From Amycolatopsis solani (GTDB taxonomy: Bacteria > Actinomycetota > Actinomycetes > Mycobacteriales > Pseudonocardiaceae), in NCBI RefSeq assembly GCF_033441515.1, contig NZ_JAWQJT010000001.1, positions 2,294,001 to 2,358,000 of the forward strand: a stretch of 64,000 bases of DNA. The letters are read 5' to 3'. Position numbers and translations under genes: made by a program. The notes under the pieces are model-generated. The model ran no database searches and was not told where the DNA came from. It saw only the letters and a list, made by a program, of their open reading frames with translations. Shown piece after piece: positions 1-64,000 of this stretch; within the stretch, counting starts at the first letter, position 1, and each line of letters begins with the position of its first letter.

Positions 1-1
1 T

Positions 2-958
2 GACACGGCGTACCGGTTCGCGGACTACGCGATGCTGGTGTTCGACCGGCTTTCCGATCGCGTCCGCCACTGGACGACGCTGAACGAGCCGTGGTGCTCG
101 GCGATGCACGGGTACGTCCACGGCGTGATGGCGCCGGGGCGGCGGGACTACGCGGCCGGCCTGCACGCGGTGCACCACCTGCTGCTCGGCCACGGGCTCG
201 CGACGCAGCGAATGCGCGAGGCCGCGCCGCCGGACACGCAGTTCGGCATCACCCTCAACATGTGCACGGCCGACCCGGCGACGGATTCCGAGGAAGACGT
301 CCGCGCGGCCCGCCAGGCGGACGGCCTCGGCGTCCGCGTGTACCTGGATCCGCTGGTGCACGGGCGCTACCCGGAAGACGTGGTGGACGACCTGGCTTCG
401 CGCGGCGTCAAGCTGCCGATCCAGGACGGCGACCTGTCGATCATTTCGACGCCGCTGGACTTCCTGGGCGTGAACTACTACTTCGGCCAGCAGTTCTCGG
501 GCGTGGACGAGAACGGCTCTTCCGTGGACGACGAGGGCGTCCCGGCTTCGCGAGTGGTCCCGTTCGGCGAACCGACGACGGCGATGGGCTGGGAGATCCT
601 GCCGGGCAAGTTCACGGAGCTGCTGACCCGGCTGGGTCGCGACTACCCGGGCCTGCCGATGTACATCACGGAGAACGGCTCGGCCTTCGACGACGACCCC
701 GACTCTTCCGGCTTTGTCCGCGACGAGGGCCGAACGGCCTACTTGGCTTCGCACATCGCGGCCGTGGCGGCGGCTCGTGAGGCCGGGGCGGACGTGCGCG
801 GGTACTTCGCGTGGTCCCTTTTGGACAACTTCGAGTGGGCCTACGGGTACGCGAAGCGGTTCGGGCTGATCCGGGTGGACTACGAGACGCAGGAACGCAC
901 GATCAAGCAGAGCGGCTACTTCTACCGCGACACCGTCCGGCGGGTGCGCGGCAGCTGA
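2..958 (+). CDS. Beta-glucosidase, glycoside hydrolase family 1 (3' part; 5' end outside window)
   Basis: The reading frame is open from the first bases of the window, so the N-terminus lies upstream. The visible part carries both catalytic glutamates of a GH1 retaining glycosidase: the acid/base Glu in TLNEPW near the beginning and the nucleophile Glu in YITENGS about two thirds along. The C-terminal GYFAWSLLDNFEWAYGY block, which closes the aglycone site, is also present. GH1 enzymes hydrolyse beta-linked glucosides and related disaccharides, usually in the cytosol. No signal peptide can be judged because the start is missing. A strong hairpin follows the stop codon, so this is the last gene of its transcript. 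The family call is secure; substrate specificity cannot be read from the fragment. Confidence 0.95.
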   Translation, partial: DTAYRFADYAMLVFDRLSDRVRHWTTLNEPWCSAMHGYVHGVMAPGRRDYAAGLHAVHHLLLGHGLATQRMREAAPPDTQFGITLNMCTADPATDSEEDVRAARQADGLGVRVYLDPLVHGRYPEDVVDDLASRGVKLPIQDGDLSIISTPLDFLGVNYYFGQQFSGVDENGSSVDDEGVPASRVVPFGEPTTAMGWEILPGKFTELLTRLGRDYPGLPMYITENGSAFDDDPDSSGFVRDEGRTAYLASHIAAVAAAREAGADVRGYFAWSLLDNFEWAYGYAKRFGLIRVDYETQERTIKQSGYFYRDTVRRVRGS

Positions 959-965
959 ACGGCGG

Positions 966-1003
966 TGGGGTGAGCCCCACCAGGGTTGTGGTGGCTCACC
1001 CCA
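966..1003 (+). terminator. Stem-loop terminator after the GH1 gene
   Basis: An 11-bp perfect stem (TGGGGTGAGCC pairing with GGCTCACCCCA) lies 8 nt after the GH1 stop codon. There is no clear T-run, which is common for actinobacterial terminators. Confidence 0.6.
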
Positions 1004-1062
1004 TGGTTTCGTCCCCCGGTTCTCCCTACCTTCGGATCGGTAGCCGAACTTGGGGGTTCGCC

Positions 1063-1755
1063 ATGACCGTTCGAACGGAGATCAGACCCGCAGCCGCACA
1101 GGCGAAACCGAAGTGGTGGCGACGGCCGTGGGTGGTGCCGCTCGCGCTCGTCGTCGCCGCTTTTATCGCCTACTCGGTGCCGCCGTACCTCACGCTCGAT
1201 CCCGCGCGGTCGCGCGTGCCCGCGCCGCCCGGGTTCACGCAGCACTACTGGTTCCTCGTCGCGCACATCGCCTTCGGCACGGTCGCCATCGTGTGCGTGA
1301 TCCTGCAGATCTGGCCGTGGCTGCGGCGGACGCACCCGGTCGTGCACCGGCGGGTCGGGCGCGTCTACGTCTTCGCCGGCGCCATTCCCTCGGCCGTGCT
1401 GGCGGCGACCGTCGGGGCGGTGAGCCCGTTCGGGCCGGTCGTCGCCGCGCTCGACGTCGTCGCCGCCTTGCTGTGGCTCGGCTTCACGATCGCCGGGTGG
1501 CGGGCGATCCGGCGACGCCGGTACGCCGACCACCGGAAGTGGATGATCCGCAGCTTCGCCATGTGCATGAACACGCTGATGAGCCGGGCGCTGTCCCCGC
1601 TCGGCTTCCTGCTGGTGCTGCCGCGGGGAGGCGACAAGGGCGCGATGATCCTCAGCGCGGCCACGGTCTCCGCGTCGTTGAGCATCCTGACGTTGTTGCT
1701 GCTCAGTCAGTGGTGGCTCGACCGGAAGCCGAAGAAGCCAGCCACCGCGCGATGA
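1063..1755 (+). CDS. DUF2306-type multi-pass membrane protein
   Basis: A protein of about 230 residues with four or five hydrophobic helices. The first follows a basic N-terminus (KPKWWRRPW). HYWFLVAHIAFG and HPVVHRRVGRVYVFAGAIPSA carry the conserved histidines, and YADHRKWMIRSFAMCMNTLMSR the basic loop, typical of DUF2306 proteins, whose function is unknown. The in-frame ORF extends upstream to 811, but that part is antisense-like and follows another gene's 3' end. The ATG at 1063 gives a normal family length. The 3' end overlaps the convergent acyl-CoA dehydrogenase gene by 53 bp. Confidence 0.8.
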   Translation: MTVRTEIRPAAAQAKPKWWRRPWVVPLALVVAAFIAYSVPPYLTLDPARSRVPAPPGFTQHYWFLVAHIAFGTVAIVCVILQIWPWLRRTHPVVHRRVGRVYVFAGAIPSAVLAATVGAVSPFGPVVAALDVVAALLWLGFTIAGWRAIRRRRYADHRKWMIRSFAMCMNTLMSRALSPLGFLLVLPRGGDKGAMILSAATVSASLSILTLLLLSQWWLDRKPKKPATAR

Positions 1756-2869
1756 TCGTCCGCTGGATCTCCGACGCGCCTTCGTAGATGCGCGGCGCGC
1801 GGACCTCGCGGTAGAGGTGCTCCAGCAGGTGCCCGCGCCGCAGCGCGCGGGCACCGTGGAGCTGGACCGCGGAGTCGACGACGAACTGCGCCGCCTCGGT
1901 CGCGAACAGCTTCGCCATCGCCGCGCGGCCGCCGAGGTTCTGCTCGCCGGCGTCGTACGCGCCCGCCGCCGCGTAGACCAGCAGCCGGGCGGCTTCCGTG
2001 CGCGTCGCCATCTCCGCCAGCGCGTGCGCCACCGCCTGCTGCTTGATCAGCGGGCCACCGAAGGCTTTCCGCTCGCCCGTGTGGTCCACAGTGGCGTCCA
2101 GCGCCGCCTGCGCCATGCCGACGGCGAACGCGCCGACGCTCGGGCGGAACAGGTCGAGCGTCCGCATCGCCACGGCGAAACCGCGGTTCTCCTCGCCGAG
2201 CAGTTCCTCGCGCCGGACCTCGACGCCGTCGAACGTCACCGTGCCGATCGGGTGCGGGCTCACCAGGTCGAGGTGCTCGCCGCCGAGGCCGGGCCGGTCG
2301 GCCGGGACGACGAACGCGCTCACCCCGCGGGAGCCGGCGTCCGGGGTCGTGCGGGCGAACACCGTGTAGAAGTCCGCTTCCGGCGCGTTCGAGATCCACA
2401 TCTTCTCGCCGGTCAGGCGCCAGCCGTCGCCGTCGGGCTCGGCCCGCAGGGACAACGCCGCCGCGTCCGAACCGGCGTCCGGCTCGGTCAACGCGAACGC
2501 CGCCACCGCGTCGCCGGCCGCCACCGCGGGCAGCCACGTCGCGACCTGTCCGTCCTGTCCGGACTGCAGGATCGGATAACTTCCCAGTCCCTGCAACGCC
2601 AGCGCGGTCTCGGCTTCGGTGCTCACCGTGGCCAGGTTCTCACGCAGGATGCACAGGTCCGTCGCGGCCGCCTGCCTCGACGGCGTGCCTTCGGCGACTC
2701 CGGGGAACAACCGTGCGAGCAGGCCGAGCGCGCCCATCGCCTTGAGCAGCGGGCGGTTCACCGCACCCTCCACACCGGACTCGGCGAGCGGGCGCAGCTG
2801 CTCCTCGGCCAGCCGTCGGACCTCCGCGGCGAAGGCCTGCTGTTCGGCGGTCAAAGCGAAAGCGGTCAT
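1703..2869 (-). CDS. Acyl-CoA dehydrogenase
   Basis: A 388-residue protein of normal family length, predicted to oxidise an acyl-CoA to an enoyl-CoA using FAD and an electron-transfer flavoprotein. AFALTEPDAGSDAA and GEKMWISNAPEAD are the FAD/substrate-binding signatures. IYEGASEIQRTI near the C-terminus contains the region of the catalytic base. The start is the ATG at 2869, which overlaps the stop of the upstream flavoprotein gene as ATGA; a longer in-frame ORF upstream is antisense to that gene. The coupling implies it acts on a product of the upstream monooxygenase/reductase pathway, or on a related ring-derived acyl-CoA. This is inferred from context only. Confidence 0.93.
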   Translation of the reverse strand: MTAFALTAEQQAFAAEVRRLAEEQLRPLAESGVEGAVNRPLLKAMGALGLLARLFPGVAEGTPSRQAAATDLCILRENLATVSTEAETALALQGLGSYPILQSGQDGQVATWLPAVAAGDAVAAFALTEPDAGSDAAALSLRAEPDGDGWRLTGEKMWISNAPEADFYTVFARTTPDAGSRGVSAFVVPADRPGLGGEHLDLVSPHPIGTVTFDGVEVRREELLGEENRGFAVAMRTLDLFRPSVGAFAVGMAQAALDATVDHTGERKAFGGPLIKQQAVAHALAEMATRTEAARLLVYAAAGAYDAGEQNLGGRAAMAKLFATEAAQFVVDSAVQLHGARALRRGHLLEHLYREVRAPRIYEGASEIQRTIIARWLASSASGRATTD

Positions 2870-5208
2870 CGCGAAGCTCCCGGTCGCCAGCGAGCATGGG
2901 CGGTTCCCACCGTGCCGGACCGGACGAGGTCGAGGCGCGGCTCCGGCCCGTCGCTGCGGCCGGTCTGGGGTTTGCGGCGGCCCGCGGCGAACGGCTTCGG
3001 CCACGCCATCGGGTAGTCCTGCTCGGCCGCCGCGTGCAGCGTCCACTGTGGATCGTAGAGGTGGGTGCGGCCCAGTGCGCAGAGGTCCGCGCGCCCGGCG
3101 AGGATCAGGGAGTTCACGTCGTCGTACGACGAGATCGCGCCGACCGCGATCACCGCGATCCCGTACTCTTCGCCGATTTCGTTGCGGATCCGGTCCGCGT
3201 ACGGCGTCTGGTAGCTGCGGCCGTACTGCGGTCGTTCTTCGCTGACAACCTGCCCGGTCGAGACGTCGATGCCCGCGGCGCCGTGGGACGCGAACGCGCG
3301 CGCGATCTCGACGGCGTCGTCGGCATCGATGCCGCCCTCGCACCAGTCGGTCGCCGAAATCCGGACGGTCATCGGCCGCTCGGCGGGCCAGGCGGCGCGG
3401 ACCGCGTCGAAGACCTCCAAGGGAAAACGCAGCCGGTTCTCCAGTGAACCGCCGTAGGTATCGGTGCGCTGATTGGTCAGCGGGGAGAGGAACGACGACA
3501 GCAGGTAGCCGTGCGCGCAGTGCAGTTCGAGGACGTCGAACCCGGCGCGGGCGGCCGCTTGCGCGCACGCGACGAACTGGTCCCGGATCTCCGCGAGGTC
3601 CGCTGTGGACAGTTCGCGGGGGACCTGGTTCCGCGCGGAGTAGGGCAGTGCCGAAGGGGCGCAGACTTCCCAGTTGCCCGCGGGGAGCGGCTCGTCGATG
3701 CCGTCCCACATCAGCTTCGTCGAGCCCTTGCGGCCGGAGTGTCCCAATTGGACACCGATGCGCGCGGACGACTGCGTGTGCACGAAGTCGACGACCCGTT
3801 TCCACGCGGCTTCCTGCTCGGCGGTGTACAACCCGCCGCAGCCGGGTGTGATCCGGCCTTCAGGGGAAACGCACACCATCTCGGTCATCACCAGCCCGGC
3901 GCCGCCCAGTGCCTTGCTGCCCAGGTGCACCAGGTGGAAGTCGCCGGGCACACCGTCCACAGCGGAATACATGTCCATCGGGGACACGACGATCCGGTTC
4001 GGCAGTTCCAGCGCACCGAGCCGGAACGGCTGGAACATCGGCGGCCGCGACGTCGTCCCGAGCGACCGCGCGAACCAGTGGTCCAGCTCGGTGGCGAACT
4101 CCGGGTCGCGCAGGCGGAGGTTGTCGTAGGTGACGCGGCGGCTGCGTGTGAGGAGGTTGAACGCGAACTGCGGCGGTTCCTGGTGGGCGTACTGCGCGAT
4201 GTTCTCGAACCACTCGAGGCTGGCCTGCGCGGCGCGCTGCGTCGACGTGACGACCGGCCGCCGTTCCAGCTCGTAGGCCTTGAGCGCCGCCGTGACGCCG
4301 TCGTTCTCGTGCAGGCACGCGGCGAGCGCGAGGGCGTCCTCCATCGCCAGCTTCGTGCCGGAGCCGATCGAAAAGTGCGCGGTGTGCGCCGCGTCGCCGA
4401 GGAGGACGACGTTCTCGTGCACCCACGTTTCGCAGCGGACCGTGCCGAACGAAACCCACTTCGAGTTGTTCGCCAGCACCTGGTGGCCGTCCAGGACGTC
4501 GGCGCACAGCTCGCGGATCAGCGCGATCGACGGCTCGTCGCTCTCGCCCGGCTTGAGCGAGGCCGCCGCGACCGGGGCGAACGTCCGCTGCCAGACGTCC
4601 TCCTGGACCTCGAGGATGAACGTGCTGCCGTCGCGCCCGTAGGGGTAGCCGTGGATCTGCATGATCCCGGCCGGCGTCTCGAGGACGTGGAACTTGAAGG
4701 CGTCGAACACCAGGTCCGTGCCCAGCCAGATGTAGCGGCAGCGGCGGGTCTCGACGCTCGGCCGGAACGTCTCGGCGTACCGGGTGCGGACCGCGGAGTT
4801 GAGACCGTCGGCGGCGACGACGAGGTCGTAGCCCGAAAGGTCCGCCGGCGCTTCTTCGTGGAAGTGCAGCCCGACGCCGAGTTCGCCGCAGCGGCTCTGC
4901 AGGATGCCGAGCAGGCGCTTGCGGCTCATCGCGGCGAAGCCGTGGCCGCCCGAGGTGGTGACGGTGCCGCGGTAGTGGACGTCGATGTCGTCCCAGCGCG
5001 CGAACTCGGCCTTCATGGCCTCGTGCACCGCCGCGTCGGCGTGCTCGATGCCGCCGAGCGTCTCGTCGGAGAACACGACGCCGAAGCCGAACGTGTCGTC
5101 CGGGGCGTTGCGCTCCCAGACCGTGATTTCGTGGCCGGGACCGAGCTGTTTCGCCAGCGCGGCGAAGTACAGGCCCGCCGGGCCGCCGCCGATGACCGCG
5201 ATACGCAC
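2866..5208 (-). CDS. Fused flavin monooxygenase / old yellow enzyme (salicylyl-CoA 5-hydroxylase or anthraniloyl-CoA monooxygenase type)
   Basis: A 780-residue natural fusion. Residues 1 to about 370 form an aromatic-ring hydroxylase of the PHBH type, with a dinucleotide-binding GGGPAGLY near the start and the second FAD motif GDAAHTAHF near residue 285. Residues from about 390 to the end form an old-yellow-enzyme NADH:flavin oxidoreductase barrel (LGALELPNRIVVSPM, FDVLELHCAHGYLLSSFLSP, GGSLENRLRFP). This architecture is known from 2-aminobenzoyl-CoA monooxygenase/reductase and from proteins annotated as salicylyl-CoA 5-hydroxylase/oxidoreductase. It hydroxylates, and in the former case also reduces, a CoA-activated aromatic acid. 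The start is GTG at 5208. The gene heads an operon with the acyl-CoA dehydrogenase and is divergent from RidA. No CoA ligase is in the window, so the substrate is unresolved. Confidence 0.9.
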   Translation of the reverse strand: MRIAVIGGGPAGLYFAALAKQLGPGHEITVWERNAPDDTFGFGVVFSDETLGGIEHADAAVHEAMKAEFARWDDIDVHYRGTVTTSGGHGFAAMSRKRLLGILQSRCGELGVGLHFHEEAPADLSGYDLVVAADGLNSAVRTRYAETFRPSVETRRCRYIWLGTDLVFDAFKFHVLETPAGIMQIHGYPYGRDGSTFILEVQEDVWQRTFAPVAAASLKPGESDEPSIALIRELCADVLDGHQVLANNSKWVSFGTVRCETWVHENVVLLGDAAHTAHFSIGSGTKLAMEDALALAACLHENDGVTAALKAYELERRPVVTSTQRAAQASLEWFENIAQYAHQEPPQFAFNLLTRSRRVTYDNLRLRDPEFATELDHWFARSLGTTSRPPMFQPFRLGALELPNRIVVSPMDMYSAVDGVPGDFHLVHLGSKALGGAGLVMTEMVCVSPEGRITPGCGGLYTAEQEAAWKRVVDFVHTQSSARIGVQLGHSGRKGSTKLMWDGIDEPLPAGNWEVCAPSALPYSARNQVPRELSTADLAEIRDQFVACAQAAARAGFDVLELHCAHGYLLSSFLSPLTNQRTDTYGGSLENRLRFPLEVFDAVRAAWPAERPMTVRISATDWCEGGIDADDAVEIARAFASHGAAGIDVSTGQVVSEERPQYGRSYQTPYADRIRNEIGEEYGIAVIAVGAISSYDDVNSLILAGRADLCALGRTHLYDPQWTLHAAAEQDYPMAWPKPFAAGRRKPQTGRSDGPEPRLDLVRSGTVGTAHARWRPGASR

Positions 5209-5222
5209 GCCGTCCAGGGTAT

Positions 5223-5239
5223 GTCGTCACGACTACGAC
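5223..5239. promoter_or_regulatory. Candidate operator in the divergent RidA / monooxygenase promoter
   Basis: The 66-bp gap between the divergent genes contains GTCGT-C-ACGAC, a perfect 5-bp dyad at 5223-5233, followed by a third ACGAC at 5235-5239. The neighbouring PaaX-family gene is a plausible binder. The sequence does not obviously match the E. coli PaaX site, so assignment is tentative. Confidence 0.35.
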
Positions 5240-5274
5240 CGTCAATAACGCGAAAGATGGCGTACGGTGTGCGC

Positions 5275-5676
5275 ATGGAACGCATCAACCCACCGGAGCT
5301 GGGCAAGCCGTCCGGGTTCTCGCACGCGGTGGTGGCCGAGGGCCGGGTCGTCTTCCTGGCCGGCCAGACCGCACTGGACGCGTCGAACAAGATCGTCGGC
5401 GACGGCGTGGTCGAGCAGTTCGAGCGCGCGCTGGGCAACCTGCTGGCGTCGCTCCGCGCTGCGGGCGGTGCTCCGGAGGACCTGTGCAGCGTGACCATCT
5501 ACATCGTCGACATGCCGGATTACCGCGCTCATGCTCGCGAGATCGGCCGGGTCTGGAAGCGCCTCGCGGGCACGGAGTACCCCGCGATGGCGGGCATCGG
5601 CGTCGCGCGGCTGTGGGACGAGGAGGCTTTGGTCGAGGTGCAGGGGTTCGCGGTCGTGAGTGAAAAGTCGGGTTAG
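5275..5676 (+). CDS. RidA family (YjgF/YER057c/UK114) protein
   Basis: A small 133-residue protein with the RidA fold: FSHAVVAEGRVVFLAGQTALD at the N-terminus, a central SVTIYIVDM strand, and the YPAMAGIGVARL region near the subunit interface. RidA homologues hydrolyse reactive imine/enamine intermediates, and pathway-specific members sit in aromatic-amine degradation clusters. The usual RidA arginine position reads GVARL, so the arginine is present. The start at 5275 is preferred to the in-frame ATG at 5257, which would add six residues. The gene is divergent from the aromatic acyl-CoA flavoprotein. Its last codons and stop fall inside a dispersed palindromic repeat shared with the convergent PaaX gene. 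Confidence 0.9.
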   Translation: MERINPPELGKPSGFSHAVVAEGRVVFLAGQTALDASNKIVGDGVVEQFERALGNLLASLRAAGGAPEDLCSVTIYIVDMPDYRAHAREIGRVWKRLAGTEYPAMAGIGVARLWDEEALVEVQGFAVVSEKSG

Positions 5677-5699
5677 AACCCGCCTTAACACTCACGACC
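5652..5699. repeat. Dispersed 'GGGTT-AG-AACCC' palindrome, copy 1 (degenerate)
   Basis: 23-bp arms around a central AG, with several mismatches in the middle of the arms. The outer GGTCGTGAGTG/CACTCACGACC and inner CGGGTT/AACCCG are conserved with the copies at 22571 and 27453. It contains the stop codons of both convergent genes (TAG at 5674, TTA at 5685) and should act as a two-way terminator. Confidence 0.8.
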
Positions 5700-6551
5700 A
5701 CTGGCGCCGATGGATGTGGTGACGTACGCACGGGCCGGCGTCTCCAGGCGCGCGTGCAGCTCGAAGAACAGGTCCGCCGCGCGGATGCCCGACCAGTTCG
5801 CCGGCAGGAACTCCGCGGGCAGGCCCGGGTCGAGGTAGGGCATCCGGCGCCAGCCGGTCAGGACCCGGACGTAGTCGGCGAACGCCTCGCCGTCCGGCTC
5901 CGGGGCGCGGGTCTTCCAGCGGCGCAGGGCCGGGCCGTGCTCGTCGAGGAACGTCGTGTACAGCTCGTCCAGGCGGTCGAGGTCCCACCAGTCGCGGACC
6001 TTCGCGGCGACGTCGCCGAACGCCAGGTGATCGGCGCGGAACAGGTCGGCGTAGCCGGCCAGGCCGAGGCGGGTCAGGGCCTCGGCGGCCACCCCGTGGA
6101 GGTGGGCCGGCGCGATCCAGACGCCCGACGCCGCCGTGCCGAAGCCCATCCGGGCGAGCTGGGTGCGCAGGAGGTGGCGCTTGTGGCGCTCGGTCTCCGG
6201 TACCGAGAACACCGCCAGCAGCCAGCCGTCGGCCGGGGTCGCGCGGTCGCGGCGGAAGATCCGCTCGTCGCCCTCGCGCAGGATCTCGCGGGCTTCGGCG
6301 GACAGCTCGTAGCCCGCCGTCGCGTCGCGGCGGACCGCTTCGAGGATGCCGCGCCGCTTCAGCCGGGAGATCGACGAGCGCACCGCGGGTTCGTCGACCC
6401 CGACGGCGGCGAGCAGGTCGATCAGCGAAGCGACCGACAGCCAGCCGCCTTCCGTGCGCGAGTAGAGGCCGTACACCGTCACGATGAGCTGACGCGGCTG
6501 GGCTGCGCGGCCGGAGCCGTCCAGTTCGGTTGCGTCGGGTACGGCCGTCAT
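5685..6551 (-). CDS. PaaX-family transcriptional repressor
   Basis: A 288-residue protein with a PaaX-type N-terminal winged helix (residues about 20-85: QLIVTVYGLYSRTEGGWLSVASLIDLLAAVGVD, then AVRSSISRLKRRGIL as recognition helix). A central domain (DGWLLAVFSVPETERHKRHLLRTQLARMGFG) and a C-terminal PaaX domain (GWRRMPYLDPGLPAEFLPANW) follow. PaaX represses phenylacetate catabolism and is released by phenylacetyl-CoA; relatives respond to other aryl-CoA esters. Its position beside the aromatic acyl-CoA genes suggests it senses a CoA thioester from that pathway. The stop codon lies in the palindrome at 5652-5699. Confidence 0.93.
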   Translation of the reverse strand: MTAVPDATELDGSGRAAQPRQLIVTVYGLYSRTEGGWLSVASLIDLLAAVGVDEPAVRSSISRLKRRGILEAVRRDATAGYELSAEAREILREGDERIFRRDRATPADGWLLAVFSVPETERHKRHLLRTQLARMGFGTAASGVWIAPAHLHGVAAEALTRLGLAGYADLFRADHLAFGDVAAKVRDWWDLDRLDELYTTFLDEHGPALRRWKTRAPEPDGEAFADYVRVLTGWRRMPYLDPGLPAEFLPANWSGIRAADLFFELHARLETPARAYVTTSIGASGREC

Positions 6552-6602
6552 CGGGCCACAATACAACTCGCGTCCCGCCCGCTCCGCTACGATTTCGCCG
6601 CG

Positions 6603-7277
6603 ATGCTGCCAGCCACCAAGGGGATCTTCGACCGGCTCACCCGCCGCGGCCGCCTGATGACCAAGCGGGCCTGCGACCGGCAGGGCCACGTCGTGCGCGA
6701 CGGGCGCTTCCTCTTCCGCACCCCGACCGCGTGGGAGTACGCCGCCGCGGTCGCGTGCGGCAGCGATCCGGCCGCGCAACGCTGGCTGGGCTGGCAGGCC
6801 GACTCGATCGTCGCCGAGCCGTCGCGGGCCGACGCGCTGCGGGTCGTGCCCGGTACCGGCCCGGACTGGGCGTCGCCCGATCCGCAGTCCGTCGACCTGG
6901 TGATGATCGACGTCGAGGCCAACCGCTGCGTCGGCCTGGTCAGCGTGCACACCGGCGAGGACGGCGGCCCGGAGACCGGCGGCTACCTCGCCCCGGACTA
7001 CCGCGGCCGCGGCCACGGCCGGACGCTCTTCGCGGCCGGGCTCGCGCTGGCCCACGACCACCTCGGCCTGCCGCGGGTGCGGGCCGGCGCCGAGGTCGGC
7101 AACGTCGCCAGCGCGCGCTCGCTGCAGGCCGCCGGGCTCGCCCGCGTGGCCGGGCCGCCGACGTACCGGCTCCCGGACGGCCGCGTCACCGAGGCGTGGT
7201 GGTTCCAGCACGCCGTCCCGCGGCCGGTGCGGTGCGGTGGTCCACAAGCGACCTGGCTGCCGGGTTCGCTGCTCTAA
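6603..7277 (+). CDS. GNAT family N-acetyltransferase
   Basis: A 224-residue protein. GGYLAPDYRGRGHGRTLFAAG is motif A of the GNAT fold, with the R-G-x-G-x-G acetyl-CoA pyrophosphate loop. NVASARSLQAAGL is the following motif B helix. Residues 30-130 form the variable acceptor region with several tryptophans (YAAAVACGSDP, WLGWQADS). Such proteins acetylate amines or protein N-termini. Nothing identifies the acceptor. The ATG at 6603 is 51 nt from the divergent paaX start; the longer ORF upstream is antisense to paaX. The C-terminal 15 residues after VPRPVRCGG look low in conservation. Confidence 0.85.
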   Translation: MLPATKGIFDRLTRRGRLMTKRACDRQGHVVRDGRFLFRTPTAWEYAAAVACGSDPAAQRWLGWQADSIVAEPSRADALRVVPGTGPDWASPDPQSVDLVMIDVEANRCVGLVSVHTGEDGGPETGGYLAPDYRGRGHGRTLFAAGLALAHDHLGLPRVRAGAEVGNVASARSLQAAGLARVAGPPTYRLPDGRVTEAWWFQHAVPRPVRCGGPQATWLPGSLL

Positions 7278-7319
7278 ACTTCGGCCGGCGCCGACGTTTC
7301 CCGCGGCTACGGTCGCGGC

Positions 7320-8072
7320 ATGACTTCGCTTTCCGCGCCGGTGCCGCCTGTTCCCTCCGATGTCCCGCCCGGGAGCGTCGCGTGGCTGCGCGCGAACGTG
7401 GCCCGGTTCAGCAATGGTCCCGACCACGTCCGGCGGCGGGGGCTCGCGGTGTCGCTCCTGGCGTCCGTCGGCGAGCTGCGGGACGAAGCTTTCGCGCGCA
7501 CCCAAGGGATCGTGGCCGCGCTCGGCGAGTTCGACGTGATGGCCGAAGTCGCGCGGCCGGTGCCGGTCGGGGTGCTCGCTTCGGCGCTCGGCCTGCCCGG
7601 CGTCTCGGCGGACGTGGCGCTGGTCGCGGCCGCGTACCACCCCCACGTGACCCCGGGCGCGGCTGCGGAAGCCGCGCTGGGACGGCTGATCGCCGCGTGC
7701 GGCGGCGCGGACGAACGCGCGGCCGCCCGGATCGGCCTGCTCGTCCAGGCGTGCGACGCGACCGCGGGGCTCATCGGCAACGAGCTTTCCGCGTGGCTGT
7801 CCGGAAAACCCGCCGGGCCGGCGGTGCTGTCCACCCGCCGCCGGATCGACGGCGCCGACGTTTCGGTCTCGCTGGCGGGGACGCCGTTCGGCGCCGGGCC
7901 CCGCGCCTGCCCGGGCGAACGGCACGCGACCGCGCTCGCCACCGGCGTTTTGCGGGCGCTGCAGGGGTTTCGCCTGACAGAGGTGAGGACGTCGTGGGTG
8001 TCGTCGCCGAATCTCCGGATGCCCGAACAGCTGTGGGTGACCCGCGGCCGGGCCGGAAACGGGCTCTGCTAA
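7320..8072 (+). CDS. Short cytochrome P450-like protein lacking ExxR
   Basis: A 250-residue protein. FGAGPRACPG at residues 190-199 is a perfect P450 haem-ligand loop with Cys197 as thiolate. ACDATAGLIGN at 144-154 resembles the I-helix oxygen-binding segment (AGxxT-like). Only about 35 residues separate the two, whereas a P450 normally has over 100 there, including the K-helix ExxR motif. No ExxR is visible. The protein is therefore a natural mini-P450-like form or a contracted relative, not a standard monooxygenase of about 400 residues. The reading frame is intact with an ATG start, so it is not an obvious pseudogene. Haem binding is plausible; catalysis is uncertain. Confidence 0.75.
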   Translation: MTSLSAPVPPVPSDVPPGSVAWLRANVARFSNGPDHVRRRGLAVSLLASVGELRDEAFARTQGIVAALGEFDVMAEVARPVPVGVLASALGLPGVSADVALVAAAYHPHVTPGAAAEAALGRLIAACGGADERAAARIGLLVQACDATAGLIGNELSAWLSGKPAGPAVLSTRRRIDGADVSVSLAGTPFGAGPRACPGERHATALATGVLRALQGFRLTEVRTSWVSSPNLRMPEQLWVTRGRAGNGLC

Positions 8073-8112
8073 GACTTACCGCGTTCATTTCCATGGGGGA
8101 AAGGCGCGGAAA

Positions 8113-8469
8113 TTGCTGTACCTGGACGGGCTGCTCGGGATCGTCACGCTCGGGCTGTGGATCTTCTGCCTCGTCGACGTGATCACGACCGACGAGTCTT
8201 CCTGCCGAAACCTGCCGAAGGGACTGTGGCTGCTGCTCGTCCTGGTGGTGCCGCTGGTCGGGTCGATCATCTGGCTGGTCGCGGGCCGGCCGCAGCAGGT
8301 GACGCGGGTGCGCGGGCCGTACGAGCGCAACGCGCCGGCGTACCCGGAGTACGACCGCCCCGGGCGCTTCGCGGCGACGAGCGCGGAGGACGACGACGAG
8401 TTCCTGCGCAAGTGCCGGGAACGCGCGGAGGCGCAGCGGAAGCTGGCCCGGGAAAAGCGCGAGGACTGA
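8113..8469 (+). CDS. PLDc_N-domain small membrane protein
   Basis: A 118-residue protein with two hydrophobic segments (LYLDGLLGIVTLGLWIFCLVDVI, then GLWLLLVLVVPLVGSIIWLVAGRP). Between them is the DESSCRNLPKGLW loop characteristic of the phospholipase-D-nuclease N-terminal (PLDc_N) domain, which here occurs without any nuclease domain. The C-terminal 45 residues are charged and helical (DDDEFLRKCRERAEAQRKLAREK) and should be cytoplasmic. The start is TTG at 8113, preceded by a purine-rich GGGGGAAAGG stretch. Function is unknown. Confidence 0.8.
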   Translation: MLYLDGLLGIVTLGLWIFCLVDVITTDESSCRNLPKGLWLLLVLVVPLVGSIIWLVAGRPQQVTRVRGPYERNAPAYPEYDRPGRFAATSAEDDDEFLRKCRERAEAQRKLAREKRED

Positions 8470-8472
8470 CAT

Positions 8473-8797
8473 GCAGTGAATGACTCATTCATGTCGCCGG
8501 ACGACAGGGCTCCGGCAAAGTCGTCGGTCCCGGCTCGCTTCACCGGTGGCAGGCGGGGCGGGCAGTTCGAGTGAGGTCGCGAATGAGTCATTGGCGGCTT
8601 TGGAGGTCCCGAATGAGTCATTCGCGACACCGCCTTCGGCAAGCCGCCGCTGGGTGCGCGGGAGGTGGCGGCCGGGGATCGGTGGCCCGAGCGTGGTGAA
8701 GGGGTCGTTCAGGACATCGCGGCGGATCCGGCCGATCGTGCACACGCGACTTTGCCGGGACCCTGTCGCCGGACGACATGAATGAGTCATTCACTAC
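8473..8797. mobile_element. MITE-like element with 48-bp imperfect terminal inverted repeats
   Basis: 8473-8520 and the complement of 8750-8797 match at 42 of 48 positions by my hand alignment. Each begins with an odd palindrome TGAATGASTCATTCA and continues through TGTCG...GACAGGG..CCGGCAAAG. The 229-bp interior holds two more GAATGAGTCATT motifs (8581, 8611) and no convincing gene. The right end contains the stop codon of the MarR gene (TAG at 8794-8796). No flanking target duplication is obvious. The same unit recurs as a palindrome at 16759-16805, so it belongs to a dispersed family. This accounts for the gene-free stretch from 8470 to 8793. Confidence 0.6.
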
Positions 8798-9264
8798 GTC
8801 GGGCAGGCGGGGCCTTCGCACGTGCCGCGTTCGTAGGCCTCCAGCGTCGCGATCACCAGCTGCCGCTCGGCCGGGCTCAACGGCGTCAACGCGTCGCTCC
8901 ACGCCTTCGCGCCGCGGGCCAGCCAGGCGTCGACCGCCGGGCGCTTGTCCGGGGTGATGCTGACGATCGTGCGGCGGCGGTCGGCTGGGTCCTCGTCGCG
9001 GTTCAGCACGCCCTGACGGCTGAGGTCGCCGACCATCAGGCTGGCCGTCGTCGGGGCGACCTGAAGGCGGGTGGCCAGTTCGGTGACCGTCATCGGACCG
9101 TCGAAGAGCAGGTAGGAGAGTAGCGACAGGTGCCGCGGCGCGAGCGCGCAGCCGTTGAGCTCCGCGGGCACCGGCGTCCGCTTCGCGCGGCCGACCAGGC
9201 GCGGCATGAGCAGCAGGAGCTGCCGCACGCCGTCCTCGACACTCGGGCCGGGCTGCGTTGACAC
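8794..9264 (-). CDS. MarR-family transcriptional regulator
   Basis: A 156-residue winged-helix regulator. LAPRHLSLLSYLLFDGPMTVTELATRLQVAPTTASLMVGDLSRQGVLNRDEDPADRRRTIVSIT is the classic MarR DNA-binding domain with the D-x-R-D/R-RR wing. The start is GTG at 9264, with a strong GGAGGTGAG ribosome-binding site. The gene is divergent from a deazaflavin-type nitroreductase, and the intergenic region holds overlapping palindromes likely to be its operator. It is therefore probably an autoregulator that also controls the reductase gene. Cys residues near the C-terminus (GTCEGPACPT) could be redox-sensitive, but that is speculation. Confidence 0.9.
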   Translation of the reverse strand: MSTQPGPSVEDGVRQLLLLMPRLVGRAKRTPVPAELNGCALAPRHLSLLSYLLFDGPMTVTELATRLQVAPTTASLMVGDLSRQGVLNRDEDPADRRRTIVSITPDKRPAVDAWLARGAKAWSDALTPLSPAERQLVIATLEAYERGTCEGPACPT

Positions 9265-9283
9265 CGCTCACCTCCGGTCGGTA

Positions 9284-9303
9284 GCTTTGTTTGCAAAGCA
9301 AAC
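9284..9303. promoter_or_regulatory. Probable MarR operator
   Basis: Two overlapping dyads: GCTTTG-TTTG-CAAAGC (9284-9299) and GTTTGC-AAA-GCAAAC (9289-9303). They lie between the divergent MarR gene (start 9264) and nitroreductase gene (start 9365), a position and AT-rich symmetry typical of MarR boxes. Confidence 0.6.
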
Positions 9304-9364
9304 GCTTCGGTTCGTCCGAGCGTACCTCGCGGACCGAGCGTACCGGCCAGAACAGGGGATCCTC

Positions 9365-9787
9365 ATGACCGCACCAGCCGACGTGAACGACTTCAACAAG
9401 CAGGTCGTGGACGAGTTCCGAGCCAACGACGGCGTGGTCGGCGGCTACTTCGAGGGCAAGAACGTGCTGCTCCTCACGACGATCGGCGCGAAGAGCGGCG
9501 AACCCCGCCTGTCCCCGCTGGTGTACACCACTGACGGCGACCGCTACGTCGTCGCCGCGTCCATGGGCGGCGCCCCGAAGAACCCGGCCTGGTACCACAA
9601 CCTCGTCGCCAACCCGAAGGTCACGCTCGAGGTCGGCACCGAGAAGTTCGAGGCCACGGCGACGGTGATCGCGGACCGCGCCGAGCGTGACCGCCTGTAC
9701 GCGGGCATGGTCGCGCACGCCGAGGGTTTCGCGGAGTACGAGACGAAGACGGACCGGATCATCCCGATCATCGTCTTCGAGCGCTAA
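9365..9787 (+). CDS. Deazaflavin (F420)-dependent nitroreductase family protein
   Basis: A 140-residue protein of the DDN split-barrel family. KNVLLLTTIGAKSGEPRLSPLVYTTDGDRYVVAASMGGAPKNPAWYHNLVANPKVTLEVG has the conserved TxGxxSG-R-PL cofactor-binding segment, the GG-PKNPAWYHNL signature and the following strand. Members use F420H2 or related cofactors to reduce nitroimidazoles, quinones or other electrophiles and occur almost only in actinobacteria and related lineages. It is divergent from a MarR repressor, consistent with induction by a toxic or quinone-like compound. The start is ATG at 9365. Its TAA overlaps the convergent acyltransferase gene by 4 bp. Confidence 0.92.
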   Translation: MTAPADVNDFNKQVVDEFRANDGVVGGYFEGKNVLLLTTIGAKSGEPRLSPLVYTTDGDRYVVAASMGGAPKNPAWYHNLVANPKVTLEVGTEKFEATATVIADRAERDRLYAGMVAHAEGFAEYETKTDRIIPIIVFER

Positions 9788-10962
9788 GACGCCGAGGTCG
9801 CGGCGGCGGGAGCGGGCTCCGACGGCACCGGCGGCTCCACCGGCCGCCGTGCCTCTTCCCGCTCCGCTCGCCGTGCTTCCTTCCGGGCGATGATCCGCTT
9901 GCCCACGTCGATCAGTGGCTTCTCCACCCACCGGTGGATCAGGTCGGCGATCGCCAGGCCGACCAGGAAGACCACCACCGCGCTCGTCGTGTGGTTGCGG
10001 GCCAGCCCGGGCACCGCCTGGATGACCACGAAGTGCACCGGTCCCTGCAGCAGGTACAGCGAGTACGACCGCTCGCCGACGAACCGCAGCGGGGCCGTGC
10101 CCATCAGCCAGCGGGTCGGGCCCGGGCTGACCAGGACGATCAGCAGCAGCATCGCCGCGAACGCGTACGCCACCAGCAGCCAGAGGTTCTGGCCGGTGCG
10201 GTTCCACAGCGTGTCGAGGTTCGTGTGGAACACCACGAACCCCACGACGATCGGGATCGCCGCCAGCGGGTGGGTCAGCGGCTTCAGCAGCGCGTAACCC
10301 CGCCGGTAGTGCAGCAGGATCGCCAGCAGGCAGCCGGCCGCCAGGATGAAGTAGTGCACCGTCGAGCGGTAGATCGGCACGTTCGCGCCGTGCAGCAGCC
10401 AGCCGCCCGTGGTCAGCGGGACCAGGGCCAGCAGGACGACCATCGCCGCGCCGACCAGCAGGAACTTGCGCTTCGCCGCGCCGATCCCGATGAAGACCAG
10501 CAGGAACGGCCAGACCAGGTAGAACTTCTCCTCGATCCCCAGCGTCCACGAGCCGCTGAAGAAGTTGTCCGTGCCGTTGGTGAACGACGGCAGGAACTCG
10601 TTGAGGAACGTCAGGTAGAACTTCAGCGCGTTCGGGAAGTCGCGCGCGTGGAATTCGCCGCGCAGCGCCACGAACGCGACGATCCCGCCCAGGATCACCA
10701 GGTACGGCGGCAGGATCCGGAAGACGCGGCGGATGTAGAAGTTCGACAGCGAGATCCGGCCGGTCCGGTCCTGCTCACGCAGCAGCAGCGTCGTGATCAG
10801 GAAGCCGGACAGCACGAAGAACAGGTAGACGCCGACCCAGCCCGACAGCCACGTCCAGTTCTGGCCGCCGAAGTGGAAGAAGATCACCATCGTCGCGGCG
10901 ATCGCGCGGAGGCCGTCGAGGCCGGGGAACCGCCGCATGCCGAGGTAGTCCTCGTGGCTCAT
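9784..10962 (-). CDS. Membrane acyltransferase family 3 (OafA/YrhL-like)
   Basis: A 392-residue integral membrane protein. RRFPGLDGLRAIAATMVIFFHFG contains the family signature GLDGLRA and the catalytic-region His in FFHF. GVYLFFVLSGFLIT, NFYIRRVFRILPPY and SWTLGIEEKFYLVWPF are the other hallmark segments. About ten membrane helices are visible and the C-terminal tail is charged and Ala/Pro-rich. Such enzymes transfer acetyl or other acyl groups to surface glycans, peptidoglycan or antibiotics. The ATG at 10962 is preferred to the TTG at 10971. There are no glycan genes directly beside it, so the acceptor is unknown. Confidence 0.9.
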   Translation of the reverse strand: MSHEDYLGMRRFPGLDGLRAIAATMVIFFHFGGQNWTWLSGWVGVYLFFVLSGFLITTLLLREQDRTGRISLSNFYIRRVFRILPPYLVILGGIVAFVALRGEFHARDFPNALKFYLTFLNEFLPSFTNGTDNFFSGSWTLGIEEKFYLVWPFLLVFIGIGAAKRKFLLVGAAMVVLLALVPLTTGGWLLHGANVPIYRSTVHYFILAAGCLLAILLHYRRGYALLKPLTHPLAAIPIVVGFVVFHTNLDTLWNRTGQNLWLLVAYAFAAMLLLIVLVSPGPTRWLMGTAPLRFVGERSYSLYLLQGPVHFVVIQAVPGLARNHTTSAVVVFLVGLAIADLIHRWVEKPLIDVGKRIIARKEARRAEREEARRPVEPPVPSEPAPAAATSAS

Positions 10963-11020
10963 CGTGCGCAACTCGGTTCCCCCATCGGTGTGATCGTCGG
11001 GGCGAGTATAGGACGTCCGC

Positions 11021-12325
11021 TTACCGCCCCTTTGCCTCCGGTCCGGCCGCCCGGAAGGTGCTCCGAACGTCGTAACGGCGCTTCAGCTCCCCGAGTCGGC
11101 GCAGGTCCGCCGCCGGGTGGACGCCCTCGACTGTCGCGTGCTCGCCGTAGACGAAGGGCAGCAGCCGGCCGGTCGTCCACGGCGCCAGCGCGTCGAACAG
11201 CTTCGCGTGCGCGGTCCGGACGGCCGCGGTCCCGCCGTCGCCGACCAGCGACAGCGTCCGGACGACGAACTCGGCCGAGCTGTCCCAGCCGACGCCCGCG
11301 ATCGACGGCGGCCGGGAGAGCGCGCCGCCCAGCCGGTCGATGATCAGCACCGGCGGCGTCGCCGCGCCGGGGCCCGCGTGCTCGACGACCGCGTCGAGCA
11401 TGGCGTCGTTCAGCTGCGAGACGGTCGCGTTGGTGCCGTGGTAGCCGTGCGGCTCCCGCGGCTCGGCGGCGATCGACCCGGACTCGGTGAACGGCATGAC
11501 CTTCAGCGTGTCCATCAGGACCGGCGCCGCGGCCCGCAGTGGGGCGACCAGTTCGTCGCCGTCCTCGCCGAGGTAGGCGACGCGGACCTGCGCGATGTGC
11601 CGCCCGCGCAGGTGCGGCGGCAGAACCGGGAGGTCGGGGTACTCGACCATGGCCAGCGACGTCGTCAGCGCGTCCGGCGCGGCCGCCGACCAGGTGCGCC
11701 AGGCCCGCAGCACCGCCGGCACGTCCTCGGGGCCGAAGTAGAGGCCGCCGCCGTAGAGGTGGGAGACCGGGAAGAGGTCGAACTCCACCGCCGTGACGAC
11801 GCCGAAGCTGTCACGGCCGCCGCGCAGTGCCCAGAACAAGTCCGAGCCCGGCTCGACGCGCTGGAGCTCGCCGTCTGCGGTGACGACGTCGAGGGCGCGG
11901 ACGTGGTCGGCGGCGCGGCCGTACTGACGGGCCATCAGCCCGAAGCCGCCGGCGAGCGTGTAGCCGACGACGCCGACGTCCGGCGACGAGCCGCTGAGCG
12001 GCGCCAGGCCGTGCGCCCCGGCGGCCTCGATGACGGCGCCCCAGCGCGCGCCCGCTTCCACCCGGGCGGTCCGGGCCGGAGCGTCGATCTCCACGCCGGT
12101 CATCCGGCGCGTGCTGATCAGGACGCCGTCGGTCCCGGCGGTGAGGCCGTGCCCGGTGGCCTGGACGGCGACCGGCAGCCCGTGCTCGGCGGCGTACCGC
12201 ACCGCGGCGGCGACGTCCTCGGCGCTTTCGGCGGCCACGACGACCGCGGGCGAGCTGGGCACCGCCGTCTGGAACCCGGCGACTTCTTCGGCGTAACCGT
12301 CCTGACCTGGGCGGAGGGTGTTCAT
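11021..12325 (-). CDS. FAD-linked oxidoreductase of the berberine-bridge-enzyme type
   Basis: A 434-residue protein with an FAD_binding_4 (PCMH) domain in the first half: VAVQATGHGLTAGTDGVLISTRRM, then SGSSPDVGVVGYTLAGGFGLMARQYG. The C-terminal half is a substrate/berberine-bridge-type cap. The His in ATGHG is where bicovalent members attach FAD. The second attachment Cys, expected in a GxC motif, is not visible at the equivalent site (LSGSSPDVG). FAD is thus at most singly attached. Enzymes of this group oxidise sugars, alkaloids or polyketide intermediates. It is divergent from a LysR-type regulator, its likely controller. Confidence 0.88.
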   Translation of the reverse strand: MNTLRPGQDGYAEEVAGFQTAVPSSPAVVVAAESAEDVAAAVRYAAEHGLPVAVQATGHGLTAGTDGVLISTRRMTGVEIDAPARTARVEAGARWGAVIEAAGAHGLAPLSGSSPDVGVVGYTLAGGFGLMARQYGRAADHVRALDVVTADGELQRVEPGSDLFWALRGGRDSFGVVTAVEFDLFPVSHLYGGGLYFGPEDVPAVLRAWRTWSAAAPDALTTSLAMVEYPDLPVLPPHLRGRHIAQVRVAYLGEDGDELVAPLRAAAPVLMDTLKVMPFTESGSIAAEPREPHGYHGTNATVSQLNDAMLDAVVEHAGPGAATPPVLIIDRLGGALSRPPSIAGVGWDSSAEFVVRTLSLVGDGGTAAVRTAHAKLFDALAPWTTGRLLPFVYGEHATVEGVHPAADLRRLGELKRRYDVRSTFRAAGPEAKGR

Positions 12326-12391
12326 TTCGGCTCCTTTCGTTCGCTGCTCCCAGCCTGGGCCGAAGCCGATCAGAAGTCCAAGATCTGGTTT

Positions 12392-12406
12392 TTCTACGAG
12401 CTAGAA
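12392..12406. promoter_or_regulatory. Candidate LysR-type box
   Basis: TTCTA-CGAGC-TAGAA is a perfect dyad that includes a T-N11-A core, 10 bp before the LysR start and 67 bp before the divergent flavin-oxidase start. The position fits an autoregulatory LysR site. Confidence 0.5.
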
Positions 12407-12415
12407 TCAATGCTT

Positions 12416-13297
12416 ATGGAACTGCACCAGCTCGCCTACTTCGTCGCGGTCGCGGAGGAGGGCAACTTCACGCGCGCGGCCGAACGGCTGCACGTCGCCC
12501 AGCCCGGGGTGAGCGCGCAGGTCCGGCGGCTGGAGCGGGAGCTGGGGCAGGAGCTGCTGGACCGTTCCGGCCGGACGGTCCGGCTCACCGACGTCGGCGC
12601 CGCGGCCCTCCCACACGCCCGGGCCGCGCTCGCGGCGGTGCGCGGCGTGCGCGAAGCCGTCGACGAGCTGGCCGGGCTGGTCCGCGGCCAGGTCGCCATC
12701 GGCGCCGTGACGTCGGCGGGCCCGGTCCGGCTGCCGGACCTGCTGGCCGGCTTCCACGAGCGGTACCCGGCCGTCGAGATCACGCTGTCGGAAGCCAACA
12801 CCGGCGAGATGCTGGCCGGCCTGCGCGAAGGCCGCCTGGACCTGGCGGTCGTCGGTCTCTCGACCGAGCCGCCGCCGGGCATCGCGACGCAGGTGCTGCT
12901 CGACGAGCCGTTCCTGGCGGTCACGGCGAAGGACGGCCCGCTCGACCGCGCCGAGGTGGCCATCCGGGACCTCGACGGCCTGCCGCTGATGGCGCTGCCG
13001 AAGGGGACGGGCCTGCGCACCGCGCTCGACACCGCCTTCGCGCGCGAAGGGCTGACCCCGCGGATCGCGTTCGAGGCGGCCGACCCGAACGTCCTGGTAC
13101 AGCTCGCGGTCCGCGGCCTCGGGGTGGCGATCGTGCCGGAGTCGCTGGGCCGCTACCACCAGGCGGAGCTGCGGGTCGTCGAGATCGCGGGGCCGGGCCT
13201 GCGTGGCGTGCTCGCGCTCGCGTGGCGGACGGAGGGCCCGCTCAGCCCGGCGGCGCGCGCCCTGATCGCGTTCGCCCGGGCGAACTACCGTTCTTGA
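12416..13297 (+). CDS. LysR-family transcriptional regulator
   Basis: A 293-residue regulator. Residues 1-60 are the LysR helix-turn-helix (ELHQLAYFVAVAEEGNFTRAAERLHVAQPGVSAQVRRLERELGQELLDR). The rest is the periplasmic-binding-like effector domain, in which GVAIVPESL is the usual late motif. ATG at 12410 and 12416 are both in frame; 12416 gives the canonical MEL(H/R)QL start. It is divergent from the FAD-linked oxidoreductase and has a palindromic T-N11-A box between the genes. It most likely activates that gene in response to the enzyme's substrate, which is unknown. Confidence 0.92.
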   Translation: MELHQLAYFVAVAEEGNFTRAAERLHVAQPGVSAQVRRLERELGQELLDRSGRTVRLTDVGAAALPHARAALAAVRGVREAVDELAGLVRGQVAIGAVTSAGPVRLPDLLAGFHERYPAVEITLSEANTGEMLAGLREGRLDLAVVGLSTEPPPGIATQVLLDEPFLAVTAKDGPLDRAEVAIRDLDGLPLMALPKGTGLRTALDTAFAREGLTPRIAFEAADPNVLVQLAVRGLGVAIVPESLGRYHQAELRVVEIAGPGLRGVLALAWRTEGPLSPAARALIAFARANYRS

Positions 13298-13329
13298 CAC
13301 CTCGTCAACAGTGTCGTTCCCTGGAGGGC

Positions 13330-14127
13330 GTGACCGAAACCGCGCTTCAGGACGCCGTCATCGGCGCCGGGCTGCTGGCCGGCAGCGCGAACGTGATCAT
13401 GCAGCTCGCCCGCGCGCCCGTCGGGTACGGCGTGCTGGAGAGCCGGGTCGACAGCGGCAACCTCTTCCGCCACCCGGCGAAGCGGACGCGGACCACGCTC
13501 ACCTACCTCGCCGTCGCCACCATGGGCACCGACGCCGAACGCGCCGCCTACCGCCGCGGCGTCGACGCGGCGCACGCGCAGGTCCACTCGACCGACGAGA
13601 GCCCGGTCGCCTACAACGCGTTCGACACCGATCTCCAGCTGTGGGTCGCGGCCTGCCTGTACAAGGGCTTCGAAGACGTCTACCTGGCGTTCGTCGGCGG
13701 CGACCCGGCGCACTTCTACCGCGAAGCCGCTTCGCTCGGCACGACGCTGCAGGTGCGTGAAGAGATGTGGCCCGCCGACCGTGACGCCTTCGAGGCGTAC
13801 TGGGCGGCCGGGCTCGAGCAGGTCGGCATCGACGACACCGTCCGCCGCTACCTCACCGCCGTCGTCGACCTGCGGTTCGTGCACCCGGTGCTGGCCGCGC
13901 CCGGCCGCCGGTTCCACCGGTTCGTCACCACCGGGTTCCTCCCGCAGCGCTTCCGCGACGAGATGCGGCTGCCGTGGACCGCCGCCGACCAGCGCCGGTT
14001 CGACGCGCTGCTCGGCGCGCTCGGCCGGGTCGTGCGCGTGCTGCCCACGCCGCTGCGGCGGTTCCCGTTCAACCTCTGCCTGTGGGACCTGCGCCGCCGG
14101 CTGCGCACCGGGCGTCCGCCGGTCTGA
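13330..14127 (+). CDS. DUF2236 / MpaB-like oxygenase-fold protein
   Basis: A 265-residue alpha-helical protein. LLAGSANVIMQLARAPVGYGVLESRV near the N-terminus, the VHSTDE...YNAFDTDLQLWVAACLYKGFEDVY segment and the later RFVHPVLAAPGRRFHRFVTTGFLP are features of the DUF2236 family. It includes latex-clearing-protein relatives and MpaB-type haem oxygenases. Histidines in AHAQVHSTDE and WV/F contexts could serve as haem ligands, but the catalytic set is not certain. The start is GTG at 13330 behind a CTGGAGGG ribosome-binding site; upstream in-frame codons belong to the preceding LysR region. No partner gene is evident. Confidence 0.82.
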   Translation: MTETALQDAVIGAGLLAGSANVIMQLARAPVGYGVLESRVDSGNLFRHPAKRTRTTLTYLAVATMGTDAERAAYRRGVDAAHAQVHSTDESPVAYNAFDTDLQLWVAACLYKGFEDVYLAFVGGDPAHFYREAASLGTTLQVREEMWPADRDAFEAYWAAGLEQVGIDDTVRRYLTAVVDLRFVHPVLAAPGRRFHRFVTTGFLPQRFRDEMRLPWTAADQRRFDALLGALGRVVRVLPTPLRRFPFNLCLWDLRRRLRTGRPPV

Positions 14128-14176
14128 GCCGCCCCGGCTACAGTGTCGGGTCGGCAAAGCCACCCGAGGGGAATCC

Positions 14177-15754
14177 ATGACGGCGATCGAGGCTGACGTC
14201 CAGGCCGAAGAGACCGCGCCCGCCCGGCCCGCCCGCCGCGCGCCGCTGATCGTGGTCTCGCTGGTCCTGCTCGCGGTGTTCCTCGCCGGCGCCTGGGCGG
14301 CCTGGTTCTTCACGATCGACGACGCGTTCATCAGCTTCCGCTACTCGGCGAACCTCGCCGACGGGCACGGGCCGGTGTGGAACGTCGACGGCCCGCGCGT
14401 CGAAGGCTTCACGAACTTCGCCTGGGTGGTCTGGTCGGGGCTGGGCGCGTGGCTGGGGCTGGCGCTGCCGCTGTTCACCAAGCTGACGTCGCTGGTCCTC
14501 GGCCTGGGGACGCTCTACCTGCTGATCCGCGAAGGCCACCGCCGCGCGGGGCTCACCGGCGTCCTGGTCGGTGCGGGCGCGTACGTCGTGTTCCTGCCGA
14601 CCTACTTCCACCTCACCGCCGGCCTCGAGACGGCCGCGTTCGCCGCCGTGCTGCTGCGGATCGTCGTGCTCGGCCTGCGCGTGCTCGCGAACGAGCGGGT
14701 CCGGACGTGGGAACCGCCGGTGCTGCTGCTCCTGCTCGGCATGCTGCGGCCCGAAGGCGTGCTGGCCGCGCTGCCGGTCGTCGCGCTGTGGTTCTGGCGC
14801 GAGCGGGGCCGCGCGTCGGCGCGCTGGTGGACGCTCGCCGCGGCCGTCGTCGGCGCGGGTTACTTCGTCTGGCGCTGGCAGTTCTACGGCCAGCTGCTGC
14901 CCAACACCTTCTACGTCAAGTTCGGCCACCTCGACTCCGGCTGGCTGTGGACCAAGCACACGGCGTTCCTGCTGCTCCCGCTGCTGCTGCTCACGCTGTC
15001 GCTGGTGCTCCGCAAGGCGACGCGCGCGACGGGCGTGCTCCTGGTGGTCACGGTCGCGGTCACCTACGTGACGTACGCGGTGTCCGGGCCGACCATGGAC
15101 TACCTCGACCGCTTCGCCGACCACGCGATCCCCGTCCTCTGCCTGGGCGCCGGGATCGCGGCCGGGACGCTCAAGCCGCGGCTCGTGGGTGCCCTGCTCG
15201 GGCTGGTGGCGGTCGGCTGGTCGGCCGTCGGCGGCGCGACCGCGCCCGACCTCGGCGTGATCGCGAACTACGGCCCGGACCTGCAGCGCGCGCACATCGC
15301 GATCGGCAAGGGGCTGGCCGAGGCCGACGTCCCGCCGGCCGCCCGCAGCCTCGCCGTCACCGACGCGGGCGCGATCCCGTACTACAGCGGCTGGAACTCG
15401 ATCGACTACATCGGGCTCAACGACGCGGCGATCGCCCGCGGCGCCGACCCGACCGAGGTCGTCATGAAGGCGCGGCCGACGGTGATCGTGGTGACCGCGA
15501 ACGGCCCGGAGCCGTCGGGCACGCGCTACGGCTTCGACTTCGCGAAGGCGACCGCGGGCTACGAGAAGGTGTCCACGGTCGAGATGCGCGCCGGGTACTG
15601 GCAGAACGTCTACGCGCTGCCGCAGTACGCGGCCACGATCGGCCGGCACGTCCAGGAACGCGCCGACGCGGCTCGCAAGGCCAACGACTACGACCGCGCG
15701 GAAGACACCGTCGACCGCTGGCTCGACCGGCTCCGCTCGCAGCTGCCGTTCTGA
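14177..15754 (+). CDS. GT-C membrane glycosyltransferase, AftB/arabinofuranosyltransferase-like
   Basis: A 525-residue protein with ten or more hydrophobic helices. FTIDDAFISFRYSANLADGHGPVWN and the EGFTN segment form the first extracytoplasmic loop. The DD pair and the FRYxxNLxxGxGxVWN pattern match GT-C transferases of the AftB (GT89) type, which use decaprenyl-phosphoarabinose to cap cell-wall arabinan. The C-terminal 150 residues are soluble (PYYSGWNSIDYIGLND, and a charged final helix). A cell-wall glycan role is inferred; no other arabinan genes are nearby. The start is ATG at 14177, with GAGGGGAA upstream. Confidence 0.75.
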   Translation: MTAIEADVQAEETAPARPARRAPLIVVSLVLLAVFLAGAWAAWFFTIDDAFISFRYSANLADGHGPVWNVDGPRVEGFTNFAWVVWSGLGAWLGLALPLFTKLTSLVLGLGTLYLLIREGHRRAGLTGVLVGAGAYVVFLPTYFHLTAGLETAAFAAVLLRIVVLGLRVLANERVRTWEPPVLLLLLGMLRPEGVLAALPVVALWFWRERGRASARWWTLAAAVVGAGYFVWRWQFYGQLLPNTFYVKFGHLDSGWLWTKHTAFLLLPLLLLTLSLVLRKATRATGVLLVVTVAVTYVTYAVSGPTMDYLDRFADHAIPVLCLGAGIAAGTLKPRLVGALLGLVAVGWSAVGGATAPDLGVIANYGPDLQRAHIAIGKGLAEADVPPAARSLAVTDAGAIPYYSGWNSIDYIGLNDAAIARGADPTEVVMKARPTVIVVTANGPEPSGTRYGFDFAKATAGYEKVSTVEMRAGYWQNVYALPQYAATIGRHVQERADAARKANDYDRAEDTVDRWLDRLRSQLPF

Positions 15755-15791
15755 GGTTGACCGCCTCGCGCGCGGACGCGAAGGTGGGCCG

Positions 15792-16748
15792 ATGAGCGGC
15801 GACGAAGTACGGCACGGCGTCAAGCTGAGCAGTCTCGATCAGGAGGTCTTCCCGGACGCCGGGGTGACCAAGCGGGAGCTGCTCGACTACCTCGAAGCCG
15901 TGTCCGAGCGGATGCTGCCCGAGCTGCGCGACCGGCTGCTCACCGTGCTGCGGGTGCTGCGCGGGCAGGGGCCGTTCATGCAGAAGAACCTGCCGAAGTA
16001 CACCCCGGACTGGGTCGAGCGGGTGTCGGTGTGGGCCGAGACGTCCAAGCGGGACGTCTCCTACGCGCTGTGCAACGACCTCCGGACGCTGATCTGGTTC
16101 GGCAACCAGCGGGCGATCGAGTACCACACGTCGCTCTACCGCGGCGGTCCCGAGCACGGCCCGACGCACCTGATCCTCGACCTCGACCCGCCCGAGGACG
16201 GCCCGTTCTCGCTGGCCACCGGGGCCGCGAAGCTGGTGCGGGAGGCGTTGCGCAACGACGGTCTCGACGGCGCGGTGAAGACCAGCGGCTCGAAGGGGGT
16301 GCACGTCTTCGTACCGCTCGCTCCCGGCCAGTCGACCGAGGACATTGCGGCGGCCACGCGGGCGGTCGCGGCCCGGGCCGAGCGGATCGACCCGGCGCTC
16401 GGCACCACGGAGTTCGTGCGGGAACGCCGTGCGGGCAAGGTGTTCCTGGATTCGACGCGGGCGGGCGGGGCCACGGTCATCTCGGTCTACAGCCCCCGCC
16501 ACCGCCCCGGCGTGCCGGTGTCGTTCCCGGTCGCGTGGGCCGACCTCGACAGCGTCAAGCCCGCGGACTTCACGGTGCACACGGCACCGGGGCTGCTGGC
16601 GGACGGCGACCCGTGGACGGCGGAGATGCCGGAGCCGTTCGTGCTGCCGGAGGACCTGGTGGCGGAGGGGCACACGATCCCGATCGCCCGGGTGGTGGCG
16701 ATGCACGAAGGCAAGCGCCGCGCCCGGGCGGCCCGCGAATCGAGCTGA
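15792..16748 (+). CDS. Stand-alone LigD-type DNA polymerase/primase domain
   Basis: A 318-residue protein of the archaeo-eukaryotic primase superfamily that forms the polymerase domain of bacterial LigD. GVTKRELLDYLEAV is the N-terminal signature. HLILDLDPPED holds the metal-binding aspartates. KTSGSKGVHVFVPL is the nucleotide-binding loop, and VRERRAGKVFLDSTRAGG contains the remaining catalytic region. In LigD this domain fills gaps and adds (ribo)nucleotides during non-homologous end joining with Ku. Here it has no ligase or phosphoesterase domain, and no ku gene is present in the window. Separate-gene LigD polymerases are common in actinobacteria. Confidence 0.93.
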   Translation: MSGDEVRHGVKLSSLDQEVFPDAGVTKRELLDYLEAVSERMLPELRDRLLTVLRVLRGQGPFMQKNLPKYTPDWVERVSVWAETSKRDVSYALCNDLRTLIWFGNQRAIEYHTSLYRGGPEHGPTHLILDLDPPEDGPFSLATGAAKLVREALRNDGLDGAVKTSGSKGVHVFVPLAPGQSTEDIAAATRAVAARAERIDPALGTTEFVRERRAGKVFLDSTRAGGATVISVYSPRHRPGVPVSFPVAWADLDSVKPADFTVHTAPGLLADGDPWTAEMPEPFVLPEDLVAEGHTIPIARVVAMHEGKRRARAARESS

Positions 16749-16758
16749 GCCGGACGTA

Positions 16759-16805
16759 GTGAATGACTCATTCCTGTCGCCTGGCGACAGGAATGAGTCA
16801 TTCAC
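16759..16805. repeat. Perfect 47-bp palindrome of the GAATGAsTCATT family
   Basis: Two 23-bp arms, perfectly complementary, around a single T. Each arm reads GTGAATGACTCATTC then CTGTCGCC, nearly the terminal repeat of the element at 8473-8797. It fills the gap between the convergent LigD-polymerase and CDP-alcohol phosphotransferase genes and should fold as a strong two-way terminator. Confidence 0.9.
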
Positions 16806-16811
16806 GTCATC

Positions 16812-17555
16812 TCAAGCCGCCTGGTTGCCGCGCCAGGCCGGGGTGTGGAACGGGCGCGGGAACTGGACGATCCGGGCCGGTTCGGTGACCCGGTGCCGGG
16901 CCAGCCACACGACGTCCCGGCCGAACGACCACACCAGCGAGCCCAGCGCGCCCGCGACCAGCGCGAACGTCACCGGAACCGGCAGCAGGCCGGACACCGC
17001 GACCACCAGCACCACGCCCTGCACCGCGGCCACCGTCTTGCGCGCCATGCTCGGGTACAGCGGCGCCGTCAGCCACGGCATCGACCACGACGCCGCGACG
17101 AAGACGTACCGCATCAGGCCGATCGCCAGCACCCACAGCCCGAGCGTCCGGGACACCTGGACGCACAGCAAGAGGATCAGGAACGCGTCGACCTCCATGT
17201 CGAACCGCGCGCCGAACTCCGACGTCGTGCCGGTGCGGCGGGCGACCTGGCCGTCGAGGCCGTCCAGCAGGAGTGCGACGCCGGCCAGCCCGACCAGCCA
17301 CGCGACGGAAAGGCCGCCGTCGGCGATCAGCTCCGCGGCGCACCCGACGAGCGTCGCGCGGGCGAACGTGATCCAGTCCGCCGCGCTGAACGCGGCCCGG
17401 CCGGCGCGGCGCAGGCCCCATTCGGTCAGCAGCACGAGGGCGATCCCGAAGGTGACCCCGGTGGCCCAGGCGAGGGGGGACAGCCCCGCGACGACCCCCG
17501 CGGCGAGCACCCACGCCGGCACCACCGCGCGCAGGAGAAGGTCCTGTTTGATCAT
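16812..17555 (-). CDS. CDP-alcohol phosphatidyltransferase family membrane protein
   Basis: A 247-residue protein with about six hydrophobic helices. LLLDGLDGQVARRTGTTSEFGARFDMEVDAF (residues 96-125) carries the complete D-x2-D-G-x2-A-R-x8-G-x3-D-x3-D motif that binds two metals and transfers a phosphoalcohol from CDP. The ATG at 17555 has a well-placed GGAG; the GTG at 17591, which would add twelve residues, has its GGAGG only 3 nt away. It is divergent from the 17623-22569 operon and may supply or use a phospho-alcohol with it. The acceptor alcohol is unknown. The 3' end meets the palindrome at 16759. Confidence 0.9.
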   Translation of the reverse strand: MIKQDLLLRAVVPAWVLAAGVVAGLSPLAWATGVTFGIALVLLTEWGLRRAGRAAFSAADWITFARATLVGCAAELIADGGLSVAWLVGLAGVALLLDGLDGQVARRTGTTSEFGARFDMEVDAFLILLLCVQVSRTLGLWVLAIGLMRYVFVAASWSMPWLTAPLYPSMARKTVAAVQGVVLVVAVSGLLPVPVTFALVAGALGSLVWSFGRDVVWLARHRVTEPARIVQFPRPFHTPAWRGNQAA

Positions 17556-17622
17556 CGTCGACTCCGCGAATTGCTCATAGGGTGGCGACACCAGCCTCCG
17601 GTCGCCCGCTGAGGAGAAACAC

Positions 17623-18585
17623 GTGGAACAGGCTTTCTGGGTTCAACAGCCCGGTGTCGGGGAGTTGCGCGAGGAGCGGCTGCCCGAGCCGGGACCCGAC
17701 GAAGTGCTCGTCCGCACGCTCTGTTCCGGCGTCAGCCGCGGCACCGAAACGCTGGTCTTCCGCGGCGGTGTCCCGGCGAGCCAGCACGACGTCATGCGCG
17801 CGCCCTTCCAGGACGGCGGCTTCCCCGGCCCGGTCAAGTACGGGTACCTCAACGTCGGCGTCGTCGAGCGCGGCCCGGCCGAGCTCGAGGGCCGGATCGT
17901 CTTCTGCCTCTACCCGCACCAGACCGCGTACGTCGTCCCGGCGAGCGCCGTGACGCCGGTGCCGGACAACGTCCCGCCCGGCCGCGCGATCCTCGCCGGC
18001 ACCGTCGAGACCGCGGTGAACGCCGTCTGGGACGCGCGGCCGCGGCTCGGTGACCGGATCGCGGTGATCGGCGCCGGGATGGTCGGGGCGAGCGTCGCGA
18101 AACTGCTCCACGGCTTCCCGGCGACCCGTGTGCAGCTCGTCGACGTCGACCCGTCGCGCGCCGACGTCGCCGAGGCGCTCGGAGTCGACTTCTCGACCCC
18201 GGAGCGCGCCCACGGTGACTGCGACCTCGTCGTGCACGCGAGCGCGAGCGAGGCCGGGCTCGCCCGCGCGCTCGAGCTGCTCGCGCCGGAAGGCGAAGTC
18301 GTCGAAATGTCCTGGTACGGCGACCGGAAGGTCAGCGTCCCGCTCGGCGAACACTTCCACTCCCGGCGCCTGGTCATCCGCGGCAGCCAGGTCGGGACGG
18401 TCGCGCGGCCGGACCGCAGCTACGCCCAGCGGATGGCCGTCGCGCTGGAGCTGCTGGCCGATCCGGCGTTCGAAGCGCTGGTCAGCGGTGAGTGCGCGTT
18501 TGAAGATCTGCCGTCCGTGCTACCCCGGTTGGCCGGGAATGAACTTTCCGCGCTTTGCCTCCGTGTCATGTATCAGCCGCAGTGA
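17623..18585 (+). CDS. Zinc-binding (MDR) dehydrogenase, BchC-like
   Basis: A 320-residue medium-chain dehydrogenase. [12 protein letters not shown] near residue 33 supplies the catalytic-zinc Cys region. [20 protein letters not shown] is the Rossmann NAD(P) motif and [18 protein letters not shown] the following beta-2/acidic residue. The structural-zinc Cys cluster of classical alcohol dehydrogenases is absent and the GHE motif is replaced by KYGYLNVG, as in BchC-like enzymes. The start is GTG at 17623 after GAGGAG. It opens an operon with the PTPS homologue, glycosyltransferase, methyltransferase, YbhN-like protein and RibA-like enzyme, so it probably oxidises or reduces an intermediate of that unknown pathway. 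Confidence 0.85.
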
Positions 18586-18616
18586 CCACGTCCACCCGAA
18601 CGCATCGGAGGTCTTG

Positions 18617-19015
18617 GTGTTCAGCATCACCGTCCGTGACCACGTGATGGTCGCCCACAGCTTCCGCGGGGAAGTCTTCGGACCCGCGCAACGCCTGCAC
18701 GGCGCGACCTTCGTGGTGGATGCGACCTTCCGCCGCACCGACCTCGACGAGGACAACATCGTCGTCGACATCGGCAAGGCCACGGAAGAGCTCAAGGCGG
18801 TGCTGAGCGACCTGAACTACCGCAACCTCGACGACGAGCCGGAGTTCAAGGGCGTCAACACCTCCACGGAGTTCCTCGCGAAGGTCGTCGCCGACCGCCT
18901 CGCCGACGCCGTCCACGCCGGGCGCCTCGGCGAAGGCGCGCGCGGCCTCGAAGGCATCGCCGTCTCCCTGAAGGAATCGCACGTCGCCTGGGCGAGTTAC
19001 GAGCGTGCCCTGTGA
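18617..19015 (+). CDS. 6-pyruvoyl-tetrahydropterin synthase / QueD homologue with altered active site
   Basis: A 132-residue T-fold protein. Canonical PTPS/QueD proteins have a catalytic Cys four residues before an HGH pair, plus an earlier zinc His. Here the early His is kept (VAHSF, His14) and the first His of the pair is kept (His28). The Cys position is Ala24 and the second HGH histidine is Ala30 (RLHGATF). The rest of the fold is intact: [40 protein letters not shown], and a terminal [10 protein letters not shown] containing the pterin-anchoring Glu. It is coupled to the next gene by a GTGA overlap. Fold assignment is firm; normal PTPS chemistry is doubtful. Confidence 0.85.
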
Positions 19016-20079
19016 ACTCCCTTTACGTGGTCCTCCCCGGGGACGTCGACGACGCGTCCGTCCCGAGTGGCGGCAACACCTACGACCGACGGCTGTGCGA
19101 CCGGCTCACCGACGCCGGGCTCGACGTGCACGAGATCGCCGTGGCCGGCTCCTGGCCGCGGCCGGACACCGAGGCCCGCGCGGTCCTCGGCCACCTGCTC
19201 GCCGCGCTGCCCACCGGGTCCGCCGTGCTGCTCGACGGCCTGGTCGCGTGCGGCGTGCCCGAGGTCGTCGTCCCGCAGGCCCGGCGCCTTTCGCTCTCGG
19301 TGCTGGTGCACCTGCCGCTGGCCGACGAGACCGGCCTGCCGCCCGCGCTCGCCGCCGAGCTCGACGCGCTGGAGCGCGAGACGCTGCGGGCCGCGAGCTC
19401 GGTCGTCGCGACCAGCGAGTGGGCCGCGCGCCGGCTGATCGGCCACCACGGGCTGGCCCCGCACCGCGTGCACGCCGTGCCACCGGGCGTCGACCCGGCG
19501 CCGCCCGCCATCGGCACCGACGGCGTGTCCCGGCTGGTCTGCGTGGCCAACGTGACCCCGCGCAAGGGGCAGGGCGTGCTCGCCCAGGCACTGGAAACCG
19601 TCGCCGACCTGCGCTGGACCTGCGAATGCGTCGGCGGGATCCGGCGCGAGACCAAGTACGTCGAGCGGCTGCGCGAGCACCGGCTCGGCGATCGCTTCAC
19701 CCTCACCGGCCCCCGGACCGGCCCGGCGCTGGAAGCGACCTACCACACCGCCGACCTGCTCGTGCTGCCTTCGCGCGCCGAGACGTACGGCATGGTCGTG
19801 ACCGAAGCCCTCGCCCGCGGCGTGCCGGTGCTGACCACCGACGTCGACGCGCTGCCCGACACCGTCGGCGTCGCGCCCGACGGCTCGGTGCCCGGCATGC
19901 TCGTCCCCGGCGACGACGTCGAAGCGCTCGGCGCCGCCCTCCGCCGCTGGCTCACCGAGCCCGACCTGCGGACGCGGCTGCGTGCCTCGGCCCGGCTGCG
20001 GCGCGAGGCACTGACCGGCTGGGACGCCACCGCCCGCCGGATCGCCGACATCCTCCAGCGGCAGGAGGCGGCGGCATGA
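19012..20079 (+). CDS. GT4-type glycosyltransferase (first paralogue)
   Basis: A 355-residue GT-B glycosyltransferase. The N-terminal domain binds acceptor ([14 protein letters not shown]). The C-terminal domain has [21 protein letters not shown], then [35 protein letters not shown], the GT4 nucleotide-sugar signature with the E-x7-E motif (ETYGMVVTE). The GTG start overlaps the PTPS stop, and its stop overlaps the next ATG. A second close relative lies at 25819-26895. Within this operon it presumably glycosylates the pterin/pyrimidine-like or lipid intermediate; donor and acceptor are unknown. Confidence 0.9.
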
Positions 20080-20906
20080 CCGCGTTCGCGCCGGACTGGC
20101 TCTACCTGCGGGAACCCGCCGACGCCGCGGCCCGCGCCCCCGAACTCGTCGACACGCTGCGCGAGTACCTCCCGGACGGCGAGGAGGTCGTCGTCCGCGA
20201 TCTCGGCTGCGGCACCGGCTCGCTCGGCCGCTGGCTGGCCGGCCGGCTGCCCGGCGCCCAGCGCTGGATCCTGCACGACGACGACGCCGAGCTGCTCGAC
20301 CGCGCCCGCACCGGCCTGCCGCCGGTCGCGCTCGACGGCAGCCCGGTCACCGTGGTCGCCGAGCGGCGGGACGTCACCGCGCTGCGCGCCGCCGACCTCG
20401 CCGGGACGTCGCTGGTCACCGCGTCCGCGCTGCTCGACCTGCTGACCAGGGCCGAGGTCACGGCGCTGGCCACGGCCATCGCCGAAGCGGGTTGCGCGGC
20501 GCTGCTGATGCTGTCGGTCACCGGCAAGGTGGAGCTTTCGCCCGGCGACCCGCTCGACCCGGCCATCTCCGCGTCCTTCAACGCCCACCAGCGGCGGCTC
20601 ACCGGCGGCCGCCGGCTGCTCGGCCCGACCGCGGCGGACGTCGCCGCGACCGCGTTCGGCAGGCTCGGCGCCACCGTCATCCGCGCGGAGAGCGCCTGGC
20701 GGCTCGGGCCGGACCAGGCGGAACTGCAGCGCCAGTGGCTCGAAGGCTGGGTCGGCGCGGCCGTCGAGCAGCTGCCGGAGCTGCGCCCGGTCTCCGACGT
20801 CTACCTGCAGCGACGGCTCGAAATGGCGTCGGCGGGCGAGCTGCACGCGGTGGTCCACCACGGCGACCTGCTGGTCCTGCCGCCGAGCCTGGAGGCGGCG
20901 GCGTGA
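20076..20906 (+). CDS. Class I SAM-dependent methyltransferase
   Basis: A 276-residue protein. [24 protein letters not shown] is motif I (D-L-G-C-G-T-G), and [14 protein letters not shown] is the acidic motif II end of strand 2. [21 protein letters not shown] is the motif IV region. The start overlaps the previous stop (ATGA) and the stop overlaps the next GTG, so expression is coupled to both neighbours. An O- or N-methylation step in the same unknown pathway is the natural reading. There is no substrate-specific signature. Confidence 0.87.
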
Positions 20907-21922
20907 AGCGCGCACTGGCCTGGCTCCGGATCCTCGGAGCCGTCGGCATCCTCGCGGTCCTCGTCTGGCAGCTCGGCAGCGAGGCCTTCCTCGACGGCCT
21001 GGGCCGGATCAGCACGCCCGGCGTGCTCGCCGCCCTGGCCATCGGCTTCGCGACGACGGTGTTCAGCGCGGGCCGCTGGCAGATCGTCGCCACCCGGCTC
21101 GGCCTGCGGCTTTCCCTGCCCACCGCGATCGCCGACTACTACCGCGCGCTGTTCCTCAACGGCGTGCTGCCCGCGGGCGTCCTCGGCGACGTCCACCGCG
21201 CGGTGCAGCACGGCCGCGACGCCGGCGACGTGCCGCGCGGCGTGCGGGCCGTCGTCCTGGAGCGCACCGCCGGCCAGCTCGTGCTGATCGCGTCCGCGGT
21301 CGCCGTCGTGCTCGCGTCGCCGGACGTCGTGCCCGGCGCGTTCCGCGAGGTCGTCGTGGTCACCGGCGTGGTCGTCGTGCTGGCCGCCGTCGCCGCGGTC
21401 GTCGCCGGAAGGCTGTTCGGCGGACGCTGGATCCACAGCCCGTCGAAGGTCCGCCGCGGCTTCGCCGTCACCCTCGCCGACCTGCGGCTCGGCCTGTTCA
21501 CCCGCGAGACCTGGCCCGGCGTGGGCTTCCTGTCGGCCGCGACGCTGGCCGGGCACCTGGCGCTGTTCGTCGTCGCCGCCCGCGTCGCCGGGGTCGACGC
21601 GCCGGTCGGGCAGCTCGTGCCGCTGATGGTCCTCGCGCTGCTCGCGATGGGTCTCCCGCTCAACATCGGCGGCTTCGGCCCGCGCGAGGGCGTCTGCGCC
21701 CTGCTCTTCGGCGCGGCCGGCCTGGGTGCCGCCCAAGGTGTCACCGTCGCTGTCGTCTACGGCGTGCTCACGCTGGTCGCGAGCTTGCCCGGCGCCGGTG
21801 TCCTGCTCGTCCGGAGCGTCGCCGGGTTCCGCGTGACCCGCGCTCCGCACACCGGTGTCGTGCCCGCGCCGCGCACGGCGGCCGACACCGGGATCGAATC
21901 GGAAGTGGGGTTGAAATCATGA
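20903..21922 (+). CDS. YbhN / lysylphosphatidylglycerol-synthase transmembrane-domain protein
   Basis: A 339-residue protein with about eight membrane helices and no soluble synthase domain. [30 protein letters not shown] and [14 protein letters not shown] are the conserved LPG_synthase_TM loop motifs, and [25 protein letters not shown] is the C-terminal G-x-G-x-R-E motif. Stand-alone members are suspected lipid or lipid-linked-intermediate flippases. In this operon it suggests that the glycosylated product is membrane-associated or exported. The GTG start overlaps the methyltransferase stop, and the stop overlaps the RibA-like ATG. Confidence 0.88.
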
Positions 21923-22569
21923 CCGCAAGCGACGTCATCGGGGACGTACCGCACCGGGCCGTGGTCGAGCGGGTCGTCGAGACCCGGCTGCCGACCCGGC
22001 ACGGGACGTTCCGCGCGGTCGGCTACCTCGACCGGGCCGGCACCGAGCAGGTCGCGCTGGTGTACGGCGACATCACCGAGCTCGGCACGCTGACCCGCGT
22101 GCACAGCGAGTGCCTGACCGGCGACGTCTTCGGCTCGACGCACTGCGAGTGCGGCGACCAGCTGGCGGCCGCGCTCGACCGGATCGTCGAGGAGGGCTCG
22201 GGCGTGCTGGTCTACGTCCAGGGCCACGAGGGCCGCGGGATCGGCCTGCTCGCGAAGCTCAAGGCGATGCGGCTGCAGGACGAAGGCCTCGACACGGTCG
22301 ACGCGAACGTGGCGCTCGGCCTCCCGATCGACGCCCGCGACTACCACGCGGCGGCGGCCATCCTGCAGGACCTGGGGGTCCGGTCGGTGCGGCTGCTGTC
22401 GAACAACCCGGCGAAGGTCGAACAGCTCACGCGCTACGGAATCCGGATCAGCGAGCAGGTCCCGCTGCTGGTTCCGCCGAACGCGGAGAACCTGCGGTAC
22501 CTGCGCACCAAAGCCGAACGGATGGCCCACCTGCTCCCGCACCTGGACCAGGCCCTCACCGCGCGCTGA
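21919..22569 (+). CDS. GTP cyclohydrolase II homologue with Tyr-to-Met substitution (predicted FAPy-forming)
   Basis: A 216-residue RibA-domain protein without a DHBP-synthase (RibB) domain. Cys65, Cys76 and Cys78 in [17 protein letters not shown] are the zinc ligands. GHEGRGIGL carries the active-site Arg region and [10 protein letters not shown] the C-terminal motif. Alignment to E. coli RibA places Met117 ([11 protein letters not shown]) where RibA has Tyr105 (KIRAYALQDQG). In the Streptomyces coelicolor paralogue SCO6655 the Tyr-to-Met exchange is reported to stop the reaction at the formamidopyrimidine stage. I infer that this enzyme opens GTP but does not remove formate. It ends a six-gene coupled operon, consistent with a role outside riboflavin synthesis. 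Confidence 0.85.
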
Positions 22570-22570
22570 C

Positions 22571-22616
22571 CTCGTGAGTGTTTAGTCGGGTTAGAACCCG
22601 ACTAAACACTCACGAG
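22571..22616. repeat. Dispersed 'GGGTT-AG-AACCC' palindrome, copy 2 (perfect)
   Basis: Two perfectly complementary 22-bp arms around AG. The left arm starts just after the RibA-like stop. The right arm contains the last codons and the TAG (22602-22604) of the convergent creatininase gene. The arm CTCGTGAGTGTTTAGTCGGG is shared with the copy at 27453. Confidence 0.95.
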
Positions 22617-23300
22617 CTTGAGCACGGCGGCGAAGCGCTGGACCAGCGTGTCCAGCAGGACGTGGCCCTTGGCCGCGGTCGCCAGCGAGGGACGGCCGAC
22701 CACCCCCGACTCCGTGTACGCCCGCAGGCCCAGCGTCAGCAGGTGCTCCCGGTCGGTGTCGTGGTCGGCCTCCTCGTAGCCGGGCCGGACCAGGTGCGGG
22801 TGGGCGTGCAGCAGGATCGACGTCTCCAGCTCGCCCGCGTGCATGTCGTCGTCCAGCGACGTCCGCAGGCCGGCCGCGGTGTGCGCCGCCTGCCAGTCCG
22901 CGACGCCGGGGAACAACGCCATCGCGCCGCCCGCCTCCTGGACCACATTGGACAGTACGTAGTTGCCGCCGTGCGCGTTGACCAGCACGAGCTTGCCGAC
23001 GCCGGACGCCTTGAGCGACGCGGCGACGTCGGTGACCACGGCGTGCAGCGTGCGGGCCGAGATGCTCACCGTGCCGGCCCACCCCGCGTGTTCGTGCGAG
23101 CACGAGATCGTGATCGGCGGCAGGTGGAGCACCGGGTAGGCGTCGGCGACGGCCTTCGCGATGGTCGCCGCGATCACCGCGTCGGTCGCCAGGGGGAGGT
23201 GCGCGCCGTGCTGCTCGAAGCTGCCGATCGGCAGCACCGCGACCGACGCCCGCCGCGCTTGCTCGTCGGTGGTGGTCGCGAGCGGGAACAGCTCGGTCAT
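22602..23300 (-). CDS. Creatininase-family amidohydrolase (MftE/ArfB-like)
   Basis: A 232-residue protein. LPIGSFEQHGAHLPLATD (Glu29, His31, Asp40), LVNAHGGN (His110) and MHAGELETS (His154, Glu157) are the metal-binding motifs of the creatininase family. Members hydrolyse cyclic or formyl amides: creatinine, the mycofactocin precursor (MftE), and formamidopyrimidine ribotide in archaeal ArfB. It sits opposite a cyclohydrolase predicted to release a formamidopyrimidine. A FAPy deformylase role is therefore attractive, but this is inference. No mycofactocin genes (mftA, mftC) are in the window. The start is ATG at 23300, 29 bp from the divergent phosphatase gene. Confidence 0.85.
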   Translation of the reverse strand: MTELFPLATTTDEQARRASVAVLPIGSFEQHGAHLPLATDAVIAATIAKAVADAYPVLHLPPITISCSHEHAGWAGTVSISARTLHAVVTDVAASLKASGVGKLVLVNAHGGNYVLSNVVQEAGGAMALFPGVADWQAAHTAAGLRTSLDDDMHAGELETSILLHAHPHLVRPGYEEADHDTDREHLLTLGLRAYTESGVVGRPSLATAAKGHVLLDTLVQRFAAVLKLVSV

Positions 23301-23329
23301 GACCGCGTCCCTTCTCTATGTTGGGTGGC

Positions 23330-24130
23330 ATGACCGAGCATGCCGCACTGCTGGCCGTCGCGCGCGAAGCCGTGGCGAAGGCGACCGGGATCGTCCGGTC
23401 GCGCCCGACCTTTTCCGTTTCCGCGAAAGGTGATCGCGACCTGGTGACCGACGTCGACACCGCCGTCGAGGACGCGCTGCGGGAGTTCCTCGCCGCCGAA
23501 ACCCCCGAAATCGGGTTCCTCGGCGAGGAGCGCGGCCGCAGCGGGGCCGGCGGCGGGCGCTGGTGGGCCCTCGACCCGATCGACGGGACCGCGAACTTCG
23601 CCCGCGGGATTCCGCTCTGCGGGATTTCCCTGGCGCTGGTGGACGGCGAGCACAGCACGGTCGCCGCGATCGCCCTGCCGTACCTCGGTGTCACGTACAC
23701 CGCGTCGCGCGGAGAGGGTGCTTTCGCGAACGGAGAGCGGATCGGTGCGTCGCGCGCGACCGAGTTGCCCGACGCGATGATCGCGGTGGGTGACTTCGCG
23801 ATCGGCGAACTCGCCGAGGAGAAGAACCGCGCGCGGCTGGCGTTGCTGACCGACCTCGGCGCGCGGGCGCAGAAGATCCGGATGCTGGGCACCGCGGCGG
23901 TCGACCTCTCCTGGGTCGCGGACGGAAAGCTCGACGCCGCACTGATCCTGTCCAACAACCCGTGGGACACCATGGCGGGCGTGCTGCTCGTGCGCGAGGC
24001 CGGCGGCGCCGTCGTGGACCGCGACGGCCGCGAGCACACGGTCGGTTCCGCGGCGACGATCGCCGTCGGCGCCGGGCTGCGCAAGGAGATCGTGGACGCA
24101 CTTGATCGCGCGTTCGGGGTTGTTCGTTAG
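23330..24130 (+). CDS. Inositol-monophosphatase-family phosphatase
   Basis: A 266-residue protein with the full Mg-dependent phosphatase motif set: DLVTDVDTAVE, GFLGEERG, WWALDPIDGTANFARG (metal-binding D-P-x-D-G-T), and NNPWDTMAGVLLVREAGG (W-D). Substrates in this family include inositol phosphates, histidinol phosphate, PAP and other sugar phosphates. The ATG at 23330 has a GGGTGG stretch just upstream; the in-frame ATG at 23318 has no ribosome-binding site. It is divergent from the creatininase-like gene. A dephosphorylation step in the GTP-derived pathway is possible, since a FAPy or glycosylated intermediate would carry phosphate. Histidinol phosphatase is an equally good alternative. 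Confidence 0.87.
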   Translation: MTEHAALLAVAREAVAKATGIVRSRPTFSVSAKGDRDLVTDVDTAVEDALREFLAAETPEIGFLGEERGRSGAGGGRWWALDPIDGTANFARGIPLCGISLALVDGEHSTVAAIALPYLGVTYTASRGEGAFANGERIGASRATELPDAMIAVGDFAIGELAEEKNRARLALLTDLGARAQKIRMLGTAAVDLSWVADGKLDAALILSNNPWDTMAGVLLVREAGGAVVDRDGREHTVGSAATIAVGAGLRKEIVDALDRAFGVVR

Positions 24131-24267
24131 TATCCGGGGTATCCGGGTGGGCGGCGCCACAGCGCGCGAATGCACTGCCCGTGCAAGGTTTTCGGTTAGG
24201 TTGGTACCGGTCGGCCCCCGCGGCTGGCATGCTGGCCGGACCTCTCGGCCACTTCGGAGAATGGTGG

Positions 24268-25749
24268 ATGCTCGTGGAAAGTCGCCGGATCCGCGATCGG
24301 TACCGGCTGCTCGAGCCGATCGGCGGCGGCGCGATGGGCACGGTGTGGCGGGCCCAGGACGAAAAGCTCGACCGCACCGTGGCGATCAAGGAACTCCTGC
24401 TGCCGCACGACCACGACGAGCACCGCACGGAAGAAGCGAAGAACCGCGCGATGCGCGAGGCGCGGATCGCCGCCCGGCTCCAGCATTCCCACGCGATCAC
24501 CGTGTTCGCCGTCCTCGAAGAGGAGGACCGGCCGTGGTTGATCATGGAATACCTGCCGTCGAAGAGTTTCGCCGTCCTGGTCCGCGAGGAGCCGACGACG
24601 GTGGACGACGCCATCCGCGTCGGCGCGCAGATCAGTTCCGCGCTGGCCGGCGCGCACCGGGTCGGGGTCGTGCACCGCGACGTGAAGCCGGCCAACATCT
24701 TGGTCGCCGAAGACGGCACGGCGAAGATCACCGACTTCGGCATCTCCCGCGCGATCGGTGACGTCAAGCTGACGGCCACCGGCGAGATCGCCGGCACGCC
24801 CGCGTACCTGGCGCCGGAAGTGGCCCGCGGCGAGGACGCGGACTTCGCGGCCGACGTCTTTTCCCTCGGGGCCACGCTCTACGCCGCCGTCGAGGGCAAG
24901 CCGCCGTACGGCACGGCCGACAACCCGATCGCCTTGCTCTACAAGGCGTCCAGCGGCGAGATCGAGCCGCCGGAAAAGGCGGGCAGGCTGACGCCGCTGC
25001 TGCTCCGGATGCTCGCGTCCGACCCGGCCGAACGGCCGTCGATGGACGAGGTCGAGCGGGAGCTGCTCGCGCTGCTGCCGGACCCCGAGCCCGGCGAGTC
25101 GGTGCTCGCGGCGACGGTCCCCGAGGCCGAACCGGCCGCGCTGCCACCGGTGCCGCCGGTACCCGCCGCGGTCACCGTGCCCGCCGGCGGGGTCGCCGCG
25201 GTGTCGCCGGGCGCGCGCAAGGGCCTGATCGCCGTCGGCGCGGGCGCGGCGCTGCTGTGCGTCGCGGTCGTGGTGGCGATCCTGCTGGTCGTGCGGCAGA
25301 AACCGCCGACGGGCAACGCGGCCCCGCCGGCGTCGGGGGCACCCTCCGTCTCGGCTTCGGTGACTCCCTCGCCGTCGCCCGCGCCGGCGTCCTCCATGCC
25401 GGAGACGCCCACGACGTCGGCCGCCCCGCCCACCTCGCCGCCGGTTTCGAGCGTGGCGTCGACGAAGACCGCGGCCGACGCGCTGAGCGCGTACTACGCG
25501 TTGCTGCCGAACAACACAGCGGAGGCGTGGAACCTGCTCACGGACCGCTTCAAGGCGTCGCGCCGGCAGACGCTGGCGACGTACCAGAACTTCTGGGGGC
25601 AGTACAAGTCGGTCAAGGCCGACAGCGTGAAGGAAATCGCTCCCGGCCGGGTCACCGCGCACGTCCTCTACGACGGGGGCAAGGGGGAGACGGACACGTT
25701 CACGCTGGTCCAGGAGAACGGCGTCTGGAAGATCGACGCCCAGAGCTGA
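24268..25749 (+). CDS. Membrane-anchored serine/threonine protein kinase (Pkn type)
   Basis: A 493-residue protein. The kinase domain spans about residues 11-280, with glycine loop IGGGAMGTV, Lys41 (VAIKE), catalytic loop HRDVKPANI (Asp138), DFG at 156-158 and the APE motif (LAPEVA). Then come a Pro/Ala-rich linker and one membrane helix (about 315-340). An extracellular region follows, made of a Pro/Ser/Thr stretch and about 90 folded residues (SAYYALLPNNTAEAWNLLTDRFKAS...). That outer part resembles the NTF2-like sensor domains seen in several actinobacterial kinases. ATG 24268 with GGAGA is preferred over the in-frame ATG at 24181. No cognate phosphatase is nearby. Confidence 0.93.
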   Translation: MLVESRRIRDRYRLLEPIGGGAMGTVWRAQDEKLDRTVAIKELLLPHDHDEHRTEEAKNRAMREARIAARLQHSHAITVFAVLEEEDRPWLIMEYLPSKSFAVLVREEPTTVDDAIRVGAQISSALAGAHRVGVVHRDVKPANILVAEDGTAKITDFGISRAIGDVKLTATGEIAGTPAYLAPEVARGEDADFAADVFSLGATLYAAVEGKPPYGTADNPIALLYKASSGEIEPPEKAGRLTPLLLRMLASDPAERPSMDEVERELLALLPDPEPGESVLAATVPEAEPAALPPVPPVPAAVTVPAGGVAAVSPGARKGLIAVGAGAALLCVAVVVAILLVVRQKPPTGNAAPPASGAPSVSASVTPSPSPAPASSMPETPTTSAAPPTSPPVSSVASTKTAADALSAYYALLPNNTAEAWNLLTDRFKASRRQTLATYQNFWGQYKSVKADSVKEIAPGRVTAHVLYDGGKGETDTFTLVQENGVWKIDAQS

Positions 25750-25818
25750 ACCATTCCGGCTCCGGCCGCGTGTGACGGATGAGGCGTCCCGCCGTCGATC
25801 CACGCTGGAGGTTGAGCG

Positions 25819-26895
25819 ATGAGGCCTGCCGACCCGATGGTGTTCATCCTCCCGGCCGCCCCACCGGGCAGCGACACGTACGACAAGCGCATGTGCCAGA
25901 ACCTGCCCGCCGTCGGGCAGCCGGTGCTCGAACTGCCGATCGCCGGCCAGTGGCCGGAGCCGGACGCGACGTCGAGACGTCGGCTCGCGCGGTCGCTGGC
26001 GGCGCTGCCCGACCGGACGGTGGTGCTGCTCGACGGCATGATCGCCTCGGGCGTACCGGAGATCGTCGTTCCCCACACGCGGCGGCTGCGGCTGGCCGTG
26101 CTGGTGCACCAGGCTCTCGCCGACGAGCCCGGCCTCGACCCGGCGCACGCCGCGGAGCTGGACGCGTGCGAGCGCGAGACGCTGCGGATGGCCGGGATGG
26201 TCGTCGCGACCAGCCCGTGGCTCGCCCGGCTGCTGATCGACCGCCACGACCTGGACCCCGGCCGCGTCTACGTCGCCAAGCCCGGCACCGACGCGGCCCC
26301 GCTCGCGGCGGGCGCGGACGGCGTGTCCCGGCTGCTGTGCGTCGGCGACGTGACCCGCCGCAACGGCCAGGACGTGCTGGTCCAGGCTCTCGGCGAGGTC
26401 GACCACCTCGCGCTGTCGTGCGTGTTCACCGGCTCGCTGGCGGCGGACCCGGCCTACGTCGACGAGCTGCACTGGTCGATCGAGCGCCTGGGCCTCGGCG
26501 GCCGGATCACCCTGGCCGGCGACGCGGTCGACCTGGGCGCGGCCTACAACGCGGCGGACCTCCTGGTCATCCCGGCCCGCGCGCCGACGTCCGGCATGTT
26601 CGTCGCGCAGGCACTGGCCCGCGGCATCCCGGTGCTGGCGACCGAGGTCGGCGGCGTGTACGACGCACTCGGCGTCGACGCGGACGGCGAGGTCCCCGGC
26701 CTGCTGGTGGAGCCGGACGACCCGTACTCGCTCGCGGACGCGCTGCACCGCTGGTACGCCGACCCGGAACTGCGGCGCTCCCTGCGCACGGCGGCGCTCG
26801 GCCGCGGCAGCGCGCTCGAGGAGTGGGAGGTGGCCGCCCGCCGCCTCACCCACGTGCTCTCGCGGCTGGCGTCGGAACCCCGGATCGTGGCCTGA
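25819..26895 (+). CDS. GT4-type glycosyltransferase (second paralogue)
   Basis: A 358-residue paralogue of the protein at 19012. Both start with a short strand and an S-x-TYD-[RK]-R-[LM]-C motif, share [12 protein letters not shown] versus LLDGMIASGVPE, and end with an EALARG/QALARG GT4 motif. Here the first Glu of the E-x7-E motif is replaced (APTSGMFVAQALARG instead of [15 protein letters not shown]), so both glutamates are missing. This predicts weakened or altered catalysis. The start is ATG at 25819 after GGAGGTTGAG. It follows the kinase gene after a 69-bp gap. Donor and acceptor are unknown. Confidence 0.85.
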   Translation: MRPADPMVFILPAAPPGSDTYDKRMCQNLPAVGQPVLELPIAGQWPEPDATSRRRLARSLAALPDRTVVLLDGMIASGVPEIVVPHTRRLRLAVLVHQALADEPGLDPAHAAELDACERETLRMAGMVVATSPWLARLLIDRHDLDPGRVYVAKPGTDAAPLAAGADGVSRLLCVGDVTRRNGQDVLVQALGEVDHLALSCVFTGSLAADPAYVDELHWSIERLGLGGRITLAGDAVDLGAAYNAADLLVIPARAPTSGMFVAQALARGIPVLATEVGGVYDALGVDADGEVPGLLVEPDDPYSLADALHRWYADPELRRSLRTAALGRGSALEEWEVAARRLTHVLSRLASEPRIVA

Positions 26896-26934
26896 CGCTT
26901 GCCGCGGCGGGCGCGGCTCCGCCAACCTGACGCG

Positions 26935-27462
26935 ATGGCGTCCCCACCCCTCGACTCCGAGCGCGGTTTCCTCGAAGTCGCCGGCCGCGAGCCGGACCGC
27001 CCGCTGCGCGACCAGCTCCTCGGCTTCCGCGACCTCGTCTCGGCCGACATGGACTGGGCCGACACGCGCAAACGCCGCTTCCGCCGCCGCGCGTCGATCG
27101 TCCGGGTGACGGTGCTGCTGCTGACCGCGTCCTCGACGGTGGTCCTCGGCATCCAGCAGATCCCGGCCCGCGCGTCGATCGCCCTGCCGATGGTCGCGCT
27201 GGTCACCGTGCTGGGCGGCCTCGAGACGTTCTTCAACTGGCGGTCGCGGTGGGTGCTGATGGAGGAGACCCGCTACAACCTCAACCGCATCCGCGACGAG
27301 ATGGACTACTACCTCGTCGGCACCCCGACGGCCGAGCTGAGCCGCGAGCGGCTGCAGGAGTTCTTCACCCGCCACCAGGAGACGTGGTCCGACGCGAGCC
27401 GCCAGTGGGTCGAGTTCCGCCGTCTCGATCGCCCGCCGCCGTCACCGGAGATCCGGTCGTGA
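26935..27462 (+). CDS. DUF4231 (SLATT-like two-helix membrane) protein
   Basis: A 175-residue protein. A polar N-terminus (about 50 residues) is followed by two adjacent hydrophobic helices (IVRVTVLLLTASSTVVLGI and ASIALPMVALVTVLGGLETFF). A helical C-terminal part follows, with W-R-S-R-W...EETRYNLNRIRDEMDYYLVG. This layout fits DUF4231, which belongs to the SLATT group. SLATT proteins are predicted pore-forming effectors in some nucleotide-signal conflict systems. No cyclase or other partner is adjacent, so a defence role is not supported here. Its stop lies in the palindrome at 27453. Confidence 0.75.
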   Translation: MASPPLDSERGFLEVAGREPDRPLRDQLLGFRDLVSADMDWADTRKRRFRRRASIVRVTVLLLTASSTVVLGIQQIPARASIALPMVALVTVLGGLETFFNWRSRWVLMEETRYNLNRIRDEMDYYLVGTPTAELSRERLQEFFTRHQETWSDASRQWVEFRRLDRPPPSPEIRS

Positions 27463-27504
27463 GTGTTTAGTCGGGTTAGAACCCGACTAAACACTCACGA
27501 CCGG
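27453..27504. repeat. Dispersed 'GGGTT-AG-AACCC' palindrome, copy 3 (perfect)
   Basis: Two perfectly complementary 25-bp arms around AG. The core is identical to copy 2. It contains the TGA of the DUF4231 gene and ends 5 bp before the stop of the convergent GH92 gene. Confidence 0.95.
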
Positions 27505-27508
27505 TCGG

Positions 27509-30500
27509 TCACGCCAGGGTGAGTGCGTAGATCTCCACCCTCGGGTCGTTCGGCAGGCTCACCGACTGCACGGTCTTCCCGCCGTCCAGTGCGGCCGAAA
27601 TCCCGAACAGCCGTACCGGCGGCCCGTCCACTCCGCTGCCCGCCTTGATGCGGTGCGGCATCTCGAGCACCACCGGCGAGCCGGACCCCGCCCAGTCGCC
27701 GAACGTCACGGCCAGGTCCGCGCTGGTCCCGTCCGTGTAGTGCGCCGTCACCGTCGTCGACACCGGCCCGTTGTGGGACGCCCCCACCAGCTTCAAAGCG
27801 CCGTGCTGACCCGCCGGCACCAGCAGGGACTGCCCGCGCGCCTCCACGAAGTTCGGCGAAGTGCCCGAAGCGTCCGGCGCCGCGTACGTGACGCCGTCCC
27901 AGACCACCGGGCCCGCCGGCGGGAGCAGCGCTGCGTCGTAGCTCCAGCCGCCGCCGTCGAAGTTGCCCTCCGTGGAGGCCGTCACCGTGGCCGTGCCGTC
28001 GTGGTTGAGGTCGCGGGCCAGGTCCACCGCGCACTGCGTGCCCGAAGACACGCAGGTCGACGGCGTCCGGACCTCGACCGTCGCCGAGCGGGACACGGTG
28101 TTCGCGCCCAGCCCGGACACCTTGACCTGCACGGGGTACGTGCCCGAAGCGGTCCCGGCGGGCACCGAAACCGTGATCGGCACCGTCTTCTGCACCGGGA
28201 GCCTGCCCGACCAGATCACCTGCAGCGGCTGGGCCTGCGCCTTCCACTTCGAAGGCGCCGAGACCGAAACCGTCACCGGCTGCAGTGCCGGGTTCTGGGC
28301 CAGCACGTCCAGGTCGAGGTGCACCTGCTGCGCCGCCCCCGCCGGGATCACCACGGACGTCTGCCGCAGCGACGCGTCGACGTGCCGCCGCGCGTCACCG
28401 GCCGCGGTGTTCACCGACGGCGGGACCGCGCCCGGGGACGTGCCCCAAGCGGAAACCCGAGACCCGAGCTTGTGCGAAAGCGTCCCGCCGTGCGCGAGCG
28501 CGGACCAGTCCAGCGACGTCTGCCGGACGTCGCGGCCGTTCAGCGACACGCTCTGGATGTACCGGTTCGCGTCCGAAGCACCCGGCGCGTCGACGGTCAG
28601 CGTGCCGCCCTGCGAACGCCCGTACTGTCCGATCCGGACGGTCGCCGACTCGAACTGCGGGCTCGACACCGCGAGGAAGTTCGCGCCGCTCATCGTCGGG
28701 TACAGCCCGAGCGAGGAGAAGACGTACCAGGCGGACATCGTGCCGAGGTCGTCGTTGCCGGTCATGCCGTCGGGGCCGGTGGTGAACAACGTCATCGCCG
28801 CGCGGACGACGGTCGCCGTTTTCGCCGGCGCGCCGACCCAGTTGTACATGTAGGGCGCGAGCAGGTCGGGCTCGTTGTTCGGGTTGTAGGTCGCCTTGCC
28901 GTAGTAGTCGTACGGGCTCGCGATCCAGTCCTTCCGGGCCGTCCCCGCGGGGTCGGAAAGCAGGTTGCCGTACGCGAAGAAGGAGTCGAGCCGCTTCTCC
29001 GTCGACGTCCGCCCGCCCATCAGCGAGACCAGCCCGGCCGGGTCCTGCGGCACGAGCCACTGGTACTGGTAGGCGCCGCCCTCGTGGAACTGGTGGTCGG
29101 CGTCGACCGGGTTGTACGGCGTCAGGAACGTGCCCTCGGCGGTGCGCGGCCGGAACTGCTGGATCGACGAATCCCACAGGTTGCGGTACCACTGGCCGCG
29201 GTCGGCGAACAGCTTCGCGTCCGCCTTGTGGCCGAGCCCGCCGGCCATCAACGCGAGCGACGCGTCCGCCGCGGCGTACTCCATGGTCGCCGACGCCGGG
29301 TGCTCGCAGTCGTTGTCGCCGCCCTTGGCCGCGCAGTCCTTGCCGAGCTCCAGACCGCTCGGGATGTAGCCGCGGTCGTTGTAGTAGTTGACGCCGGAGC
29401 GCCCGTTGTACGGCGAATCGGCGGGCGGCGTGCTCGTCGCGTTCTTCTTGAGCAGCGCGTACGCCTCTTCTTCGTGCCCGGCGAGCAGGCCCTTCGACCA
29501 CGCCTCGACGAGGAACGGCGTGACCGGGTCGCCGGTCATGATGTTGGTTTCGCTCTCGGCCAGCGCCCAGCGCGGCAGCCACCCGCCGTCCCGCCCGATC
29601 GCGACGACCGACAGCGCGACGTCCCGCGCGACCTGCGGCTCGAGCATTTCGAGCAGCTGGTTCTGCGGCCGGTAGGTGTCCCACAGCGAGAAGTTCTGGT
29701 ACGGCGTGTAGCCGCTCGCGGTGTGCACCTTGCCGTCGAAGCCGGTGTACGCGCCATCGGTGTCGCCGGCCAGGTTCGGGTGCAGCTGCGCGTGGTAGAG
29801 CGCGGTGTAGAACGCCGTCTGCCGGTCGGTCGTGCCGCCGGCGATCTTGATCGCGCCGAGCCGGTCGGCCCACTGCTGGTGCAGCGCCGCGCGGGTGGCG
29901 TCGAAGTCGTAGCTGTCCGAAGTCTCGGCGGCCAGGTTCTTCCGGGCGCCGTCGAGTCCGGTGTAGGACAGGCCGACCTTCAGCACGACGTCGTGGTCGG
30001 TGCTCGCGTCGAAGCTGGCCCAGGCGCCGTTGCCGCCGGTGCCCGCGGCGTCGCGGCTGCCCGGCGTGCGCGTCGAGTCGCGCCAGGTGCCGAACGAGCT
30101 GAACGGCCGGTCGAAGGTGGCGGTGAAGTAGACGGTGTGCTCGTCGTGCCCGGCGCAGAACCCGCCGGCCTTGACCCGCCCTTCGAGCGTCCGGTCACCG
30201 ACGACGTGGATTTCGGAGTCCTTCACGGACTGGTTGGCCTGCCCGGTGTTGAACAGGACGTTCGCCTGCCCGGTCGAGGGGAAGGTGTAGCGCTGCCAGC
30301 CGGTGCGCGCGGTCGCCGTCAGCTCGGCGTCCACGCCGTACTTCTTCAGGCCGACGCGGTAGTAGCCGGGCTCGGCGTGCTCGTCGTCGTGGCTGTACTC
30401 GGACTTGTAGGCGTTCTTGTCGACGCTGTCGACGGCGCCGGTGGTCGGCATGATCGGCAGCTCGCCCATCACCCCGCAGCCGACGCCGGACAGGTGCGTC

Positions 30501-30757
30501 TGGCTGAAGCCGTAGATCGCGTTCTGCAGGTAGTCGTAGCCGCCCTGCCCGCCGGTGTCCGGGCTGACCTGCACCATGCCGAAGGGCGCGCTCGCGCCGG
30601 GGAACGTGTTGCCGAAGTTCTGCGTGCCGACGAACGGGTTGACCAGGCTCACCGGATCCGCCGGGGCCGGCGCCGCCTGTGCCACGGCGGGGGCCAGGCC
30701 GGCGACCACCACCCCCGCGGCCACCACGGCGGCCAGGCGTCTGCTCTGCGACCACAT
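27509..30757 (-). CDS. Secreted GH92 alpha-mannosidase
   Basis: A 1082-residue exported enzyme. A signal peptide covers about the first 29 residues (RRLAAVVAAGVVVAGLAPAVAQA). The N-terminal beta-sandwich starts with VNPFVGTQNFGNTFPGASAPFGMVQVSPDTG, the classic GH92 opening. The (alpha/alpha)6 domain runs to about residue 760, including YMYNWVGAPAKTATVVR and GNDDLGTMSAWYVFSSLGLYP. The tail has a NEW3-type beta domain and a carbohydrate-binding-like domain with a CVSSGTQC pair. GH92 enzymes are calcium-dependent exo-mannosidases acting on mannan or N-glycans. ATG 30757 has GGGAGG. A LacI-type palindrome lies just upstream. Confidence 0.94.
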   Translation of the reverse strand: MWSQSRRLAAVVAAGVVVAGLAPAVAQAAPAPADPVSLVNPFVGTQNFGNTFPGASAPFGMVQVSPDTGGQGGYDYLQNAIYGFSQTHLSGVGCGVMGELPIMPTTGAVDSVDKNAYKSEYSHDDEHAEPGYYRVGLKKYGVDAELTATARTGWQRYTFPSTGQANVLFNTGQANQSVKDSEIHVVGDRTLEGRVKAGGFCAGHDEHTVYFTATFDRPFSSFGTWRDSTRTPGSRDAAGTGGNGAWASFDASTDHDVVLKVGLSYTGLDGARKNLAAETSDSYDFDATRAALHQQWADRLGAIKIAGGTTDRQTAFYTALYHAQLHPNLAGDTDGAYTGFDGKVHTASGYTPYQNFSLWDTYRPQNQLLEMLEPQVARDVALSVVAIGRDGGWLPRWALAESETNIMTGDPVTPFLVEAWSKGLLAGHEEEAYALLKKNATSTPPADSPYNGRSGVNYYNDRGYIPSGLELGKDCAAKGGDNDCEHPASATMEYAAADASLALMAGGLGHKADAKLFADRGQWYRNLWDSSIQQFRPRTAEGTFLTPYNPVDADHQFHEGGAYQYQWLVPQDPAGLVSLMGGRTSTEKRLDSFFAYGNLLSDPAGTARKDWIASPYDYYGKATYNPNNEPDLLAPYMYNWVGAPAKTATVVRAAMTLFTTGPDGMTGNDDLGTMSAWYVFSSLGLYPTMSGANFLAVSSPQFESATVRIGQYGRSQGGTLTVDAPGASDANRYIQSVSLNGRDVRQTSLDWSALAHGGTLSHKLGSRVSAWGTSPGAVPPSVNTAAGDARRHVDASLRQTSVVIPAGAAQQVHLDLDVLAQNPALQPVTVSVSAPSKWKAQAQPLQVIWSGRLPVQKTVPITVSVPAGTASGTYPVQVKVSGLGANTVSRSATVEVRTPSTCVSSGTQCAVDLARDLNHDGTATVTASTEGNFDGGGWSYDAALLPPAGPVVWDGVTYAAPDASGTSPNFVEARGQSLLVPAGQHGALKLVGASHNGPVSTTVTAHYTDGTSADLAVTFGDWAGSGSPVVLEMPHRIKAGSGVDGPPVRLFGISAALDGGKTVQSVSLPNDPRVEIYALTLA

Positions 30758-30775
30758 GGGCGCACCTCCCAGGAG

Positions 30776-30789
30776 TGACAACGTTGTCA
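30776..30789. promoter_or_regulatory. LacI-family operator upstream of the GH92 gene
   Basis: TGACAACGTTGTCA is a perfect 14-bp palindrome with the central CG typical of LacI-family sites, 19 bp upstream of the GH92 start codon. No LacI-family gene is in the window, so the regulator acts from elsewhere. Confidence 0.65.
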
Positions 30790-30859
30790 AACGTCGACCG
30801 GCGGTCAGGCCCGCGGTCGGTGTGCCACCTTGCCACCTGGATGCGGCTTTTGGAAGACC

Positions 30860-32176
30860 TCAGCTCGCCGCTTCGCGCAGCAACCGGGCGGCCTCGGCGA
30901 CAGCGTTGTCGGCGAGGTTGCCGTACCCGAGGACGAGCGCGGGCTCGCCGGGCGCGACGCGGTAGCCGTCGAGATCGGCCACCTTCACGCCCTTCTCCCG
31001 CACGGCCCGCACGACGGCGGCCGCCGGCCGGTCGAGGTGCAGGACGAGGTGGAGGCCGGCCGCCGCACCGGAGAGCCGGGCCGGCCCGAGCGCCTCGACG
31101 AGCCGGTCGCGCCGGGCGCGGTACCGCAGCCGCGCGGCCCGCAGGTGCCGGTCGTACCCACCGCTCTCGACGAACCCGGCGAGGGCCAGCTGGTCCACCA
31201 CCGGTGGCGCATGACCCGCGATAGTCCACTGTGGAGGGACGACGGCCCAGCCGAGCCCGAGCGCCGGGCTGAGCGTCTTGCTGACCGACCCGAAGAGCGC
31301 GACCCGGCCCGGATCGGTGCCCTGGACGGTGCCGACGGGCCGCCGGTCGTACCGGAACTCGGCGTCGTAGTCGTCTTCCAGGACGAGCCCGTCGACTTCC
31401 CGTGCCCACGCCAGGAGTTCGGCACGCCTTCGCGGGGAAAGGACGGAACCGGTGGGGAACTGGTGCGCCGGGGTGACGAGCACGGCCCGCGTCCCGGCCG
31501 GGATCCGCCCGACGTCGATGCCTTCCTCGTCGACCGGCACCGGGTCGATCGCCATCCCGGCCGCCGCGGCGGCGCGGTGCAGCCGCGTCCAGCCGGGATC
31601 CTCGACGGCCAGCCGGGTGATGCCTTTTCGTTGCAGAGCAAGGCAAACGCGGGCCACGCCGTCGGTGACGCCGCCGCAGACCACGACGTCGTCCGTTTCG
31701 GCGCCCCGGACCCGCCGCAGGTACCCGGCGAGGACCTCGCGCAGGCGCGGGTGCCCGGCGGGATCGGGCAGCCCGAAGTCGGTGTGCGGCGCGGTGCCGA
31801 GCACCCCGCGCACGGCGTCCGCCCACCGCTGCCGCGGGAAGTGGCGCAGGTCGGGCAGCCCGGGGGCGAGGTCGTACCGCGGCGGCGGCTTCCGGGACGG
31901 CGGCTTGGCCGCGACGGCGTCCCCGACCCGCCGCACGCGCGTGGCGGATCCGGTGCGCCCGTCGAGGTACCCCTCGGCGACGAGCTGGGCGTACGCCTGC
32001 GTCACGACCCACCGCGAGCAGCCGAGATCGGCGGCGAGCTGGCGGCTCGGCGGCACGGCGACGCCGTCGTCGAGCCCGCGGATCGCCTTGCGCAGAGCGC
32101 GCGCGAGCTGTTCGTGCTTCGGCCCCGGTCCGGTCAGCTCCAGCAGGACGCCCCAATTGGTCTGTGCTCCAGCCAC
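30860..32176 (-). CDS. MocR-type GntR regulator with aminotransferase domain
   Basis: A 438-residue fusion. A GntR winged helix (about residues 15-80: LARALRKAIRGLDDGVAVPPSRQLAADLGCSRWVVTQAYAQLVAEGYL) is joined to a fold-type I aminotransferase domain. That domain has VVVCGGVTDGVARVC, LEDDYDAEFRYDRRPVG (PLP-ring Asp/Tyr) and LFGSVSKTLSPALGLGW, whose Lys forms the PLP Schiff base. MocR proteins sense PLP or amino compounds; PdxR is the best known. The start is GTG at 32176. It is divergent from an aldo/keto reductase, 47 bp apart, with GGAC repeats between them, so that reductase is its likely target. Confidence 0.92.
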   Translation of the reverse strand: MAGAQTNWGVLLELTGPGPKHEQLARALRKAIRGLDDGVAVPPSRQLAADLGCSRWVVTQAYAQLVAEGYLDGRTGSATRVRRVGDAVAAKPPSRKPPPRYDLAPGLPDLRHFPRQRWADAVRGVLGTAPHTDFGLPDPAGHPRLREVLAGYLRRVRGAETDDVVVCGGVTDGVARVCLALQRKGITRLAVEDPGWTRLHRAAAAAGMAIDPVPVDEEGIDVGRIPAGTRAVLVTPAHQFPTGSVLSPRRRAELLAWAREVDGLVLEDDYDAEFRYDRRPVGTVQGTDPGRVALFGSVSKTLSPALGLGWAVVPPQWTIAGHAPPVVDQLALAGFVESGGYDRHLRAARLRYRARRDRLVEALGPARLSGAAAGLHLVLHLDRPAAAVVRAVREKGVKVADLDGYRVAPGEPALVLGYGNLADNAVAEAARLLREAAS

Positions 32177-32223
32177 ATCATTGGACTGTAGTACCGGACC
32201 GCTTCTCGCTTAGGTTCGTACGC

Positions 32224-33219
32224 ATGAAGAAGGTGGAACTGGGCCGGACCGGTCAGCACGTCAGCCAGGTGTCCCTGGGCTGCATGACGATGGGGACGTC
32301 GACGGACGAACCGACGTCGGCCCGCATCCTGGACGCGTACCTCGACGCCGGGGGCGACTTCCTCGACACGGCGAACTGCTACGCGTGGTGGGCGGGTCCG
32401 TCGTTCCGCGGTGGTGAGAGCGAAACCCTGCTCGGCAAGCTGCTGCGCGGACGCCGCGACCGCGTTTTCCTGGCGACGAAGGTGTCGGCGCAACCCGTGG
32501 ACCTGCCCGCGGCCCGCGCCGCCGCCCGTCCCGACGGCACGACGGACTGGGAAGCCCGGGAGCGGACGTACGAAGGCGCGAGCGCCGCGGTGATCCGGCG
32601 TTCGGTGGAGGAAAGCCTGCGGCGCTTGGGAACGGACCACATCGACCTGTACTACGTCCACGTCGACCTCCGCCGCGAGCCGCCGGAGGAGACACTGTCC
32701 GCTTTGGACGAACTGGTTCGCGCGGGCAAAGTTCGCTACACGGGGTGGAGCAACGTCCGGACGTGGCGCCTCGAGCGCATCCGCTCGCTGGCGCTGGCCA
32801 ACGGGTGGGCGTCGCCGGTGGCGGTCCAGGTCCAGCACTCGTACTTGCGGCCGACCGGCGCCGACGTCCCGTCGATCGCGGGCGGCGAGCTCTTGGACTG
32901 GCTGTCCCAGCACCCCGACGTCTCCCTGGCGGCGTATTCCGCTCTGCTGCGCGGGATCTACGACGACGCGACCTACCGCGAGTCGACGCCGATCTGGCGC
33001 GCGTACGCCGGTCCGGACTCCGAGGCGCGGCTGGCCGCGGTGGCGAAGGTGGCTTCGGCGCTGGGCGCGTCCGGCAACCAGGTCGCGCTCGCGTGGTTGC
33101 TCCACAAGGGAGTGATCCCGCTGATCGGCCCGCGGACCTGGGCGCACTACGAGTCGATCGCCCCGGCGTTCACTTTGGACCTTCCCGGCGAGCACCTGTC
33201 CCTTTTGGACAACGCCTGA
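32224..33219 (+). CDS. Aldo/keto reductase
   Basis: A 331-residue NADPH-type reductase. VELGRTGQHVSQVSLGCMTMG is the opening strand. FLDTANCY supplies the catalytic Asp and Tyr, LATKV the Lys, and DLYYVHVD the His of the tetrad. The C-terminal SGNQVALAWLLHKGVIPLIGPRT is the cofactor-binding end. It reduces aldehydes, ketones or sugar carbonyls. The MocR regulator upstream hints at a pyridoxal or amino-aldehyde substrate, as pyridoxal reductases belong to this superfamily; this is context only. The start is ATG at 32224; the upstream in-frame extension crosses the promoter. Confidence 0.92.
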   Translation: MKKVELGRTGQHVSQVSLGCMTMGTSTDEPTSARILDAYLDAGGDFLDTANCYAWWAGPSFRGGESETLLGKLLRGRRDRVFLATKVSAQPVDLPAARAAARPDGTTDWEARERTYEGASAAVIRRSVEESLRRLGTDHIDLYYVHVDLRREPPEETLSALDELVRAGKVRYTGWSNVRTWRLERIRSLALANGWASPVAVQVQHSYLRPTGADVPSIAGGELLDWLSQHPDVSLAAYSALLRGIYDDATYRESTPIWRAYAGPDSEARLAAVAKVASALGASGNQVALAWLLHKGVIPLIGPRTWAHYESIAPAFTLDLPGEHLSLLDNA

Positions 33220-33843
33220 TCAGTCGAGCAGGCGCTGTTCCTTGGCGACCGCGACGGCACCGGCCCGGGTGTCGACGTCGAGCTTGCCGTAGATCCGGCT
33301 CAGGTGCGTCTTGACCGTCGCCTCGCTGATGAACAGCGCGCGGGCGATCTCGCGGTTGCCGAGTCCCTCGGCGAGCCGGCGCAGGATGTCCAGTTCCCGG
33401 GCGGTCAACGTCGGCCTCGGCGCGCGCAGCTGCGCCATCATCCGGTCGGCGACCGGCGGGGAGACCGCGGTCCGCCCGGCCGCGGCCGCCTCGATCGCCG
33501 CGTACAGCTCGGTGGCGGACCCGGCTTTCAGCAGGTAGCCGGTGGCCCCGGCGGCGATCGCGCGGCTGATGTCCGCATCGGTGTCGTAGGTCGTCAGCAC
33601 GAGGATCCGGGGCGCGCTGGGGGTGCTCCGGATCCGGCGCGTCGCCTCGATCCCGTCGATCCCGGCGCCGAGCTGGAGGTCCATCAGCACGACGTCGGGG
33701 TGCACGGCGGCGGCGGTCGCGACGGCTTCCTCCCCGCTCGCGGTTTCGGCGACGACTTCGATGCCGTCGGCGCCCGCGAGCAGGGCCCGGAGCCCGGCGC
33801 GCACGACGGCGTGGTCGTCGCAGACCAGGACACGGATGGTCAT
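33220..33843 (-). CDS. NarL/LuxR-type response regulator, SenR-like
   Basis: A 207-residue protein. The receiver domain (1-120) has the acidic pocket VCDDH, phospho-acceptor Asp55 in PDVVLMDLQ, and the TTYD and LLKAG motifs. The C-terminal LuxR domain is LTARELDILRRLAEGLGNREIARALFISEATVKTHLSRIYGKL. It overlaps the sensor kinase stop by one base, and the pair is divergent from a gene for an HbpS-like secreted protein. That is the arrangement described for senS-senR-hbpS in Streptomyces, where SenR controls hbpS and redox genes. The SenR identity rests on arrangement rather than sequence comparison. Confidence 0.88.
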   Translation of the reverse strand: MTIRVLVCDDHAVVRAGLRALLAGADGIEVVAETASGEEAVATAAAVHPDVVLMDLQLGAGIDGIEATRRIRSTPSAPRILVLTTYDTDADISRAIAAGATGYLLKAGSATELYAAIEAAAAGRTAVSPPVADRMMAQLRAPRPTLTARELDILRRLAEGLGNREIARALFISEATVKTHLSRIYGKLDVDTRAGAVAVAKEQRLLD

Positions 33844-34931
33844 CAGCCCTCCAGGGGGATCGCGGCCGAAACGACCGTGCCGTGGCCGGGCTCGGACTCG
33901 ACGGTCAGCCGGCCACCGAGCTGCTGAGCCCGGACCCGCATGGCGGGCAGCCCGTGCCCCCGGTCGCCTTCGGGCGCTCGCTCGACGAACCCCCGCCCGT
34001 CGTCGGCGACGTCCAGCACGACCTGGTCGTCGAGGTAGGTGAGGGTGAGCACGACGCTGCCCGCTTCGGCGTGCTCACGCGCGTTGGCCAGCGCGCCCTG
34101 CGCGATCCGGACCACAGTGGACTGGACGCGCTCGGGCAGCGGCCGCTCGTCGCCGTCGATGCGGACGTCCACCGGCAGCCCGGCCCGCCCGGCCACCGCG
34201 CGCAACGCCTCTTCGAGCGTCGCGTCGGCGAGGTCGGCGGGCGCGAGGTCCTGCACGAGCCGTCGCGCTTCCGACAGGTTCCCCGCGCCGACGCGCTGCG
34301 CGGCCCGCAGGTGCTCGCGAGCCAGCTCGGGCCGGTCCCAGTCCTGGTCGGCGGCCTGCAGCAGCATCGACTGGCTGGACAGGCCCTGCGCGAGGGCGTC
34401 GTGGAGCTCGCGGGACACGCGGTGGCGTTCGGCGAGCACGCCCGCGCGGCGCTCGGAATCGCGCAGCCGCTCGGCTTGCCGTCGCATGAAGGTGATCACC
34501 GCGGCGGTGACCGCGGCGATGGCGATCGGCACGATGGTCAGGTTCGGGTCGAAGCCGTCGGCCAGCCGGTTCTGCGACACGACGACCAGCGCCGTGATCA
34601 CCCCGACGAGGGCGAGGGCCGGCCCGGTCGGCAGCGTGCGCAGGCCGGTGACCAGCAGCGGGATCGCCGACCACGCGAAGCTCGGGGCGAGCACCACCAG
34701 GACGACCCAGAGCGCCAGGACGACGGTCAGCCAGAGCAGGTGCCGCCCGGCGAGCAGGCCGGCGCCGTACGCGACGAGCAGTGCCGCGGTGAACCCGATC
34801 ACCCACGGCTGCAGGGGCGTGCCTTCGTGGCGGGTCAGGAACCGCACCGCGGACGCGAGCACCAGCAGGAGGAACGCCGAGTGCATGACCGCGGCGAGCC
34901 ACCGCGTGTCGGCGTCTGCCATGCCTTCCAT
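33843..34931 (-). CDS. Membrane sensor histidine kinase (HisKA_3), SenS-like
   Basis: A 362-residue kinase. Five hydrophobic helices occupy about residues 10-150 (LLLVLASAVRF, WVIGFTAALLVAYGAGLL, LLWLTVVLALWVVLVVLAP, ALALVGVITALVVV, IVPIAIAAVTAAVITF). A HisKA_3 dimerisation helix follows with phospho-acceptor His177 (RVSRELHDALAQGLSSQ), then an HATPase domain (NAREHAEAGSV, VADDGRGF, GHGLPAMRVRAQQLGG). SenS of Streptomyces also has five membrane helices and is modulated by the haem-binding HbpS. ATG 34931 has GGAGGG. The divergent neighbour at 35087 encodes the HbpS-like partner. Confidence 0.87.
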   Translation of the reverse strand: MEGMADADTRWLAAVMHSAFLLLVLASAVRFLTRHEGTPLQPWVIGFTAALLVAYGAGLLAGRHLLWLTVVLALWVVLVVLAPSFAWSAIPLLVTGLRTLPTGPALALVGVITALVVVSQNRLADGFDPNLTIVPIAIAAVTAAVITFMRRQAERLRDSERRAGVLAERHRVSRELHDALAQGLSSQSMLLQAADQDWDRPELAREHLRAAQRVGAGNLSEARRLVQDLAPADLADATLEEALRAVAGRAGLPVDVRIDGDERPLPERVQSTVVRIAQGALANAREHAEAGSVVLTLTYLDDQVVLDVADDGRGFVERAPEGDRGHGLPAMRVRAQQLGGRLTVESEPGHGTVVSAAIPLEG

Positions 34932-34984
34932 AGTGGTCCCTCCGCTCTCCAGCACCAGCGTCGGCCGGCGGGAACGCCCCCGCA

Positions 34985-35000
34985 TCAGCCGATCGGCTGA
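34985..35000. promoter_or_regulatory. 16-bp palindrome in the sensor-kinase / HbpS-like divergent promoter
   Basis: TCAGCCGATCGGCTGA is a perfect 16-bp palindrome in the 155-bp region between the divergent genes, a candidate site for the SenR-like regulator. Confidence 0.5.
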
Positions 35001-35086
35001 CCCCGGTGTCGGCCGGGCCGCCGACGAGAACCGCCTGGTCGCGGGCTGATGCTGGAGCCATCGAACCCCGATCCGAGGAGCAGACC

Positions 35087-35602
35087 ATGATCTCGACCCG
35101 CACCCGCATCGCCGCCGCCGTCGCCGGACTCGCCGCGGTCGGCGCCACCACCGCCGGCGCCGTCTCGGCCACCGCGGCCCCGGCCGGGACCAAGAACGTC
35201 GTCCAGACCTCGCACCTGTCGATCGCGGCGGCGTCGAAGGCCGCCCAGGCCGCGCTGGACGCCGCCACCAAGGCCGGCCAGCACGTGTCGGTCGCCGTCG
35301 TGGACCGCGACGGCAACACCGTGCTGACCCTGCGCGGCGACGGCGCGGGCCCGCAGTCCTACAGCTCGGCGCAGCAGAAGGCGTTCACGGCGGTCTCGTG
35401 GAACGCGAAGACGTCCGAGCTGGTCGGGCGCCTCCAGCAGGCCCCGACGCTGAAGGACATCGAGGGCACGCTGTTCCTGGCCGGCGCGGTCCCGGTGACC
35501 GCCGGCACCACCCCGATCGCCGCGGTCGGCGTCGCCGGTGCGCCCTCCGGCGCGCAGGACGAGGCGTTCGCCCAGGCCGGCGTGGACGCGCTCGGCAAGT
35601 GA
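35087..35602 (+). CDS. Secreted GlcG/HbpS-like (DUF336) haem-binding-type protein
   Basis: A 171-residue exported protein. A signal peptide covers about the first 31 residues (RTRIAAAVAGLAAVGATTAGAVSATAAPA). The DUF336/HbpS fold follows: LSIAAASKAAQAALDAATKAGQHVSVAVVDRDGNTVLTLRGDGA, the SYSSAQQKAFTAVSWN helix and the AAVGVAGAPSGAQDEAFAQAGVDAL end. HbpS binds haem outside the cell, stores iron under oxidative stress and tunes the SenS kinase. The adjacent divergent two-component genes support that role. ATG 35087 follows CGAGGAG. Individual haem ligands cannot be assigned from sequence alone. Confidence 0.88.
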   Translation: MISTRTRIAAAVAGLAAVGATTAGAVSATAAPAGTKNVVQTSHLSIAAASKAAQAALDAATKAGQHVSVAVVDRDGNTVLTLRGDGAGPQSYSSAQQKAFTAVSWNAKTSELVGRLQQAPTLKDIEGTLFLAGAVPVTAGTTPIAAVGVAGAPSGAQDEAFAQAGVDALGK

Positions 35603-35616
35603 CTAGCGTGGCTCCC

Positions 35617-36822
35617 ATGTGGATCCGAGACGTCCGCCCCTGGGGCGGCGAGCGCAGCGACGTCGAGCTGACCGGCGACCGGATCGCGGCGGTCCGCCCG
35701 CACGACCCGGCGCCGGTGCCCGGTGCGGTCGAAGGCCGGGGCCGCCTGCTGTTCCCGGCGTTCAGCGACGTCCACGTGCACCTCGACTCGACGCGGATCG
35801 GGCTGCCGTTCCGGCCGCACACCGGCGGTCCGGGTGTCTGGGCGATGATGACGAACGACCGGGAGAACTGGCGCACGGCCGAAGTCCCGCTGCCCGAGCG
35901 CGTGGCCGGCACGCTCGAGCGGATGATCGCCAACGGCACCACGCGGGTGCGCAGCTACGCGCAGGTCGACGTCGACTGCGGGCTGGAGAAGCTCGACGCC
36001 GTGCTGGCCGCCCGTGAGCGGTTCGCGAGCCAGGCCGAGGTGCACGTCATGGCGTTCGCGCAGGCGGGCATCCTGCGGGAGCCGGGCACCTTGGACGTCC
36101 TCGACGCGGCGATGCGCTCCGGCGCGACGGTGATCGGCGGCATCGATCCGTGCACTGTGGACCGTGATCCCAAGGGCCACCTGGACGCGGTCTTCGGCCT
36201 GGCCGAGAAGCACCAGGCGGAGATCGACATCCACCTGCACGAGCCGGGCCACCTCGGCCTGTTCTCCACGGACCTGGTGCTCGAGCGCGTCCGGGCGCTC
36301 GACATGCGGGGCAAGGTCACGATGTCCCACGCGTACGACCTCGGCTCGATCTCCGAGTCGGTGAGCCGCCGGGTGATCGACGACTTCGCCGCCCTCGACA
36401 TCGCGATGACCACGGTGGCGCCGTCCGCGGCCGGTCAGCTGTCCCTTGTGGACCTCGTGGCCGCCGGTGTCCGGATCGGGCTCGGCGAGGACGGCCAGCG
36501 TGATTACTGGAGCCCGTACGGCAACTGCGATCTGCTGGACCGGACGTGGCAGCTGGCGTTCACCCGCGGGTTCCGCCGCGACGCCGACATCGAGCTGGCG
36601 CTGGCGGTCGCGACGATGGGCGGCGCGTCGATCATGAGCCACGACGTCCCGCGCTTGGCCGGCGTGGACGACCGGCCGGGCTTGGCCGCCGGCGACCGCG
36701 CGGACCTGGTGCTCGTCGACGGCGAAACCCCGGCCAGCGCGGTGATGGACCGCGGCCGCGACCGGACGGTGCTGCACGACGGCGTCGTGGTGGCCGACGG
36801 TCTCGAGGTGCTCAAGCCCTGA
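35617..36822 (+). CDS. Metal-dependent amidohydrolase, cytosine-deaminase-like
   Basis: A 401-residue protein of the amidohydrolase TIM-barrel superfamily. DVHVHLD is the first metal motif (HxH), DIHLHEPG the third-strand His region, MSHAYD the fourth, and GEDGQRDYW holds the catalytic Asp. A small beta domain formed by both ends closes the barrel (LLFPAFSD..., VLVDGETPASAVMDRGRDRTVLHDG). The pattern is closest to cytosine deaminase and related N-heterocycle deaminases. ATG 35617 is used, but the GTG three codons upstream is possible. It lies 14 bp after the HbpS-like gene, perhaps by read-through. The 3' end overlaps the convergent LysR gene by 11 bp. Confidence 0.85.
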   Translation: MWIRDVRPWGGERSDVELTGDRIAAVRPHDPAPVPGAVEGRGRLLFPAFSDVHVHLDSTRIGLPFRPHTGGPGVWAMMTNDRENWRTAEVPLPERVAGTLERMIANGTTRVRSYAQVDVDCGLEKLDAVLAARERFASQAEVHVMAFAQAGILREPGTLDVLDAAMRSGATVIGGIDPCTVDRDPKGHLDAVFGLAEKHQAEIDIHLHEPGHLGLFSTDLVLERVRALDMRGKVTMSHAYDLGSISESVSRRVIDDFAALDIAMTTVAPSAAGQLSLVDLVAAGVRIGLGEDGQRDYWSPYGNCDLLDRTWQLAFTRGFRRDADIELALAVATMGGASIMSHDVPRLAGVDDRPGLAAGDRADLVLVDGETPASAVMDRGRDRTVLHDGVVVADGLEVLKP

Positions 36823-37651
36823 CACGGGCGAGCAGGGCGGCGACGTTCGGCTTCTGCTCGTCCCGCTTGCGCCAGGTCATGGTGACGGCGGTCGTCGCCC
36901 CGGCGAGGGGGACGGCGACCGCGCCACCGTGGCCGGCGAGCGCGGGCACGAGCCCGCACCCCATCCCGGCGGCCACGCACCGCCCGAGCGCGGCGATGCT
37001 GCCGACCTCGGTTTCGATGACGGGCCCGTCGAGCCGGTCGAGCATTTCCCGGAAGCCGCACCCCTGGGGCGTGGCGAGGAAACCCACCCCGCGAAGGTCG
37101 GCGGGGGTCAGGGTTTCCTTGTCCGCCAGGGAATGTCCGGGCGGGACGAGGACGACGAGGGGTTCTTCCCCGAGGCTTTCGCTCGCGAACGCCGGGTCGG
37201 CCGGTGGGGCGCCGAAGGTGAAGCAGACGTCCACTTCGGACTGCCGCACGGCCCGGTACAGCTCGCCGCGGCCACCCTCGGTCAGCGTCAGCCGCACGCG
37301 CGGCCACTTGGCCCGGTATTCGCTGAGGATCTCCGGGATCCACTGCGCACAAAGGGTTTCCAGCGCGCCGATGGTCAGCTCTCCTTCGGGCTCGCCGCGG
37401 TTTTCCTCGACGGCGGCCTTGGCTTCTTCGGCCAGGGAAAGCATCCGGTCGGCGTACCCGAGGAGCCGTTCCCCGGCGGCCGTGAGCCGGAGCTGCCGCC
37501 CGCGGTCGAACAGCTTCGACCCGAGTTCCGCCTCCAGCGCCTGGATCTGCTCGGTGACGCTGGACTGCGCGTAGTGCAGTTCCCCGGCGGCGCGGGTGAA
37601 GTTGAGCGTCCGCGCGACCACGCGGAAGGTGCGCAGGTGGCGCAGTTCCAT
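36812..37651 (-). CDS. LysR-family transcriptional regulator
   Basis: A 279-residue regulator. The LysR helix-turn-helix is ELRHLRTFRVVARTLNFTRAAGELHYAQSSVTEQIQALEAELGSKLFDR. The effector domain includes GELTIGALETLCAQWIPEIL, and GCGLVPALAG is the late motif. ATG 37651 gives the canonical start with GGGGGA upstream; the ATG at 37663 is in frame but less well placed. It is divergent from an MFS exporter 83 bp away, a common LysR-efflux arrangement, so it probably controls that exporter in response to an exported compound. Confidence 0.9.
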   Translation of the reverse strand: MELRHLRTFRVVARTLNFTRAAGELHYAQSSVTEQIQALEAELGSKLFDRGRQLRLTAAGERLLGYADRMLSLAEEAKAAVEENRGEPEGELTIGALETLCAQWIPEILSEYRAKWPRVRLTLTEGGRGELYRAVRQSEVDVCFTFGAPPADPAFASESLGEEPLVVLVPPGHSLADKETLTPADLRGVGFLATPQGCGFREMLDRLDGPVIETEVGSIAALGRCVAAGMGCGLVPALAGHGGAVAVPLAGATTAVTMTWRKRDEQKPNVAALLARVRA

Positions 37652-37734
37652 GGCATCCCCCATCGGCGTTCCCGATGCCCCCCATCGTAACTCCCTGCTT
37701 CCACCGGTGTCACCGAGCGTCCAGGCTTCGAGGT

Positions 37735-38997
37735 GTGCCAAGACTCCTCACCGGCCTTTCGCTGGGCTACTTCCTGGTCATGCTGGACACGACGATCGTG
37801 ACGGTCGCGCTCCCGTCGTTGTCGCCATCGCTGGCGGACCAGCAATGGATTTCGAACGGCTACACGCTGACGTTCGCGGCGTTCTTGCTGACGGCGGGCG
37901 CGTGGTCCGACCGGTTCGGTGCCCGCCGGGTGTTCTTCACCGGCTTGGTCGCTTTCGCTGTGCTGTCAGGGTTGTCCGCTGCCGCGTCTCCGTCCTTTTT
38001 GATCGCTCTCCGCGCACTGCTGGGTGTGGCCGGGGCCTTGCTGGTCCCGTCCTCGCTGTCCTTGATCGCGACGGCTTACCCGGTGCCTTCGGCGCGCGCC
38101 AAGGCGATGGGGGTGTGGGCGGCGGTGAGCGGCACGGGCCTGGTCGCGGGCCCGCTGCTGGGCGGCGTGCTGACGGAGGCGTTCGGCTGGCGCGCGATCT
38201 TCGCGGTCAACGTCCCGGTGGCGCTGATCGCACTGGCGCTGTCCCGCTCCGCGCCGTCGGCGCCGCCCAAGCCGCGCCGGCTGGACGTGGTCAGCCAGCT
38301 GTCGGCGATAGTCGCTTTGTCGACACTGACGTATGCCCTGGCCGAAACCGCTTTCTGGGCTCTGCTCCCCGCGGCAGCGGCGGCGCTGGTGTTCCTCCGG
38401 GCCCAACGCCGTCCGGGCGCGATGCTCCCACGACGTCTCGTGTCCTGGGGCCTGCTGGCGGGCGCCATCGTGAACTTCGGGCTGTCGGGTGTCCTGTTCG
38501 TCCTGTCGCTGTACTTCCAGCAAACCCGCGGCTACGCCCCGTCGGCCACGGGTTTGGCCTTCCTTCCGCTCACCATCCCGACGGCGTTCAACCCGATCTT
38601 CACCGGCCGCCTGGTCGCCCGCGTCGGGCCGCGTTTCCCCGCGGTGGCGGGCTTTTCCCTGATGACACTGGGAACGCTGCTGCAGGCGTTCGCGCCGGCG
38701 CTTTCGGTACCGGCACTGGCATCGCTGGGGTTCGGCGTCTCGCTGGCGATCCCGTCCCTGCTGACCGCGGTGGTCGGCTCGGCCCCGCCGGAGCTGTCGG
38801 GAATCGCGGGTGGCGCGCTGAACGCGGCCCGCCAGACGGGCGCGGTCCTGGGCGTTGCCGTCCTCGGCGTACTGGCCTCCGGAATGTCAACGGCTTTCGC
38901 GTTGACCGCCGCGGCTGTGATTTTGTCCGGCGGCGCTGTTTCCTGTTTCCTGTTCCTGCGTGAAACGGGAAACCCCTGGTCGGTAAAGGGCGCTTGA
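37735..38997 (+). CDS. MFS drug-efflux-type transporter (DHA2-like)
   Basis: A 420-residue protein with about twelve membrane helices. VMLDTTIVTVALPSL in the first helix is the motif D signature of the DHA2 drug:proton antiporters. DRFGARRVFFTG is motif A and ALRALLGVAGALLVPSSLSLI the helix-4 region. GTGLVAGPLLGGVLTEAFGWRAIFAVNVPVA includes motif C, characteristic of antiporters. Typical DHA2 members have 14 helices, so this is a shorter form. The start is GTG at 37735. It is probably regulated by the divergent LysR protein. Substrate is unknown. Confidence 0.9.
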   Translation: MPRLLTGLSLGYFLVMLDTTIVTVALPSLSPSLADQQWISNGYTLTFAAFLLTAGAWSDRFGARRVFFTGLVAFAVLSGLSAAASPSFLIALRALLGVAGALLVPSSLSLIATAYPVPSARAKAMGVWAAVSGTGLVAGPLLGGVLTEAFGWRAIFAVNVPVALIALALSRSAPSAPPKPRRLDVVSQLSAIVALSTLTYALAETAFWALLPAAAAALVFLRAQRRPGAMLPRRLVSWGLLAGAIVNFGLSGVLFVLSLYFQQTRGYAPSATGLAFLPLTIPTAFNPIFTGRLVARVGPRFPAVAGFSLMTLGTLLQAFAPALSVPALASLGFGVSLAIPSLLTAVVGSAPPELSGIAGGALNAARQTGAVLGVAVLGVLASGMSTAFALTAAAVILSGGAVSCFLFLRETGNPWSVKGA

Positions 38998-39070
38998 CGA
39001 ATCCTGGTTGCAGGGCCCGGAAATTACTCCGGAATCCCCTGAAAAAACCATTCCCGAGGAGGGATTCGTC

Positions 39071-39253
39071 ATGTCCTTGCCCAGAAAGCTGGCCAGAATC
39101 GGTGGCCCCGTGCTCGCGCTCTGCATCATCGCGGCGGCGCCGCTGATCGGCTCCGCCACGGCGTTCGCGGACGGCGACGACACCACACCGCCGCCGGTCA
39201 CCACGACCACGCCGCCCCCGGCCGGGACCAACGGCAACCCCTGGCACGGCTGA
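39071..39253 (+). CDS. Small secreted Thr/Pro-rich peptide
   Basis: A 60-residue protein. A signal peptide covers about residues 1-33 (RKLARIGGPVLALCIIAAAPLIGSATAFA). The mature part is only about 27 residues (DGDDTTPPPVTTTTPPPAGTNGN, then PWHG). GAGGAG precedes the ATG at 39071. No family is recognised. It sits convergent to a large AfsR-type regulator, separated by a strong hairpin, and 73 bp after the MFS gene. It could be a short cell-surface or signalling peptide; the function is unknown. Confidence 0.7.
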   Translation: MSLPRKLARIGGPVLALCIIAAAPLIGSATAFADGDDTTPPPVTTTTPPPAGTNGNPWHG

Positions 39254-39259
39254 CGCGCA

Positions 39260-39292
39260 CCGGGCCGGCCGGGCCGGGGGCGGCCGGCCCGG
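39260..39292. terminator. Two-way GC-rich terminator hairpin
   Basis: An 11-bp perfect stem (CCGGGCCGGCC with GGCCGGCCCGG) and 11-nt loop between the convergent small-peptide and AfsR-type genes. Confidence 0.7.
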
Positions 39293-39300
39293 ACCGCGGT

Positions 39301-42192
39301 TCACCGCGTGGCGCAGGCGCATTCCCAAGCCGCGCGCTCTTCGCGCAGTTCTTCGGCGGCGGGCAAACCGAGTTCGGTGAACGCGGCCACAGCGGCGTCC
39401 CAGTGCGTGACGGCGTCGTCGTGCGCACCCATCGCGTGCAGTGTTTCCGCGACGCGCCGGTGCGCGCGGGCCTCGTAAGTCCGGTTCCCGTCGCCGGCGG
39501 CGAGGTCCAAGGCGGCCCGTCCGGCGGTGAGCGCGTCCCGGTGCGCGCCCCGGGCGAGCGCCGTCGCGCTGCGGTCGAGGTAGAGCTGCGTGCGCAGGTC
39601 GGCGTCCGGCACGTTGGCCGCCACCTCTTTGGCCTTGTCGTGGTAGCGCACGGCTTCGGCGAACTTCCCGCGCTGGCGGTGCACGTTGCCGATGTTGTTC
39701 AGCGCGTAGGCCTCGACGCAGTGGTCGCCGACTTCGGCGGCGTGGGCGTGCGCTTCCGTGTAGCTGCGCAGCGCTTCGGCGAGCAAGCCGAGGTTCTCCT
39801 GCACCGAACCGAGGTTGTTGAGCGCGTGCGCCACGCCTTGGACGTGGCCGATCTCCCGCAGCATCCGCGCCGCGGCTTCGTGCTGGCCCAGCGCGACTTC
39901 GAGGTTGCCGTGCAGTTCGTTGAGGTAGCCGAGCATGCTCAGCGCGTGGGCTTCGCCCCGCCGGTCTTCGCTCAGCTCGTACTTCTCCAGCGCGGCCTCG
40001 AGGTGGGCGATCGCCTGCTCGTGCTTGCCCAGCTCCATGGTGGGGATCGCGAGCGCGCACAGCGTCGCCGCTTCGCCCCGCGCGTCCCCGAGGCGGTGCC
40101 ACTTCGGCAGCGCCTGGGCGGCGAGCTCGAGGGCCTCGGCGAGCCGTCCGCGCCGGTCGTTCGCGGTCGCCAGCCGGAGCAGCACGTGCGCCTGACCGTA
40201 GTCGTTGCCCGGGTCGGCCGACACGGTCCGCCAGGCGAGCTCGAGCGTGCCGATCCAGTCCTCGAACTGGTTGGTCGTGTTGAAGTAGCGCCACAGCAGC
40301 ACGGCGAGGCGCCAGGTGTGTTCGGGCAGGTCGTGCCGGGCGGCGTAGTGGATCGCGGCCACGAGGTTGTCCCGCTCCGCGGCGATCCACCGCAGGCCGG
40401 CGGCTTCGTCCGCGAAAGCCGGCGTGACCGGGCAGGACCGGTCCGACGCCGGCAGCTGGGCCCGGTCGAACGGGTAGGCGGCGCCGACCGCGGCCGCGAG
40501 CGTGACCAGGTAGAAGTCGAGCAGCCGCAGCAAAGCCTGCCGGGGCGCCGGCTCGACGGCGGCGTACTCCTTGAGCGGGTCCAGCATCTGGTACCGCTCG
40601 GGCGCCGCCTCCTCGAGCAGGCTGACTTCGTGCAGGTCGTCGAGCAGCCGCCGGGCGTCGGCGACGTCGCACCCGGCCAGCGCCGCACCGCCGACGACGT
40701 CGACGTCCGGCCCGGGCAGGCCGCCGAGCAGCCGGAACATGGCGCGCTGCGGCTCGCCGAGCTGCTGGTAGGACACCCGGACGGCGGCGATGCCGTCGTC
40801 CTCGCCCCAGGGCCCGTCCTGTTCGAGCAGGTGGAGCAGGTGGTCCAGCGGCCACCGGTCGTGGCGCCGGAACAGCGCCGCCGCCACCCGGATAGGCATC
40901 GGCAGGAACCCGCACCGCTTGACGATCAACGCGACTTCGGCCGCCCGCCCGCGCACCCGCGACGCGTCGGTCAGGGCGAGGAACAGCTCGGCGGCCTCCT
41001 CCGGCGGCAACGGCGACAGCCGCACCGGCTCGCCGGTGTCGCCCATCCGCCGGCTGGTGACGATGGCGAGGCAGCCGCCGTCTTCGGGCAGCAGCGGGCG
41101 GATCTGCTCGGCCGAGGCGGCGTTGTCCAGGACGACCAGCGTGCGCGTGCCCCAGAGCGTGGTCTGGTAGAGCGTGACCTTCCGGCCGACGGTGGCCGGG
41201 ATCTGCTCGGCCGGCACGCCGAGCTCGAGCAGCAGCTCGGTGAGCGCGTCGCCGACGCTGGTTTCGGGCACGCCGGGGGTGAACCCGTTGAGCCGGGCCA
41301 GGAGCTGGCCGTCCGGGAACCGGTCGCGCAGCCGGTGCGCGGCTTCGATGGCGAGTCCGGTCTTGCCGACGCCGGGTGCGCCGCTGAGCCAGACCGCACC
41401 CCGCCCGGCCACGGCGGCCGTCTCGATCTTGGCGAGCTCCCCGGCCCGCCCGGTGAACGCACCGGGCCGCGACGGCAGCGAGCTCGGCGGATCGCCGTGT
41501 TCGGCGCGCGCGGCGAGGTTGCGCAGCACGGGACCGGGCTCCATCCGCAGTTCGGCGAGGGCGGCGCGGGTGCCTTCGAACACGCGCAGCGCCCCGACCT
41601 GGTCACCCCCGGCGAGCAGGGCGCGCATGAGCAGTCCGGCGTGCTTCTGGCTGGCCGGATCGGTCCGGACGAGCGGCCGCAGCCGGTCGCGCGCCGAGCG
41701 GTGGTCACCGGTGCCCAGCTCCAGCTCGGCGAGGTCACCCACGGCGTCGGAGAGGCTTTCCTCGGGGAACGCGACCTCCGGCCCGCCGACGCGGTCGATG
41801 TCGATGTCCTCGAGGAACCGCCCCCGCCACAACCCGACGGCCTCCCGCAGCAGCTCGACCTTCCGGCGCGGGTCGTCGGTCCGCCCGGTTTCGGCACGCA
41901 GCCGGTCGAACCGGGCGGTGTCGAGCTGGTCCTCGCCGACGCGCAGGAGGTAGCCGGTCGGGGTGGTCTCGATGCCGACGCCGAGGTCGCGCAACCGCTT
42001 GACGTAGCTGCGCACCAGCGTGGGTTTGGTTTCCCGGCCGGTCCAGACGATCTCGGCGAGGCGGGCGCTCGACACCGGCTTGTTGGCGTTCAGGAGCAGC
42101 ACGACGAGGACGAACCGCTGCTGCTGGTCACCCAGCGGCACCGGCACGCCGTCGTGCCACGCCTCGAGCGGGCCGAGCATCCGGAACTCCAC
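39301..42192 (-). CDS. AfsR/SARP-family regulator with NB-ARC and TPR domains
   Basis: A 963-residue protein. Residues 1-85 are an OmpR-type winged helix and about 90-235 the bacterial transcriptional activation domain (FDRLRAETGR...LRVFEGTRAALAELRMEPGP). From about 245 an NB-ARC ATPase follows, with P-loop GAPGVGKTGL at 271-280 and Walker B TLVVLDNAAS. From about 640 there are tandem TPRs (ALNNLGSVQENLGLLAEALRSYTEAH and similar). AfsR-like proteins activate secondary-metabolism or differentiation genes in response to ATP and protein signals. The start is GTG at 42192 with GGGGAGG. Direct GCTGTC repeats 11 bp apart lie just upstream. Confidence 0.93.
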   Translation of the reverse strand: MEFRMLGPLEAWHDGVPVPLGDQQQRFVLVVLLLNANKPVSSARLAEIVWTGRETKPTLVRSYVKRLRDLGVGIETTPTGYLLRVGEDQLDTARFDRLRAETGRTDDPRRKVELLREAVGLWRGRFLEDIDIDRVGGPEVAFPEESLSDAVGDLAELELGTGDHRSARDRLRPLVRTDPASQKHAGLLMRALLAGGDQVGALRVFEGTRAALAELRMEPGPVLRNLAARAEHGDPPSSLPSRPGAFTGRAGELAKIETAAVAGRGAVWLSGAPGVGKTGLAIEAAHRLRDRFPDGQLLARLNGFTPGVPETSVGDALTELLLELGVPAEQIPATVGRKVTLYQTTLWGTRTLVVLDNAASAEQIRPLLPEDGGCLAIVTSRRMGDTGEPVRLSPLPPEEAAELFLALTDASRVRGRAAEVALIVKRCGFLPMPIRVAAALFRRHDRWPLDHLLHLLEQDGPWGEDDGIAAVRVSYQQLGEPQRAMFRLLGGLPGPDVDVVGGAALAGCDVADARRLLDDLHEVSLLEEAAPERYQMLDPLKEYAAVEPAPRQALLRLLDFYLVTLAAAVGAAYPFDRAQLPASDRSCPVTPAFADEAAGLRWIAAERDNLVAAIHYAARHDLPEHTWRLAVLLWRYFNTTNQFEDWIGTLELAWRTVSADPGNDYGQAHVLLRLATANDRRGRLAEALELAAQALPKWHRLGDARGEAATLCALAIPTMELGKHEQAIAHLEAALEKYELSEDRRGEAHALSMLGYLNELHGNLEVALGQHEAAARMLREIGHVQGVAHALNNLGSVQENLGLLAEALRSYTEAHAHAAEVGDHCVEAYALNNIGNVHRQRGKFAEAVRYHDKAKEVAANVPDADLRTQLYLDRSATALARGAHRDALTAGRAALDLAAGDGNRTYEARAHRRVAETLHAMGAHDDAVTHWDAAVAAFTELGLPAAEELREERAAWECACATR

Positions 42193-42340
42193 GCGGCCTC
42201 CCCGCTGTCAGCTTGCTGTCCTCTTTTGACATCGCGCAATCGGCCGTCAGGGTTTCGAAAATCCGCATTTCTTCCACGTTCGATACACGCGCGCTTGTCA
42301 AGCTCTGCCCGGTCGAATCAGGGGTGAAGGAGAAACGGGT

Positions 42341-42934
42341 ATGGGGTCCGACGTGTTGCCGTGTTACGTGGCGTGCGACATCTCGCTGTCGATGGCCGAC
42401 CACATCGACGAGCTGAACGCCGGCCTGCGCGAGTTCCGCGGCGCGGTCCACGCGTCGCTGCTGGATCGGGTGCTCTGCAGCATGATCGGCTTCGGCGCCG
42501 AGCCTGCCCTGGTCCAGCGCCTGCTGCCGATGGACGCCTTGGCCGAGCTGCCCACCCCCGGGGCGTCCGCGGGCACCGACTTCGGCCCGGTGTTCACGTT
42601 CCTGCGCACGGCGATCGAGGCGGACGTCCGCGCCCTGGCGGCGCACCGCCTGCTGGTGCACCGCCCGTTGGTGTTCTTCCTGTCCGACGGCCAGCCGACC
42701 GACCCGGTGACCTGGCCGTCGGCCTTCTCTTCGCTGGTCGATCCCGCGTGGGCCGACCGCCCCCGAATGGTGGCGTTCGGCGTGGGCGACGCGGACGAAG
42801 AGGCGTTGAGCCGCATCGGCACGTTCCGTTGCTACCTGAGCCGCGACGGCATCCGCCTGGGCACGGCCCTGATCGCCTCGGTGATGCACGTTCTGTCCAC
42901 TTCTCGTCCACCGGCCGGCCGCACGCTGTCCTGA
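42341..42934 (+). CDS. vWA-domain protein (TerY-like)
   Basis: A 197-residue single-domain von Willebrand A protein. CDISLSMADHIDELNAGLREF carries the MIDAS D-x-S-x-S motif, SAGTDFGPVF the second MIDAS Thr region and VFFLSDGQPTDP the third Asp. Short proteins like this resemble TerY, which appears in chemical-stress and phage-conflict gene sets. Here no kinase, PP2C or MoxR gene is adjacent. GAAGGAGAAA precedes the ATG. The next gene starts 40 bp later on the same strand, so the two probably act together. Confidence 0.85.
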   Translation: MGSDVLPCYVACDISLSMADHIDELNAGLREFRGAVHASLLDRVLCSMIGFGAEPALVQRLLPMDALAELPTPGASAGTDFGPVFTFLRTAIEADVRALAAHRLLVHRPLVFFLSDGQPTDPVTWPSAFSSLVDPAWADRPRMVAFGVGDADEEALSRIGTFRCYLSRDGIRLGTALIASVMHVLSTSRPPAGRTLS

Positions 42935-42974
42935 AGGGGGTGACGGCCCATGGAGACGCACTGAAGGAGAGCCG

Positions 42975-43895
42975 ATGGTGGAGCGGGCGGAGCTGGTCCA
43001 GGAGCTGAAGACGCTCCGGAAGGGCCGAGGCCTGGCGGGCCGGGTGGACGACCGGGTGGGTCCGTTCTTGCGGTCGGCCTGCGCGGTGGCCGACGGCGAC
43101 GGAATGGTGGCGATCCGCGAGAAGGTCTCCGGCCGATTGTCGTCGCTGGCTTCCCACCTCCCGGAGGACCTGCGGGTAGCGGCGTTGGCGGCCTTCGCGA
43201 TCTCGACGGAGGCCCGCCACCCGCTGTACCAGGACCGGGTCCGCTGGGCGGCTTCCCGCCTGGATCGTGATCCCCGCACGGTGCGGCGGCGGGTGGACGA
43301 GGCGATCGAGGTCTTGGCGGAGCTGGCATCGTCTTCGCCGGTCTTCGCGGAGTCGGCCGACAGCTGGCACACGGCGTCCCTGGCGGTGTCTATGGTGCTG
43401 GACCAGGGAGCGCCGATGGTCCTCGAGCAGCGCCGGATAGTGGCCGACCGCGACGGCTTGAGGTCCATCGACCTGGCGGTCTCCCTCCCGGACGGCCGTG
43501 CGTCGTTGTCGACATCGGTCCTGTACGGAGGTCGGTTGGTGGACCGGGGTATGGAGGCGACGGACCGCTGGGGCTTCGGGTTGTCGTTGCCACGGCCCTT
43601 GACCCGGGGCGAGTCTTGGGAGTCGGCGGTGCTGTTTCGGTTGCCGTCGGTTTCGTCGTTGCGCCCGTACATGGTGTGCGTGCCGCGGCAACCGTGCGAG
43701 TCGTTCGACCTGCGGGTGAGGTTCGAGGGCCGGCCGGAGGTCCGGGTGCTGGAGGGAGCGTTCCAGAGCGACGTGTCAGATCCGGCTTACCGGGGGCGTC
43801 CGCATGAGGTCGACTCCTCGGGGGAGATCCACTTGAGGTTCCAGCGTCTTACGCCGGGGTTGGCGTATGGAGCGCGGTGGTCGGATCAGGCCTGA
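42975..43895 (+). CDS. Uncharacterised protein with actinobacterial helical N-domain
   Basis: A 306-residue protein that I cannot place in a named family. Residues 1-115 are helical with a repeating pattern (ELVQELKTLRKGRGL...RVGPFLRSA...LSSLASHLPEDLRVAALAAFAI..RTVRRRVDEAIEVLAEL). I recognise this as a widespread actinobacterial N-terminal module attached to varied C-termini. The C-terminal half is beta-rich (SIDLAVSLPDGRASLSTSVLYGGRLVDRG, EIHLRFQRLTPGLAYGARW) and may be an Ig-like or lipocalin-like fold. The start is ATG at 42975 with AAGGAGAG. It follows the vWA gene. Function is unknown. Confidence 0.6.
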   Translation: MVERAELVQELKTLRKGRGLAGRVDDRVGPFLRSACAVADGDGMVAIREKVSGRLSSLASHLPEDLRVAALAAFAISTEARHPLYQDRVRWAASRLDRDPRTVRRRVDEAIEVLAELASSSPVFAESADSWHTASLAVSMVLDQGAPMVLEQRRIVADRDGLRSIDLAVSLPDGRASLSTSVLYGGRLVDRGMEATDRWGFGLSLPRPLTRGESWESAVLFRLPSVSSLRPYMVCVPRQPCESFDLRVRFEGRPEVRVLEGAFQSDVSDPAYRGRPHEVDSSGEIHLRFQRLTPGLAYGARWSDQA

Positions 43896-43910
43896 CTATT
43901 CTGCTGCCTC

Positions 43911-44261
43911 GTGACACGACGTTCGCCGAAGCAGCTGGTCGGCCGGTGGCGGCTGGTGGCCATGAGCGGCTGGGGCCCTGAAGCGGTCGACCTGGACGGC
44001 CCCGGTTTCATCGAGTTCGCCGCCGACGGGACCGGGCAGGTCGGGTTCATCGCCGTCACCGGGTGGCTGGACTGCCGTGCGATCGAGCGCGACGGTTCAC
44101 CCGGCGTCGAGTTCACCTGGGAAGGTGTCGACGAGGGCGACCAGGTCAGTGGACGAGGCTGGGCGGTCCTGGTCGGCGACACGATCGAGGGGCACCTGTT
44201 CTTCCACTTGGGAGACGACTCGAGCTTCCGAGCGAAGCCGTTCACCGGCGGTGAGTCGTGA
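43911..44261 (+). CDS. Small uncharacterised beta-rich protein
   Basis: A 116-residue protein. QLVGRWRLVAMSGWGPEAVDLDGPGFIEFAADGTGQVGFIAVTGWLDC, then a series of predicted strands ending in GHLFFHLGDDSSFRAK, suggests a small lipocalin-like barrel. The start is GTG at 43911, and the stop overlaps the next GTG (GTGA), so it is co-translated with the following gene. No signal peptide or catalytic motif is visible. No function is assigned. Confidence 0.7.
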   Translation: MTRRSPKQLVGRWRLVAMSGWGPEAVDLDGPGFIEFAADGTGQVGFIAVTGWLDCRAIERDGSPGVEFTWEGVDEGDQVSGRGWAVLVGDTIEGHLFFHLGDDSSFRAKPFTGGES

Positions 44262-45169
44262 GCGAATACCAGTACTACGAGTTCCTGGCGATCGACCGGC
44301 CATTGGACGACGCCGAACAAGCCACGATCCGGTCGTTGTCCACGCGGGCGACCATCAGCGCCACCAGCTTCGTGAACGAGTATGACTGGGGCGACTTCAA
44401 GGGTGATCCGCGCGATCTGATGGAGCGCTACTACGACGCGCACCTGTACGTCGCCAATTGGGGCAGCCACCGCGTGATGTTCCGCCTGCCGGGTGGCTCG
44501 CTCGAGCTGGACGTCGTGGAGGACTACTGCGTCGGCGTCGGGGTGAGCGCCTGGGAGACAGGCGAGTTCATCGTGCTCGATTTCACCAGCGAAGACGACG
44601 ACGAGGATTTCGACTACGACTCCGAGAGCTTGCTGTCGGCGATCGTCGGAGTCCGTGCCGAACTCGCCGCCGGCGACCTCCGACCGCTTTACCTCGCCTG
44701 GCTGGCTGCTTACGGCGCTTGGGAGCGCGACGAGGACGCCTTCGACCGTGAAGCCGACGACGATCTCGAACCGCCGGTTCCGCCCGGGTTGGGCACGCTC
44801 ACCGCGGCGCAGCGAGCGCTCGCGGACTTTCTCCGTCTCGACGACGACCTCCTAGCCGTCGCGTCCGAGGCTTCTCCGCCGCTCGACGCCGACAATCCCG
44901 ACGACCTGGCTGCTTGGGTCATCGACCTGCCGGCCGCCGAGAAGGACACGCTCCTCGCCCGGGTCATGCTGGGTGAAGGCGTACGAGTGCGGATGGAGCT
45001 GCTGCACCGCTACCGCGGTGACACCGCTCCGGCCGACCCGCGCCCAGCCCGCCGGACCGTGGCCAACCTGCTGGACGCCACGGCAGGTCGGCGGACAGTT
45101 GGCGAACGTCGCGTAGCGCGCCGGCACGCTGAAGCTGGGGAACGCGCGCATTCAGTGGCGCACGAGTGA
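44258..45169 (+). CDS. Uncharacterised protein, possibly C-terminally altered
   Basis: A 303-residue protein. The N-terminal SEYQYYEFLAIDRPLDDAEQ, TSFVNEYDWGDFKGDPRDLMERYYDAHLYVANWG and the acidic EDDDEDFDYD stretch match a conserved but unnamed actinobacterial family. From memory of that family the C-terminus usually continues as a long charged helix. Here the last 25 residues (GERRVARRHAEAGERAHSV...) look out of register, so a late frameshift or truncation is possible. It lies 180 bp from the left att site of the tRNA-Arg element. Co-translated with the preceding small gene. Function is unknown. Confidence 0.65.
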   Translation: MSEYQYYEFLAIDRPLDDAEQATIRSLSTRATISATSFVNEYDWGDFKGDPRDLMERYYDAHLYVANWGSHRVMFRLPGGSLELDVVEDYCVGVGVSAWETGEFIVLDFTSEDDDEDFDYDSESLLSAIVGVRAELAAGDLRPLYLAWLAAYGAWERDEDAFDREADDDLEPPVPPGLGTLTAAQRALADFLRLDDDLLAVASEASPPLDADNPDDLAAWVIDLPAAEKDTLLARVMLGEGVRVRMELLHRYRGDTAPADPRPARRTVANLLDATAGRRTVGERRVARRHAEAGERAHSVAHE

Positions 45170-45348
45170 CGACTCGACAGCAGGCCACCCTCGATGGCGG
45201 ACCTGGGGAAAGAACAATTCCATCCTGCGAAGGGTGCTGTCCCGGCCTCTTACCGCGCAATTGCGCGAAGGGACCGCGCGTCTTTTGGCGGGTGAGTGGC
45301 ACAACTGCGCGACGCGACACTCATAACCGGAGAAAGCGGGCTCAGTTC
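45170..45348. other. Non-coding stretch before the left att site
   Basis: 179 bp with no convincing gene. It would have been the sequence immediately downstream of the tRNA-Arg gene before integration. Confidence 0.5.
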
Positions 45349-45388
45349 TTGTGCCCCCGGCAGGATTCGAACCTGCGACACCCGCTTT
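45349..45388 (-). repeat. Left attachment site: 40-bp copy of the tRNA-Arg 3' half
   Basis: Identical over 40 bp to 47737-47776. It contains the tRNA 3' end, whole T-arm, variable region and 3' side of the anticodon arm, but no D-arm or 5' acceptor strand. It is therefore an att copy and not a tRNA gene. Confidence 0.92.
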
Positions 45389-45647
45389 TGTGGATCACGT
45401 CTTCTGTTGATCGTCGAGATTGATCGACATGTGCCGCCACCTGGGCAACCTGTCGGCTGCGGTGAGCTCGTACCCCTGGTTACTTGCGGTCATTTCGCGA
45501 CCATTGGCGAGGGTAAAGCGTGGGCAAGGGCTCGACTGTTCGATGTCGGTCGCGACAGAACACCGAACACCTGAATCGAGGGCCCCCTCGCGCTAATTTG
45601 GTCGTCATCAGACCTGCGCACTGGGCTTCGAGAATAAGTTGATTCGC

Positions 45648-47099
45648 TTAATCGCCTTTCAGGCGAGTTGTGCTCGCCTTTGATTTCCTGAAAGTTTCAA
45701 ATCGAGAACCGGGCCACGGGTAGCGACAGTTGTCCATGTTTGCAAGGTCAAATATAAACTTCTGGTGATCGTGCAGTTTGGAATGCAGAAAATCTTTACT
45801 GACGCCAATTTCGAGTAAAAGAATGATTCGAAGAGCCCAGTCCATCGATTTTGCAAGCTGATAGTAGCGGTCGGTGCGTTCCTGGTAGTCGGGCACCGGT
45901 TTCGCGAAACGGTGTGCTTCGAGATTCCGGGCGGCTACGACCAGTCGAATCCATTCGCTGTGATCGATCCCGATTAATCCAGGGGCGACTTCCTCGACGG
46001 GGGGCAAGATTTCTTCCAGTCGCTCACCGAGCGTTTTCTCGTTGAAAATCTTGAACTTGTCCGTAAGTCTGACGACTGCCTGGGTGCCCTCTGCTTTGCT
46101 GACCTCTCCCATTTCGATTAGCTCTTCAATAATCATCTGTGCCGATCTCTTTGCAATCTTTCGCGTCCGGTTTGTTGAGATTGCAGGAAATGGCTTGGAC
46201 TCTTCGTGGCACCGGTAGTGGATCCCTTCGAGGCAGCTTGCGCTCGCCAGAAGGGCTGCTTCGATTGTCATTGTTTCAAACTTGTCGCGACTTGCAATGT
46301 CGGGAATAGGTGCGAGCTTATCAAATAGGGAAAGTGCGTCGGCCATAATTTCCAAGCTGAGAGCACTTAGTGGCAAGAGGCACTGGCTCAGATGGAACTC
46401 CGATGCTGGGGAGACACCCCGGAATCTGACTAACTCTGCCCAGTCTTCGTGATCGTTGGTCTGCAGCTGGACGCGCTTGTCAACTCCTATTTCGACATCG
46501 GTCCAAAGTCGAAGTAGGGTGATGATTCGATTCCAGTACCTGCGGTCAAGATCTTTGAGGATGAGGCCATTTTCTTCCGATGGTGTCATTTCTAGCCATC
46601 CAATTCCGCCTTCCAGTGCTCCCTTCATTCTGCCTTGGAATTTGTGCATCGATATCTCAACGTTGTTTGGGTTAGAAAATAGCCTTGGACAATGCCGTGT
46701 AATAGGGATTGATACTCGAACTCTGCGAAAAACTGTGTTATCGGGTAAGATGTGGGCGCCGATAATTGCCTGCGTGGCCGTAAAGCTCTGCGTGTTGAAC
46801 TCGTGTGGGTTGTCGTCGGCCCGGGCGTCTATAAGGGTTACAATCCGTCCATCGTCCAGCTGGCCGTGGATTGGAGTAGGGTTATAGTCAACAACAATAT
46901 CCTTCGGATTCCCAAACTCTGTTGCCATAAATTGGCCAGTTACTATTCGGCGGACTGACCTCGGCGGCTGAAGGACTCCATCTAGGTCGAGCTGTAGTCC
47001 CGGACTGGTGATTGTCGCCCGTCCGGTAGTGCTCAACGAGCCCGGAATCCAGAATTCGCCCTGGCTCCCATCAAAATCCACGTTGAGAGGTTCTAGCAT
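45648..47099 (-). CDS. ApeA-like HEPN-domain protein (putative anti-phage ribonuclease)
   Basis: A 483-residue protein with AT-richer codons than any neighbour, a sign of recent transfer. Residues 1 to about 240 are beta-rich (GEFWIPGSLSTTGRATITSPGLQLDLDGVLQPP...) and resemble the ApeA N-terminal domain. Residues about 275-460 are helical. They contain R391-N-L-E-A-H396 (AARNLEAHRF), the R-x4-H catalytic motif of HEPN ribonucleases, preceded by a long helical hairpin with EGIHYRCHEES. ApeA is a single-gene anti-phage system with this two-part layout. The ATG at 47099 lacks a clear ribosome-binding site and may be leaderless. It is the only intact gene in the tRNA-Arg element. Confidence 0.75.
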   Translation of the reverse strand: MLEPLNVDFDGSQGEFWIPGSLSTTGRATITSPGLQLDLDGVLQPPRSVRRIVTGQFMATEFGNPKDIVVDYNPTPIHGQLDDGRIVTLIDARADDNPHEFNTQSFTATQAIIGAHILPDNTVFRRVRVSIPITRHCPRLFSNPNNVEISMHKFQGRMKGALEGGIGWLEMTPSEENGLILKDLDRRYWNRIITLLRLWTDVEIGVDKRVQLQTNDHEDWAELVRFRGVSPASEFHLSQCLLPLSALSLEIMADALSLFDKLAPIPDIASRDKFETMTIEAALLASASCLEGIHYRCHEESKPFPAISTNRTRKIAKRSAQMIIEELIEMGEVSKAEGTQAVVRLTDKFKIFNEKTLGERLEEILPPVEEVAPGLIGIDHSEWIRLVVAARNLEAHRFAKPVPDYQERTDRYYQLAKSMDWALRIILLLEIGVSKDFLHSKLHDHQKFIFDLANMDNCRYPWPGSRFETFRKSKASTTRLKGD

Positions 47100-47177
47100 T
47101 GTGAGAACATATCACTGCGGGTCGGATCGCAGGGCTACTGCGAACAGTCACCAGATGCAGCTCTCAATCAAGTGGGT

Positions 47178-47323
47178 GGCCTTTCGGCATCTCGACGACC
47201 TGGCGCAGCCCGATCACGCTGTGTCAAGGGGGCACTTTCCGATCAACCGCCGCTTACCTGTGCGGCTGCCCCCTTGACACAGCGTGATAGCCCTCCGGGA
47301 GGTTGTCGAGATGCCGTTTGGCC
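47178..47323. repeat. Large inverted repeat inside the tRNA-Arg element
   Basis: Perfect 22-bp arms (ATCACGCTGTGTCAAGGGGG, then CA, at 47213-47234, against 47267-47288) enclose a 32-nt loop with its own GCCGC/GCGGC hairpin. Outside them symmetry resumes: CGGCATCTCGACGACCT on the left matches the complement of 47298-47316 with one mismatch. The whole structure is about 146 bp and could form a cruciform. It occupies most of the gene-free stretch 47100-47514. Confidence 0.85.
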
Positions 47324-47520
47324 GCACACGGACGCGACAGCCGCGCACGTCCGGCCATCTCGATGATCTGCCCGTCCGGCGAGGACATTCTTTCTTTCTT
47401 CTTGAGCTGTGGCTCCCGGTGCAGTCGCCGGCCGGTCGCGTGGGTGCCGGAGGCGGGCCCCGCGCGTGCCGGCCGATAGCGGCGCGGCCCCGGAGGGGCC
47501 GCCTTGAACAAGAAAAGAAA

Positions 47521-47685
47521 CTCTATGATGCCGGCCTGACCGCTCGCGAGATCGCCGACTATCTGGGACACGAGCGAATCAGCACGACTCAAGAGGACTA
47601 CATGGAACGCGGTGTTGTCGGCGAAGACGTCGGTCCGGCTTTGGCTGAGCGTCCGAAGATCGAGCTTCCCAAAGAAGAGGGTTAA
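47521..47685 (+). pseudogene. C-terminal remnant of a tyrosine integrase
   Basis: The last 54 residues of an integrase: LYDAGLTAREIADYLGHERI then STTQEDYMERGVVGE. LGH supplies the box II His and Tyr in TTQEDY is the nucleophile. The box I Arg, HxxR and the whole N-terminal and core domains are missing. Upstream, the frame runs into unrelated GC-rich sequence with a CGGCCCCGGAGGGGCCG hairpin, so the gene was truncated by a rearrangement. It ends 51 bp before the tRNA-side att site, the usual place for the integrase of a tRNA-directed element. It cannot be catalytically active. Confidence 0.85.
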
Positions 47686-47708
47686 GCGAGGGTTGGCCTA
47701 GCGCGAAG

Positions 47709-47738
47709 CCCCTGGTCATGACCCCGACCAGGGGTTTT
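47709..47738 (+). terminator. Rho-independent terminator after the integrase remnant
   Basis: A perfect 9-bp stem (CCCCTGGTC/GACCAGGGG), 8-nt loop and TTTT tail, running into the tRNA-proximal att site. Confidence 0.8.
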
Positions 47739-47776
47739 GTGCCCCCGGCAGGATTCGAACCTGCGACACCCGCTTT
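47737..47776 (-). repeat. Right attachment site within tRNA-Arg
   Basis: 40 bp identical to 45349-45388. It spans from just past the tRNA 3' end to the anticodon loop, a typical crossover region for tyrosine integrases. Confidence 0.92.
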
Positions 47777-47812
47777 AGGAGAGCGGTGCTCTATCCCCTG
47801 AGCTACGAGGGC
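47740..47812 (-). tRNA. tRNA-Arg (anticodon CCT)
   Basis: A 73-nt cloverleaf on the minus strand: acceptor GCCCTCG/CGGGGGC (one T-G pair), D-stem GCTC/GAGC, anticodon stem CCGCT/AGCGG with loop CTCCTAA (anticodon CCT, reading AGG), T-arm GCAGG-TTCGAAT-CCTGC, discriminator A. CCA is not encoded. It is intact despite serving as the integration target of the adjacent element. Confidence 0.97.
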
Positions 47813-48086
47813 CTGCTACTGCCGATGCAAGCTTAGCTTGCCCGGACGGTCTACGAGACCAGGGGCTCGGATGGAGCAGCCCGACCTCCGTAGTCACCCA
47901 GGTGAGTGGTTCTCCTGGCATCCGAGCCAAGCCAGTACACCCCGCCGGACAGCCCACCGCGCCTGACCTGGACGGACCAGTCGGTCACCTGGTCGTGTCT
48001 GGTTTCGAACTGCTGAACAACAGTAGGTAACCTTCGTTAACGGGACGCGGGGAGCCGCCTCCTACTGGCTGTTGCGGAGGGCTTCG
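47813..48086. other. Intergenic region upstream of tRNA-Arg
   Basis: 274 bp between the tRNA 5' end and the response-regulator start. It contains a short GCAAGC-TTA-GCTTGC dyad at 47827-47841, possibly part of the tRNA promoter region. No gene is visible. Confidence 0.4.
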
Positions 48087-48740
48087 TTGATCAAGCTCAT
48101 GTTCGCCGACGACGAGGAACTGGTGCGCTCGGGGTTGCGCGCGATGATGTCCGGGGCCCAGGACATCGAGATCGTGGGTGAAGCCTCCGACGGCAGATCC
48201 GCAGTCGAGGTCGCGCGGCGGTACCACCCGGACGTTGCCCTGCTCGATATCAAGATGCGTGCTCCTGACGACGGCATTCGCGCGCTCAGGGCCATCCTCG
48301 CGCTGCCCGATCCCCCGACCGTGGCCATGCTGACCACTTTCGACATCGACGAGTACGTCAGCCTCGCGCTGCGGCTCGGTGCCAACGGCTTCCTCCTCAA
48401 GGACATCGATCCCGCGGCGCTCCTCCGGGCCGTGCGGGACCTGGCCAGGGGTGGGGCCGTGCTCGATCCCGGGGTGGCCGCGCGGATGGTTCAGTCGCAT
48501 CGGGACGAACAACGTGCTGCTCAGCCCGCTCGCAAGCTGCTCGCTTCGCTGTCCGAACGGGAGCGTGAAGTCGTCGCGCTCATCGGGCAAGGGCTTTCCA
48601 ACGCCGAGATCGGGGGGCGGCTCCACCTGTCCGAAGCGACCGTCAAGGGGTACGTCTCTGCCGTGCTCTCCAAGATCGGGGCCGCGAACCGGGTGCAGGC
48701 CGCGCTGCTGGCCTACCGCGGTGGGCTGCTCGACCAGTAG
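48087..48740 (+). CDS. Orphan NarL/LuxR-type response regulator
   Basis: A 217-residue protein. The receiver domain has IKLMFADDEELVRSGLRAM, phospho-acceptor Asp in PDVALLDIKM, TTFDID and FLLKD. The LuxR helix-turn-helix is LSEREREVVALIGQGLSNAEIGGRLHLSEATVKGYVSAVLSKIG. No histidine kinase gene is adjacent. TTG 48087 is chosen because GGAGG lies 8 nt upstream and it gives the normal receiver start; TTG 48072 and ATG 48099 are alternatives. The TRIC-like gene follows after 3 bp, so the two are co-transcribed. Confidence 0.87.
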   Translation: MIKLMFADDEELVRSGLRAMMSGAQDIEIVGEASDGRSAVEVARRYHPDVALLDIKMRAPDDGIRALRAILALPDPPTVAMLTTFDIDEYVSLALRLGANGFLLKDIDPAALLRAVRDLARGGAVLDPGVAARMVQSHRDEQRAAQPARKLLASLSEREREVVALIGQGLSNAEIGGRLHLSEATVKGYVSAVLSKIGAANRVQAALLAYRGGLLDQ

Positions 48741-48743
48741 AAC

Positions 48744-49352
48744 ATGCTGCTCACGGCGCTGGAGTTCGTCGGGCTCGTCGCCTTCGCCGCGTCCGGGGCG
48801 CTCGCCGCCGTGCGGGCGCGGCTCGATGTCTTCGGGGTGGTCGTGGTGGGGCTCACGACCGCGCTCGGGGGCGGGGTCATCCGGGACGTCCTCCTCGGCA
48901 TCCACCCGCCGACGACGTTGCGGAACTGGCCCTACCTCGCCGTCTGCGCCGGGACCGCGCTCGTCGTCTTCGCCTTCCACCCGCAGGTCGCGCGGTTGCG
49001 GCGGGGCGTCCTCCTCGCGGACGCGCTCGGGCTCGGGGTCTTCGCCACCGCCGGGACGACCATCGCGATCGACGCCGGCGCGACCGTGTACGCCGCGTGC
49101 CTGATCGGGATGACGACCGGGATCGGGGGTGGCGCCGTGCGCGATCTGCTGCTCCGGGAAATCCCCCTCGTCCTGCGGAAGGAGATCTACGCCGTGGCCG
49201 CGCTGGCCGGGTCGGTGCTCGTCGCCGTCGGTCACGCTCTGCGGCTGCCTGCCGGGCCGGTAACCGTTTTCTCGGCCGCCGCCGTGGTCGCCGTCCGCAT
49301 CATCGCGCTGTGGCAGCACTGGAACGCCCCCGTCGCGCGGGCGCCGGAGTGA
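48744..49352 (+). CDS. TRIC / UPF0126-family membrane protein
   Basis: A 202-residue protein made of two homologous halves of three helices, the duplicated UPF0126 (YicG/TRIC) layout. LVAFAASGALAAVRARLDVFGVVVVGLTTALGGGVIRDVLLG in the first half is echoed by TAGTTIAIDAGATVYAACLIGMTTGIGGGAVRDLLLREIP in the second. The GGG-x-[IV]-RD motif appears in both. Prokaryotic TRIC proteins form trimeric monovalent cation channels. It starts 3 bp after the response regulator stop. Confidence 0.9.
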   Translation: MLLTALEFVGLVAFAASGALAAVRARLDVFGVVVVGLTTALGGGVIRDVLLGIHPPTTLRNWPYLAVCAGTALVVFAFHPQVARLRRGVLLADALGLGVFATAGTTIAIDAGATVYAACLIGMTTGIGGGAVRDLLLREIPLVLRKEIYAVAALAGSVLVAVGHALRLPAGPVTVFSAAAVVAVRIIALWQHWNAPVARAPE

Positions 49353-49392
49353 GCATTCTCTTTGTTAGTTCTGTGTGTGTTCTTAGGCGAGT

Positions 49393-49406
49393 CTCAGCAC
49401 GCTGAG
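49393..49406. promoter_or_regulatory. CTCAGC-AC-GCTGAG dyad upstream of mprA
   Basis: A perfect 6-bp dyad 14 bp before the mprA start. The CTCAG core recurs as a direct repeat upstream of the PepD-like gene (54005-54022), which suggests a common regulator, most simply MprA itself. Confidence 0.5.
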
Positions 49407-49419
49407 TAAAACTGTCGCC

Positions 49420-50112
49420 ATGCGCATCCTTGTGGTGGACGACGACCGCGCCGTCCGTGAGTCGCTCCGGCGGTCCCTGGAGTTCAACGGCTACCAGGTC
49501 CAGCTGGCCAGCGACGGTGCGCAAGCGCTGGAGGCCATCATCGCCGACCGGCCGGACGCCATGGTCCTCGACGTCATGATGCCGCGGCTGGACGGCCTCG
49601 AGGTGGCCCGCCGCCTGCGCAGCACCGGTGACGACCTGCCGATCCTCGTGCTGACCGCGCGCGACACCGTCTCCGACCGGGTGTCCGGCTTGGACGCCGG
49701 CGCCGACGACTACCTGCCGAAGCCGTTCGCGCTGGAGGAGCTGCTGGCCCGGCTGCGGGCGCTGCTGCGCCGCGCTTCGCCGGACGCACAAGCCGGGCAA
49801 GCCTCGGAGATGCTGTCCTTCGCGGACCTGACGCTCGACCCGGGTACCCGGGAGGTCCGCCGCGGCGGCCGGGAGATCAGCCTGACCCGGACCGAATTCG
49901 CCCTGCTCGAACTGTTCCTGTCCTACCCGAAGCACGTCCTCACGCGTGGCCGGATCCTGGAGGAAGTATGGGGTTACGACTTCCCGACGTCGGGCAACGC
50001 GCTGGAGGTCTACGTCGGCTACTTGCGCCGCAAGACGGAGGCCGAGGGGGAGCCGAGGCTGATCCACACGGTGCGGGGGGTGGGGTACGTCCTGAGGGAA
50101 ACCCCGCCGTGA
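49420..50112 (+). CDS. mprA: Response regulator MprA (OmpR/PhoB type)
   Basis: A 230-residue regulator. The receiver domain starts [26 protein letters not shown] and has phospho-acceptor Asp in [15 protein letters not shown] and [23 protein letters not shown]. The C-terminal winged helix has [54 protein letters not shown]. The latter, through [11 protein letters not shown], matches my memory of mycobacterial MprA almost throughout. MprA controls envelope stress and persistence genes, including sigma factors and pepD. Its stop overlaps the mprB start. Confidence 0.9.
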
Positions 50113-51518
50113 CCGAGCCCGGCGATCCCCGGGGCACGCGCTGGGGGACGCGCCGGTTCTCCCTGCGCGGCCGGGTGACGCTGCTGGCCGCCGCTTGTGT
50201 CGCGGGCGCCGTCGCGCTGGTGTCGATCGGCGCGTACATGGTCGTTCGCAGCAACCTGTACCAGCAGCTCGACGACAGCCTGATGGCGCGCGCGCAGGCC
50301 GCCGCCGACTCGCCGCAGGTGCAGACCGAGCTGCGGCAGGTCCCGGGCGCGTTCCTGGCCAGCGCCGACCTGCAGATCGGGCAGCTCAGCGCCGCGCCCG
50401 ACGTCGCGCACGCCGTGATGACGTACCCGCTGTCGAGCTCGGCGCCGCCGTTCGGCCAGGACGAGCTCGCCGTCGCGAACGGCGACTCGCCCGAGTCGAT
50501 GCGGACGGACTTCCGCACCGACAGCCGCGTGGTCGCGCTGCCGACCGGGCACGGCGAGGCCATCGTGCTCGCCCAGTCGATGGGGCCGACCAAGCGCACG
50601 CTGAACGAGCTCGCGCTGGTGCTGTTCCTCATCGGCGGCGCCGGCATCCTGGTCGCCGCCGCGGCGGGCACCGCGGTCGCGCGGACCGGCCTGCGCCCGG
50701 TCGAGCGGCTGACGTCGGCCGCCGAGCGCGTCGCCAAGACCGGCGACCTGCGGCCGATCCCGGTCAGCGGCGACGACGAGCTCGCGCGCCTCACCACGAG
50801 CTTCAACACGATGCTCGGCACGGTGGCGGACTCGCAGGAACGCCAGCGCCAGCTGGTCGCGGACGCCGGCCACGAGCTGCGGACGCCACTGACGTCGCTG
50901 CGCACCAACCTCGAGCTGCTGCTCTCCGCGAGCAAACCGGGCGCGCCGCCGCTGCCGGACGAGGACCGGATCGACATCGTCGCCGACATCAGCGGCCAGC
51001 TCGACGAGCTGACGCAGCTCATCGGCGACCTCGTCGAGCTCGCGCGGCAGGACGAGCCGCGGGAGCGCTTCGAACGCGTCGAGCTGCTGGACGTCGTCGA
51101 GCGGGCCCTCGACCGGGCGCGGCGGCGCGCGGGCGAGATCCACTTCGACGTGTCGCTGCAGCCGTGGGTGCTCACCGGCGACAACAGCTCGATCGAGCGC
51201 GCGGTGCTGAACCTGCTCGACAACGCGGTGAAGTTCTCGCCGCCGGAGTCGACGGTCTGGGTGCGGCTGTACCCGCTCGGCGACGGCACGGCGGTCGTCG
51301 AGGTGGCCGACGCCGGGCCGGGTATCGCCGAAGAGGACCTGCCGAAGGTGTTCGACCGCTTCTACCGCTCGTCGGAGGCGCGGACGCTGCCCGGGTCGGG
51401 TCTCGGCCTGGCGATCGTGAAGCACGCGGCCGAGCGCCACGGTGGCGCGGTGTACGCCTCGCAGGCACCGGAAGGCGGCGCGTTGATGACGATTCGGCTG
51501 CCGGGGGCGCCCGGCTGA
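50109..51518 (+). CDS. mprB: Sensor histidine kinase MprB
   Basis: A 469-residue kinase. There are two membrane helices at about residues 22-46 and 168-190. The extracytoplasmic loop between them is about 120 residues ([20 protein letters not shown]...). A HAMP region follows ([26 protein letters not shown]). The HisKA domain has phospho-acceptor His255 ([23 protein letters not shown]). The HATPase domain has N-box [33 protein letters not shown] and a GLGLAIVK box. The loop is the stress sensor in mycobacteria. The GTG start overlaps the mprA stop. Its probable target protease is encoded 2.5 kb downstream. Confidence 0.9.
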
Positions 51519-51563
51519 GCCGTTCGCGAGACACCGCGGGCGGGCGTCGGCCAGGATCGGCCG

Positions 51564-51989
51564 ATGCCCGCCCGTGAGCTGGTCCGCCGTTGCCTGGTCG
51601 CGGCGGTGAGCGGAGTGCTGGGGACGCTGGCCCTGTGGGCGCTCCCGGCGAAGGACCTGTGCACCGGAGCGGCGTGCTTCTTCGTCGCGCTCCTCGCCGT
51701 ACCGCTCATGGTGCTCGGTGCGGGGCTGCTCGCGTACGCGCTCATGGCGCTGGCCCGCGTGCGTCCGGCCTGGCCCGTCGCGCTCGTCGGGCCGGCCACC
51801 CTGCTGGCGGTGACCACGACAGTGGTCGTCCCGGGGTCGCTCCCGGCGTTCCTCGCCCTGATCGCCGGCAGCTACGCCTTCGCGGCCCTCGTCACCGCGG
51901 ACGAGTTGCCCAACGCGTGGCGGGTTGCGCTCGCCGCACCTGTGGTGGTGTTGTTCGGCTGGGGCGTGGTGCTGCCGATCGTGCTGTGA
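51564..51989 (+). CDS. Small multi-pass membrane protein
   Basis: A 141-residue protein with four or five hydrophobic helices (CLVAAVSGVLGTLALWALP, CFFVALLAVPLMVLGAGLLAYALMALA, WPVALVGPATLLAVTTTVVV, SLPAFLALIAGSYAFAALV, WRVALAAPVVVLFGWGVVLPIV). Two cysteines (DLCTGAACF) sit in the first loop. No family is recognised. It starts 45 bp after mprB on the same strand and could be part of that transcript. Confidence 0.7.
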   Translation: MPARELVRRCLVAAVSGVLGTLALWALPAKDLCTGAACFFVALLAVPLMVLGAGLLAYALMALARVRPAWPVALVGPATLLAVTTTVVVPGSLPAFLALIAGSYAFAALVTADELPNAWRVALAAPVVVLFGWGVVLPIVL

Positions 51990-52089
51990 CCTGCGGGTTC
52001 AAAAGTTCACCCACGCCGGCCCTGCGGATCCCGTGTTGAATCGTGTAGGATTTTGTGTGGTTGGGGTGTAACGGGGACGGAGTTGAGCG

Positions 52090-52890
52090 GTGCTGGCGCG
52101 TCAGCGACAGGCGGTGATCCTGGAAGAGGCACGCCGGACCGGTGCGGTCCGGGTCAGTGACCTCGTGACCAGGCTGGGCGTGTCCGACATGACGGTGCGC
52201 CGCGATCTCGACGTGCTCGCCGGGCGCGGGCTGGTCGAGAAGGTCTACGGCGGTGCCACCTCGATCGTCGGCAAGAGCACCGACGAGCCCGGGTTCGAGG
52301 CCAAGTCCGTGCGCCAGCGCGCGCAGAAGGAAGCCATCGCCGAGCTCGCCGCGACGCTCGTGCGGGCCGGCACCGCGATCGGCATCTCCGCCGGCACCAC
52401 CACGTGGACGCTGGCGCGGGCGCTCGACGCCATCCCGGGGCTCACCATCGTGACCAACTCGATCCAGGTCGCCGACGTGCTCCGCGGCTCGACGCAGCCG
52501 GATCGCACGGTCGTGCTCACCGGCGGCGTGCGGACGCCGTCGGACGCGCTGGTCGGGCCGGTCGCCGTGCACAGCCTCCGGTCGCTGCACCTCGACGTCG
52601 TCTTCCTCGGCGTGCACGGGATGGCGGACGGACCGGGGTTCACGACGCCGAACCTCACCGAGAGCGAGACCGACCGCGCGCTGGTCGAGGCCGGGCGCAA
52701 GCTGGTCGTGCTCGCCGACCACACCAAGTGGGGCACCGTCGGGATCTCCACGATCGCCGACCTGGACGAGGCCGACGTCGTCGTCACCGATGACGGGATA
52801 CCGGACGACGCCAAGGAAACGCTCGCCGAACGGGCGGGAGAACTCATGATCGCCGAGACGGCGGAGACGGACGAGGCCCGAGAAGCGTGA
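52090..52890 (+). CDS. DeoR-family sugar-responsive repressor
   Basis: A 266-residue protein. The DeoR helix-turn-helix is RQAVILEEARRTGAVRVSDLVTRLGVSDMTVRRDLDVLAGRGLVEKVYGGA. The sugar-phosphate sensor domain follows, with ISAGTTTWTLARAL, VTNSIQVADVL, VLTGGVRTPSDALVGP and KLVVLADHTKWGTVG. The GTG start at 52090 follows an AT-richer promoter with GTGTAGGATTTTGTGTGGTT-like repeats that may be its operator. The stop overlaps galT, so it most likely represses galT with itself and responds to a galactose-pathway sugar phosphate. Confidence 0.92.
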   Translation: MLARQRQAVILEEARRTGAVRVSDLVTRLGVSDMTVRRDLDVLAGRGLVEKVYGGATSIVGKSTDEPGFEAKSVRQRAQKEAIAELAATLVRAGTAIGISAGTTTWTLARALDAIPGLTIVTNSIQVADVLRGSTQPDRTVVLTGGVRTPSDALVGPVAVHSLRSLHLDVVFLGVHGMADGPGFTTPNLTESETDRALVEAGRKLVVLADHTKWGTVGISTIADLDEADVVVTDDGIPDDAKETLAERAGELMIAETAETDEAREA

Positions 52891-53969
52891 AGCGCACCGT
52901 ACGACACCTGGCCGACGGCCGGGAGATCATCTACTTCGACCAGCCCGGCGCGCCCGACCGCGTCGCCGAGGACACCCGCGACCTGCCGCCGGTCTCGGCC
53001 GCGTCGGAGATCCGGCTGGACCCGCTGACCAACGAGTGGGTCGCGATGGCGGCGCACCGGCAGACGCGGACCTACAAGCCGCCGGCGGACCTGTGCCCGC
53101 TGTGCCCGAGCAAGCCCGGCAAACCGAGCGAGATCCCCGAAAGCGACTACGACGTCGTCGTCTTCGAGAACCGGTTCCCGTCCTTCGCGGAAGACGTCAT
53201 CGGTGAGCCGTCCACTGTGGATGGTTCCGGGCTGGTGCCGGTGGCGCCCGGCCGTGGGCGCTGCGAGGTCGTCTGCTTCACCAGCGACCACGACGGTTCT
53301 TTCGCGCAGCTGAGTGCGAAGCAGGTGCGTGCGGTCGTCGACGCGTGGGCCGACCGCACGGCCGCGCTGTCGGAAGTGCCCGGTGTCGAACAGGTTTTCC
53401 CGTTCGAGAACCGCGGCGAGGAAATCGGCGTCACGCTTTCGCACCCGCACGGCCAGATCTACGGCTACCCCTTCGTCACGCCGAAAACCGCGCGGATGAT
53501 CGACGTCGCCCGCGCCTACCAGGCCGAGCACGGGCGTCCGGTGCTCGGCGACGTGCTGGCCGCCGAACGGAAGTCCGGCGCGCGCGTCGTGGCGTCCGGC
53601 GAGCACTGGACGGCGTACGTGCCGCCGGCCGCGCGCTGGCCGGTCGAGGTGCACGTGGTGCCGCACCGGCAGGTCGCGGACATCCCCGCGCTGACCGACG
53701 CCGAGCGCGACGACTTCGCCGACGTCTACCTGGACGTGTTGCGCCGCTGCGACGCGCTGTACGACCGGCCGCTGCCGTACATCGCGGGGTGGCACCAGGC
53801 TCCGGTGCGCCAGGACCGCGAGCTCGGCTGGCTCCACCTGGAACTGTTCTCCGTGCTGCGCGCGAAGGACAAGCTGAAGTACCTGGCGGGGTCCGAATCG
53901 GGCATGGCGGTCTGGATCAACGACGCCACACCGGAGCAGATCGCGGAACGGCTCCGCGCGGCGGGCTGA
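52887..53969 (+). CDS. galT: Galactose-1-phosphate uridylyltransferase
   Basis: A 360-residue Leloir-pathway enzyme that exchanges UDP between glucose-1-phosphate and galactose-1-phosphate. CPLCPSKPGKPSE contains the N-terminal zinc Cys pair, VVVFENRFPSF the substrate strand and SHPHGQIYGYPF the H-P-H catalytic motif (the middle-region His is the uridylylated nucleophile). The C-terminal domain has VEVHVVPHRQVADIP and LGWLHLELFSVLR. The GTG start overlaps the DeoR stop. No galK or galE follows, which is unusual because actinobacteria often pair galT with galK. Confidence 0.94.
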   Translation: MKRTVRHLADGREIIYFDQPGAPDRVAEDTRDLPPVSAASEIRLDPLTNEWVAMAAHRQTRTYKPPADLCPLCPSKPGKPSEIPESDYDVVVFENRFPSFAEDVIGEPSTVDGSGLVPVAPGRGRCEVVCFTSDHDGSFAQLSAKQVRAVVDAWADRTAALSEVPGVEQVFPFENRGEEIGVTLSHPHGQIYGYPFVTPKTARMIDVARAYQAEHGRPVLGDVLAAERKSGARVVASGEHWTAYVPPAARWPVEVHVVPHRQVADIPALTDAERDDFADVYLDVLRRCDALYDRPLPYIAGWHQAPVRQDRELGWLHLELFSVLRAKDKLKYLAGSESGMAVWINDATPEQIAERLRAAG

Positions 53970-54004
53970 TCCCGGCCATACTCATCTCCGATGCACAGGT
54001 TCGG

Positions 54005-54022
54005 CTCAGGAACCTCTCAGGA
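54005..54022 (+). promoter_or_regulatory. CTCAGGA direct repeat upstream of the PepD-like gene
   Basis: CTCAGGA occurs twice exactly 11 bp apart, one helical turn, ending 20 bp before the protease start. Tandem sites on one face of the helix suit an OmpR-type dimer such as MprA. Confidence 0.5.
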
Positions 54023-54042
54023 CCGTCCCGCAAGGTGATGAC

Positions 54043-55461
54043 ATGACCGAGAACGACCCCAGCACGCACGACCCCGCGGCGCCGCGGCAGCCCGAGACCG
54101 GCCAGCAGGCCGCTCAAGGCGGTTGGGCGGGGAGCCCGTACGGTGAGCAGGCCAAGCCCGAGTCCGGCGGTGCGCCGCAGTACTCCGAGCCGTCCTACCA
54201 CGCGGTGACCGGGGCCGATCCGTCCTACGGAGCGCAGAACGCGAACCCCTGGTCCGCCCCCGGCTCGCAGTTGCCGCCCGGCCAGACCCAGCAGAGCGTC
54301 TACCCGCCGGCGAACCCGTACGGGCAGCCCGGCACCGCCGCCTACAACACGCCGGCGCCGCCGCAGCCGAAGCGGTCCGGCGGGAAGCTGCTCGCCGGCG
54401 TCGCGCTGGTCGCGCTGCTGGTCGGCGGCATCGCGGGCGGCGCGGTCGGGTACCTGACCGGTGGCTCCGCCGGCCCGTCCAGCAACGCGCTCGACGCGCC
54501 GAAGCCGGCCCAGCAGACGGGCAACGCGCCCGCCGGCTCGGTCGAGTCCGTGGCGCAGAAGCTGTCGCCGAGCGTCGTCGAGCTGCAGGTCAGCGGGCAG
54601 CAGGGGGCCGGCGAGGGTTCCGGGTTCGTCATCAGCACCGACGGCTACATCCTGACCAACAACCACGTCGTCGAGGTCGCCGCGAACGGCGGCCAGATCC
54701 AGGCCGTGTTCCAGGACGGCCGGAAGGCGGCCGCCAAGGTCGTCGGCCGCGACCCGACGACCGACATCGCGGTCGTCAAGGTCACCGGCGTCAACAACCT
54801 GACCCCGGTGGAGCTCGGCCGCTCCGACGACCTGCGGGTCGGCCAGTCGGTGGTCGCCATCGGCTCGCCGTTCGAGCTGGCCGGCACGGTCACCTCGGGC
54901 ATCGTCAGCTCGCTGCACCGGCCGGTGCGCGCGGGCGGCAGCAGCGGCGACCAGACGACGGTGATGGACGCCGTCCAGACCGACGCGGCGATCAACCCCG
55001 GCAACTCGGGCGGCCCGCTCGCGAACATGGCCGGCCAGGTCATCGGCATCAACTCGGCGATCTACAGCCCGCAGTCCGGCCAGGGCGGCCAGGGCCAGGG
55101 CGCGTCCGAGGGCGGCAACGTCGGCATCGGCTTCGCCATCCCGATCGACCAGGCCCGCCGCACGGCGGACACGATCATCAAGACCGGCCAGGCGGTGCAG
55201 ACGTACATCGGCGCCCAGGTCAAGGACGCCCCGCAGGGCGGCGCCCAGCTCGGCCCGATCACCGCGGGCAGCCCGGCGGAGAAGGCGGGCTTGAAGGAAG
55301 GCGACGTCGTCACGAAGATCGACGACCGCACCATCGACTCGGCCGACACCCTGGTCGCGGCGGTGCGCACCCGCGCCCCGGACGAGAAGGCGACCTTCAC
55401 CCTCGCCGACGGCCGCACGGTCGAGGTGACGCTCGGCGGGCAGCCCGTCCCGGCCAACTGA
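54043..55461 (+). CDS. pepD: PepD-like HtrA serine protease with PDZ domain
   Basis: A 472-residue S1C protease. Residues 1-110 form a cytoplasmic Pro/Gln/Gly-rich tail as in mycobacterial HtrA-type proteins. One membrane helix (about 115-139) anchors the rest outside. The trypsin-like domain has His208 (LTNNHVV), Asp241 (DPTTDIAVV) and Ser322 (NPGNSGGPL). A Gly/Gln-rich insert follows. The C-terminal PDZ domain is about 390-465 (YIGAQVKDAPQGGAQLGPI...EGDVVTKIDDRTIDS). PepD degrades or refolds damaged envelope proteins and is controlled by MprAB. CTCAG repeats upstream support that here, although five kilobases separate it from the mprA start. Confidence 0.9.
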   Translation: MTENDPSTHDPAAPRQPETGQQAAQGGWAGSPYGEQAKPESGGAPQYSEPSYHAVTGADPSYGAQNANPWSAPGSQLPPGQTQQSVYPPANPYGQPGTAAYNTPAPPQPKRSGGKLLAGVALVALLVGGIAGGAVGYLTGGSAGPSSNALDAPKPAQQTGNAPAGSVESVAQKLSPSVVELQVSGQQGAGEGSGFVISTDGYILTNNHVVEVAANGGQIQAVFQDGRKAAAKVVGRDPTTDIAVVKVTGVNNLTPVELGRSDDLRVGQSVVAIGSPFELAGTVTSGIVSSLHRPVRAGGSSGDQTTVMDAVQTDAAINPGNSGGPLANMAGQVIGINSAIYSPQSGQGGQGQGASEGGNVGIGFAIPIDQARRTADTIIKTGQAVQTYIGAQVKDAPQGGAQLGPITAGSPAEKAGLKEGDVVTKIDDRTIDSADTLVAAVRTRAPDEKATFTLADGRTVEVTLGGQPVPAN

Positions 55462-55474
55462 CCCGTTCCAGACG

Positions 55475-55584
55475 CTCGGCCGCCCTGGCGCGGCCGAGAC
55501 CAACTTCGGCTCGACCCCCGAATCCGGGGCCGGACCCACAAGGCCACGCGCGACCCAGGCAGCTGATGCCGGTCGCGCGTGGCC
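55475..55584. terminator. Two tandem terminator hairpins between convergent genes
   Basis: CTCGGCCGC/GCGGCCGAG (55475-55498, 6-nt loop) and GGCCACGCGCGACC/GGTCGCGCGTGGCC (55542-55584, 15-nt loop) are both perfect. They separate the protease gene from the convergent membrane-protein gene and probably serve both directions. Confidence 0.75.
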
Positions 55585-55599
55585 GCATTTGTGCCGGGG

Positions 55600-56226
55600 T
55601 CAGGTGCGGGGGTGGCCGGGTGGGGTGTTCGGCGGGGCTTCGGCGACCGGCGTGCCGGGGGTTTCGGTGGTGGGCTGGGCTGGTGTGCGGTGCGGGGTGC
55701 CGGTCGGGTCGGCGGGCGCGCCGGAATGCTCGGTGGGCGCGGCCGGTGCGGTGTGCGGGGCTGGCGATGGGCTGGAATGTTCGGTCGGCGCGGCCGCTGG
55801 GGTGACTGCGGAGGTAGGGCGGCGGGCGCGGATGGTGAGCGCCGTGACGATGACCGCGAGCCAGACCGCTGCCACCGTCAGGGCCAGGCCCAGGGCCGGG
55901 TCGCCGTCGTGGAGGCCGGGCATCGGTGGGGTTCCGTATGGGCGCCAGAGCAGGGGGAACGCCACGATCGCCAGGACACCGGTGATCACCGTGCCCGCCA
56001 CCACCGGGGCTTTCCACGGCCTTGGCACGATTCGGCTCAGTACGATGCCGAGCACCGCTGTCAGGGGTGCGATCACGCCGTCGTTGAAGACTGGGCCGCC
56101 GACTATCCAGGCGGCCGTCGCGATTACGTCCGGACGCACCGGGAGCGCGTACTCGGCGAACAGCACCACGCCCCACGCCAATGCCGCGAGGCCCGGTAGG
56201 GCGAGGAGTGCACGGGCGGTCTTCAC
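55600..56226 (-). CDS. Membrane protein with Pro/Thr-rich tail, molybdopterin-operon partner
   Basis: A 208-residue protein. Four hydrophobic segments (ARALLALPGLAALAWGVVLFA, DVIATAAWIVGGPV, APVVAGTVITGVLAIVAFPLLW, LGLALTVAAVWLAVIVTALTI) are followed by about 75 residues of Pro/Thr/Ala-rich, probably extracytoplasmic, low-complexity sequence. The GTG start at 56226 overlaps the oxidoreductase stop (GTGA), so it belongs to that operon and is its last gene. No family is recognised. It may anchor or accompany the oxidoreductase. The longer ORF upstream in the same frame is antisense-like sequence over the oxidoreductase gene. Confidence 0.75.
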   Translation of the reverse strand: MKTARALLALPGLAALAWGVVLFAEYALPVRPDVIATAAWIVGGPVFNDGVIAPLTAVLGIVLSRIVPRPWKAPVVAGTVITGVLAIVAFPLLWRPYGTPPMPGLHDGDPALGLALTVAAVWLAVIVTALTIRARRPTSAVTPAAAPTEHSSPSPAPHTAPAAPTEHSGAPADPTGTPHRTPAQPTTETPGTPVAEAPPNTPPGHPRT

Positions 56227-57341
56227 AGCGCCTCCAGCTTCGTGACCCACTTCGTCTGCAGGACGCCCGGGCGGTTCGGGGCGATGATCCGGCACGGGAA
56301 GCCGTGGTCCACGTCCAGGACTTCGCCGTTGAGTTCCAGGGCCAGCAGGGTCAGCTCGTCGGCCGTGTGTTCGCCGGGGAGGGTGCTGACGCTGTAGAGG
56401 CCGGAACGCTCCATTGAGGACACTCGGACCGCGGTGCCGGGCGGTGCGCCGGTGGCTTTCAGGAGGGTCGGCAGGGAGATGCCGCGCCAGGTGGCTGATT
56501 GGCTCCAGCCTTCCACGCACGCGATCGGGAGTTCCGCCGTCGTTTGGGGTAGTGCGCGTAGCTCGTCCAAGGAGAACGTCTTTGTGCCGCGCGGGGTCAC
56601 CACCGAAAGGCGCCACGAGGGGGACCACGTGATGCCCGCGGCCGCCGCTGTGCGGTTCACCGGGAGGTTTTGCGTTCCCTTGCCCGTCTTCCAGGACAGG
56701 CCGGAGACGCCGCGGAGGAACGGGACCGTCGCGCCCGCGGTGGCGACGACCGCGGTGCCGGTGGCCAGGCCGGTGGTGAGGAGGAAACCTCGCCGGGAGA
56801 GGCCCGCGGACGATGGGGGTTGCTCGGTGGCCTGCCGGGTCAGGGCGCGGCGGATGATCGGGAGCTTCACCGCGACGTGCACCAGGATCGAACCGATCGC
56901 CAGCCACGCGACTGCGTAGTGCACCTGCGGGAAGTAGAAGCCCCACGGGTAGTTCTGGGCCACGTTCAGCAGTCCGGTGCTCAGCTCGAAGAACGCCGCC
57001 CCCGAGAGCACCAGGATCGACAAGCGCTCCAGGGCGTGCGGCAGCGAACGGACGAGCGGCCTGCCGAACAGCTTCGGGTAGACGCTCCACAACTTCGCCA
57101 GCAACAACGGGATCGACGCCACGCCGGAGATCACGTGCAGCCCTTGGGTGACGCGGTAGAGGCCGACCGGGCGGCTGGGCCACCAGAACCAGCCCGGCGG
57201 GTGCTGGATCAGGTGGCTGATCAGCCCGGTCACGAAGCACGTCGTGAACGTGATCGCCAGCGCCAGGCCGATCTTCGACGTCACGCGCTCGTCGTGGGCC
57301 GGTGCCCGGAACTGTTCTTCCTTCGGGATCGGCAGTTTCAC
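56223..57341 (-). CDS. Membrane-bound molybdopterin-dependent oxidoreductase (sulfite-oxidase fold)
   Basis: A 372-residue protein. The first 170 residues form four membrane helices like a cytochrome b561/DMSO-type anchor (IGLALAITFTTCFVTGLISHLIQ, LHVISGVASIPLLLAKLW, and two more). A linker with SRRGFLLTTGLATGTAVVATA, a Tat-like RR-x-F motif, follows. Residues about 230-372 are the sulfite-oxidase-type Mo-cofactor domain, with the Mo-ligand Cys in ELPIACVEGWSQSATWRG and MERSGLYSVSTL and HGFPCRIIAPNRPG after it. It probably oxidises or reduces an oxyanion or organic sulfoxide at the outer membrane face. The GTG start overlaps the upstream methyltransferase stop. Confidence 0.87.
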   Translation of the reverse strand: MKLPIPKEEQFRAPAHDERVTSKIGLALAITFTTCFVTGLISHLIQHPPGWFWWPSRPVGLYRVTQGLHVISGVASIPLLLAKLWSVYPKLFGRPLVRSLPHALERLSILVLSGAAFFELSTGLLNVAQNYPWGFYFPQVHYAVAWLAIGSILVHVAVKLPIIRRALTRQATEQPPSSAGLSRRGFLLTTGLATGTAVVATAGATVPFLRGVSGLSWKTGKGTQNLPVNRTAAAAGITWSPSWRLSVVTPRGTKTFSLDELRALPQTTAELPIACVEGWSQSATWRGISLPTLLKATGAPPGTAVRVSSMERSGLYSVSTLPGEHTADELTLLALELNGEVLDVDHGFPCRIIAPNRPGVLQTKWVTKLEAL

Positions 57342-57964
57342 CGTCGCTCCAATCGCGCGAACCAGCGGTGGCCGTGGCGAGTGGTCCAGTCGACGCGGAG
57401 GCCGGCGCGCACGGCGACTTCGGCGATCGCGTCCACGCCGACCCAGGCCCAGCTGAACCACGCGACGTCGGCGTGGCCCGGGCGCAGGCGGACGCGTTCG
57501 TGGCGCAAGCCGTGGCCGGGTGGCTCCAGTTCGGCGAGGACGTCGCCGCCGGGGGCGAGCAGCTGCGCCGCGCGCCGCAGCAGGGCCGCCGGGTCGCCGC
57601 CGATGCCGATGTTGCCGTCGGCGAGCAGGGCGTGCCGCCAGCGGCCTTCGCCCGGCAGGCGGTCGAACACGTTGCGGTGCAACGCGTTTCCGCCGCGTCG
57701 GCGGGTCAGGCCGACCGCCGTGCGCGAGCTGTCCACCCCCAGCGCGACGACTCCGCGGCCGGCCAGCGCCGCGGTGAGCCGGCCCGGGCCGCAGCCGATG
57801 TCGATGGTCGGGCCGGTGCAGGCGTCGAGCAGGACGTCGTCGCCGTCGGAGGCCTCGGTCCAGCGTTCGACCGGCAGCTCGATGCGCTCGCCGGTCGCGA
57901 GCTCGAGCCAGCAGCGGTGGCCGAGCAGGCCGAGGTCGAATTCGTGGCCGACCAGTGTCGTCAT
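57338..57964 (-). CDS. SAM-dependent methyltransferase
   Basis: A 208-residue class I methyltransferase. TGPTIDIGCGPGRLTAALAGRGVVALGVDSSRTAVGL is motif I plus the acidic end of strand 2. LLADGNIGIGGDPAALLRRAAQLLAPGGDVLAELEPPG holds motifs IV-V. The C-terminal FSWAWVGVDAIAEVAVRAGL completes the sheet. The start overlaps the DUF2064 gene stop by one base (TGATG) and the stop overlaps the oxidoreductase start, so translation is coupled both ways. The acceptor is unknown. Confidence 0.85.
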   Translation of the reverse strand: MTTLVGHEFDLGLLGHRCWLELATGERIELPVERWTEASDGDDVLLDACTGPTIDIGCGPGRLTAALAGRGVVALGVDSSRTAVGLTRRRGGNALHRNVFDRLPGEGRWRHALLADGNIGIGGDPAALLRRAAQLLAPGGDVLAELEPPGHGLRHERVRLRPGHADVAWFSWAWVGVDAIAEVAVRAGLRVDWTTRHGHRWFARLERR

Positions 57965-58644
57965 CACGCGACCGCCCGTCCGCCGACGGCCGCGACGGCG
58001 CGGGCGAACCGGCCGTTCGGGCACTCCGCCGCGACCGCGCGAGCGTCCGCCATCGTGTCCACATCGGACAGCCGGGCGGCCGTGGCCGGTCGCAGTCCGC
58101 ACGCGGTGAGCGCGCGCAGCGTCCGCTCGCCGGTGTCGTCGAGGGACATCGGGACGCCCGCGAGGACCTGCGCGTGGCGCGGTTCGGCCAGCCCCAGCGC
58201 CCACCAGCCGCCGTCCTCGGCCGGGCCGAGCACCGAGTCGCGGCCGTGCCGCACCGGCGCGATGGCCGCCGTGAGGGACTCCGGCGTGACCTGCGGGGTG
58301 TCCATGCCGATCTGCAGGATCGGCAGGCCGGCGTGCACCGCGGCCGCGTCGGCGTGGGCGTTCGCCAGCCGGGCGCCGAAGTCCCAGCCGCGCTGCGGGA
58401 TGACGGTGGCCCGCCGCAGCGCCAGCCCGATTTCCGCGGACCTGGCGGCGGCACCGAGGTCGCCGGTCATCGCGACGACGGGCTCGGCATCGGGCACCGC
58501 GCACACGGCGTCGAGCGTGTCGAGCAGCGCCGCTGCGGCGATCTCCGCCGACTGGGCCGGTGTCGCCGGTGGGCACAGCCGGGTCTTGGCGAGGCCCGGC
58601 ACCGGCGCCTTGGCCACGACCAGCAGGACGAACGACGACGTCAT
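57964..58644 (-). CDS. DUF2064 (TIGR04282-type) nucleotidyl/glycosyltransferase-fold protein
   Basis: A 226-residue GT-A-fold protein. FVLLVVAKAPVPGLAKTRLCPPATP is the opening strand and basic loop (K-x-P-x-P-G-x-x-K-T-R-L) typical of DUF2064. QIGMDTPQVTPESL contains the D-x-P metal region and GPAEDGGWWALGL the sugar-nucleotide-site motif. Such proteins have been linked by annotation to arsenosugar or other small-molecule glycosylation. The gene overlaps both neighbours by a few bases, between the GT2 and methyltransferase genes, and likely makes or uses an activated sugar in the same pathway. Confidence 0.87.
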   Translation of the reverse strand: MTSSFVLLVVAKAPVPGLAKTRLCPPATPAQSAEIAAAALLDTLDAVCAVPDAEPVVAMTGDLGAAARSAEIGLALRRATVIPQRGWDFGARLANAHADAAAVHAGLPILQIGMDTPQVTPESLTAAIAPVRHGRDSVLGPAEDGGWWALGLAEPRHAQVLAGVPMSLDDTGERTLRALTACGLRPATAARLSDVDTMADARAVAAECPNGRFARAVAAVGGRAVA

Positions 58645-59300
58645 CGGGCCAGCACCCGCCCGAAGTCGCGGACCGCGCGCAGCGTGCCCCGCACCGAACC
58701 GGACACCTTCGACTTGGTGCCCTTGGCGCGTTCGCCGTAGCGGACGTCGAACTCGCGGACCCGCCAGCCGGCCCGCTCGGCCTTGATCAGCAGCTCGAGC
58801 GGGTACCCGAACGCCCGGTCGGTGACGTCGAGGTCCAGCAAAGCCCGCCGGTCCGCGGCGCGCAGGGGCGCGATGTCCCGCACCGGCAGCCCGCGGGTGC
58901 GCAGCAGCAGCGCCAGCACGACGTTGCCCGCCCTCGCGTGCCAGGGCCACACGCCGGGACCGGTCGGCACCCGGCGGCCGACGGCCAGGTCGGCGCCGTC
59001 CCCGACCGCGGTCACCAGCCGCGGCAGGTCGCCGAGGTCGAGGGACCCGTCGGCGTCGGCGAAGCACACGATGTCCGCGGTGGCGGCTTCGAGCCCGGTG
59101 TGCACGGCCGCGCCGTAGCCGCGACGCGGTTCGTGGACGACCTTCGCGCCGAGCGAGGCCGCCACTTCGGGCGAGCCGTCGGCCGAACCGTTGTCGACCA
59201 CGATCGCGCGGTAACCCGGCGGCAGGCCGGCCAGTACGCCGGGCAACGCGCCGGCTTCGTCGAGGCAAGGGAGGACGACGTCCACTCCTGAGTCAGTCAC
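58641..59300 (-). CDS. GT2-family glycosyltransferase (dolichyl-phosphate mannosyltransferase-like)
   Basis: A 219-residue soluble GT-A enzyme. VDVVLPCLDEAGALPGVLAGLPPGYRAIVVDNGSADGSPEVA is the nucleotide-sugar domain start. DIVCFADADGSLDL contains the D-x-D metal motif. VRDIAPLRAADRRALLDLD and GYPLELLIKAERAGWRVREFDVRYGERAKGTKSK are the acceptor side typical of polyprenyl-phosphate transferases. There are no membrane helices. It probably transfers a sugar to polyprenyl phosphate. It is the first gene of a five-gene overlapping operon. The GTG start at 59300 is 146 bp from the divergent membrane-protein gene. Confidence 0.88.
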   Translation of the reverse strand: MTDSGVDVVLPCLDEAGALPGVLAGLPPGYRAIVVDNGSADGSPEVAASLGAKVVHEPRRGYGAAVHTGLEAATADIVCFADADGSLDLGDLPRLVTAVGDGADLAVGRRVPTGPGVWPWHARAGNVVLALLLRTRGLPVRDIAPLRAADRRALLDLDVTDRAFGYPLELLIKAERAGWRVREFDVRYGERAKGTKSKVSGSVRGTLRAVRDFGRVLAR

Positions 59301-59445
59301 GGGGCCGACCGTAAGTCCGGCGTGGACGGCCGAAAACCCTTGCGGTCCTTACTGAATCATGACGGGTGACGAGGTTCTTACCGGGTCGTTACGGCTGCTC
59401 CAACCGGTGCGCGAGGCACCACTCGCGGACTTATGGTGGACAGCG

Positions 59446-60840
59446 ATGAGCGAGCCGAATCCGGCAGCCCGGCTCGCCGAGCCGCCTGTCCGCGAACCCG
59501 AAGCCCCGGTCACCGGGCGCCGCGCCGACCTCCTCGCCGTCGCGGCCGCGGTGGTGCTCGTCGCCGCGGCCACCGCGGTCGGCTTGTACTACAACCGGCC
59601 GCATTCCGGTGTGGTCATCTTCGTTTCCTCGCCGCCGCTGTTCGCCGACTGGCTGCCGCACGTCGGCCCGGGCTCGGTGTTCGCCGTGCTCGTCGCCGTC
59701 GCCGTCGTGCTGCACGGCCCGGTGCTGGCCGCCCGGCTGCCGTGGCGCCGCGCGCTCGTCACCGGCTACCTGGCCTCGCTGGCGTGGATCTTCTCGCTGG
59801 CCATGGTCGACGGCTGGACGCGCGGGTTCGCCGGCCACCTCACCATTCCGCAGGAGTACCTCCACGAGGTACCCGGGATCACCGACATCCCCCGGATGCT
59901 GCGCGAGTTCTCCTCCCGCATCCTCGACTTCCAGCCGAATTCGTGGACCACGCACGTCTCCGGGCACCCGCCGGGCGCGACGCTCGTCTTCGTCTGGCTG
60001 GACCGGATCGGCCTGCACGGCGGCGCGTGGGCCGCGACGGCCGTCGTGCTCGCCGGCGCCTTGGTCGCGGTCGCCGTGCCCGCCACGGTCGCCCTGCTCG
60101 GCCGGGCCGAGGCCGCCCGCGCGGTGCTGCCGTTCGCCGTCCTCACGCCCGGCGCGGTGTGGATCGGGGTGTCCGCGGACGGCTTGTTCGCCGGGGTGAC
60201 CGCCACCGGGCTGGCGCTGCTCGCGTTGTCCGCGCGCGGGTTCACCGGCGGCCGCCGGTACGCCGTGCCGGCCGGCGTGGCTTCGGGTCTCCTGCTCGGC
60301 TTCGGCGTCTTCCTTTCGTACGGCCTGGTGCTGCTCGGCCTGCTCGCGGTGGCCGTGGCCATCCTCGGCCGGCAGTGGCGGGCGGCAGCGCTGGCGATCG
60401 GCGGGGCGTTGCTGGTCGTCGGCCTCTTCGCCTGGGCGGGCTTCTGGTGGCTCGACGGCTACCACCTGGTCGTCGAGCGCTACTACCAGGGCGTCGCGCT
60501 GGTCCGGCCCTACTCGTACTGGGTGTGGGCGGATCTGGCGGCGGTGGCGATCGCCCTCGGCCCCGCGGTGGTGGCCGCCGTCCGCCGGGGCCTCGCCGGA
60601 GCGCGTCGCGGCCTGCTTTCCGACCCGGTGCTGCTCCTGGGCGTCGCCGCGCTGCTCACCATCGTGTTCGCCGACGTTTCGGGCCTGTCGAAGGCCGAGA
60701 CCGAACGGATCTGGCTACCGTTCGGGGTGTGGTTGCTGCCGTTGACGGCGTTGCTGCCGCGGCCCGGACGCCGATGGTGGCTGGCCGCGCAGGCGGCGAC
60801 GGCGCTGGCGGTCAACCACCTGCTGCTGACCGGCTGGTGA
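59446..60840 (+). CDS. Polytopic membrane protein, probable GT-C-like glycosyltransferase
   Basis: A 464-residue protein with about eleven hydrophobic helices. After the first helix a loop begins YYNRPHSGVVIFVSSPPLFADW. A second long loop carries FQPNSWTTHVSGHPPGATLVFVWLDRIG, a His/Pro-rich motif seen in GT-C-type lipid-linked sugar transferases. This is only suggestive: no full DxD or EE signature is evident in the first loop. ATG 59446 is chosen over in-frame 59359, which would add 29 residues without a membrane segment. The response-regulator gene starts 10 bp downstream, so the three genes form an operon. Confidence 0.65.
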   Translation: MSEPNPAARLAEPPVREPEAPVTGRRADLLAVAAAVVLVAAATAVGLYYNRPHSGVVIFVSSPPLFADWLPHVGPGSVFAVLVAVAVVLHGPVLAARLPWRRALVTGYLASLAWIFSLAMVDGWTRGFAGHLTIPQEYLHEVPGITDIPRMLREFSSRILDFQPNSWTTHVSGHPPGATLVFVWLDRIGLHGGAWAATAVVLAGALVAVAVPATVALLGRAEAARAVLPFAVLTPGAVWIGVSADGLFAGVTATGLALLALSARGFTGGRRYAVPAGVASGLLLGFGVFLSYGLVLLGLLAVAVAILGRQWRAAALAIGGALLVVGLFAWAGFWWLDGYHLVVERYYQGVALVRPYSYWVWADLAAVAIALGPAVVAAVRRGLAGARRGLLSDPVLLLGVAALLTIVFADVSGLSKAETERIWLPFGVWLLPLTALLPRPGRRWWLAAQAATALAVNHLLLTGW

Positions 60841-60850
60841 GGGAGACGTG

Positions 60851-61552
60851 ATGAACGATCAGGCCGGGCGGGTGCTCGTGGTCGACGACGACGAGACGGT
60901 CCGCGACGTCGTCCGCCGCTACCTGGAGGTGGCCGGGTTCACGGTCGACCAGGCCGGCGACGGCGCGGACGGGCTGGCCAAGTTCGCCGCCCACGAGCCC
61001 GACCTCGTCGTGCTCGACGTCATGATGCCGGGGATCAACGGCCTGGAGGTGTGCAAGCGGCTGCGCCAGGTCAGCCAGGTGCCGATCGTCATGCTCACCG
61101 CGCTCGGCGAGGAGGAGAACCGGATCGCCGGGCTCCAGCTCGGCGCCGACGACTACGTGACGAAACCGTTCAGCCCCAAGGAACTCGCCCTCCGCGTCGC
61201 CTCCGTGCTGCGCCGCGCGCGGATGCCCCGGCCGCAACCGGCCGCGGCCGAACTGGCGGACGGCGACCTGCGCCTGCAGATGAACGCGCGCACCGCGACG
61301 CTCGGCGGCCGCGAACTGCCGCTCACCACCCGGGAATTCGACCTGTTGGCGTACTTCCTCGCCAACCCCGGCGTCGCCTTCTCGCGCGCGGACCTGCTCG
61401 AAAAGGTGTGGGGCTGGGACTTCGGCGACCAGTCCACAGTGACCGTCCATGTGCGACGGTTGCGCGAGAAGATCGAGCGCGACCCGGCCAAGCCGGTCCG
61501 GGTCGCGACCGTGTGGGGCGTCGGCTACCGCTACGACCGGGAGCAGCCGTGA
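60851..61552 (+). CDS. OmpR/PhoB-type response regulator
   Basis: A 233-residue regulator. The receiver domain has [23 protein letters not shown], phospho-acceptor Asp in [22 protein letters not shown] and [23 protein letters not shown]. The winged helix has [52 protein letters not shown]. The GTG at 60848 and ATG at 60851 are adjacent; the ATG has better spacing from GAGGGAG. Its stop overlaps the kinase GTG. The operon contains a polytopic membrane protein, which hints at cell-envelope signals. Confidence 0.92.
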
Positions 61553-62598
61553 TCGAACCAGGTGAGTCCTTCGACGAGATGGCGGCCCACGTCTGGCACA
61601 TCCTGCCGCTGGCGCTGCTCTTCGCGCTCCCGATGGCCGCGCTGGGGGGCGTGGTGCTCTACGTCCTGCGCCGCGGTTCCCTGGCCACCACGCTCACCGT
61701 GCTGGTGCTGATCCCGGTGGTCGCCACGCTGGTCGGGGTGCTGGGCATCAGCGGGTTCATGTTCACCCCGGCGCTGACCACGATGCTGCTGGTCTGCCTG
61801 CTCGTCGCGCTGGTCACCGTGCCCGCGGCGATCGTCTTCGGCCGGGCGATCGCGCGTCGCAGCGTGTGGGAACGCGAAGCGCGTGAACGCGAACGCGCGG
61901 CCGAGGCGTCCCGCCGCGAGCTGGTCGCCTGGATCAGCCACGACCTGCGCAGCCCGCTGGCCGGCATCCAGGCGATGGCCGAGGCGCTGGCCGACGGCGT
62001 GGTGTCCGAACGCGACGAGGTCGCCGACTACGCCCAGCGGATCACCGGCGAGACCACCCGGCTCTCCGCGATGGTCGGCGACCTGTTCGAGCTCTCGCGG
62101 ATCACGGCGGGCGCCCTCGAGCTCACCATGTCCGCGGTGCCGCTGCGGGACGTCGTCAGCGACGCCGTCGCCGCCCAGTCGCCGGTCGCCGAGCGGAAAC
62201 GCGTTCGGGTGCTCGCCAACGCCTCGACCTGGCCCGTCGTGACCGGGAGCGACCCGGAACTGGCGCGGATCGTGCGGAACCTGGTCTCCAACGCGATCCG
62301 GCACACCCCTCCCGACGGGACGGTCGCGGTGCAGATCGGCGTCGACGGCGACGAAGCCCTGCTCGCCGTCGACGACTCCTGCGGCGGCATCCCGGACGAC
62401 GAGATCACCCGCGTCTTCGACGTCGCTTTCCGGGGGACGCAGGCGCGGACGCCGGAACGCGGCGGGACGACCAGCGGCGGCGGGCTGGGGTTGGCCATCG
62501 CCAAGGGGCTGGTGGAGGCGCACCGCGGGAAGATCGGCGTGCACAACCACGGGCCCGGGTGCCGGTTCGAGGTGCGGCTGCCGCTGGCGATGTCCTAG
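61549..62598 (+). CDS. Membrane sensor histidine kinase
   Basis: A 349-residue kinase. Three hydrophobic helices lie in the first 100 residues ([66 protein letters not shown]) with only short outer loops, so it may sense within the membrane. A coiled segment ([18 protein letters not shown]) leads to HisKA with phospho-acceptor His131 ([23 protein letters not shown]). The HATPase domain has [35 protein letters not shown] and [18 protein letters not shown]. The GTG start overlaps the regulator stop. It is cognate to that regulator. Confidence 0.92.
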
Positions 62599-62747
62599 CG
62601 GGCGGAGGATGGGTTCACCGCCCGCAGGGTCCAGACCACCGCGGCGCGGCGGCCTTCGGCTCGCTCGAACCCCGGCGGGAAGTCGAGGCGGAACCGGTGG
62701 GCGACCCGGCCCGCGCGATCGCACAGCCCGGCGGGCAACGCGGCCAT
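62595..62747 (-). pseudogene. Possible C-terminal gene remnant (about 50 codons)
   Basis: An open frame of 50 codons (ATG at 62747, TAG at 62595) with protein-like composition: ALPAGLCDRAGRVAHRFRLD, then FPPGFERAEGRRAAVVWTLR. The frame continues open a little upstream of the ATG, so it looks like the tail of a longer, lost coding sequence rather than a complete small gene. Its end overlaps the convergent kinase stop. I do not recognise the parent family. The rest of the 62599-62917 gap holds nothing I can support. Confidence 0.3.
62598..62625. terminator. Terminator hairpin after the two-component operon
   Basis: GCGGGCGG/CCGCCCGC, 8-bp perfect stem with 12-nt loop. It starts at the last base of the kinase stop codon. 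Confidence 0.6.
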
Positions 62748-62917
62748 GAGCTCAGCAGCCGGAGGCCGGGCAGCTGTGCGGCCGCGGTCGGATCCGCCGC
62801 GCTACCGGTTCACCGGGCCGGTAGCGGACACCCCGTGACGACTTGCCGCCGAGCGGGGTACGAGTGCTCGTCGACGGCCCGGATGCTGTGGTGCTAGGCG
62901 ACATCCGCCGGGTGAAC

Positions 62918-63973
62918 TCAGACCGGGTCGCGCAGCTCTGCCGTGGCGAAGTCGGCCATGCCCTTGTCGAAGCCGATTTCGGCCGTGAAGCCCAGTAGTT
63001 CGCGGGCGCGGGCGGGGTCGGCCACCACGTGGCGGACGTCGGCCGCGCGGGCGCCGCCGACCACCTGGGGGGCTGGGCCGCCGCAGGCGCGGGCGAGCTC
63101 GAACGCCAGGTCGCCCACCGTGTGCGGGGTGCCGGAGCAGACGTTCAGCGGGGTGACGTCGCCCGGTGGGCCGGGTGTCCTGAGGGCCAGGACGTTCGCC
63201 CTGGCGACGTCGTGGACGTGGATGAAGTCGCGCTGCTGGCCGCCGTCCTCGAGGACGCGCGGGGCTTCGCCGCGCACCAGCGACGAACGGAACAGCGATG
63301 CCACCCCGGCGTACGGGGTGTTCTGCGGCATCCGCGGGCCGTAGACGTTGTGGTAGCGCATCGCCCAGGCGCTGCCGCCCGTTTGCCGGGCCCACGCGCC
63401 GGCCAGGTGTTCCTGCGCGAGCTTCGTCGCCGCGTACGTGCTGCGGGGGTTCAGCGGTGCGTCCTCGGGCACGAGCCGCCACGCGAGCTCGGCCCCGCAG
63501 GACGGGCACCGCGGCTCGAAGCGGCCGGCGTCCAAATCGGACGCGAGGCGCGGTGACGGTGGCACGACGCCGTGCTCCGGGCAGGCGTACCGGCCTTCGC
63601 CGTAGACGACCATCGACGACGCCAGCACCAGCTTCCGCACGCCCGCCGCGTACATCCCGGCCAGCAGCACCGCCGTGCCGTAGTCGTTGTGCAGGGCGTA
63701 CGAAGGCGCGTCCGACGGGTCGACGCCGTGCCCGACCACCGCTGCCTGGTGGCACACCGCGTCGACGCCGTCCAGCAGTTCCGCGACGATCTCGGCGTCG
63801 GTGACGTCGCCGCGCAGGAACCGGTGCCTGCCGGTGTACGGCGGCGGCGTTCGGGAGCCGTGCGCCGTCGGGAGCAGGTTGTCGAGCACCACGACCTCGT
63901 CGCCGTCGTCGGCGAGCAGGTCGGCGATGTGTGATCCGATGAACCCGGCTCCGCCGGTGACCAGTACGCGCAC
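62918..63973 (-). CDS. NAD-dependent nucleotide-sugar epimerase/dehydratase with CxxH...CxxC insert
   Basis: A 351-residue extended short-chain dehydrogenase. RVLVTGGAGFIGSHIADLL is the NAD motif, VDAVCHQAAVVGHG the next strand, and ASSMVVYGEG with STYAATKLAQEHL supplies the S/T and Y-x3-K catalytic residues. Between them, CPEHG...CPSCGAEL forms a zinc-finger-like insert. Similar inserts occur in some dTDP-L-rhamnose 4-epimerase-type enzymes. It probably epimerises or dehydrates a nucleotide sugar for glycan or glycolipid synthesis, consistent with the glycosyltransferase operon 3.6 kb away. GTG 63973 gives the canonical start; upstream in-frame GTGs at 63982 and 63997 are possible. Confidence 0.9.
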   Translation of the reverse strand: MRVLVTGGAGFIGSHIADLLADDGDEVVVLDNLLPTAHGSRTPPPYTGRHRFLRGDVTDAEIVAELLDGVDAVCHQAAVVGHGVDPSDAPSYALHNDYGTAVLLAGMYAAGVRKLVLASSMVVYGEGRYACPEHGVVPPSPRLASDLDAGRFEPRCPSCGAELAWRLVPEDAPLNPRSTYAATKLAQEHLAGAWARQTGGSAWAMRYHNVYGPRMPQNTPYAGVASLFRSSLVRGEAPRVLEDGGQQRDFIHVHDVARANVLALRTPGPPGDVTPLNVCSGTPHTVGDLAFELARACGGPAPQVVGGARAADVRHVVADPARARELLGFTAEIGFDKGMADFATAELRDPV

Positions 63974-64000
63974 ACCGGCCACGCTAGGGGGCCGCACGGT

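Follow-up and report, generated by a model that had tools for sequence, protein, structure and literature searches.

A decayed AICE carrying a probable ApeA-like anti-phage gene at a tRNA-Arg locus of Amycolatopsis solani

Introduction

How does a single defence gene come to lie alone between two copies of a tRNA fragment, separated from the mobile element that presumably brought it? The question is raised by a short segment within the window analyzed here, a 64,000-nucleotide stretch of the Amycolatopsis solani genome (RefSeq assembly GCF_033441515.1, contig NZ_JAWQJT010000001.1, positions 2,294,001 to 2,358,000; coordinates below are those of the window). A prior sequence-only reading had described this segment as an integrative element stripped to one cargo gene, with the cargo resembling an anti-phage effector and the element itself either fixed or moved in trans. 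Decayed AICEs (actinomycete integrative and conjugative elements) are already known.

Integration Site and Element Boundaries

The segment is bounded by a perfect 40-bp direct repeat, as had been reported, with attL at 45349-45388 and an identical attR at 47737-47776. The repeat corresponds to the 3′ part of tRNA-Arg(CCT), with 38 of its 40 bp inside the tRNA and 2 bp just past its end, and chance falls far short of explaining a perfect repeat made of half a tRNA. The integration target, the tRNA-Arg(CCT) gene on the minus strand (47739-47812), is intact and overlaps attR. Inside attL lies the conserved left end of the element (45389-45602), delimited by comparison with intact elements of related genomes; 45351-45602 shares 83% identity with the left end of one of these (L052) and 45350-45525 shares 79% identity with that of another (L039). 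The remaining contents are also as first described: one long open reading frame (45648-47099, minus strand, 483 amino acids), an AT-richer composition (49-52% GC between the repeat copies vs. about 62-77% outside), and the last 54 residues of a tyrosine integrase (47525-47685, plus strand), which correspond to residues 368-421 of the 421-residue full-length integrase of relatives and are 96% identical to them. The open reading frame holding this remnant (47284-47685) is a chimera spanning a deletion junction at 47524|47525.

The sequence-only reading had predicted both empty and differently occupied sites among relatives, and both exist. Empty sites were found in 4 of 78 flank loci; in these the left-hand neighbor gene adjoins the tRNA, a gap of 73-319 bp without a match separates the matched flanks, and no additional att copy was found. 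No alignment crosses the joined site in these four loci because the spacer adjoining the tRNA is not conserved. In other relatives the same tRNA locus carries other cargo. Neither vertical inheritance of the segment in all relatives nor a repeat that fails to act as a boundary, the two outcomes named beforehand as contrary to the reading, was found.

The Parent Element and the Deleted Block

Genus relatives carry at the same site a type of element encoding RepSA, an FtsK-type Tra protein, a GntR regulator and an integrase. Two such elements have the same ends as the window (L039, 11.8 kb; L052, 12.3 kb), and a third, of 10.6 kb, has an imperfect left att copy (L070). The L052 element encodes matches to RepSA (Pfam PF20199, 1.3e-148), FtsK_SpoIIIE, GntR/UTRA and Phage_integrase, while the NCBIfam RepSA equivalog matches the parent type at 463.5 bits, below its cut-off of 700. 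The combination of a RepSA/RepAM-type rep, an FtsK-type tra and a tyrosine int is that by which AICEs are recognized. Against these intact elements of about 12 kb, of the same type and at the same tRNA in related genomes, the claim of an element stripped to one cargo gene holds. Window positions 47170-47524 and 47525-48080 adjoin here, but their counterparts in L039, L052 and L070 are separated by 9.3-10.0 kb, the block absent at the junction measuring 9,582 bp, 10,005 bp and about 9.3 kb, respectively; in L039 and L052 the right partner of the junction, CCTTG|ATGATG, lies inside int. By sequence comparison, then, an AICE residing in the tRNA-Arg(CCT) 3′ end gave rise to the 2.39-kb segment through internal deletion. 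The segment's attL and attR derive from a single integration target and the parental integration and transfer genes are lost, two of the features expected of an AICE-derived remnant of the CIME type.

The history that best accounts for the locus, in which considerable confidence can be placed as a whole, is that a RepSA-type AICE entered the tRNA-Arg(CCT) 3′ end with a single cargo gene, for a probable ApeA-like HEPN RNase, lying in the slot from attL to the replication origins. One later internal deletion of about 10 kb would have eliminated most of int together with GntR, tra and rep, so that attL, the cargo, an sso-like and a dso-like hairpin, 54 integrase residues and attR are left. The product would be a decayed AICE of cis-mobilizable type, stranded unless a related AICE arrives. 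The host may benefit when int and tra are lost and the cargo is kept. The earlier view that it is fixed or moved in trans appears sound in this respect: no second integrase of the element's type was found in the window's genome, and a search of that genome for RepSA, run without a positive control, gave no match, so no helper was seen.

Decayed or defective AICE remnants of Streptomyces resemble this element in their two direct repeats, partial integrase and remaining cargo, as well as in the empty site of sister strains and accretion at tRNA-Arg (PMC9513070). They differ in that the parts of that account drawn on here mention no fixed breakpoint or origin module and give sizes of 11.9-36.3 kb for AICEs and their defective forms. 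CIMEs, in the portion of the literature consulted (PMC5704250), similarly lose integration and transfer genes, keep attL and attR, and may stand in tandem with a full element; the window element differs in its RepSA AICE source and in that no helper was found in its genome, and its mobilization in cis is hypothetical.

Candidate Replication Origins

The long inverted repeat noted earlier was confirmed at 47172-47234/47267-47329, with 63-nt arms that are 81% complementary and a predicted folding energy of -63.9 kcal/mol (z = -10). The hairpin (47172-47329) is conserved by structure on the plus strand. Its alignment comprises 36 of 48 matches covering at least 145 nt of the query; the other 12 matched the palindrome on its reverse strand and were set aside. 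In the alignment 98.3% of cells are paired, both partners have changed at 13 pairs (0/500 shuffles), and the plus strand shows a wobble bias of 95 G-T to 13 A-C. It is a candidate single-strand origin (sso), and a conserved RNA hairpin would give the same covariation and wobble.

Adjoining it is an 8-bp GC hairpin followed by CTTG^A (47486-47506, plus strand), a candidate double-strand origin (dso) nick region with the nick predicted at 47506^47507. Two RepSA plasmids (L230 and L231) have the same geometry, with an 8-bp stem, a 3-nt loop and CTTG^A beside GntR, and other stem letters; hairpin and CTTG^A thus occur together on RepSA replicons, as a dso would be expected to. By analogy with the nick sites described in the consulted parts of PMC3218068 and PMC5037232, the arrangement fits a RepSA nick site, and the proposed nick substrate is hairpin-CTTGAACAAG. 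The second base after CTTG is A in 51 of 80 hairpin sites. The sequence-only reading had missed the probable role of the inverted repeat and of the second hairpin as replication origins. The module recalls the DSO-gene-SSO elements of staphylococcal rolling-circle plasmids (qacC, lnuA), which, as far as described in the sections of PMC5037232 used here, also carry cargo beside a dso and an sso and have a nick site of the CTTG^ATA type. The window differs in its order (attL-cargo-sso-dso), in being an integrated element, and in that its event is a deletion keeping the cargo rather than a transfer between plasmids.

Recurrent Deletions at the Predicted Nick

Similar deletions recur in relatives, which was likewise missed at first. 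Comparisons were drawn from 40 att-flanked elements, elements too large for the stretches compared and, in the locus workup, loci L158, L161, L164, L165 and L167-L169 being left out. Eight elements, from four genera, have a left breakpoint precisely at CTTG^ and a right one within the integrase gene or at its end. Of nine short elements examined in the genus that bear the origin module, four break exactly at the nick, the window breaks at +18, retaining 47507-47524 as the first 18 nt of the conserved stretch to the right, and L153, L160, L163 and L150 break further right. The window's left breakpoint is therefore 18 nt past the predicted nick, and only its right partner is CTTG|A. Since eight elements break at CTTG^ and CTTG|A recurs on the right side of the window's junction, decay probably begins at the replication nick, leaving a single-cargo island. 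The deletion may have begun at the RepSA nick by aberrant strand transfer or by end joining at CTTG^A. Right partners in L157, the short L152 element and L155 are CTCG|A or CCTG|A rather than CTTG, so end joining with 2-3 nt of microhomology fits too. No description of such a recurrent route was found in the literature searched.

Ordinary random decay, with unrelated deletions whose common left breakpoint is a hot spot only through hairpin-promoted slippage or breaks, would accommodate the 0-3 nt of microhomology at the junctions, the several short elements broken away from the nick, and the known Streptomyces remnants, in which two direct repeats accompany cargo and a partial integrase (PMC9513070, as far as consulted). 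It is very improbable given that one left nucleotide is common to eight elements with different right ends, the next base being A in seven of them, and that slippage at a hairpin would be expected to affect the stem or its edge, whereas the predicted nick lies 4 nt beyond it.

Retention of the origins could instead reflect selection, the short form being a helper-dependent satellite kept for its cis sites only (att, sso and dso) and dependent on resident or incoming AICEs for replication and transfer. A dso-like hairpin is present in seven of nine att-flanked elements <3 kb, six of the nine also keeping the long hairpin, and att-flanked elements bearing the module measure 1.65-2.4 kb or >11 kb, the exceptions being one of 8.9 kb and one of 5.7 kb with a 57-bp piece; short elements lacking the module measure 1.44 kb (L190) and 2.13 kb (L191). 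Three short elements stand in tandem with larger att-flanked ones (G006, G029 and G077), and in G061 one lies beside a full AICE. This reading is nonetheless unlikely. All 11 locatable right breakpoints fall within int or at its end, which deprives each of these elements of its own integrase; a cut at the nick would retain the origin side automatically, without selection; L163 and the short L156 element, two of the nine module-bearing short elements of the genus, lack most or all of the long hairpin; and the window's genome gave no match to RepSA or to a second integrase of the type.

The Cargo Gene and the Cargo Slot

The cargo (45648-47099, minus strand) is an intact 483-residue ApeA-like HEPN protein. 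Its C-terminal HEPN domain matches HEPN_Apea at 55.5 bits (cut-off 24.4) and carries the motif R391-N-x3-H396, with R391 and H396, the residues of an Rx4-6H active site, invariant in 14 of 14 aligned sequences (P0012, missing its C-terminal half, was left out). The N-terminal region is beta-rich in a structure model and matches ApeA_NTD1 at 25.0 bits, just under the cut-off of 25.5; its relatives P0002 and P0003 carry the ApeA N-terminal domain. The cargo is thus like ApeA (Pfam ApeA_NTD1 plus HEPN_Apea) in domain order, beta-rich N-terminal domain and Rx4H motif, and unlike it in the sub-threshold N-terminal match and in PADLOC matches nearer to the candidate PDC-S58 (1.5e-10) than to Cas13-ApeA (1.4e-6). 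Such weak PADLOC matches are uninformative, three of seven ordinary genes in the flanks reaching 1e-4 or better as well. The family matches support the earlier impression of an anti-phage effector, and the cargo is a probable anti-phage RNase that may kill or stall phage-infected cells through RNA cutting.

HEPN proteins serve as toxins too (PMC3710099, in the part consulted), and the slots of L039 and L195 hold what appears by eye to be a toxin-antitoxin pair, which would suit a cargo acting as the element's addiction or housekeeping toxin and not in phage defence. That role is rather unlikely here: the att sites enclose no apparent second gene that could encode an antitoxin, defence catalogues list single genes of the ApeA type, and ThsB/ThsC and AbiTii are among the other slot genes. 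Across the elements examined, the slot between attL and the origins holds different cargo, including also DUF4145, RING and HNH proteins and others (slot genes were chosen by eye as the longest or AT-rich open reading frames, and the family scan left out L039, L070, L166, L180, L193 and L196).

Implications for AICE Decay and Defence Islands

A broader proposal, offered tentatively and with the balance somewhat against it, is that loss of the mobility genes is built into AICEs of this family: RepSA strand transfer between the origin nick CTTG^A and G^A pseudo-sites in int would give elements of 1.5-2.5 kb with att sites, cargo and origin retained. Through rolling-circle replication, single-gene defence islands would then arise repeatedly at tRNA genes, some still mobilizable as satellites of resident AICEs. 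Decay from the nick offers a specific explanation, open to test, of how a defence gene parts from its mobile carrier, the carrier's own replication nick being the breakpoint. Both intact and stripped AICEs may be recognizable in genome data by the hairpin-CTTG and the long covarying hairpin, and the cargo slot so defined, from attL to the origin hairpins, would make unknown genes within it good candidates for new defence systems.

The site and its occupants

A perfect 40-bp direct repeat (attL, 45349-45388; attR, 47737-47776) bounds the element, and its right copy, 38 of whose 40 bp lie within the gene, matches the 3' part of an intact tRNA-Arg(CCT) (47739-47812, minus strand). As the sequence-only reading had described, the copies enclose one cargo ORF of 483 aa (45648-47099, minus strand) lying in 49-52% GC DNA, a 63-nt inverted repeat (47172-47329) and a 54-residue piece of a tyrosine integrase. 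That reading had also taken the element to be stripped down to its one cargo gene, and had proposed comparison of the tRNA-Arg locus among relatives. The conserved neighbour gene (48744-49352) was searched for in 80 genus genomes, 79 of which match it, and the 78 flank loci besides the window's (L033-L110) were fetched. Larger elements occupy the same tRNA in three of these, which bears out the stripped state: L039 (11.8 kb) and L052 (12.3 kb) share both ends with the window, and L070 (10.6 kb) has an imperfect left att copy (89.6% over 48 bp). Three blocks of the window align with L039 and L052, namely the left end (45350-45525 or 45351-45602, respectively), 47170-47524, and the stretch from 47525 on. 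The second and third abut in the window and are separated by 9,582 bp in L039, 10,005 bp in L052 and about 9.3 kb in L070. The L052 element encodes RepSA (PF20199, 1.3e-148), FtsK_SpoIIIE, GntR/UTRA, DUF218 and Phage_integrase proteins; genes of the RepSA, FtsK, GntR and integrase types are core to actinomycete integrative and conjugative elements (AICEs) in the accessible text of two reports (PMC3218068; PMC11706625).

In four of the 78 loci (L048, L053, L054, L061) the left neighbour gene (window 44258-45169) adjoins the tRNA, with 73-319 unmatched bp separating the matched flanks, and the fetched stretches contain no additional att copy; owing to an unconserved spacer, no single alignment runs across the flank junction. 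The matching blocks and these four loci thus show three states of the tRNA-Arg(CCT) site: vacant in some relatives, filled by a full element in others, and filled by a stripped one in the window. Separately, L091 (genome G009) carries two full tRNA-Arg(CCT) copies in the same orientation 3.5 kb apart, and in L038, L041 and L060 reverse-complement tRNA pieces, possibly inversions at this site, lie about 2.07 kb from a tRNA oriented opposite to the usual.

Two hairpins beside the cargo

The block at 47170-47524, here called the module, holds two hairpins. In an alignment of 36 homologous sequences, of 48 matches, the long hairpin has 50 pairs, and 98.3% of its cells are paired; changes on both sides occur at 13 pairs, where shuffling gives 5.4 on average (0 of 500 shuffles); in slid controls the paired fraction drops to 33-50%. 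Mispairs comprise 95 G-T against 13 A-C, and the structure is therefore kept on the plus strand. An RNA role for the hairpin may account for such conservation. The plus strand also bears the predicted nick described below and would be the strand displaced by rolling-circle replication, and an orientation-specific single-strand origin (sso), whose function is likely structure-dependent, has been reported in an ICE in the accessible text of PMC4595007. On these grounds the long hairpin is proposed as a candidate sso.

Downstream of it, CTTG follows a short hairpin (47486-47506); most intact elements, L039 among them, have GGCCCCGGAGGGGCCGCCTTG^AACAAGAAAAGAAACTCTGAACAC here, and the sequence differs in L159, L193 and L196. 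RepSA nicks a double-strand origin (dso), and the nick sites of AICEs are similar to those in the pC194 family (PMC3218068, accessible portion); the pC194 site reads CTTG^ATAATA on the strand that is cut (PMC5037232, likewise). Two RepSA plasmids belonging to other genera (Kutzneria and Streptomyces by their records) show the same arrangement beside a GntR gene, an 8-bp stem and 3-nt loop followed by CTTG^A, with different stem letters; three looser hairpin candidates also pass the threshold within these plasmids. Seven candidates pass in the 64-kb window, and only the one at 47503 combines a perfect 8-bp stem, a 3-nt loop and no spacer.

Recurrence of short elements

Since elements were to be found independently of the hairpins, the 80 genus genomes were searched with copies of three tRNA 3' ends (Arg-CCT, Pro-GGG, Leu-TAA). 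Among 40 att-delimited elements lying whole within a fetched stretch, nine are shorter than 3 kb, and seven of the nine carry the module, with the long hairpin in the window, L157, L155, L160, L153 and L152 and only the right part, with the CTTG hairpin, in L163. The two others, L190 (1.44 kb) and L191 (2.13 kb), are att-flanked and lack it. Ten elements measure 3-10 kb, one with the module (L176, 8.9 kb) and another with a 57-bp piece of it, and 21 exceed 10 kb, of which 11 have the module plus Rep, Tra and integrase matches. Further short elements are that of G061, which adjoins a full AICE and retains the module's right part alone, and L150 (G069); no left att copy was found for either.

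Deletions at the predicted nick

The left breakpoint falls exactly after CTTG in L157, L155 and the short elements of L152 and L156. These four are among nine short module-bearing genus elements; the window is cut at +18, with cuts further right in L153, L160, L163 and L150. Among 390 family genomes, 62 contain the exact hairpin-CTTG pattern, with 80 occurrences in all, and at 29 sites (26 genomes) the second base after CTTG is not A. By eye, 21 of these continue in native-looking sequence and eight do not; as the pattern detects only cuts at the nick, 8/29 is not a rate. The eight junctions, L202, L204, L215 and L213 (the four genus elements) with L218, L219, L222 and L224, span four genera by tool labels (g1, g11, g25, g34), and A follows CTTG in seven. 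Integrase gene sequence follows in seven as well, assigned by tblastn in L202, L213, L215, L218 and L224 and by reading of translations in L219 and L222; in L204 the sequence begins where the nearest full relative has its integrase stop codon.

The integrase gene takes up about 1.3 kb of the roughly 10 kb from hairpin to attR, and evenly falling cuts would place eight of eight there with a chance near 1e-7 by our own arithmetic. All 11 right breakpoints that could be located (these eight, the window, L153 and L160; those of L163 and L150 could not be) lie in or at the end of this gene. Selection for losing the integrase could produce such confinement. The right partner of the window's junction in L039 and L052 breaks between CCTTG and ATGATG, itself a CTTG-A site, and shares no microhomology with the left side. 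Most likely, RepSA cuts at the nick site or a look-alike and the cut ends are misjoined, through Rep strand transfer or end joining. Such misjoining would delete all DNA between origin and integrase, and the product would retain cargo, att sites and the origin side with no mobility gene. Since the cargo side survives any cut at the nick, no selection would be needed to retain the origin module.

The cargo slot and the cargo protein

The variable contents of elements of this type sit between attL and the origin hairpins. Twenty proteins from this slot, chosen by eye from 16 elements (nine short, including the window, and seven full), were scanned against Pfam and PADLOC. A Pfam family exceeds its cut-off in eight elements: HEPN_Apea (window), RING (L157), PASTA (L163), DUF4145 (L153), HIT with ThsB_TIR (short L156; PADLOC ThsB 2.2e-64, ThsC 7.3e-13), DUF6414 (L150), AbiTii (full L156) and HNH_2 with HTH_3 (L195). 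None does so in the scanned slots of L155, short L152, L160, L154, L151, full L152, L159 and L052. General domains bring three of seven ordinary flanking genes to PADLOC 1e-4 or below, so only specific matches were counted as defence. Genes beside the hairpins in other genera resemble Fic, CadD and HTH genes (translations read by eye), and the slot is therefore not confined to defence.

Individual cargoes include, in the short L156 element (oriented 1831-3400; G061), a ThsB-type TIR gene and a ThsC-type HIT gene, with no ThsA seen beside them in the stretch examined, and, at L157:3229-3774 (G006), a bacterial RING-finger protein, apparently carried as cargo by a 1.65-kb element whose att copies derive from tRNA-Arg(CCT). 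By eye, the slots of L039 (Arg tRNA) and L195 (Leu tRNA) apparently share a toxin-antitoxin-type trio, a hint of cargo transfer from one type of element to another.

The window's cargo scores 55.5 bits against HEPN_Apea (cut-off 24.4) and 25.0 bits against ApeA_NTD1, slightly below the cut-off of 25.5; PADLOC matches are PDC-S58 (1.5e-10) and Cas13-ApeA (1.4e-6). When the window's protein is aligned with 13 relatives, R391 and H396 of R-N-L-E-A-H are invariant (14 of 14) and N392 nearly so; Rx4-6H is the RNase active-site motif of HEPN domains, and ApeA-NTD1 consists mostly of beta strands (PMC3710099, accessible text). The AlphaFold model (pLDDT 83, pTM 0.78) is beta-rich at residues 12-173 and mostly helical beyond about 249. 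The gene is rare. At least 14 other proteins like it occur among the best 7,996 candidates scored from a 5.8-billion collection. Matches were found in eight of 390 family genomes (at no more than 31% identity outside the window's genome), in five of 72,556 plasmid records (24-26%, every one typed mobilizable) and once in genome contigs (27%), with none among 50,697 phages or among viral contigs.

Present state and significance

A query from a RepSA-encoding genome, searched without a positive control, gave no RepSA match in the window's genome, and a search that recovered the 54-residue tail revealed no further integrase of its type there; the window's element therefore now looks stranded. Short elements may still be mobilized in cis, as three of them (in G006, G029 and G077) are tandem neighbours of larger att-flanked elements. 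Against this, the integrase is lost in every located case, which favours fixation in the host over life as a satellite.

Like the window's element, decayed AICEs already known combine a partial integrase, cargo and two direct repeats (PMC9513070), and the concept of cis-mobilizable elements (CIMEs) covers decayed AICEs (PMC5704250), both in the accessible text. The literature searched, which took in few subscription papers, contains no description of deletions fixed at an AICE nick site or of an attL-cargo-sso-dso slot. The element itself thus falls within the known decayed AICEs and CIMEs; what sets it apart is the probable recurrent route of deletion at the nick site.
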